Virus record (IMG/VR): IMGVR_UViG_3300039045_000224
Coordinates: 9,386-30,591 of that record
Direction: 5' to 3' (one strand)
DNA length: 21,206 nucleotides
From: a virus
The notes under the pieces were generated by a model, which was not told the DNA's origin, made no database searches, and was given only the letters and a program-made list of their open reading frames with translations. Shown one piece after another: positions 1-21,206 of this stretch; position 1 is the first letter of the stretch, and every line of letters begins with the position of its first letter. The translations under genes and the position numbers were made by a program.

Positions 1-204
1 GATGGTTTCAGACCAGGCATGATCCCAGACCTCGACCGAGAAGGCCCAAGCCATCCAAGGCAAGAGCTCCTCAGGGCATGTGTCCACATTCCAAAGCGTT
101 GCGATTGGAGCCTCGATGCCGATGGTGCGCTCGGCGATCACGATCTCGATGGCGCGCTCAGAGGTTGTGGCGCTTGGGGGCAAAAGGCGATCAATATCAG
201 ACAT
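1..204 (-). CDS. I: Baseplate / tail protein I (P2 gpI family), partial
   Basis: The first 68 codons are present and the gene runs off the window's left edge. The start ATG at 204 overlaps the end of gene J by 8 bases. The translation begins MSDIDRLLPPSATTSERA and later has TLWNVDTCPEELLPWMAWAF, which is the typical P2 gpI pattern (LPP near the N-terminus, then a W-N-x-D-x-C-P-x-x-L-L-P-W-x-A-W-A block). In P2, gpI is a wedge component of the baseplate that works with gpJ and gpW. It is the last gene visible in this leftward late operon. The identity is firm from motif and context, but the length cannot be judged. Confidence 0.88.
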   Translation of the reverse strand, partial: MSDIDRLLPPSATTSERAIEIVIAERTIGIEAPIATLWNVDTCPEELLPWMAWAFSVEVWDHAWSETI

Positions 205-1093
205 CACGGCCTCCCACGGTTACGGTGATCTGGGTGCAATGCGCGGCGGTATCGCTCCCAATCTCAAGGGTTGCGGCGGGCGCGGTGATGTGGATGTCCT
301 GGACGCCCTCGCGGTAAAGCGCGGCATGCAAGCCCGCGATGGTGATGTCATGGCCAAGGCGATGATGCTCATCGACAAAGGCTTGAACGGCGGCAACGGA
401 TGCCTGGCGCACCAGCTCAGCATCAGGCCCATCATAGAGTATCAGCTCAGCCTCGACGGTGTAGTTTTGGACGTTTGCGGCCTCCACCATGACCTCATCG
501 GTCAAGGGGCGGCGGGGGTCAGTGGTCTCATCCACCAAAGCTAGGAGAGCCGCATCAGGCACACCATCGCCCTCGGTGGACAGAACCACAACGCGCACTT
601 GGCCAGCCGTAGCGGTCTCCAGGATCGCAACGTCCTTGACCTCAGCCGAGGCACTCAGCGCCCAGAATGTGTAGGAGCCGATTGAGCCAGCGGTGGTGAA
701 CCCCTCAGGCGCAAGCTGGACGCGGGCGCGCAAGCGGGCATCATCCTCCAGAAGCTCCTCGATGGGAGGGCTCACCGATGCATCGGCCTCCTGGACCACC
801 AAGCGCTTGACGCCATAGAAGGCCGCGAGGTGGTCCAGAACGGCACCAGAGGCAAAGGCCAAAAGGTTGCCAGAGCCCGCATCTTGAACGGCGGCGCGCA
901 AGATGAGCTCGCGATAGCTATCCTCCTGGAGGAGCTTGACCAGCGGCTCGCTCTCCAGCTCCAAGGCTGGCGCAAGGTGTGGTGCAAGCTCGATCATGCG
1001 GGCCTTGCGGGCGGCAAAGATGGTCTCAAAATCAGGTTGCTCGATGATCTGAGGCGCGGGCAAGCGGTCAAGGTTGATGGCCGTGAAACTCAT
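197..1093 (-). CDS. J: Baseplate assembly protein J (P2 gpJ family)
   Basis: The product is 298 aa, very close to P2 gpJ (about 302 aa), and lies between W and I exactly as in P2. The N-terminus (AINLDRLPAPQIIEQPDFETI) matches the J family opening, in which a short Leu-Pro-Pro/Ala-Pro segment precedes a helical region. The rest has the alternating polar/hydrophobic pattern of the baseplate_J domain (for example an EGFTTAGSIGSYTFWALSA stretch around residues 133-152). The protein is a baseplate wedge subunit of contractile tails. The start ATG at 1093 overlaps the W stop codon by 4 bases, indicating translational coupling. Confidence 0.92.
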   Translation of the reverse strand: MSFTAINLDRLPAPQIIEQPDFETIFAARKARMIELAPHLAPALELESEPLVKLLQEDSYRELILRAAVQDAGSGNLLAFASGAVLDHLAAFYGVKRLVVQEADASVSPPIEELLEDDARLRARVQLAPEGFTTAGSIGSYTFWALSASAEVKDVAILETATAGQVRVVVLSTEGDGVPDAALLALVDETTDPRRPLTDEVMVEAANVQNYTVEAELILYDGPDAELVRQASVAAVQAFVDEHHRLGHDITIAGLHAALYREGVQDIHITAPAATLEIGSDTAAHCTQITVTVGGRDV

Positions 1094-1443
1094 AGCACCA
1101 CCCCATCCAGCCGGATTTCCTCACCGCTGGGCAGATATTGCCCATCAAGGGTGATCGAGATGCGGCCAGCCTCCAGCTCCTCAGGCAATGCCTCGGCTTG
1201 GACGCGAGTGACCCGCAAGCGCGGCTCCCACTTGCGCAGGGCATCGACGGTGGCCGCATAGATCAGCGCCAGGGTGAGCGGTGTCAGGTTGGCATCGATG
1301 AGCTCAAAGAGCCCAGACCCATAGTCACGGCGCATGACACGCGATCCCAGGGGCGTGATCAGGATGTCGCGCACCGATTGGCGCAAGTGATCCAGGCCAT
1401 CGATGGCGCGCCCGTTGTTTGCGTTAAGGCCAATCACACTCAT
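1090..1443 (-). CDS. W: Baseplate wedge protein W (P2 gpW / T4 gp25-like)
   Basis: The product is 117 aa. It carries the family signature near the N-terminus: GLNANNGRAIDGLDHLRQSV followed by DILITPLGSRVMRRDYGSGL, nearly the same as the P2 W and T4 gp25-like consensus (HLRQS-DIL-TP-GSRVMRRDYGS). Members of this fold are structural wedge proteins of contractile-tail baseplates; the similarity to lysozyme is only in fold naming. The gene overlaps V upstream and J downstream by 4 bases each, so V-W-J-I form a coupled block. Start and identity are both well supported. Confidence 0.95.
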   Translation of the reverse strand: MSVIGLNANNGRAIDGLDHLRQSVRDILITPLGSRVMRRDYGSGLFELIDANLTPLTLALIYAATVDALRKWEPRLRVTRVQAEALPEELEAGRISITLDGQYLPSGEEIRLDGVVL

Positions 1444-1904
1444 TTGGGTTTCCCCGTATCGGCTGGACCAGGCGAGATGCCGCCGTGGACGTGATTGATC
1501 AGGCTGATCCCGTTGGCGATCACATCGCCATTCACAATCACATTGCCAGGCGCGGTGATGGTCACCACACCGCCAGCGATCTCGATGATCTCGCCGCCTG
1601 GGTAGGTTGTTTTGAACTTGCCCTCAGCGGCTTGAGCCACGTTGGCACCATTGGCCAAGCTGCACACAATGACGCCCTGGGCCATGTTGCCGGATGTCGA
1701 GACCACCAGGACCTCCTCACCCACGCTATAGGCCCAGCTCTCATGCGCATCGCCAGCGCGGCGCACACCCATGCGCAGCCAGCCGGTGAGAAGCTCACCC
1801 ACGCGCACCCGCGCCTTGGGCGGGCTGGAATACTTGACCTCCACGCCCATCTGGGCGATGTTGGCGAGGCGGCGGTCATTTTCGGTGGTGTCGAAATCTC
1901 TCAT
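1440..1904 (-). CDS. V: Baseplate spike protein V (P2 gpV family)
   Basis: The product is 154 aa. It combines an N-terminal OB-fold-like region (residues about 20-90, with KARVRVGELLTGWLRM and GEEVLVVSTSGNMAQGVIV) with a C-terminal beta-helical repeat (VVTITAPGNVIVNGDVIANG). The C-terminus is HVHGGISPGPADTGKP. The HxH pair (H138, H140) is the metal-binding apex motif of P2 gpV and Mu gp45 spikes, in which trimers coordinate an iron ion at the tip. The protein is the membrane-piercing needle of the contractile tail. It is shorter than P2 gpV (about 211 aa), mostly because the helix region is shorter. The gene is coupled to its neighbours by ATGA overlaps on both sides. Confidence 0.93.
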   Translation of the reverse strand: MRDFDTTENDRRLANIAQMGVEVKYSSPPKARVRVGELLTGWLRMGVRRAGDAHESWAYSVGEEVLVVSTSGNMAQGVIVCSLANGANVAQAAEGKFKTTYPGGEIIEIAGGVVTITAPGNVIVNGDVIANGISLINHVHGGISPGPADTGKPK

Positions 1905-2407
1905 GCGTCACCGCCAATCGAGCCATCATAGGCCTCGGCATTGCCAGCGCCGATGTCAGGCGCTTGGCCCACCAGGAGCTGAGGGCGCACCGCTGGGCCG
2001 TGATAGGCGGCGATGGTGCCGGTGACAGTGAAACGCAAGGCGCTGGCCACATCCTGATCGCGGATGGTATCACGCCACTCGGCCAGCACGATGCGGGCCT
2101 TTTCGCTGATCTGATCGACTTCAGGCTCAGCCTCAAATTCAAGAAACACGGGATCGGCCACCAGGTTGGTGATCAGGGGCTCGACCTCCAGGCTATCGAT
2201 GGCATCGGCGCGCAGCTCGGCCCGCACAACGCCATCAAATTGGGTGCGGCGCTCCCAGTCACCCTCCAGCCCACCGGCTGAGGTGAATTTGAGTTGCTCG
2301 ACCATCACCACAACAGCAACGTGATCCCAGACCGTCTCCACCGCCTCAGGCAAGGTGGCGATCAGGCGGGCTTTGAGCTCCTCAGAAAGGCGAGTGCGCA
2401 GGCGCAT
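1901..2407 (-). CDS. Neck/tail protein of unknown exact role
   Basis: The product is 168 aa with no motif I can name. It starts RLRTRLSEELKARLIATLPEAVETVWDHV and continues with acidic beta-rich sequence that includes two tryptophans (GDWERRTQFDG, LAEWRDTI). It sits between the head-completion gene and spike gene V, where P2 has tail completion genes (R, S), lysis genes and others. A tail-terminator or neck role is therefore reasonable, but this rests on context. The start ATG at 2407 lies 9 bases after the preceding stop, and the end overlaps V by 4 bases. The density of acidic residues is higher than in the other structural genes here. Confidence 0.7.
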   Translation of the reverse strand: MRLRTRLSEELKARLIATLPEAVETVWDHVAVVVMVEQLKFTSAGGLEGDWERRTQFDGVVRAELRADAIDSLEVEPLITNLVADPVFLEFEAEPEVDQISEKARIVLAEWRDTIRDQDVASALRFTVTGTIAAYHGPAVRPQLLVGQAPDIGAGNAEAYDGSIGGDA

Positions 2408-2416
2408 GAACGGTCC

Positions 2417-2839
2417 TCAGATAGCGCCGAGCCAGGCGGTGTCAGCGCTGGCTTGGCCTTGTGTTTCGTCAGCCGGATCGGCGGGGGTGACCTTGGCCAC
2501 CAGCTCCTCGAAACGGCTCATCAATCCTTTGACTTTCGCCTCGACTTCATCGGCATCGAGGAAACGGTATTCGACCGATCCCTCAAGACGCCCCACCTTT
2601 GCTGCGCCATCGAGCGCGAAGGTGTTTAGCCAGGGAAAGACGCTGGCCAAGGCGCGCACGGTGAGCGCCTCGGTCCATTCTTGCTCCAGGCCCTCAGGCG
2701 CAACCGCCACACCGGCGGCACTTGCGAGAGCGCGCTCGGCGATCTCGATGTGCTTGGTGAGTAGAGCCTCTGGCACCTCGCTCGGGAGGTTGGCAAAGGC
2801 TCTGATCTCAGCCGGTGTGACGGTTGCGACCTCAGGCAT
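2417..2839 (-). CDS. Head completion / head-tail adaptor protein (P2 gpL-like position)
   Basis: The product is 140 aa and mostly helical. It opens with VTPAEIRAFANLPSEVPEALLTKHIEIAERAL and has a second helical block around residues 50-75 (EWTEALTVRALASVFPWLNTF), followed by a C-terminal amphipathic helix and an unstructured tail. This is the outline of head-completion adaptors (P2 gpL, HK97 gp6, SPP1 gp15). It follows the major capsid gene, as L does in P2, except that P2 has the small terminase gene M in between and here M is absent. The ATG at 2839 is 3 bases from the capsid stop. The general role is likely; assignment to the L family in particular is inference. Confidence 0.75.
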   Translation of the reverse strand: MPEVATVTPAEIRAFANLPSEVPEALLTKHIEIAERALASAAGVAVAPEGLEQEWTEALTVRALASVFPWLNTFALDGAAKVGRLEGSVEYRFLDADEVEAKVKGLMSRFEELVAKVTPADPADETQGQASADTAWLGAI

Positions 2840-2842
2840 GGG

Positions 2843-3778
2843 TTACTCGCCCAGGACCGCGAAAGGCTTGACCGCGATCTCAAAGTCGAAAGACATATCG
2901 AACGTGTATTCAAGCGCACGGCGGCGGTTGTGATAGGCGCGGTTGCGGTCAACAGTTGTGTGCAGACCGTGGACCAGGTTGCGCAGCGGCGTGAACAAGA
3001 CTTTCCCTTGGGGGAAATTCGGGTGAGCCTCGATGTCATGGCCACGGAAGCGGCGCGCAGGCGATCCACTTTGAGCCTCATGACCCGTCACCGGCGCATT
3101 GATCTCCTCGCCATACTCATCCGCATCAGCGGTGTTCATGACGAAAACCGATGTCGCCAGAGCGCGGTGATCCTGCTTTGCCTTGACCGCCTTGAGCGTT
3201 GCGATCCAGCCATCAGTTGCGGCATCGATGGCTTGCTTGGGAGCCTTGGGAGCCTCGCGAGCGATCTGGAGCCAACCTTTGTTAAGGTGGAGGAACTTCT
3301 CCTCGCGGGTTGCGCCAGCGCCATCATCGGCGATGCCGTTAAAGCCCAGGTCCACGATGTCATTGCCCAGAACGGTATTGAAGCCCGTCTCGATCTCTTT
3401 TTGCAGCTCAGGATTGTCCTTGTTTTCACGCAGGAAATCCAAGGTCAGCGTTGCAAAGAGCTGGGCATCCAGAGCGGTCAGCTTACAACCACCCTCTTGC
3501 GCGCCGGTCAGGGACGCCTCATCAGGCTCAGAGCCTTGAGCAACGCGCACCAGTTGGCGGCGCAAGATGTCCAGGACATCGACCATGCGGGTCAGTTTGG
3601 ACATCCGAACGGTTGTGACCTTGGACAAAAACCCGTCTTTCCAAAGCATGGAAATCAGCTTTTGCGCCTGTTGCGGTGTCAGGGTGCCGCCATTGGCGAG
3701 GTCGGTTGGGCCGATAAGGGATTTGGCCAGCGCGACCACATCATCCATGCGGCCATGATTTGGCAGATCAATGATCAT
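2843..3778 (-). CDS. N: Major capsid protein (P2 gpN family)
   Basis: The product is 311 aa (P2 gpN is 357 aa before processing). Three segments match the gpN family: SLIGPTDLANGGTLTPQQ near the N-terminus; LGFNGIADDGAG with HLNKGWLQIAREAP at about residues 138-176, corresponding to FNGV and GWLQKYRNEAP in P2; and a C-terminal block from HPNFPQGKVLFTPLRNL to FEIAVKPFAVLG corresponding to the P2 segment around YFP and LENLSIYY. The HK97 fold is expected. The start ATG at 3778 overlaps the protease stop by 4 bases. The N-terminus looks short, so less propeptide may be removed here than in P2. The family call is confident; the absence of any Mu T-like capsid gene in the window supports it. Confidence 0.93.
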   Translation of the reverse strand: MIIDLPNHGRMDDVVALAKSLIGPTDLANGGTLTPQQAQKLISMLWKDGFLSKVTTVRMSKLTRMVDVLDILRRQLVRVAQGSEPDEASLTGAQEGGCKLTALDAQLFATLTLDFLRENKDNPELQKEIETGFNTVLGNDIVDLGFNGIADDGAGATREEKFLHLNKGWLQIAREAPKAPKQAIDAATDGWIATLKAVKAKQDHRALATSVFVMNTADADEYGEEINAPVTGHEAQSGSPARRFRGHDIEAHPNFPQGKVLFTPLRNLVHGLHTTVDRNRAYHNRRRALEYTFDMSFDFEIAVKPFAVLGE

Positions 3779-4701
3779 GTGAAGCTCTCCTCGGTGCCGC
3801 CCGTTGCGGGGTCGGTTTCGGTTACGCCCTTTGCCAGGGCCTTGGTGATGGCATCATCGACCTTAGTGCCGAGCGCCTTTGTGATGGCCTCATCGACAGC
3901 CTTTTGGATGTCGGTTTGATCACCTTCACCCTCACCAGCGGCGGGCTCTTTCGGCTCGATGCCATGCGCCTTGAGCGCGGCGGCAACGGCCTTTTCCACC
4001 TCGGTGGGTTCTTGGTTGGCAGGCGGATCGCCAGCCGGTTGGATTGCATCCTTGAGCGCATCAGGCAGAACGCTTTTCAGCGTTTCGGCCACCAGCGCTT
4101 GGACCTCATCTTTAGTCATCTCGTGCTCCTCGACAGGTTCTTGGTGGGGCGCGCCAGTCAGCGCTTTAATGAGACGTGCGATCAGACCGATCTCAGCGTC
4201 TTTCTCGGTGTAGCGGGGGTGGGCTGGATCATCCGGCCCCGGCTCCATGCGAGCGATCCCAGCCAATGAGATGCCAGTCAGCTCGCCGGATTTCAGTTGC
4301 TTCCAGAGGTCGGGATCACCGATCTGGATGCCTACGGCCCAAGAGCCCTCAGGCTCATCGGGGAAAAGCGGATCACCTTTGCGCACCAGCCAGCTCTCGG
4401 CCACATAGGCCATCTCGCTGGTGAATGAGTGCTCGGTGTCGATGTTCTTGAGGCGACCCTCACGCATGAACTCGGCTTGAGCTTTGCGGATGGTGTCGGC
4501 ATCGGCGGTGTCGCCGTGCGCGTCCTCCTGATCAGGCGCATAGACCACGCCATAGGCGCGCATCATGTCGTCGTTTTTGACCACCAGATCGAAAGCGGCG
4601 GGGCGCTCACCATCGGCGGCTTTCAAGGTCAGACCCTTGCCCGTGGCCGGTGTTTTGACCAGGGACAAAAAGCTAACTGATAGGTCTGTGAGCTTAGCCA
4701 A
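3775..4701 (-). CDS. Capsid maturation protease fused to scaffold (XkdF-type serine protease)
   Basis: The product is 308 aa in two parts. Residues 48-150 form an XkdF-type prohead protease: YGVVYAPDQEDAHGD, then NIDTEHSF with candidate catalytic H91, then ESWLVRKGD, WAVGIQIGDPDLWKQLKSGE and GISLAG with candidate catalytic S145. Residues from about 190 on are acidic, Ala/Glu/Lys-rich and helical, typical of a scaffold. The position matches P2 gene O, also a protease/scaffold, directly before the capsid gene. The start is a TTG at 4701 preceded by a strong GAGGAGG ribosome site 7-8 bases upstream; no ATG in frame lies nearby. The gene is the first of the leftward late operon. Confidence 0.9.
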   Translation of the reverse strand: MAKLTDLSVSFLSLVKTPATGKGLTLKAADGERPAAFDLVVKNDDMMRAYGVVYAPDQEDAHGDTADADTIRKAQAEFMREGRLKNIDTEHSFTSEMAYVAESWLVRKGDPLFPDEPEGSWAVGIQIGDPDLWKQLKSGELTGISLAGIARMEPGPDDPAHPRYTEKDAEIGLIARLIKALTGAPHQEPVEEHEMTKDEVQALVAETLKSVLPDALKDAIQPAGDPPANQEPTEVEKAVAAALKAHGIEPKEPAAGEGEGDQTDIQKAVDEAITKALGTKVDDAITKALAKGVTETDPATGGTEESFT

Positions 4702-4858
4702 TGGCTTGCCTCCTCAGCGTTTCAAAAAATTCCTGAAATCACTCTTGCCTGATCAGTTAATGCCGTGCCAGATAGGTGGGCGGGTTCCGGTTTATAACTA
4801 AACTTTCAACGGCTTAGGGGGATATTGCCGCTTTATTTTGCGCGGTATCTCTTTGCTC
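4702..4858. promoter_or_regulatory. Divergent late-operon control region
   Basis: These 157 bases separate the leftward protease/capsid/baseplate operon from the rightward portal/terminase/lysis operon. On the plus strand TATAAC at 4793-4798 is a good -10 (5 of 6), and read on the minus strand the same bases give a TATAAA-like -10. Neither direction has a recognisable -35 at 17 bases, the pattern of activator-dependent late promoters. GTTTA (4790-4794) and TAAAC (4799-4803) form an inverted repeat around this element, and CTGATCAG at 4749-4756 is a second small palindrome. A GAGGAGG ribosome site for the leftward gene lies near 4708-4714. I did not find a P2-style TGT-N12-ACA site. Confidence 0.55.
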
Positions 4859-6139
4859 ATGAGCAAAGATGAAACCCCACCCGCAGGCTCCGAAACAGAG
4901 GCCCAATCCACCGCCGAGGCGGTCACGATCTCGGTTGAAAAATCCGAGCTTGCTGGCCTGCTCACGTCACGGGCCGAGGTCGGCTTGGATGGTGAGTTTC
5001 TCTGGCCGATCCCAGTGCGCAGTCTCTCAGCGCTTTACCGTGCCAGCGCCGAGCATAGCCGCGCGATCCATGTGAAGGCCGAGGGCGCATTCGGTGGTGG
5101 TCTCTTGGGTCAGGCTGAGCGCATCGAGGAGCTTTGCGATACCGGCGCGACTGAGCTTTTCATGTTGCTCGACCTCGACCTCGGCACCTATGGCAATGCA
5201 TTCCTCCAGGTGATCCGATCCAGCGATGGCGAGCGCATCATCGGCTTGCGGCGCTTGCCCGCGATCACCATGAGCCGCTTTCGCGATGGCTATCTCCAGC
5301 GGATCGGAAAGCCCAATGGCGACACCCGCAAGGTGACATTCACCGCTCGCGAGATTGTCCACTTGCGCGAGCCTTGCCCGATGGGGCGGCGCTATGCCTT
5401 GCCCACATGGATCGGCGCTGAGGGGATGCTGGAGCTGGCCTTGGCCGCGACCCGCTATAACGCCTCGTTTTTCAAGAATAACGCGATCCCAGAATATGCG
5501 ATCACGTTCAAAGGCTTGACCCCATCAGCCGCTCAGAAAAAGGCGATCCAAGACTTTTTCCGCAATGAGCACCAGGGGCTCGACAATGCCCACCGCACAC
5601 TGGTCATGACCACTGGCGAGGAGGGCGAGATCGACATCAAGCGCCTCACCGCCGAGGTCAAAGATGGGGATTTCCTCAAGCTGATCGATGCTGCGCGGGA
5701 TCGCATCCCAGTGGCGCACGGCACCCCGCCGCGCGTCCTCGGCATCATGACCGCTGGCCAGCTCGGCGGTGGTGGCGAGGTGACGGGGCAGCTTTTCACC
5801 TTTGAGCATTTGACCCTCAAGCCCAAGCGGCGGCGCATGTTGGATCAGCTCCGCCCGCTCCTCAAAGAGCTGGGCCTCAAGCCAGGCAACGCCGAGGCAA
5901 CGCTTGGCACGGATGAGATTGCATTCCGCCCGCTTGATCTGACCCCGCCAGGCGATGACGCCAAGGACCTGCCAGGGCTGGTGAGCTCAGGGATCATCAC
6001 CGCCGAGGAAGCGCGTGTGCTCATGCCCGCTTTGGCCAATTCCGCTCAGAGCGGCTCAGCGACCCCAGGAGCGCCAGTGGAGCGCTCGGCACCCTCTGGG
6101 TCGATGGATGCCCTGGTGGCCCTCCTGGCGCGGTCCTGA
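4859..6139 (+). CDS. Q: Portal protein (P2 gpQ / PBSX family)
   Basis: The product is 426 aa from ATG 4859; a longer version begins at TTG 4838, and neither start has a clear ribosome site. Family features in order: PVRSLSALYRASAEHSRAIHVK (residues about 50-75), DLGTYGNAFLQVI, IGLRRLPAITMSRF, EIVHLREPC-PMGRRYALPTW, the helical clip/stem region NASFFKNNAIPEYAITF, and DRIPVAHGTPPRVLGIM, which parallels VLAAHRVPPQLMGI of P2 gpQ. The portal is the dodecameric vertex ring through which DNA is packaged. The C-terminal 60 residues are Pro/Ala/Ser-rich and probably disordered. As in P2, the gene diverges from the scaffold gene and is followed directly by the terminase ATPase. Confidence 0.93.
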   Translation: MSKDETPPAGSETEAQSTAEAVTISVEKSELAGLLTSRAEVGLDGEFLWPIPVRSLSALYRASAEHSRAIHVKAEGAFGGGLLGQAERIEELCDTGATELFMLLDLDLGTYGNAFLQVIRSSDGERIIGLRRLPAITMSRFRDGYLQRIGKPNGDTRKVTFTAREIVHLREPCPMGRRYALPTWIGAEGMLELALAATRYNASFFKNNAIPEYAITFKGLTPSAAQKKAIQDFFRNEHQGLDNAHRTLVMTTGEEGEIDIKRLTAEVKDGDFLKLIDAARDRIPVAHGTPPRVLGIMTAGQLGGGGEVTGQLFTFEHLTLKPKRRRMLDQLRPLLKELGLKPGNAEATLGTDEIAFRPLDLTPPGDDAKDLPGLVSSGIITAEEARVLMPALANSAQSGSATPGAPVERSAPSGSMDALVALLARS

Positions 6140-6154
6140 GGGGTGTGAGCGGCA

Positions 6155-7891
6155 ATGGCAAAGCGACCTGTTTCCAAAAGATCAACAGAGAGCGCCGCTG
6201 AGGGGCATTGTCCACCTATCGGCACCACAGACCCAAAAAAGAAAGACTTGACGCATTCTGGCGGCTCTCAGCGGCTCTCAGCCACATCTAAGCGGCCAGG
6301 TCGCCCTCCCAAATTCACCGAGGCTCAAAAAGAGGATGCCTTGGCTCGCTACATGGCCGGTGACAGCACCAGCGAGATCGCGGCGGTGATCGGGTGCTCA
6401 GAGCGCACGGTGCGCGCCTGGGCCTCCAAGGGCGATTGGGGCAGTGACTTGCGCAAGCGGCGCGAGACATCGGACGGGATCGAGGCGCAAATTCACCGGC
6501 TCAGCCGCGTCAAAAACCCAAGCAACGCCCAGGCGCAACGCCTTGCCATGCTCACCAAGTCATTGGACCGAGTGAAGAAATCACAACCCAAGCCCAAGCC
6601 TCGGCCCACGGTTTCCAATGCGGTCTCAGCCGAGGCCTTGGCCCGCGTCCTTGATCCCGAATATGGGCTCTATGGGTATCAAACCGAGTTTCTTGAGGAT
6701 GAGGGCCGGTTCCGCATCATCCTCAAGGCCCGCCAGATCGGTTTCTCCTACGTTGTGGGGTTGGCCGTGCTCCTCGGCGCGATGGCTGGACGCCCTCAGA
6801 TTGTGGTCTCAGCATCCGAGCGCCAAGCCCAGATCATCCTCGCCTATGTGCGCCACCACGCCGCGCGCCTGGAGGTCCTGATCGATGAGGACAAGGCGAA
6901 CAAACTCAAGATCATGGGCACCGAGATCGTGGCCATGTCCACCAACTTCCGCACCGCCCAGGGTTGGCCTGGCGATGTTTGGCTCGATGAGTTTGCCTGG
7001 GTGCGCAATCAGCGCATGCTTTGGGCGGCGGTGATCCCATCGATCACCGCAATGGGTGGCCGCGTCACGGTGTTTTCCACACCGTTCTTGCCTGGGTCAT
7101 TGTTCTGGGAGATCGCCACCAACCACAAAAACAAGCACGGCCACTGGTCGCGCAAAACCATCACCATCGAGGACGCGATCAGCCAAGGCATGCCTTTGCC
7201 TGGCGGTCTCGATGAGCTGCGCATGCTCTTTGATAGCGAGAGCTGGGCCATGTTCTATGAGTGCCAGTGGGCCGAGAATGGATCAGCGCTCTTGTCCTGG
7301 GAGCTCCTCCACTCTCTCACCGAGGAGCTCATCTTGCCGCATCGCTATGGCCGCTTGCGCGGTGGTGTCGATGTGGGCCGGATCAATGACCGCACGGCCA
7401 TCGCCTTGGTGGGCCAAGAGGTCGATGGGAAAAAGTGGAAAGATCGCTTCGCCCTCATGCACCACGAAATGCACAAGGGCATGAAATTCGATGCGCAGAA
7501 AGCCACCATCCATGAGGTTGATGGGCGTTTCGATATTGAGAGCTGGAAGATCGACAAGACAGGCCTCGGCATGCAACTCGCCGAGGAGCTCCACACCGCC
7601 AGCCCTGAGCGCTTTGAGGGTGTTTGGTTCTCAGCTCAGCGCAAGTCAAAGCTCGCCTTGAACGTGCTCAAGCTGGCCGAGGAGCGCCGCCTCCTGTTGC
7701 CAAATGATCCCGATGTCCTGGCGCAAATGCACTCGATCCAAAAGATCACCAGCGGCACCTCGATCAAGTATGACGCCGAGCGCAATGATGAGGGGCATGG
7801 TGACCTTTTCTGGGCCGTTGCCCTTGCCGCCGATGGGCGCGCAAAGCCAGGCGGCGGCAGTGGCGGACTGGGCATCGAGGTGCTCTCATGA
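6155..7891 (+). CDS. P: Large terminase subunit (P2 gpP-like ATPase/nuclease)
   Basis: The product is 578 aa, close to P2 gpP (590 aa). A basic disordered N-terminus (1-52) is followed by a helix-turn-helix (about 68-96: AGDSTSEIAAVIGCSERTVRAWASKGDWG), typical of gpP. The ATPase has a Walker A-like KARQIGFS (191-198), Walker B DVWLDE (274-279) and coupling motif VTVFSTP (304-310). The RNase H-like nuclease begins at GGVDVGRINDRTAIAL, with candidate metal ligand D406. The gene starts 16 bases after the portal stop and ends with an ATGA overlap into the next gene. No separate small terminase is visible, so the N-terminal helix-turn-helix could be the part that recognises DNA. Confidence 0.93.
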   Translation: MAKRPVSKRSTESAAEGHCPPIGTTDPKKKDLTHSGGSQRLSATSKRPGRPPKFTEAQKEDALARYMAGDSTSEIAAVIGCSERTVRAWASKGDWGSDLRKRRETSDGIEAQIHRLSRVKNPSNAQAQRLAMLTKSLDRVKKSQPKPKPRPTVSNAVSAEALARVLDPEYGLYGYQTEFLEDEGRFRIILKARQIGFSYVVGLAVLLGAMAGRPQIVVSASERQAQIILAYVRHHAARLEVLIDEDKANKLKIMGTEIVAMSTNFRTAQGWPGDVWLDEFAWVRNQRMLWAAVIPSITAMGGRVTVFSTPFLPGSLFWEIATNHKNKHGHWSRKTITIEDAISQGMPLPGGLDELRMLFDSESWAMFYECQWAENGSALLSWELLHSLTEELILPHRYGRLRGGVDVGRINDRTAIALVGQEVDGKKWKDRFALMHHEMHKGMKFDAQKATIHEVDGRFDIESWKIDKTGLGMQLAEELHTASPERFEGVWFSAQRKSKLALNVLKLAEERRLLLPNDPDVLAQMHSIQKITSGTSIKYDAERNDEGHGDLFWAVALAADGRAKPGGGSGGLGIEVLS

Positions 7892-8304
7892 ACCTCCAGC
7901 GCATCAGCCTCCAGGTGGCCGAAAAGCTACGCGAGATCGCGACACGTCAAGGCAATGTGCCCTTTGATAAAGGCGATTTGCGCAAGGCGCATGTGGTCGA
8001 GCCATCGGGCACCGAGGACGCGATCCTCGCGGCCAACACGCCCTATGCGCGCGCCGTTCATGATGGCAGGCCCGCTCTCACCATCAAACCAAAACGCAAG
8101 AAAGCGCTCGCCTGGAAGGGCGGGAGACACCCCGCAAAATCGGTCAAGCAACCCGCCCGCGAGGGCAACCCTTGGCTGGCGCGAGCGGTGGATGAGCTGG
8201 AGCGCGAGGGTCTCGACTTTCTCGCTCCAGAGCTTGGCCAAGATGTGGCCGATGAGCTCACAGGTGCATTGCGCGCCCGTGGGCTGGCGGTGCGCCAAAG
8301 GTAG
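7888..8304 (+). CDS. HK97 gp10-like neck / tail completion protein
   Basis: The product is 138 aa. The central NTPYARAVHDGR segment, followed by a basic KPKRKKALAWKGG stretch, is characteristic of the HK97 gp10-like and minor-tail/neck proteins, where the Y-A-x-x-x-H/E-x-G box precedes a region rich in Lys/Arg/Pro. The C-terminus is helical (NPWLARAVDELEREGLDFLAPEL). Its start overlaps the terminase stop by 4 bases. In P2 no gene of this type follows gene P on this strand, so this is an insertion relative to the P2 order. The role in joining head and tail is inferred from family and context. Confidence 0.75.
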   Translation: MNLQRISLQVAEKLREIATRQGNVPFDKGDLRKAHVVEPSGTEDAILAANTPYARAVHDGRPALTIKPKRKKALAWKGGRHPAKSVKQPAREGNPWLARAVDELEREGLDFLAPELGQDVADELTGALRARGLAVRQR

Positions 8305-8346
8305 GCGATCCCGTTCAACTTCAACCCAGCCAGAGGAGAAACTCAC

Positions 8347-8970
8347 ATGGCAAAACAGACCCAAGCCCAGAAGAAAGCCGCCGCCAAAAAGGCCGCTGAG
8401 GCAAAGGCGAAAGCCGCCGAAACCGCAACGCAACCGGCCACCACGGCCACCGCTGAGGCGCAAACCCAAACCACGACCCAAGGCGACACCAATGCCCAGG
8501 CGCAAGCCGGTGCTGGCGAGACGCAAGGCGCTGGCGATCCGCAGAAAAGCGGTGACCAGAGCCAAGCACAACCGATCCCCACCGTCTTTGATCAGGCCGT
8601 GCAATTCTCGATGAGCGGCCACGCCAGCGGGCGCACGGCACCAAACGCCGGTGAGCTCTGGGATGCTTTTGCATGCGAGGCGATGCCGCCCAAGCTGGCC
8701 GTGGCCGTGTTTGATTGCGCCGTGCTGCAAGGACCCAAGATCACCGCGATCCTCTTGAGCAAGGTGGGCATCACCGCTGAGGATGGTCAGGTCGATCCTG
8801 AGAGCATCGAGGCCCTCGCTGATCGCGATGAGGGCGAGCTGGTGATCGACTTCCTGGCCTGGCGTTTGCGCCGCTACGCCTTTACCGCCAATGCGCCATC
8901 CAACATGCGCGAGTGGTCTCAGCACATCCTCCAGCTCCAGGCCTTTGTCCTTTGCGACTTGCAAGCCTGA
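8347..8970 (+). CDS. GH108/PG_binding_3-related protein lacking the catalytic segment, with a low-complexity N-terminus
   Basis: The product is 207 aa with a good ribosome site (AGAGGAG, 8332-8338). Residues 1-78 are an Ala/Gln/Thr/Lys-rich tail. Residues 80-200 resemble the glycoside hydrolase 108 lysozyme family: FDQAVQF aligns with the family's opening F-x-x-A, and ELWDAFACEAMPPKLAVAVFDCAVLQGP plus AEDGQVDPESIEALADRD match its C-terminal peptidoglycan-binding part. The stretch that normally holds the catalytic Glu (EGGY-x-N-D-P-x-D-x-GG) is replaced by SGHASGRT. Lytic activity is therefore unlikely, and a structural or regulatory role is possible. A separate, apparently intact endolysin gene follows. 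The relationship is seen by eye and needs a profile search. Confidence 0.7.
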   Translation: MAKQTQAQKKAAAKKAAEAKAKAAETATQPATTATAEAQTQTTTQGDTNAQAQAGAGETQGAGDPQKSGDQSQAQPIPTVFDQAVQFSMSGHASGRTAPNAGELWDAFACEAMPPKLAVAVFDCAVLQGPKITAILLSKVGITAEDGQVDPESIEALADRDEGELVIDFLAWRLRRYAFTANAPSNMREWSQHILQLQAFVLCDLQA

Positions 8971-8982
8971 TCTGTTAACCCG

Positions 8983-9002
8983 CCGCGCCTTTCGGGGCGC
9001 GG
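8983..9002 (+). terminator. GC-rich hairpin between two late genes
   Basis: CCGCGCC (8983-8989) and GGCGCGG (8996-9002) form a perfect 7-bp stem with a 6-base loop in the 51-base gap before the endolysin gene. No T-run follows (the next bases are CCCTTGATGGG), so it is at best a weak terminator. It could equally be an mRNA-stabilising or processing hairpin. Confidence 0.4.
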
Positions 9003-9021
9003 CCCTTGATGGGAGCACCCT

Positions 9022-9771
9022 ATGAAAGTCGATTTTGAATTGGGCCACACAAGGCTCATCGTGTCAGCCTGCATGCGCTACGGGCTCTTGCGCAATCAAG
9101 CCGCCTATGTCCTGGCAACGGCATACTGGGAAACAGCACGAACAATGGAGCCGGTGCGCGAAGCATTCTGGCTCTCCGAGGATTGGCGCAAGGCCAATTT
9201 GCGTTACTACCCTTGGTATGGGCGGGGCTTTGTCCAGCTCACGTGGGAGACCAACTATCACAAGGCTGGCGCTGAGCTTGGCCTCGATCTCACAACGGAT
9301 GCGGACAAGGTGATGCAACCTGAAATCTCGGCCGAGATTTTGGTGGTCGGCTCGCGCGATGGCTGGTTTACCGGCAAGCGGCTCGATGACTACATCACCC
9401 TGCAAACGTCCAATTATCGCGGCGCGCGGCGGATCATTAACGGCACCGACAAAGCCGCCGCCATCGCTGAGATCGCCCGCGAATATGAGGAGGCCCTCCT
9501 CGCCGAGGGGTATGGTCTGGAGCCGGTTGCGCCGGTGGTCGAGGATCGCCGCGATGGCACCTCACCGCGTAGCAATCCCGCACAATCCAAAACGCTGATC
9601 GCACAAGCTGCGCAGTGGATTGGGGCCAGCGGCGTGGTTGGCGCGTCATGGTTTGGCGGTCAATCTGAGGCCGTGCAAATGGCGCTCATTGGCGGCGGGG
9701 CTCTCATCCTGGTGGCAGGCATTGTGGTATTCCGCGAGCGCCTGAAACACTGGGCGGATGGGGTCCGGTGA
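9022..9771 (+). CDS. GH19-like endolysin with C-terminal membrane segment
   Basis: The product is 249 aa. Residues 1-160 match phage lysins of the glycoside hydrolase 19 (chitinase-like) type: AYVLATAYWETARTMEPV with candidate catalytic E37, YGRGFVQLTWETNYHKAG (66-83), DGWFTGKRLDDY and ARRIING (135-141). A Pro/Asp/Ser linker follows, then one hydrophobic segment (about 217-237, MALIGGGALILVAGIVVF) ending in a short basic tail. There is no N-terminal signal or SAR domain, so the enzyme looks tail-anchored. A GGGAG ribosome site precedes ATG 9022. It is the first of the lysis genes and is followed by a spanin gene with a TGATG overlap. Confidence 0.85.
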   Translation: MKVDFELGHTRLIVSACMRYGLLRNQAAYVLATAYWETARTMEPVREAFWLSEDWRKANLRYYPWYGRGFVQLTWETNYHKAGAELGLDLTTDADKVMQPEISAEILVVGSRDGWFTGKRLDDYITLQTSNYRGARRIINGTDKAAAIAEIAREYEEALLAEGYGLEPVAPVVEDRRDGTSPRSNPAQSKTLIAQAAQWIGASGVVGASWFGGQSEAVQMALIGGGALILVAGIVVFRERLKHWADGVR

Positions 9772-9998
9772 TGCCGCGCACCTACATGATCGCCCTCGCT
9801 TTGGCGGGGGCGGTGGCCGTGCTCGCACTCGCGATCACGACCATTCACCGCCTTGGACGCGAGAGCGTCGAGGCTGAAATCAATCAACAAAATCAGGAGG
9901 CAGGAGATGCGGCTGACCAAGCGAGCTCTGTATTTGAGCGCTGCATTGACGGTGGCGGGGTGTTCGACTTTGCAACCGGTGAGTGTCGAGGGCGTTGA
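9771..9998 (+). CDS. Inner-membrane spanin (Rz-like)
   Basis: The product is 75 aa from ATG 9771 (a GTG lies one codon earlier). It starts with a short positively charged end and one transmembrane helix (YMIALALAGAVAVLALAITTI), followed by a helical charged periplasmic part and a C-terminal block with two cysteines (FERCIDGGGVFDFATGECRGR). This topology, and the outer lipoprotein gene starting inside it in another frame, identify it as the i-spanin. Spanins join the two membranes and disrupt the outer one at lysis. The start overlaps the endolysin stop by one base. Confidence 0.83.
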   Translation: MPRTYMIALALAGAVAVLALAITTIHRLGRESVEAEINQQNQEAGDAADQASSVFERCIDGGGVFDFATGECRGR

Positions 9999-10185
9999 TC
10001 GCGTGATCGGCGATGCGCTCCCAGGGGCGCAAGGTGAAACCATCGAGGACCAAGATCGGATCGATGAGACCGTGGCGCGAGCATGCGCGGCGGGTCTATA
10101 TCGGGTCGAACTTTGCGACCTCCACACGATTGCGAGCGCCGAGCGGCGCGCTGAGCTATCCAAGATCAGCGGGGCGGGCGTGTGA
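9907..10185 (+). CDS. Outer-membrane spanin lipoprotein (Rz1-like), overlapping the inner spanin
   Basis: An ATG at 9907 preceded by a strong AGGAGG (9895-9900) gives a 92-aa protein whose first 92 bases lie inside the inner-spanin gene in a different frame. The N-terminus MRLTKRALYLSAALTVAGC is a lipoprotein signal with lipobox VAGC and lipidation Cys19. The mature part is polar and acidic, with two later cysteines. Overlap with an Rz-like gene plus a lipobox is the hallmark of an Rz/Rz1 pair. At about 74 mature residues it is longer than lambda Rz1. An upstream start at 9853 is possible but would bury the signal peptide, so I reject it. Confidence 0.87.
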   Translation: MRLTKRALYLSAALTVAGCSTLQPVSVEGVDRVIGDALPGAQGETIEDQDRIDETVARACAAGLYRVELCDLHTIASAERRAELSKISGAGV

Positions 10186-10628
10186 TGTCGAGCTTTACGG
10201 ATCGCCTGGTGATCATGGCCGTGCCCAGCAGTGCGCACGGGCTCAGGCGCTTTCTGCCCCCTGGTTTCCAGCGGCCACGCTGGGAGGTGATGGAGGGTTT
10301 CCGCTATGCCGTGGGGAGCCTGGAGCATCCCGATGAGGTGATCGAGGTGCCCGATGGGTTCCAATTCGATGGCGCATCAGTGCCCTTGCCGTTTCGGATG
10401 CTGGTGCCGATGGCCCACCCAGATTACATCCAAGCGGCGGCGCTGCATGACTGGATGCTGGAAAGCGGCCTCTATACGCGGCGGCGATGTGATCAGGTGT
10501 TTCATGAGGCGCTTGGCGTCCTGGGCATGCCTGGCCTCTGGCGTGGTGCGATGTTTGGGGCCGTGCGCCTCGGCGCGTTGCGCTGGCATGCGCGCAAGCT
10601 GATTGCGGGGGTGTCGTTATGGAAGTGA
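10185..10628 (+). CDS. DUF1353 family protein
   Basis: The product is 147 aa from ATG 10185, overlapping the spanin stop by one base (a GTG one codon earlier is the alternative). It shows the DUF1353 pattern: EVPDGFQFDGASVPLPFRMLVP, then HPDYIQAAALHDWMLESG, then RRRCDQVFHEALGVLGMPGLWRGAMFGAVRLG. The conserved H-D-W, D and aromatic positions are present. The family is common in the lysis/tail regions of phages of Proteobacteria and its function is unknown; conserved His/Asp residues suggest a metal-binding or hydrolase-like fold, but this is inference. The location after the spanins suggests a role late in infection. Confidence 0.85.
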   Translation: MSSFTDRLVIMAVPSSAHGLRRFLPPGFQRPRWEVMEGFRYAVGSLEHPDEVIEVPDGFQFDGASVPLPFRMLVPMAHPDYIQAAALHDWMLESGLYTRRRCDQVFHEALGVLGMPGLWRGAMFGAVRLGALRWHARKLIAGVSLWK

Positions 10629-10822
10629 ACCTCAAAGACATCCTCACATGGGGCGGCATGGCGATTGGCCTAGTGGCCCAATGGTTCCACCTCAAGGGGC
10701 GCGTGGCTATTCTGGAGACGAAACAGGACCTCCAGGCCAAGCACCATGATGAGAGCATGGACCGGATCGGGCGCTCACTGGAGCGGATCGAGCGCAAGCT
10801 GGATGATAAAGTGGACAAATGA
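10619..10822 (+). CDS. Small membrane protein with coiled coil (holin or DUF2730-like candidate)
   Basis: The product is 67 aa from ATG 10619, overlapping the DUF1353 gene by 10 bases. Residues 8-26 (ILTWGGMAIGLVAQWFHLK) form one membrane helix. Residues 27-67 are a charged, heptad-like helix (RVAILETKQDL to RSLERIERKLDDKVDK). Mu-like phages often have a small protein of this design (DUF2730) near the lysis genes, and it is the only holin-like candidate seen here. It is the last gene of the rightward operon, directly before the terminator. The function is not established. Confidence 0.72.
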   Translation: MEVNLKDILTWGGMAIGLVAQWFHLKGRVAILETKQDLQAKHHDESMDRIGRSLERIERKLDDKVDK

Positions 10823-10857
10823 AAAGGGCGGGCCTGAAATCAGAGCCCGCCCTTTTT
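10822..10857. terminator. Strong bidirectional terminator between convergent operons
   Basis: GGGCGGGC (10826-10833) pairs perfectly with GCCCGCCC (10845-10852) around an 11-base loop. AAAA precedes the stem and TTTTT follows it, so the hairpin works as an intrinsic terminator on both strands. It lies between the end of the rightward lysis operon and the end of the leftward early operon. Confidence 0.92.
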
Positions 10858-10878
10858 GCTTTGTAAATCAGGGCTTTC

Positions 10879-11067
10879 CTACCCCGTATCAGATCCCGCA
10901 TTTAACCCCTCATAGATCGGTGCGCCCACCTCCAAAAGAACCTCCAGAGCATCCTTGAGCGTCTGGACCTTGTTGCCATCGACCTGGCGCGCTTCAAAGG
11001 CTTGCACCAGGTCTTTGACATCATCGAAAGCGCACTCGATGCGCGCCATCAACTCAGGATCACCCAT
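10879..11067 (-). CDS. Small helical protein, last gene of the leftward operon
   Basis: The product is 62 aa from ATG 11067 (MGDPELMARIECAFDDVKDL). It is acidic and predicted helical, and shows no known motif. The start overlaps the end of the gpF-like gene by 8 bases, supporting this start over a longer version beginning at 11139, which would extend far into the upstream gene. Function unknown. It is followed by the shared terminator. Confidence 0.6.
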   Translation of the reverse strand: MGDPELMARIECAFDDVKDLVQAFEARQVDGNKVQTLKDALEVLLEVGAPIYEGLNAGSDTG

Positions 11068-11977
11068 AGTAGGCCACCGTGATGGTGCGGCACCGGAAGT
11101 GATAGGGCGGGCTGGCGATGGATGCATCGAGGTCCTCATCGGCGATCTCGCTCAGGTCCACATCATCATCGCTATTCATGGCCCAAGCGGCCTTTGCACG
11201 GGGCTCATCGCGCTTGCTCATGGCGTCCAGATACTCGGTTGCCTGGGCGCGCATCTTGGTCACCTCGATGATCCGGCCATGCATCTGGCGGCATATCTCG
11301 GTTGTGCCCTCATCGAGCTGGGCGCGGACCTGGACACGCTCGATGCCCGCCCGCTCATAGCCAGACACCCGCCCGATCTCGCGCGTCTTGGTGGCGGTGT
11401 GATCGGCCAGCATCTCCCAATAGACGCGGCTCCTATCGGTCATGCCCGCAAAGTCCTCGGCGAAACGCTGGGTCAGCCCCTCGCGGGTCATGCCCTCGGT
11501 GAAATAGTCCTCAAGGATTTTGGCGATGGTGTTCTGGGTGCGGATGTTCCAGCTATTGCCCACCCAATAGAGGTTGCCGGTCTTGAGCACATCAAGGGCA
11601 TCGAGATCAGGGCGGGCAAAGGCGATGGCGACACCCGCCGCCTGGCCAACCTCCTCAGCGCCCGTGCGGAATAGCGCATCGGTCAAGTTGATCACCGGCT
11701 CGCGCATGGCGGCGGCAATCGCCTCAGGCCCCACCGAGGCCTCCAGGACGCGCATGATGGCGTCACCATCCTCGCGGGTGAACTTGCCTGGCCCAAGGTC
11801 TCTCAGGCGGTCCAGGGCGGCGGCTATGCCCTTGCGCATGGCATCAGACCAGGCATTGGTCATGCCCGTCTGGAGCTCGCCATAGAGGCGCTCATAGGCC
11901 TCGGCGTCCTTGATCACCACTGAGCGCGCCAGGCGGCGCGTGGCGGCGCTTTTGATTGCATCCTCAGCCAGGCTCAT
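11060..11977 (-). CDS. Mu gpF-like / SPP1 gp7-like head morphogenesis protein
   Basis: The product is 305 aa. The N-terminal two thirds are helical. The C-terminal part carries the family signature: TKTREIGRVSGYERAG, then EGTTEICRQMHGRII and, at the end, SPPYHFRCRTITVAYYG, with the Cys and the H-x-x-C-R motif of SPP1 gp7 / Mu gpF minor head proteins. In Mu, gpF lies beside the portal gene. Here it is on the opposite strand, at the far end of the early operon and separated from portal and capsid. A few copies per head, linked to the portal, would be expected. P2 itself has no such protein, so this is a Mu-derived head gene in a P2-type head cluster. Confidence 0.85.
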   Translation of the reverse strand: MSLAEDAIKSAATRRLARSVVIKDAEAYERLYGELQTGMTNAWSDAMRKGIAAALDRLRDLGPGKFTREDGDAIMRVLEASVGPEAIAAAMREPVINLTDALFRTGAEEVGQAAGVAIAFARPDLDALDVLKTGNLYWVGNSWNIRTQNTIAKILEDYFTEGMTREGLTQRFAEDFAGMTDRSRVYWEMLADHTATKTREIGRVSGYERAGIERVQVRAQLDEGTTEICRQMHGRIIEVTKMRAQATEYLDAMSKRDEPRAKAAWAMNSDDDVDLSEIADEDLDASIASPPYHFRCRTITVAYYG

Positions 11978-12234
11978 GAGATCGCTCCCAATGCCAGCGG
12001 CACAGTGGTGGCCACCTCATCAATCGCGAGATTGCGAAAACGACCATCGAAGAACTCAGCCACGGGGCGCACCCAGACTTGGCCATCAAAGAGCGAGCGA
12101 TAGATCGCCGCTTGCCCCATATCAGCCTCTATGATGGCGACATCGGTTTCCAGGCGGTAGAGCCCGCCCGTCTTGACGTGTTGCCAGATTTCAGATTGCT
12201 CCTCATGTGGGCGCAGTTTGGTGGGTTTCAGCAT
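11974..12234 (-). CDS. DUF1653-like small protein
   Basis: The product is 86 aa from ATG 12234, one base after the previous stop; a longer reading to 12609 would overlap the neighbour completely in another frame. The core HVKTGGLYRLE, then AAIYRSLFDGQVWVRPVAEFFDGRF, resembles the DUF1653 domain (H-K-G-x-x-Y, then V-Y-R-x-L, then W-V-R-P-x-x-x-F). Proteins of this family are small beta-rich proteins of unknown function that are frequent in phage genomes. It overlaps the downstream gpF-like gene by ATGA. Confidence 0.75.
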   Translation of the reverse strand: MLKPTKLRPHEEQSEIWQHVKTGGLYRLETDVAIIEADMGQAAIYRSLFDGQVWVRPVAEFFDGRFRNLAIDEVATTVPLALGAIS

Positions 12235-12235
12235 A

Positions 12236-12706
12236 TCAATCCCTTTCGTTTGGAAGTTTGTGGAAGTCTCTGGAAGGCTGATTGTCGCTTTGATCGGACG
12301 GGATCGCGGCGCGGTTAAGTTGTGCGTTGTAGGTGGCCAGCCATCCGGCACACACTGTGACGCGGCCCGCATCCTTAGAGGGGGGCTCGAACTGACCAGA
12401 CTTGTGATCAAAGGGGAGCCCCTTATGACAGTGGAAGAACTGGCCACTGGCAAGCGTCTCTTGAACCTCGGCCCAGCGGTAAGGGTCTTGGCGCTCTGGA
12501 GAGCCCTTGCGAAACGCGCAGTTGTCGCACATCTTGCTCTCTGGCCAATCGCGCAACTCAAGCTCCTGGAGCCTTTCGCAATCGAGGCACATGGCATAGC
12601 GGGTGTCACCCTTTACTAGGGTTTGCATCATGTTTCTCGATCCGCACCCACCGCAGCGGCCAGCCTCATCACCTTCAAAATCTGGTCTCATATCACTCTT
12701 TCCCAT
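12236..12706 (-). CDS. Cysteine-rich putative metal-binding protein
   Basis: The product is 156 aa with two Cys-rich parts. The first (residues about 18-45) has CGGCGSRN and CLDCERL, a four-Cys zinc ribbon. The second has CDNCAFRKGSPER, FHCHKG and VCAGW, a C-x-x-C, C-x-H, C spacing that recalls DUF6283-type proteins and might bind zinc or an iron-sulfur cluster. The C-terminus is polar and probably disordered. It overlaps its upstream neighbour by 14 bases. I do not recognise a function. DNA or RNA binding is possible but unproven. Confidence 0.72.
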   Translation of the reverse strand: MGKSDMRPDFEGDEAGRCGGCGSRNMMQTLVKGDTRYAMCLDCERLQELELRDWPESKMCDNCAFRKGSPERQDPYRWAEVQETLASGQFFHCHKGLPFDHKSGQFEPPSKDAGRVTVCAGWLATYNAQLNRAAIPSDQSDNQPSRDFHKLPNERD

Positions 12707-13031
12707 CAGCTCGGCGCATGCGCCGGATGTTTCTATTCATGATCCGTTTGCGCTCAGCCTTGAGCTCTTTGAGCGCTTGCTCGCGGCGAATGATGCGGGC
12801 CTGGAGGGTGCCGAGGCGCTTGAGCTCCTCCTCGGTCGCATGGGCAGTCCAGGGCGCTCCGCATTCAAAGGGCTCGATCTCCAGATCAGTGCGCGGGCCA
12901 ATCACCTCAAAGAGGCGCATGGCCAGATCATCGAGGGTGAGCGCCTCATCATCGGGCGCGCCATTGTGCCCGATCCCCGCCAAGGGTTGTGCAGCGGGTG
13001 CCGCTACACGGCCCTTGCCTCTCGCCCCCAT
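12693..13031 (-). CDS. Small basic coiled-coil protein with GIGHNG motif
   Basis: The product is 112 aa from ATG 13031, one base past the previous stop (TAA at 13033-13035). An Ala/Pro-rich start is followed by LAGIGHNGAPDDE, a short motif I associate with phage and prophage proteins of Alphaproteobacteria. The C-terminal half (EEELKRLGTLQARIIRREQALKEL and on) is a basic coiled coil ending in an Arg/Asn-rich tail. The function is unknown. Nucleic-acid binding is suggested only by the charge of the C-terminus. Confidence 0.68.
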   Translation of the reverse strand: MGARGKGRVAAPAAQPLAGIGHNGAPDDEALTLDDLAMRLFEVIGPRTDLEIEPFECGAPWTAHATEEELKRLGTLQARIIRREQALKELKAERKRIMNRNIRRMRRADGKE

Positions 13032-13032
13032 T

Positions 13033-13245
13033 TTAGCTGGCTTTCGAGGTGTCGGCGGTTTCAAAGAGATCGGGCGCGGGTGCCTTTTTCGAGCTCTCAT
13101 ATCCGCGCAACTCGCGATCCTCGATCTCTTCCCAGGTGGAGAAGCGATGGCCGCAGATGCGGCATTGGCGATAGCGTTGCTTGAGGGTTCCGGCTGGCTT
13201 GGTCGCATAGACGTATGCGCGGCCACCACATTTAGGACACTGCAT
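13033..13245 (-). CDS. Zinc-ribbon protein resembling Ogr/Delta late activators
   Basis: The product is 70 aa from ATG 13245, which has AGGGGGG 5-10 bases upstream (an ATG at 13260 is the alternative). MQCPKCGGRAYVYATKP, then QRYRQCRICGHRFSTWEEI, gives C-x-x-C and C-x-x-C with an R-Y-R-Q-C and F-S-T-W-E context. P2 Ogr and Delta have the same plan (C-P-x-C, R-Y-x-Q-C, F-x-T-x-E), although with C-x4-C in the second pair, and activate late promoters through RNA polymerase alpha. NrdR zinc ribbons look similar (C-x-x-C, R-R-x-E-C, F-T-T-Y-E), but no ATP-cone follows. In a phage with P2-type late genes an Ogr-like role is attractive, but it is inference. Confidence 0.72.
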   Translation of the reverse strand: MQCPKCGGRAYVYATKPAGTLKQRYRQCRICGHRFSTWEEIEDRELRGYESSKKAPAPDLFETADTSKAS

Positions 13246-13726
13246 TGCCGCCCCCCTCATTGGTGTCCTGGCGCTCTGCCACCCAGACCTCCAGGCCCAT
13301 GATCACCTTGCTCGCCTGGGTGCGGCTCAGGAACTTGGTGGAGCTGACCTTGGCGGTGCGCTTCACAAAGGACCGCAAGCGCTCATCCTCCAGGCCTTGC
13401 GCCCAGCCCATTGCACGGCCAAGCGCCGCGATCTTGGCCCACTGGGATGATGTAGGGCGCTCCTCGCCATTGGCCGTGGGGCCTTTGCCGCCAATGGATC
13501 GATCAGGGATCAGGCCATCCTTGCGCATCATCTTGATCAGATCGATGCGCTGGCCGGTGGTCAGCTTGCCCGCCGAGCGTTTGCCGGTGTGGCGCTCCAG
13601 CCAATCCTCATAGGCCTCGCGGCCATCGCCCCCTTTTGAGACATCACCAAAGAGCCGCTTGGCTCCGATGTGGATCATGGCCAGATCGCTATTGCGGCGC
13701 TGTGGGGATGTCTTTGGGTTGCTCAT
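13232..13726 (-). CDS. gemA: GemA (Mu gp16 family) regulatory protein
   Basis: The product is 164 aa. The family pattern is clear: LAMIHIGAKRLFGD, then YEDWLERHTGKRSAGKLTTGQRIDLIKMMRKDGLIPD, then SSQWAKIAALGRAMGWAQGL, then LRSFVKRTAKVSSTKFLSRTQASKVIMGLEVW. Mu GemA affects host gene expression and DNA supercoiling and is transcribed with early/middle genes. A GAGGA ribosome site precedes ATG 13726. A 51-base gap separates it from the upstream gene, the largest non-coding gap in this part of the operon, and the gap carries an end-like repeat. Confidence 0.9.
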   Translation of the reverse strand: MSNPKTSPQRRNSDLAMIHIGAKRLFGDVSKGGDGREAYEDWLERHTGKRSAGKLTTGQRIDLIKMMRKDGLIPDRSIGGKGPTANGEERPTSSQWAKIAALGRAMGWAQGLEDERLRSFVKRTAKVSSTKFLSRTQASKVIMGLEVWVAERQDTNEGGGNAVS

Positions 13727-13758
13727 ATCAAGTCCTCATCGATGGCGAGCTCAGCGCC

Positions 13759-13780
13759 ATTCCAATTTAATTTGTGCTCA
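13759..13780 (-). repeat. Internal copy of the phage-end repeat
   Basis: This 22-base site matches the right-end site at 21155-21176 at 18 positions: ATTCCAATTTA is identical, then four bases differ, then GTGCTCA is identical. It covers the stop codon of the orphan Mu-type DNA-binding gene and part of the gap before gemA. It has the same orientation as the end copies. It could be an internal transposase-binding site or a relic of an older end. Confidence 0.65.
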
Positions 13781-14017
13781 GGCGATCCCTGGGAGCGGGA
13801 GCTCCTCTTGGTCCACCATCACGAAAGCCTCGCGGATGGGGTCCGGTAGGGTGGTAAATTCGACTGACCATTCACCTTTTGCGGGAGTGGTCAAGCGCAT
13901 GTCAGCACCGCACCAGGAGCGGCCCTGGGTGGCGCGATAGGCCATGCGGCGCACATGCTTGCGGGTGAGGCCTGAGACCTGGGCGATCTCAGAGATGGTA
14001 ACGTGTTGCGGGGTCAT
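13778..14017 (-). CDS. Orphan Mu-type DNA-binding protein (MuA domain I-alpha / Mu repressor N-domain-like)
   Basis: The product is 79 aa and consists almost entirely of one domain. ISEIAQVSGLTRKHVRRMAYRA, a W-C-G-A-D core and GEWSVEFTTLPDPIREAF can be laid over residues 37-104 of this phage's own transposase (LTADALADLAGVSDRMARKA, W-R-G-A-D, GGKALQVHVDSLPADLRESW). That region corresponds to the enhancer-binding winged helix of MuA, which is related to the Mu c repressor N-domain. Here it stands alone, without catalytic or oligomerisation parts. Its start overlaps the upstream gene by ATGA. It may compete with the transposase or act as a regulator at shared sites. Confidence 0.78.
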   Translation of the reverse strand: MTPQHVTISEIAQVSGLTRKHVRRMAYRATQGRSWCGADMRLTTPAKGEWSVEFTTLPDPIREAFVMVDQEELPLPGIA

Positions 14018-14352
14018 GTTGTGAACTCCAGGGCACCAAGCAAGACATCGACCTCGACCAGCCGTTGCGCCGTTGCGCCATCTTGAAGGTTCAAGGCTTT
14101 GAGTTTCTTGCGGGCATCACCAAGCAACCGCCTGGCGCGGGCCACCGATCCATCGAGATCATCTAGCAGGTCGTCCTTTTCCAGGCATGCGGTGCAATCA
14201 ATTCGCGCACCCCACTCATCGACAAAGGGATCATCCTGATCAAACGTGCCAGCCACATCACTCTCGACAAAGGGTTTGAGCCACTCGATCCGCCCCACGA
14301 CATCGCCATTGAGCTGGATTTCACCTGAGGTTGTGATCTTGATCTCTGACAT
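14014..14352 (-). CDS. Acidic small protein of unknown function
   Basis: The product is 112 aa from ATG 14352 with a GAGGAG ribosome site 7 bases upstream; a start at 14376 would lie inside the upstream hairpin. It begins MSEIKITTSGEIQLNGDVVGRI and contains an acidic central part with a C-x-x-C-like CTACLEKDDLLDDLDG, then a helical C-terminus (RARRLLGDARKKLKALNL). I do not recognise a family. Its translation may be influenced by the hairpin at 14372-14404. Confidence 0.68.
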   Translation of the reverse strand: MSEIKITTSGEIQLNGDVVGRIEWLKPFVESDVAGTFDQDDPFVDEWGARIDCTACLEKDDLLDDLDGSVARARRLLGDARKKLKALNLQDGATAQRLVEVDVLLGALEFTT

Positions 14353-14371
14353 TCTGTTTCTCCTCGATGGT

Positions 14372-14404
14372 GCCACCGCGCTGAGGGAGGATCAGCGCGG
14401 TGGC
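14372..14404. promoter_or_regulatory. Perfect 13-bp hairpin between HU and the next early gene
   Basis: GCCACCGCGCTGA (14372-14384) and TCAGCGCGGTGGC (14392-14404) are perfect inverted repeats around a 7-base loop. There is no T-run on the minus (coding) strand, so simple termination is doubtful. On the transcript the loop is UCCUCCC, which is complementary to the GAGGA of the ribosome site of the next gene (14361-14366). A pseudoknot that hides this site is possible. It may also set the ratio of HU to downstream products. Confidence 0.6.
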
Positions 14405-14410
14405 GACTGG

Positions 14411-14683
14411 TTAGGCGACGTGATCAGCCAGGCCCTTGAGGACCTTCACCGAAACAACGGTCTTGGCGGCGATGTCGATCTCCTCGCCAGTCTTGGGGTT
14501 GCGGCCCTTGCGGGCGGCGCGCTCTTTGGTGTCGAGTTTGAGCAAGCCTGGGATGGTCACATCCTCACCCTCGCCGAGCGCCTTGGATGTGACGTTGGCC
14601 AGGGATGTCAGGACCGCATCAACGGTTGCGGCGGTTTCACCGGCATCGGCTGAGATGGCTTTCAAAAGGTCTGCTTTTGTCAT
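14411..14683 (-). CDS. HU/IHF family DNA-binding protein
   Basis: The product is 90 aa, full length for the family. It begins MTKADLLKAISADAGETAATVDAVLTSL and contains the diagnostic GEGEDVTIPGLLKLDTKERAAR and GRNPKTGEEI, ending VSVKVLKGLADHV. HU bends DNA and, in Mu, is required to assemble the transposase complex at the left end. A phage-encoded HU in the same operon as A and B suggests that the phage supplies this factor itself. The gene has a 51-base upstream gap and an AAGG ribosome site. Confidence 0.95.
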   Translation of the reverse strand: MTKADLLKAISADAGETAATVDAVLTSLANVTSKALGEGEDVTIPGLLKLDTKERAARKGRNPKTGEEIDIAAKTVVSVKVLKGLADHVA

Positions 14684-14734
14684 GGTTTTCTTACCTTGTG
14701 TTGTGGCCGTTTTGGCCGTTGGGTTGTGGCTCGG

Positions 14735-15349
14735 TTATACCGATGCCAGGTCTAGAGGGATCGCCTTGCGGCCACCCTCAAGATCGGTTTCATAGAAGCG
14801 GATGTAGCTGCGCGATCCGGTCACCCGAACGGCATCAGAGATCGCATCCATCGCCTTGGCCCAGATCGGATCATCGATCTCCAGGCGGCGAAGGCCGAGC
14901 ACTCGGCCCGTGTCGATATTGCGCTCTTTGTTGACGCGGAAAGCGTCATTCACCAGCACCTTGATGTTGTTATTGGAGCCCTTGGACCACTTGCCGATGC
15001 ACTCATCGATCAGCTCTTTGGCCGCTTGCAGCTCGACACCGAAATCGATGGTCTCAGAAACTTGGACCTGGACCATCATCTCGCCATCATAGGAGCGCAG
15101 GGTCATGTTGCCCTTGGCACCGCCTTTGGTGGCACCGTATTGCTCGGCGATCATGGCGCGGAATGCCTGGGCATCGCCCATCGCATCGGCCTTGAACTTG
15201 GCAAGCTGGGCGCTCACAGCCTTGGCTTGATCGATCAGGCGGCGCACCGTCTTATCCTCTTGGATGTGGGCGGGCTTCACCTTGTTGATGGGCATCAGAG
15301 CGCCCTCGGCGTTCTTCATATAACCCTTTGGGATTTCATCGTTTTGCAT
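14735..15349 (-). CDS. DUF3164 family protein
   Basis: The product is 204 aa from ATG 15349 with AAAGGAAAG upstream; the longer reading to 15592 overlaps the cupin-like gene and is rejected. The family pattern is strong: GYMKNAEGALMPINKVKPA, then MIAEQYGATKGGAKGNMTLRSYDG, FGVELQAAKELIDECIGKWS, LVNDAFRVNKERNIDTGRVLGLRRLEIDDP and GSRSYIRFYE. DUF3164 proteins are found almost always in Mu-like transposable phages, in the early region between B and gemA. The molecular role is not established. Confidence 0.93.
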   Translation of the reverse strand: MQNDEIPKGYMKNAEGALMPINKVKPAHIQEDKTVRRLIDQAKAVSAQLAKFKADAMGDAQAFRAMIAEQYGATKGGAKGNMTLRSYDGEMMVQVQVSETIDFGVELQAAKELIDECIGKWSKGSNNNIKVLVNDAFRVNKERNIDTGRVLGLRRLEIDDPIWAKAMDAISDAVRVTGSRSYIRFYETDLEGGRKAIPLDLASV

Positions 15350-15396
15350 TGTCTTTCCTTTGGCTAGACGTTGGGTTGCGGTTTGGTTTTGGGATT

Positions 15397-15413
15397 GGGA
15401 GGTCAGACCTCCC
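15397..15413. promoter_or_regulatory. Perfect 17-bp palindrome at a gene end
   Basis: GGGAGGTC (15397-15404), one central base, then GACCTCCC (15406-15413). It covers the stop codon (15403-15405) of the cupin-like gene, followed by a 53-base gap before DUF3164. The stem lacks a T-run, so it may be an operator or an RNA hairpin rather than a terminator. Confidence 0.45.
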
Positions 15414-15879
15414 CACATCCTCGGCCAATCGATCCGGCGTTGTCCTTGGCGACAAAATCGCGCCAATGGACCCAGCCTTGGGGGCATGCAAAGCCCCACT
15501 CTCGGATGCGCGGGCCGGTGATGAATACGGTGATCGCTGGTGCGCCTGGGAGCATGAGGCGGTGCAGGAACTTGGCCCCGCGCCAGACCCACTCACCCTC
15601 AGACAAGCGGCGCACGATGTGATCCCCATTGCGAGCGCGATAGGCCTCATCGATCTGGCCCTCGACCATCAGCGAAAGCGATGGCCAGGGGTGATCATGC
15701 AAGGCGCGATCATCATCATCGCGCATGATCACATGCACATAGATGTTGAGGAACCGATTGCGGGGTATCCACCACCACCGCAGCATGTAAGGCTCATCAG
15801 CGCTCGGCCCGATCACAAAGTCAGGCTTGCGGCTCTCGATCAGCGCCTTGGCGCGTTTGGCGATTGCGCTCTTAATCAT
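15403..15879 (-). CDS. Cupin-like phage protein
   Basis: The product is 158 aa from ATG 15879, overlapping the upstream gene by 8 bases. The central part ALHDHPWPSLSLMVEGQIDEAY, followed by EWVWRGAKFLHRLMLPGAPAITVFITGP, has the H-x-H, G and later H of a small cupin barrel (two His near the first strand, one His in the second motif). The C-terminus GFACPQGWVHWRDFVAKD is typical of uncharacterised phage cupins. A metal-dependent or sugar-binding role is possible. No function is known to me. Confidence 0.73.
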   Translation of the reverse strand: MIKSAIAKRAKALIESRKPDFVIGPSADEPYMLRWWWIPRNRFLNIYVHVIMRDDDDRALHDHPWPSLSLMVEGQIDEAYRARNGDHIVRRLSEGEWVWRGAKFLHRLMLPGAPAITVFITGPRIREWGFACPQGWVHWRDFVAKDNAGSIGRGCGEV

Positions 15880-16240
15880 GAGAGCCTCCAGCGGTTTGGA
15901 CGGTTTCGGGGAGCGCATAGCCAGCCTCGCGCGCCAGGCGGCGCAACACGGTTTCAAGGCGGCGGGCATCGGCATGGGTGCAATCATCCTCGCCAATAAA
16001 CTCAGCGCTGAAATCCACACTCTCCTCAGCATCCGATAGCGCCCAGGCGAGGTCAGCATCGAGCGGCTTGAGCTTGGTTTGCATGACCTCTGGGATCGGA
16101 TAGCCCGCCGCGATAGCGCTCATCTTGAGGGCATCAGCGGCCTTGTGGAGCCGATCAGCGGCGGTGAAGGGTGCGCCATCGAGGGCATAGGTTGCGGCAA
16201 CCGAGACCAGCTCTTGGACGTTTTCAGGAAAGGCCATCAT
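15872..16240 (-). CDS. Small protein of unknown function following B
   Basis: The product is 122 aa from ATG 16240 (MMAFPENVQELVSVAATYAL); a second ATG directly follows at 16237. GGAGGAG lies a few bases upstream and the start overlaps the B stop in a TGATG. The sequence is helical with two similar blocks (RLHKAADALKMSAIAAGYPIPEV and RRLETVLRRLAREAGYALPETV), suggesting an internal duplication. No known motif is seen. Its place directly after B suggests an accessory function in replication, but only by position. Confidence 0.7.
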   Translation of the reverse strand: MMAFPENVQELVSVAATYALDGAPFTAADRLHKAADALKMSAIAAGYPIPEVMQTKLKPLDADLAWALSDAEESVDFSAEFIGEDDCTHADARRLETVLRRLAREAGYALPETVQTAGGSHD

Positions 16241-16965
16241 CAGCTCCTCCCCGCCATCCATGCGGCGGCGGTCTCGACCACGCGCTCATCGATCTTGGTG
16301 ATGCCCTCATTGGCCATCAGGCGCTCGCATGCATCGGCCAGCTCCAGCGCTGAGCGCCACTGGCCCTGGGTCAGGATGCGGAACCGCTTGGCGGTGCCTT
16401 TGGTGACCTGGCCAAAGCGTGGCGCGATCACATATGCAGCGAGCTCAGCATCATCGGTAATGGGTTTCATCAACACCTTTTTGGCCCCGATCCGCTGGCG
16501 AAGCTGGGCAAGATACACCCGCACCCGCGCCTCGATCAGGCGCTTGGCCAGGATGTCAGTGCCAGCCAGGATCAGGCCCGCGCCGCCAATGTCAGACAGG
16601 CCGCGCAGCTTTTCGAGGGTGGCCCATTTGAGCTGATTGGCCTCATCGATGATGATCAGCTTGCCAGCGCACTCGCCCTTGATCTTGCGGAACAAGGTGG
16701 GCGCGGTGCCGCTCACATCGAGGCTTGCGCCACGGGCGTTCAAGCCCATTGCGATCTCCTCCAGGAGCGCCTTGTCACCCATGTCCATCCAGCACTCGAC
16801 CCGCACCCCTTCAAACTCATCCGCGAGCCAGTTGGTCAGGGTGGATTTGCCGGTGCCTGGATCGCCGGTGATCTGGCCGATCTTGCTATATGGCCGAGCC
16901 TTGAGCACGGTTTGACACATCTCAAACGCTTGCTCGGCCTGGGCGGTCTTAATGAAATCGCTCAT
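16240..16965 (-). CDS. B: Transposition protein B (MuB-type AAA+ ATPase)
   Basis: The product is 241 aa. Walker A is GDPGTGKS (residues 34-41) and Walker B is LIIIDEAN (103-110), followed by a sensor-like LILAGTDILAKRL. In Mu, B forms ATP-dependent filaments on target DNA, stimulates A and gives target immunity. The protein is shorter than Mu B (312 aa) and lacks its N-terminal helix-turn-helix, as far as can be seen. Its start overlaps the A stop by 4 bases (ATGA), giving coupled expression with the transposase. Confidence 0.93.
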   Translation of the reverse strand: MSDFIKTAQAEQAFEMCQTVLKARPYSKIGQITGDPGTGKSTLTNWLADEFEGVRVECWMDMGDKALLEEIAMGLNARGASLDVSGTAPTLFRKIKGECAGKLIIIDEANQLKWATLEKLRGLSDIGGAGLILAGTDILAKRLIEARVRVYLAQLRQRIGAKKVLMKPITDDAELAAYVIAPRFGQVTKGTAKRFRILTQGQWRSALELADACERLMANEGITKIDERVVETAAAWMAGRS

Positions 16966-19235
16966 TCCTCATCCTCTGCAAATTGGAACCCAGCCAGGAC
17001 CTCATTGGGGCCTGTTTTCCATTGCTCGACTGGGCCTTTGGGTTTCTTGTTTTCGGCCTCATCCAAGAGCGCCTTGCGGCTCTCCCCTTGCATGCGGGCC
17101 ATGCGGTCGATGATCCCAGCGTCCACAATCGCGGCGACTGGAGCCTCTGGAGCATCGGGCATGTGGGCGATGTGGCGCTCGGTTTCCTCGGTGAGGCTGA
17201 GGAGGGCCACATGCTTGCGCTTTTCGGCGATCTGGCGGCGGAATGCCTTGCCGCGCCGGTTGACCTCCTGAGCGCCAGCGCCATCGAGGACGCCAAAGGT
17301 TTGCTCAGGGAAGGCTTGGCAGATCAGCTCGCCATCGGCGAAACAGAACACAAATTCGGGATTGAAGGCGGGAACCCTGAGCGTGATCTTGTGATCGAGG
17401 CCGAGGAGCTCATCCGCATAGAAATACATGGTCTCGCCGCGCCGTGGGGTGTAGCTGACACGCCCGCGATCCGGCATGCGCTCGACCTCCTCAGCAAAGG
17501 CCAGGGCAAGGACCTCAGGGCGCGAGAGCGCGGTCTTGCCCCATCCCTGATCAATGAAATTGCGCAAGGCCTCATTGGGGCTCATGCCCGCAAGCCGCCC
17601 ATGCTGAGGGCGCTTGTGATACCACTCCAGAGCGGTGCCAGCGGTCTCAAGGAATGCATGCGCATCCCCATCAAAGGCCACTGGGTCCTTGCCCTTTGCG
17701 TGGGTCTTTTTGTTCATGCGGTCGCCAGCGGTCCAGCCAGGGATTGTGGCGAAAAAGACTTGCTCGATGTTGCCAAAGGCACCCTCGATGCCTGGCTTGC
17801 CTTTCGCGTTGTATGGCATCGAGCGCACAACCGCCTCGCGGTCATTGGCAACCCGCTTGGCGACATTGGGATCACCATCAAGATCAAAGACTTTGAGCCC
17901 GCCCTGGGTGAGCTTTGAGAGCTGGGTGAAACCGCCGATCATGGCATCCCAGGAATACTCTGACCCGTTGTCGAGATAGAGCATCTCTGGGAGGCCCCAC
18001 TCATCGACCATGGCCTCAAAGCTCTGAGCCACATGCTCGCGCCGGATACCCTCACCAGGCTCGCAAAGCACAAACGTCATATGGATTTCATTGGTGGCCA
18101 CATCATACCAGGCAATCGCCTTGGGATAGACCACCGTGCCATCCTCGCGGCGCATCATGATGTCCACTGGGTGAACGTCACCCACGACAATCTGGCGCGG
18201 CAAGAGGCTGGAATAGTCACGCCGGATCGAGGGCATATAGTTGTCCTGGAATACCGCGTTGTCTTTGTCCTTGATCGCCAGGAGCGCATATTCGCGGTGA
18301 TGCTCCACCTGGCGGCGGTTCACGTTGCAAAGGCCGAACTGGGTGCCCTTGGCGTTGGTGTCGCCACACCGGCCCAGCTCAAGCGCATCAAAGGCCAGCA
18401 CGTTAAGGCCTCGGCTCATCTCGATCAGGCGGGTGGTGGATTTCTCAGTGACCGAACGCCAGCCGCGCTCACCAGCCGCCCAAAGGGATCGGATGTAGGT
18501 GGTCAGCTCATCGCTGATCTCGGCATGCTTGGCCGCATCGATGTGCGCCTCAAAGAACGCATCCCAGGCACGGGTGACCTTTTGGCGCTTGGCACCGCTA
18601 TCGGCGCGGCGCTTGCGGATCAGGCCATTCAAGCCCTCGGCCTCGAAATCGCGCACCCAGTTATATAGTGCAGACTTGGCCACCTTTTTGCGGTTGCCGT
18701 TTGGGAATAGGCGCGGGGTCTGGGCCAGCTCCTCGATCAGCTCAGCGCGCGCGGGCGAGCCTTTCTCAAGGATCAGGATGGGCCGGATCACCTCTTGCCG
18801 CCACCGCGCCAAGGCCAGATCGGCCTCAAAGCGCGCATCATTCTGATAGGTTTGCTCTGGCACCAGGACCGTCTTGCCGGTCTCGGTGTCAGGCTTTTCA
18901 TGGAGCGTGATGCCGTGGCTGATATACCAGCTCTCGCGCAGATCGGCGGGCAAGCTATCAACATGCACCTGGAGGGCCTTGCCGCCAGCACCACCACGCC
19001 CGATCTGGACCTCTTGGACCAGGAGATCGGCACCGCGCCAGCGGCGCGACATCATAGCCTTGCGAGCCATCCGATCTGACACACCAGCCAGATCGGCCAG
19101 AGCATCGGCGGTGAGCCACTTTTCGAGGTTCCGCAATGGTTCCGCAATAGGTTCCGCAATGCGGTCTAGCGTCAGGATTGCGGAACCCTCAGCGCTGGAC
19201 CCTTCAAGGTCTGATTTTCGCAAAGCCTGCCCCAT
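16962..19235 (-). CDS. A: Transposase A (MuA-type DDE recombinase)
   Basis: The product is 757 aa, longer than MuA (663). Residues 1-36 are an extra N-terminal leader encoded by the iteron region. Residues 37-104 form the enhancer-binding winged helix (WLTADALADLAGVSDRM to GGKALQVHVDSLP), comparable to MuA domain I-alpha. End-binding helix-turn-helix domains follow (about 130-270). The catalytic core has VGDVHPVD (D353), YLDNGSEY (D422) and PGIEGAFGN (E484), with spacing 69 and 62 against 67 and 56 in MuA. The C-terminal part is basic and helical, expected to contact B. ATG 19235 is the only reasonable start: no other start codon keeps the first domain whole except a TTG at codon 5. Confidence 0.96.
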   Translation of the reverse strand: MGQALRKSDLEGSSAEGSAILTLDRIAEPIAEPLRNLEKWLTADALADLAGVSDRMARKAMMSRRWRGADLLVQEVQIGRGGAGGKALQVHVDSLPADLRESWYISHGITLHEKPDTETGKTVLVPEQTYQNDARFEADLALARWRQEVIRPILILEKGSPARAELIEELAQTPRLFPNGNRKKVAKSALYNWVRDFEAEGLNGLIRKRRADSGAKRQKVTRAWDAFFEAHIDAAKHAEISDELTTYIRSLWAAGERGWRSVTEKSTTRLIEMSRGLNVLAFDALELGRCGDTNAKGTQFGLCNVNRRQVEHHREYALLAIKDKDNAVFQDNYMPSIRRDYSSLLPRQIVVGDVHPVDIMMRREDGTVVYPKAIAWYDVATNEIHMTFVLCEPGEGIRREHVAQSFEAMVDEWGLPEMLYLDNGSEYSWDAMIGGFTQLSKLTQGGLKVFDLDGDPNVAKRVANDREAVVRSMPYNAKGKPGIEGAFGNIEQVFFATIPGWTAGDRMNKKTHAKGKDPVAFDGDAHAFLETAGTALEWYHKRPQHGRLAGMSPNEALRNFIDQGWGKTALSRPEVLALAFAEEVERMPDRGRVSYTPRRGETMYFYADELLGLDHKITLRVPAFNPEFVFCFADGELICQAFPEQTFGVLDGAGAQEVNRRGKAFRRQIAEKRKHVALLSLTEETERHIAHMPDAPEAPVAAIVDAGIIDRMARMQGESRKALLDEAENKKPKGPVEQWKTGPNEVLAGFQFAEDEE
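19127..19187. repeat. Four 11-bp iterons inside the 5' end of gene A
   Basis: GGTTCCGCAAT occurs at 19127-19137, 19138-19148 and 19150-19160 (direct), and inverted as ATTGCGGAACC at 19177-19187. All four copies are exact. Read in gene A they are translated as IAEP, IAEP, an out-of-frame LRN and, on the other strand, GSAI, so the conservation is at the DNA level. They probably form a protein-binding site such as a transposition enhancer or operator. Confidence 0.88.
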
Positions 19236-19240
19236 CGTCT

Positions 19241-19489
19241 CTACACCGCACCATCAAAGATGGCGCTCGCCCCTGAGCGGCACTTGGCGCACATTCTGTG
19301 GTGCGCTCCCTCGCTCATGAATTGGTCACTGCATGTCATGCACTTGCGGCGCTTACGGCGCGCCTGGCGCTCCAGCGTGTCGCGCTTGCTCTCGGCCTGC
19401 GCCACCGGCCCAGGCCCCCACACCTCGACACCATCCTTGGTGACGACCGCGAGCGCGCCAAAGCGTTCAACCTCAATAACGGCGGTCAT
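19241..19489 (-). CDS. Small zinc-finger protein
   Basis: The product is 82 aa from ATG 19489, overlapping the upstream stop by ATGA. It has an N-terminal beta-rich half (VIEVERFGALAVVTKDGVEVWGP), a basic linker, and KCMTCSDQFMSEGAHHRMCAKCRS, a four-Cys zinc knuckle of the C-x-x-C-x-x-x-F-x-S-E-G type common in phage and alphaproteobacterial small proteins. Its stop lies 6 bases before the start of transposase A. A nucleic-acid binding role is probable for the finger; the specific function is unknown. Confidence 0.75.
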   Translation of the reverse strand: MTAVIEVERFGALAVVTKDGVEVWGPGPVAQAESKRDTLERQARRKRRKCMTCSDQFMSEGAHHRMCAKCRSGASAIFDGAV

Positions 19490-19752
19490 GCTGAGCCCTC
19501 GCAATCATGCGCCATGATCTTGGAGAGCATGCTGGTATAGGCCCTCTGGGCGATCCGGTTCATGGCCTCGATCTGGTGGGGCTGAGCGCCTGATCCGGCA
19601 TAGATGCCCATCATATCGCCAAAGGCCTCGGCCAAGGCGAGGAGCGTCTCCTCATTGGTGGGCGCACGGCCCAGGGATGCCTTGAGGGTCTCGACCGTAG
19701 CCATATGACCCTCAAAAGCGGCGTTTTGGATGTGCTCAGGAACGTGGCTCAT
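19486..19752 (-). CDS. Small early protein of unknown function
   Basis: The product is 88 aa from ATG 19752, which overlaps the upstream TAA by one base; a start three codons earlier (19761) is less likely. The sequence MSHVPEHIQNAAFEGHMATVETL, then PTNEETLLALAEAFGDMMGIYAGSG, is helical with no recognisable motif. It is translationally coupled on both sides. No function can be assigned. Confidence 0.68.
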   Translation of the reverse strand: MSHVPEHIQNAAFEGHMATVETLKASLGRAPTNEETLLALAEAFGDMMGIYAGSGAQPHQIEAMNRIAQRAYTSMLSKIMAHDCEGSA

Positions 19753-19976
19753 TATCCGCACTCCCGCTCAAAGGCTTCGCGCATCAGGATATTGGAGAGC
19801 TCGGCGAGCTGATTGCCCGCAAAGCGCACCACTGCCGCCGCGTCTGGGTCTGTGATTTTCATCAACAGGGACAGGGCAAAGTTGGCCTTGTCCTTATCTG
19901 AGAGGCCCTGGAGGGCCTCCTCAGCGGCGGCACGTTGGGCGCACTCGGCGCGCTTGATGTTTGTGACCAAGCTCAT
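19752..19976 (-). CDS. Small early helical protein of unknown function
   Basis: The product is 74 aa from ATG 19976, which overlaps the stop of the Ner-like gene (ATGA). It is predicted to be entirely helical and mixed-charge (MSLVTNIKRAECAQRAAAEE, then ALSLLMKITDPDAAAVVRFAGNQL). No known family is recognised. It is the second gene of the early operon. Confidence 0.68.
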   Translation of the reverse strand: MSLVTNIKRAECAQRAAAEEALQGLSDKDKANFALSLLMKITDPDAAAVVRFAGNQLAELSNILMREAFERECG

Positions 19977-20251
19977 GCCGCCGCCTCATTGCAGCGTTTG
20001 GCCTCAGCCTCGATGCGGGCGCGGTAGCTGATCGATACCACCTCGCGGCCCGCATCATTGATCATGCGGGAGAGGAGCTCTTTGCCGCGATCACCGCCAG
20101 ATTGGCCATAAGTAGCCTGGCGCGCGGTGGTGCGGTTCACGTTGTTCTCGACGCACCATGCGTCAAAACTGGACCCGCTCGCCTTGAAAGCGCCCGCGAT
20201 AACCTCATGCAGGATCACTCCAGGCTGGAAGATGTTGTCAGAAAGTGTCAT
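19973..20251 (-). CDS. Ner/Cro-like early regulator
   Basis: The product is 92 aa from ATG 20251 (MTLSDNIFQPG), preferred over 20263 because an AGG lies 8 bases upstream. A helix-turn-helix is visible at about residues 27-55 (SSFDAWCVENNVNRTTARQAT, then GGDRGKELLSRMI). It is the first gene of the leftward early operon and faces the repressor across the operator region, the position of ner in Mu and cro in lambda. It probably represses its own operon and/or the repressor gene. The sequence is not close enough to Mu Ner for a firm family call. Confidence 0.72.
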   Translation of the reverse strand: MTLSDNIFQPGVILHEVIAGAFKASGSSFDAWCVENNVNRTTARQATYGQSGGDRGKELLSRMINDAGREVVSISYRARIEAEAKRCNEAAA

Positions 20252-20293
20252 ATGTTGCCTCATGTCTCGATGTGCCGTGGGGGCATGAGCCAG

Positions 20294-20322
20294 AATATGA
20301 CCAATAGTTACACTCTAAGCAA
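20294..20322 (-). promoter_or_regulatory. Probable early promoter (leftward)
   Basis: On the minus strand TTGCTT (20322-20317) and CATATT (20299-20294) are separated by 17 bases, giving a fair -35/-10 pair. The start point would be near 20287, about 36 bases before the Ner-like ATG. Operator-like site O1 (20295-20306) overlaps the -10. Confidence 0.5.
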
Positions 20323-20349
20323 GGGGGGTATTGACCAATATGGACAATA
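20295..20349. promoter_or_regulatory. Three operator-like sites between repressor and early operon
   Basis: Three 12-base sites of partly palindromic form end in CAATA: ATATGACCAATA (20295-20306), TATTGACCAATA (20329-20340) and ATATGGACAATA (20338-20349). The second is the most symmetrical (TATTG, two bases, CAATA). The first lies on the leftward -10. The second and third lie directly before the repressor gene, and the second contains a TTGACC that could serve as a -35. Arrangement and position fit binding by the S24 repressor and/or the Ner-like protein. Confidence 0.6.
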
Positions 20350-20358
20350 AATCTGTAA

Positions 20359-21012
20359 ATGCCTGAATTTAATGATAATATTTCCCAAATTAGGCGCAAC
20401 ATGGGTCTATCTCGCGAAGCATTTGCCGAACCGCTGGGGGTTTCGCCTGACAAAATTCGCCACATCGAAACAGGAAAGCAGCGCGCCGATCACGAGGTCT
20501 TGGGGGCGCTGAGGACTGTTTACGGGGTGGACCTCAATGAGCTCTTTGAGGGTGAGATTGGTTCCGAAACCAGCACGGCGAGTTCGCCATCATTTGTTAC
20601 GGTGCCGAAATATACTGTTTCCGCAAGCGCTGGTAATGGCGGCTCTTTCGTCTCTGATCCCCTGGAGATCACGCACTATGCGTTTCAAGAGAGCTGGATC
20701 AAAGGCAAAGGCCTCGATCCCAAGATGCTCCACATCGTGCGGGTCAAGGGTGACAGTATGGAGCCCAAGCTGATCGATGGTGATCTGATTTTGGTGGATC
20801 GCGCCCAGGCCATGCCATCCGATGGCAGCACATACGTGGTGCGGATATGGGATGAGCTGGTGGTCAAGCACGTCCAGAGGACGGGCAAGGATAGCATCTC
20901 TTTGATCAGCGCCAATAAGGTTTACCCACCGCGCGAGCTCGATCTCCCATTGGATGAGGCCAATTTTGAGATCATCGGGCGCGTGGTAGCATCGATGCAT
21001 GAATGGCCATAG
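20359..21012 (+). CDS. CI/LexA-type repressor (XRE helix-turn-helix plus S24 peptidase)
   Basis: The product is 217 aa. Residues 8-42 form an XRE helix-turn-helix (QIRRNMGLSREAFAEPLGVSPDKIRHIE). Residues 82-217 form an S24 self-cleavage domain with cleavage site A91-G92 (VSASAGNGG), nucleophile S133 in VKGDSMEP and general base K170 in LVVKHVQ. Such repressors are inactivated through RecA after DNA damage. Mu itself uses a different, non-S24 repressor. No ribosome site precedes ATG 20359, and a possible -10 (TGTAAA, 20354-20359, 17 bases after TTGACC) touches the start, so a leaderless message is possible, as for lambda cI. Confidence 0.93.
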   Translation: MPEFNDNISQIRRNMGLSREAFAEPLGVSPDKIRHIETGKQRADHEVLGALRTVYGVDLNELFEGEIGSETSTASSPSFVTVPKYTVSASAGNGGSFVSDPLEITHYAFQESWIKGKGLDPKMLHIVRVKGDSMEPKLIDGDLILVDRAQAMPSDGSTYVVRIWDELVVKHVQRTGKDSISLISANKVYPPRELDLPLDEANFEIIGRVVASMHEWP

Positions 21013-21044
21013 TTGATGCCGCGTTTGGTGAGTTGCGGCATCAA
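21013..21044 (+). terminator. Hairpin directly after the repressor gene
   Basis: TTGATGCCGC (21013-21022) and GCGGCATCAA (21035-21044) form a perfect 10-bp stem with a 12-base loop, starting on the base after the repressor stop. No T-run follows, so it is a likely but non-canonical terminator, or a barrier between repressor transcription and the phage end. Confidence 0.6.
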
Positions 21045-21052
21045 GCGGCTCT

Positions 21053-21197
21053 ATTCCAAAATAAAACGTGCCGCTTTTGCCAATCGGCCAATTTTGCCCG
21101 CGTTTGTCGGATCGCCCATAAACAAAGGCCTTTCAGAGATGAGCCCTTTCATGCATTCCAATTTAGAACGTGCTCACCATTCCAATTCATTCCGATC
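21053..21197 (-). repeat. Transposase-binding end repeats (three copies)
   Basis: Three related sites begin with ATTCCAA: 21053-21071 (ATTCCAAAATAAAACGTGC), 21155-21173 (ATTCCAATTTAGAACGTGC) and 21179-21197 (ATTCCAATTCATTCCGATC, 13 of 19 positions like the second). The first two share the CGTGC end. Spacing of 102 and 24 bases towards the terminus resembles the three A-binding sites in each Mu end. The region between repressor and terminus holds no gene. Confidence 0.78.
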
Positions 21198-21202
21198 CCC
21201 CC

Positions 21203-21204
21203 CA
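21203..21204. other. Probable phage terminus (terminal CA)
   Basis: Mu-family ends have the form 5'-TG...CA-3'. The last CA lies 6 bases beyond the outermost end repeat, within a C-run. The final two bases CC may be host or neighbouring DNA. Confidence 0.5.
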
Positions 21205-21206
21205 CC

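Follow-up and report, generated by a model that had tools for sequence, protein, structure and literature searches.

A conserved repeat array inside the transposase gene of marine Mu-like phages, a probable transposition enhancer matched to the transposase N-terminal domain

The array and its neighbourhood

The DNA discussed here (hereafter "the window") is a stretch of 21,206 nucleotides, corresponding to positions 9,386 to 30,591 of the IMG/VR virus record IMGVR_UViG_3300039045_000224. Its gene A encodes a putative transposase: hhalign gives a weak match to the catalytic region of MuA (E = 1.9e-4, probability 48%), the Pfam DDE_2 domain is seen in the A protein of a relative, L017, below the cut-off (E = 0.0025), and the gene next to A encodes an AAA domain, as MuB does. 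The right edge of the window is the left end of the phage, judging from where homology stops in three prophages, and it carries candidate end-binding sites of the type TTGGAATG (Table 1).

The original prediction placed four exact copies of an 11-bp sequence, three direct and one inverted, within A, and these are indeed present at 19127–19187. The 11-mer GGTTCCGCAAT occurs on the plus strand in three direct copies and one inverted copy, and the whole 30,591-base virus record holds no further copy at zero or one mismatch. Along the A-coding strand, the inverted copy comes first; a 16-bp gap separates it from a direct copy, which is followed after 1 bp by a second direct copy and then immediately by a third, so that the centres are 27, 12 and 11 bp apart. 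Three exact 11-mers at these steps were found in none of 100 Markov-simulated windows. The copies had also been said to lie in different frames and on both strands of the gene, which is borne out: translated within the A open reading frame (ORF) they give GSAI (residues 17–20), IAEP, IAEP and LRN (residues 34–36), and they are thus read in two frames and both orientations. The array is located about 2.0 kb from the phage left end in this 30.6-kb record, nearer that end, and its repeat differs from the candidate end sites, as expected of a Mu-type enhancer.

Immediately after the array, where an enhancer-binding type of domain had been anticipated, A encodes a domain modelled by AlphaFold2 (AF2) as a winged helix (residues 37–99, pLDDT 88). 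The best PDB match of its profile is 1TNS, the MuA enhancer-binding domain, at a weak E-value of 0.34, while hhalign against the Iα domains of Mu and D108 gives E = 3.7e-6 with a probability of 87%. Fold searches return the similar folds of BldC (Z 6.6), Pukovnik Xis (5.9) and RdfS (4.7), with a middling score for the Mu repressor (1QPM, Z 4.8); Foldseek yielded no significant match, and 1TNS was not among the matches listed. By sequence and model, the domain resembles MuA Iα, both in its winged-helix fold and in its likeness to MuA residues 1–76.

Two other elements of the window are worth mentioning. A 79-amino-acid orphan protein, encoded at 13778–14017, carries a domain like that found at the N-terminus of A (hhalign E = 1.6e-5). 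Between the repressor and the Ner-like gene, the sequence TGACCAATA occurs twice (20298–20306 and 20332–20340) at a 34-bp step; this pair, which is unlike the array and was spotted by eye, constitutes candidate operators.

Table 1. Positions in the window of gene A, the repeat copies, the proposed reader and the phage end
Feature	Position	Strand	Remarks
Transposase gene A	16962..19235	-	757 aa; contains the array and its proposed reader
Wing loop (A residues 78–85)	19004–18981	-	AF2 model
Recognition helix (A residues 54–63)	19076–19047	-	AF2 model
Winged-helix domain (A residues 37–99), proposed array reader	18939..19127	-	AF2 pLDDT 88; 1TNS; hhalign
Direct copy 3	19127..19137	-	11-bp step; in another frame than copies 1 and 2
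Direct copy 2	19138..19148	-	12-bp step
Direct copy 1	19150..19160	-	ATTGCGGAACC on A-coding strand; centre 27 bp from inverted copy
Inverted copy	19177..19187	+	ATTGCGGAACC on plus strand, GGTTCCGCAAT on A-coding strand
Phage left end with candidate A end-binding sites	21100..21205	-	TTGGAATG; unlike the array

A rigid layout with matched repeats and domains

Relatives of A were drawn from virus contigs and bacterial genomes, those with a name being mostly Rhodobacteraceae, and one plasmid copy was seen among them. Eighteen distinct A lineages were counted, from a family of marine Mu-like phages. Further genome draws and a scan of viral contigs by the wing region added almost no lineages, and a search of a phage database with A gave a distant match to BalMu-1 only. 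The array was sought with a finder that ignores the repeat sequence and looks for an inverted copy plus three direct copies at steps of 12 and 11. The 27-12-11 bp layout (centre to centre) occupies the same place in the A leader in 17 of the 18 lineages, the sole exception (L020) having kept two direct copies; the same finder detected no array in the distant alphaproteobacterial relatives L041, L042, L063 and L064. The repeat itself comes in 14 different forms, such as ATTGCGGAACC in the window, ATTGCGGACCC (L003), TCAAAGGACCC (L005), TCAAAACAACC (L006), ACTAACGAACC (L047) and ATTGGTTCGGC (L009). Inside one phage the copies change together, and they agree apart from occasional single mismatches. 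The encoded peptide alone cannot account for this pattern, because the third direct copy sits in another reading frame. The original idea would have failed had relatives conserved only the peptide; instead they keep the DNA layout, although not the repeat sequence. In L011, an additional leader peptide (RIGVPQN, around 1045–1105) may be a decayed array. In L021 the A frame ends after 551 residues while the array is intact, so this prophage copy may be broken.

The repeat varies in step with the winged-helix domain. With the repeat numbered p1–p11 along ATTGCGGAACC and residues numbered as in the A protein of the window, Arg55 goes with G at p7, and Gln55 or Ala55 with C (L009 apart); at p9, Val56 goes with C, and Met, Ala or Thr56 with A. 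At p6, G accompanies Arg58 and C accompanies Gln58, whereas His, Ser or Asn58 goes with A and Ala58 with T (L009 apart). In the other half of the repeat, p2–p4 read TTG with the wing GRGGAGG, CTA with [NS]V-GRGG, and CAA with GR-GRGG. Among the 408 variable columns of A, the highest z-scores fall on column 58 for p6, 55 for p7 and 56 for p9, and on column 83, followed by 81, for both p2 and p4. Leave-one-out prediction, run on the same 18 lineages from which the residue-base code was derived, succeeded in 14/16 cases for p6, 16/18 for p7, 16/16 for p9, and 18/18 for both p4 and p2.

Kinship of the A bodies does not predict the repeat (r about 0). Once it is controlled in partial Mantel tests, the helix residues still follow the 3' half of the repeat (r = 0.89, p = 0.0001) and the wing its 5' half (r = 0.74, p = 0.0001), and in these distance tests the helix has no predictive value for the 5' half, nor has the wing for the 3' half. 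The best six-residue windows begin at residues 54 and 81, as compared to maxima of 0.47 and 0.28 for r outside the domain. Two of the 18 lineages, L009 and L016, fit the code loosely. High scores of p8, p10 and p1 are also reached with columns outside the domain; for p8 and p10 we attribute these to kinship, because neither position varies outside L009 and L016, two lineages with a common A body. In the AF2 model the covarying residues belong to the recognition helix and the wing loop, the parts with which such proteins touch DNA. The covariation with helix and wing is what would be expected of a Mu-type enhancer recognized by the N-terminal winged helix of its transposase.

Close phages provide natural REPLACEMENTS, replacements against a near-identical background. 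L005 and L006 show no difference over A residues 110–429; their wings are the same, as are the N-terminal 66 residues of their repressors, and their Ner-like proteins are near-identical. They differ in the leader and the recognition helix. Their repeats have CAAA in common and a different 3' half. The A bodies of L009 and L016 are 97% alike, while the whole domain and both repeat halves differ. Finally, L047 (1442–1580, locus reverse-complemented) carries in one A leader two arrays, one after the other and with repeats of different types. The second, of the ATTGCGCACCC type, is older-looking, lies upstream of the current array and is without a matching domain. It may be what is left of an earlier cassette, and a newer one inserting next to it would be expected to give this picture.

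The end sites behave separately. Those of the type TTGGAATG persist in L006, L014, L016 and L021, which carry other arrays; conversely, L013 has the array and N-terminal domain of the window, but its end sites (left end, 3476–3630) have changed from TTGGAATG to TTGCATTG. Six of the 16 differences in the L013 A protein are at residues 181–189, a probable end-binding helix, which suggests two separate reader-site pairs within the A protein.

Enhancer, operator or RNA element?

The residue-to-base match makes it very probable, as far as sequence and model can tell, that the N-terminal domain of A reads the array. The most convincing overall reading, with a probability of roughly 0.7, is that of a cis-acting site bound by the A winged-helix domain, most likely a transposition enhancer. 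A subunits would grip the phage ends by a second DNA-binding region, and their N-terminal domains would dock head-to-tail, perhaps cooperatively, along the tandem row of three 11/12-bp sites and also at the inverted site, thereby organizing the transpososome. The proposal that a Mu-enhancer-like element had moved into A fits best, given the residue-base covariation and the Iα-like domain. Several observations weigh against it: the different place of the enhancer in Mu and its use there by the repressor, the weakness of the 1TNS match taken alone, the middling fold-search score, the lack of an array in the more distant alphaproteobacterial relatives, and the loose fit of L009 and L016 to the code.

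Could A instead be regulating itself? The main rival has A bind its own leader, block RNA polymerase and limit its own transcription. The array does lie in the 5' part of A, at a downstream position within the early operon, and the covariation is compatible with any DNA site that A reads. However, a scan of 18900–20500 for the sigma-70 consensus alone found no promoter-like match, the array included, autoregulation would mean a roadblock within an operon of overlapping genes, and the homologous Iα domain of MuA acts on an enhancer (PMC3362531). An autoregulatory operator is accordingly unlikely, and the role of transposition enhancer is the one we consider probable of the two.

A role in RNA is much less credible. 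By pairing within the A mRNA, the inverted and direct copies might govern its translation, which would oblige all of them to match; the leader does fold somewhat better than shuffled sequences (z -2.0), and concerted change would preserve pairing. Yet the single inverted copy can pair with just one of the three direct copies at a time while all three keep their sequence and spacing, and pairing leaves the match to recognition-helix and wing residues unexplained.

Slightly less probable still is an operator read by another protein of the phage, be it the S24 repressor (HTH_3 plus Peptidase_S24), the Ner-like protein or the orphan domain protein. Tandem operators are frequent for phage repressors, and the orphan protein is similar to the domain family found at the N-terminus of A. 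Against this, L005 and L006 have different arrays in spite of their identical repressor N-termini, the repressors of the window and L016 are 97.7% identical while their arrays are unrelated, and the orphan recognition region TRKHVRR is identical in the window, L016 and L003, the arrays of which differ. All three proteins are excluded as readers because phages sharing each of them carry different arrays; the repressor and the orphan protein, both initially named as possible binders, must consequently be dropped.

Least plausible of all is neutral slippage with template switching: short repeats can become homogenized without function, but this would hardly keep the 27-12-11 spacing rigid in 17 lineages whose repeats differ, and across a frame shift, and it is contradicted by the residue-to-base covariation. 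Plasmid replication iterons were also considered and rejected, the array being within a Mu-like phage transposase gene and its sequence tracking A rather than an initiator.

A possible specificity cassette

The Mu enhancer (O1-O2) lies between the repressor and ner genes, and is used by the repressor as well. The transposition enhancer proposed here would work like it without being the same element, since it sits within the A frame and is not tracked by the repressor, whereas the Mu arrangement is an element between c and ner whose operators are read by a repressor with a related domain. Other differences from Mu and D108 are the S24 type of the repressor, with which the array is not shared, the four short sites in a fixed layout, and the linkage of the array to its proposed reader. 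The likenesses are an element near the left end and an N-terminal winged-helix domain, enhancer-binding in Mu and D108, apart from the end-binding region. In Mu, Iα binds the enhancer and promotes assembly (PMC3362531), and six MuA subunits bridge the ends and the enhancer (PMC3562280). Beyond residue 76 the A proteins of Mu and D108 hardly differ, and in the part before it they share 47% identity; this is a replacement confined to the N-terminal domain and of the same kind as in these phages. In the literature searched, which covered few subscription journals, we found no description of an enhancer inside a transposase gene.

BldC and the excisionases Xis and RdfS are winged-helix proteins with a fold similar to that of the A domain. 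BldC binds direct repeats head-to-tail, each site being made of an AT-rich half and a half contacted by recognition residues (PMC5859096). Such head-to-tail binding suits the tandem 11/12-bp sites; however, BldC has a 9-bp site per subunit and a role in transcription, whereas here the steps are 11/12 bp, an inverted site is added and the gene is that of a transposase. In the immunity-type variation of operators and repressors in temperate phages, linked site and reader diversify together. The difference here is that a transposase does the reading, at a site contained in the very gene that encodes it.

Since a stretch of about 300 bp in a single gene holds both array and reader, recombination could replace them together and yield many specificities. 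With slightly better than even odds, enhancer and reading domain would then form, within the A gene, one specificity cassette that can be swapped as a unit. It would have at least 14 natural specificities and, on helix and wing, a residue-base code close to one-to-one, and the second array of L047 would be the fossil of a past replacement. For a Mu-type transposase, this amounts to a naturally occurring set of DNA sites with their matching reader domains, the recognition rules of which can be read and tested. It also hints at a possible position of the enhancer in those Mu-like phages in which repressor and A do not share a DNA-binding domain. Beyond this, it suggests a route by which transposable phages diversify, with each transposase directed to its own genome: if true, the cassette would let each transposase distinguish the genome of its own phage from those of relatives residing in the same host.
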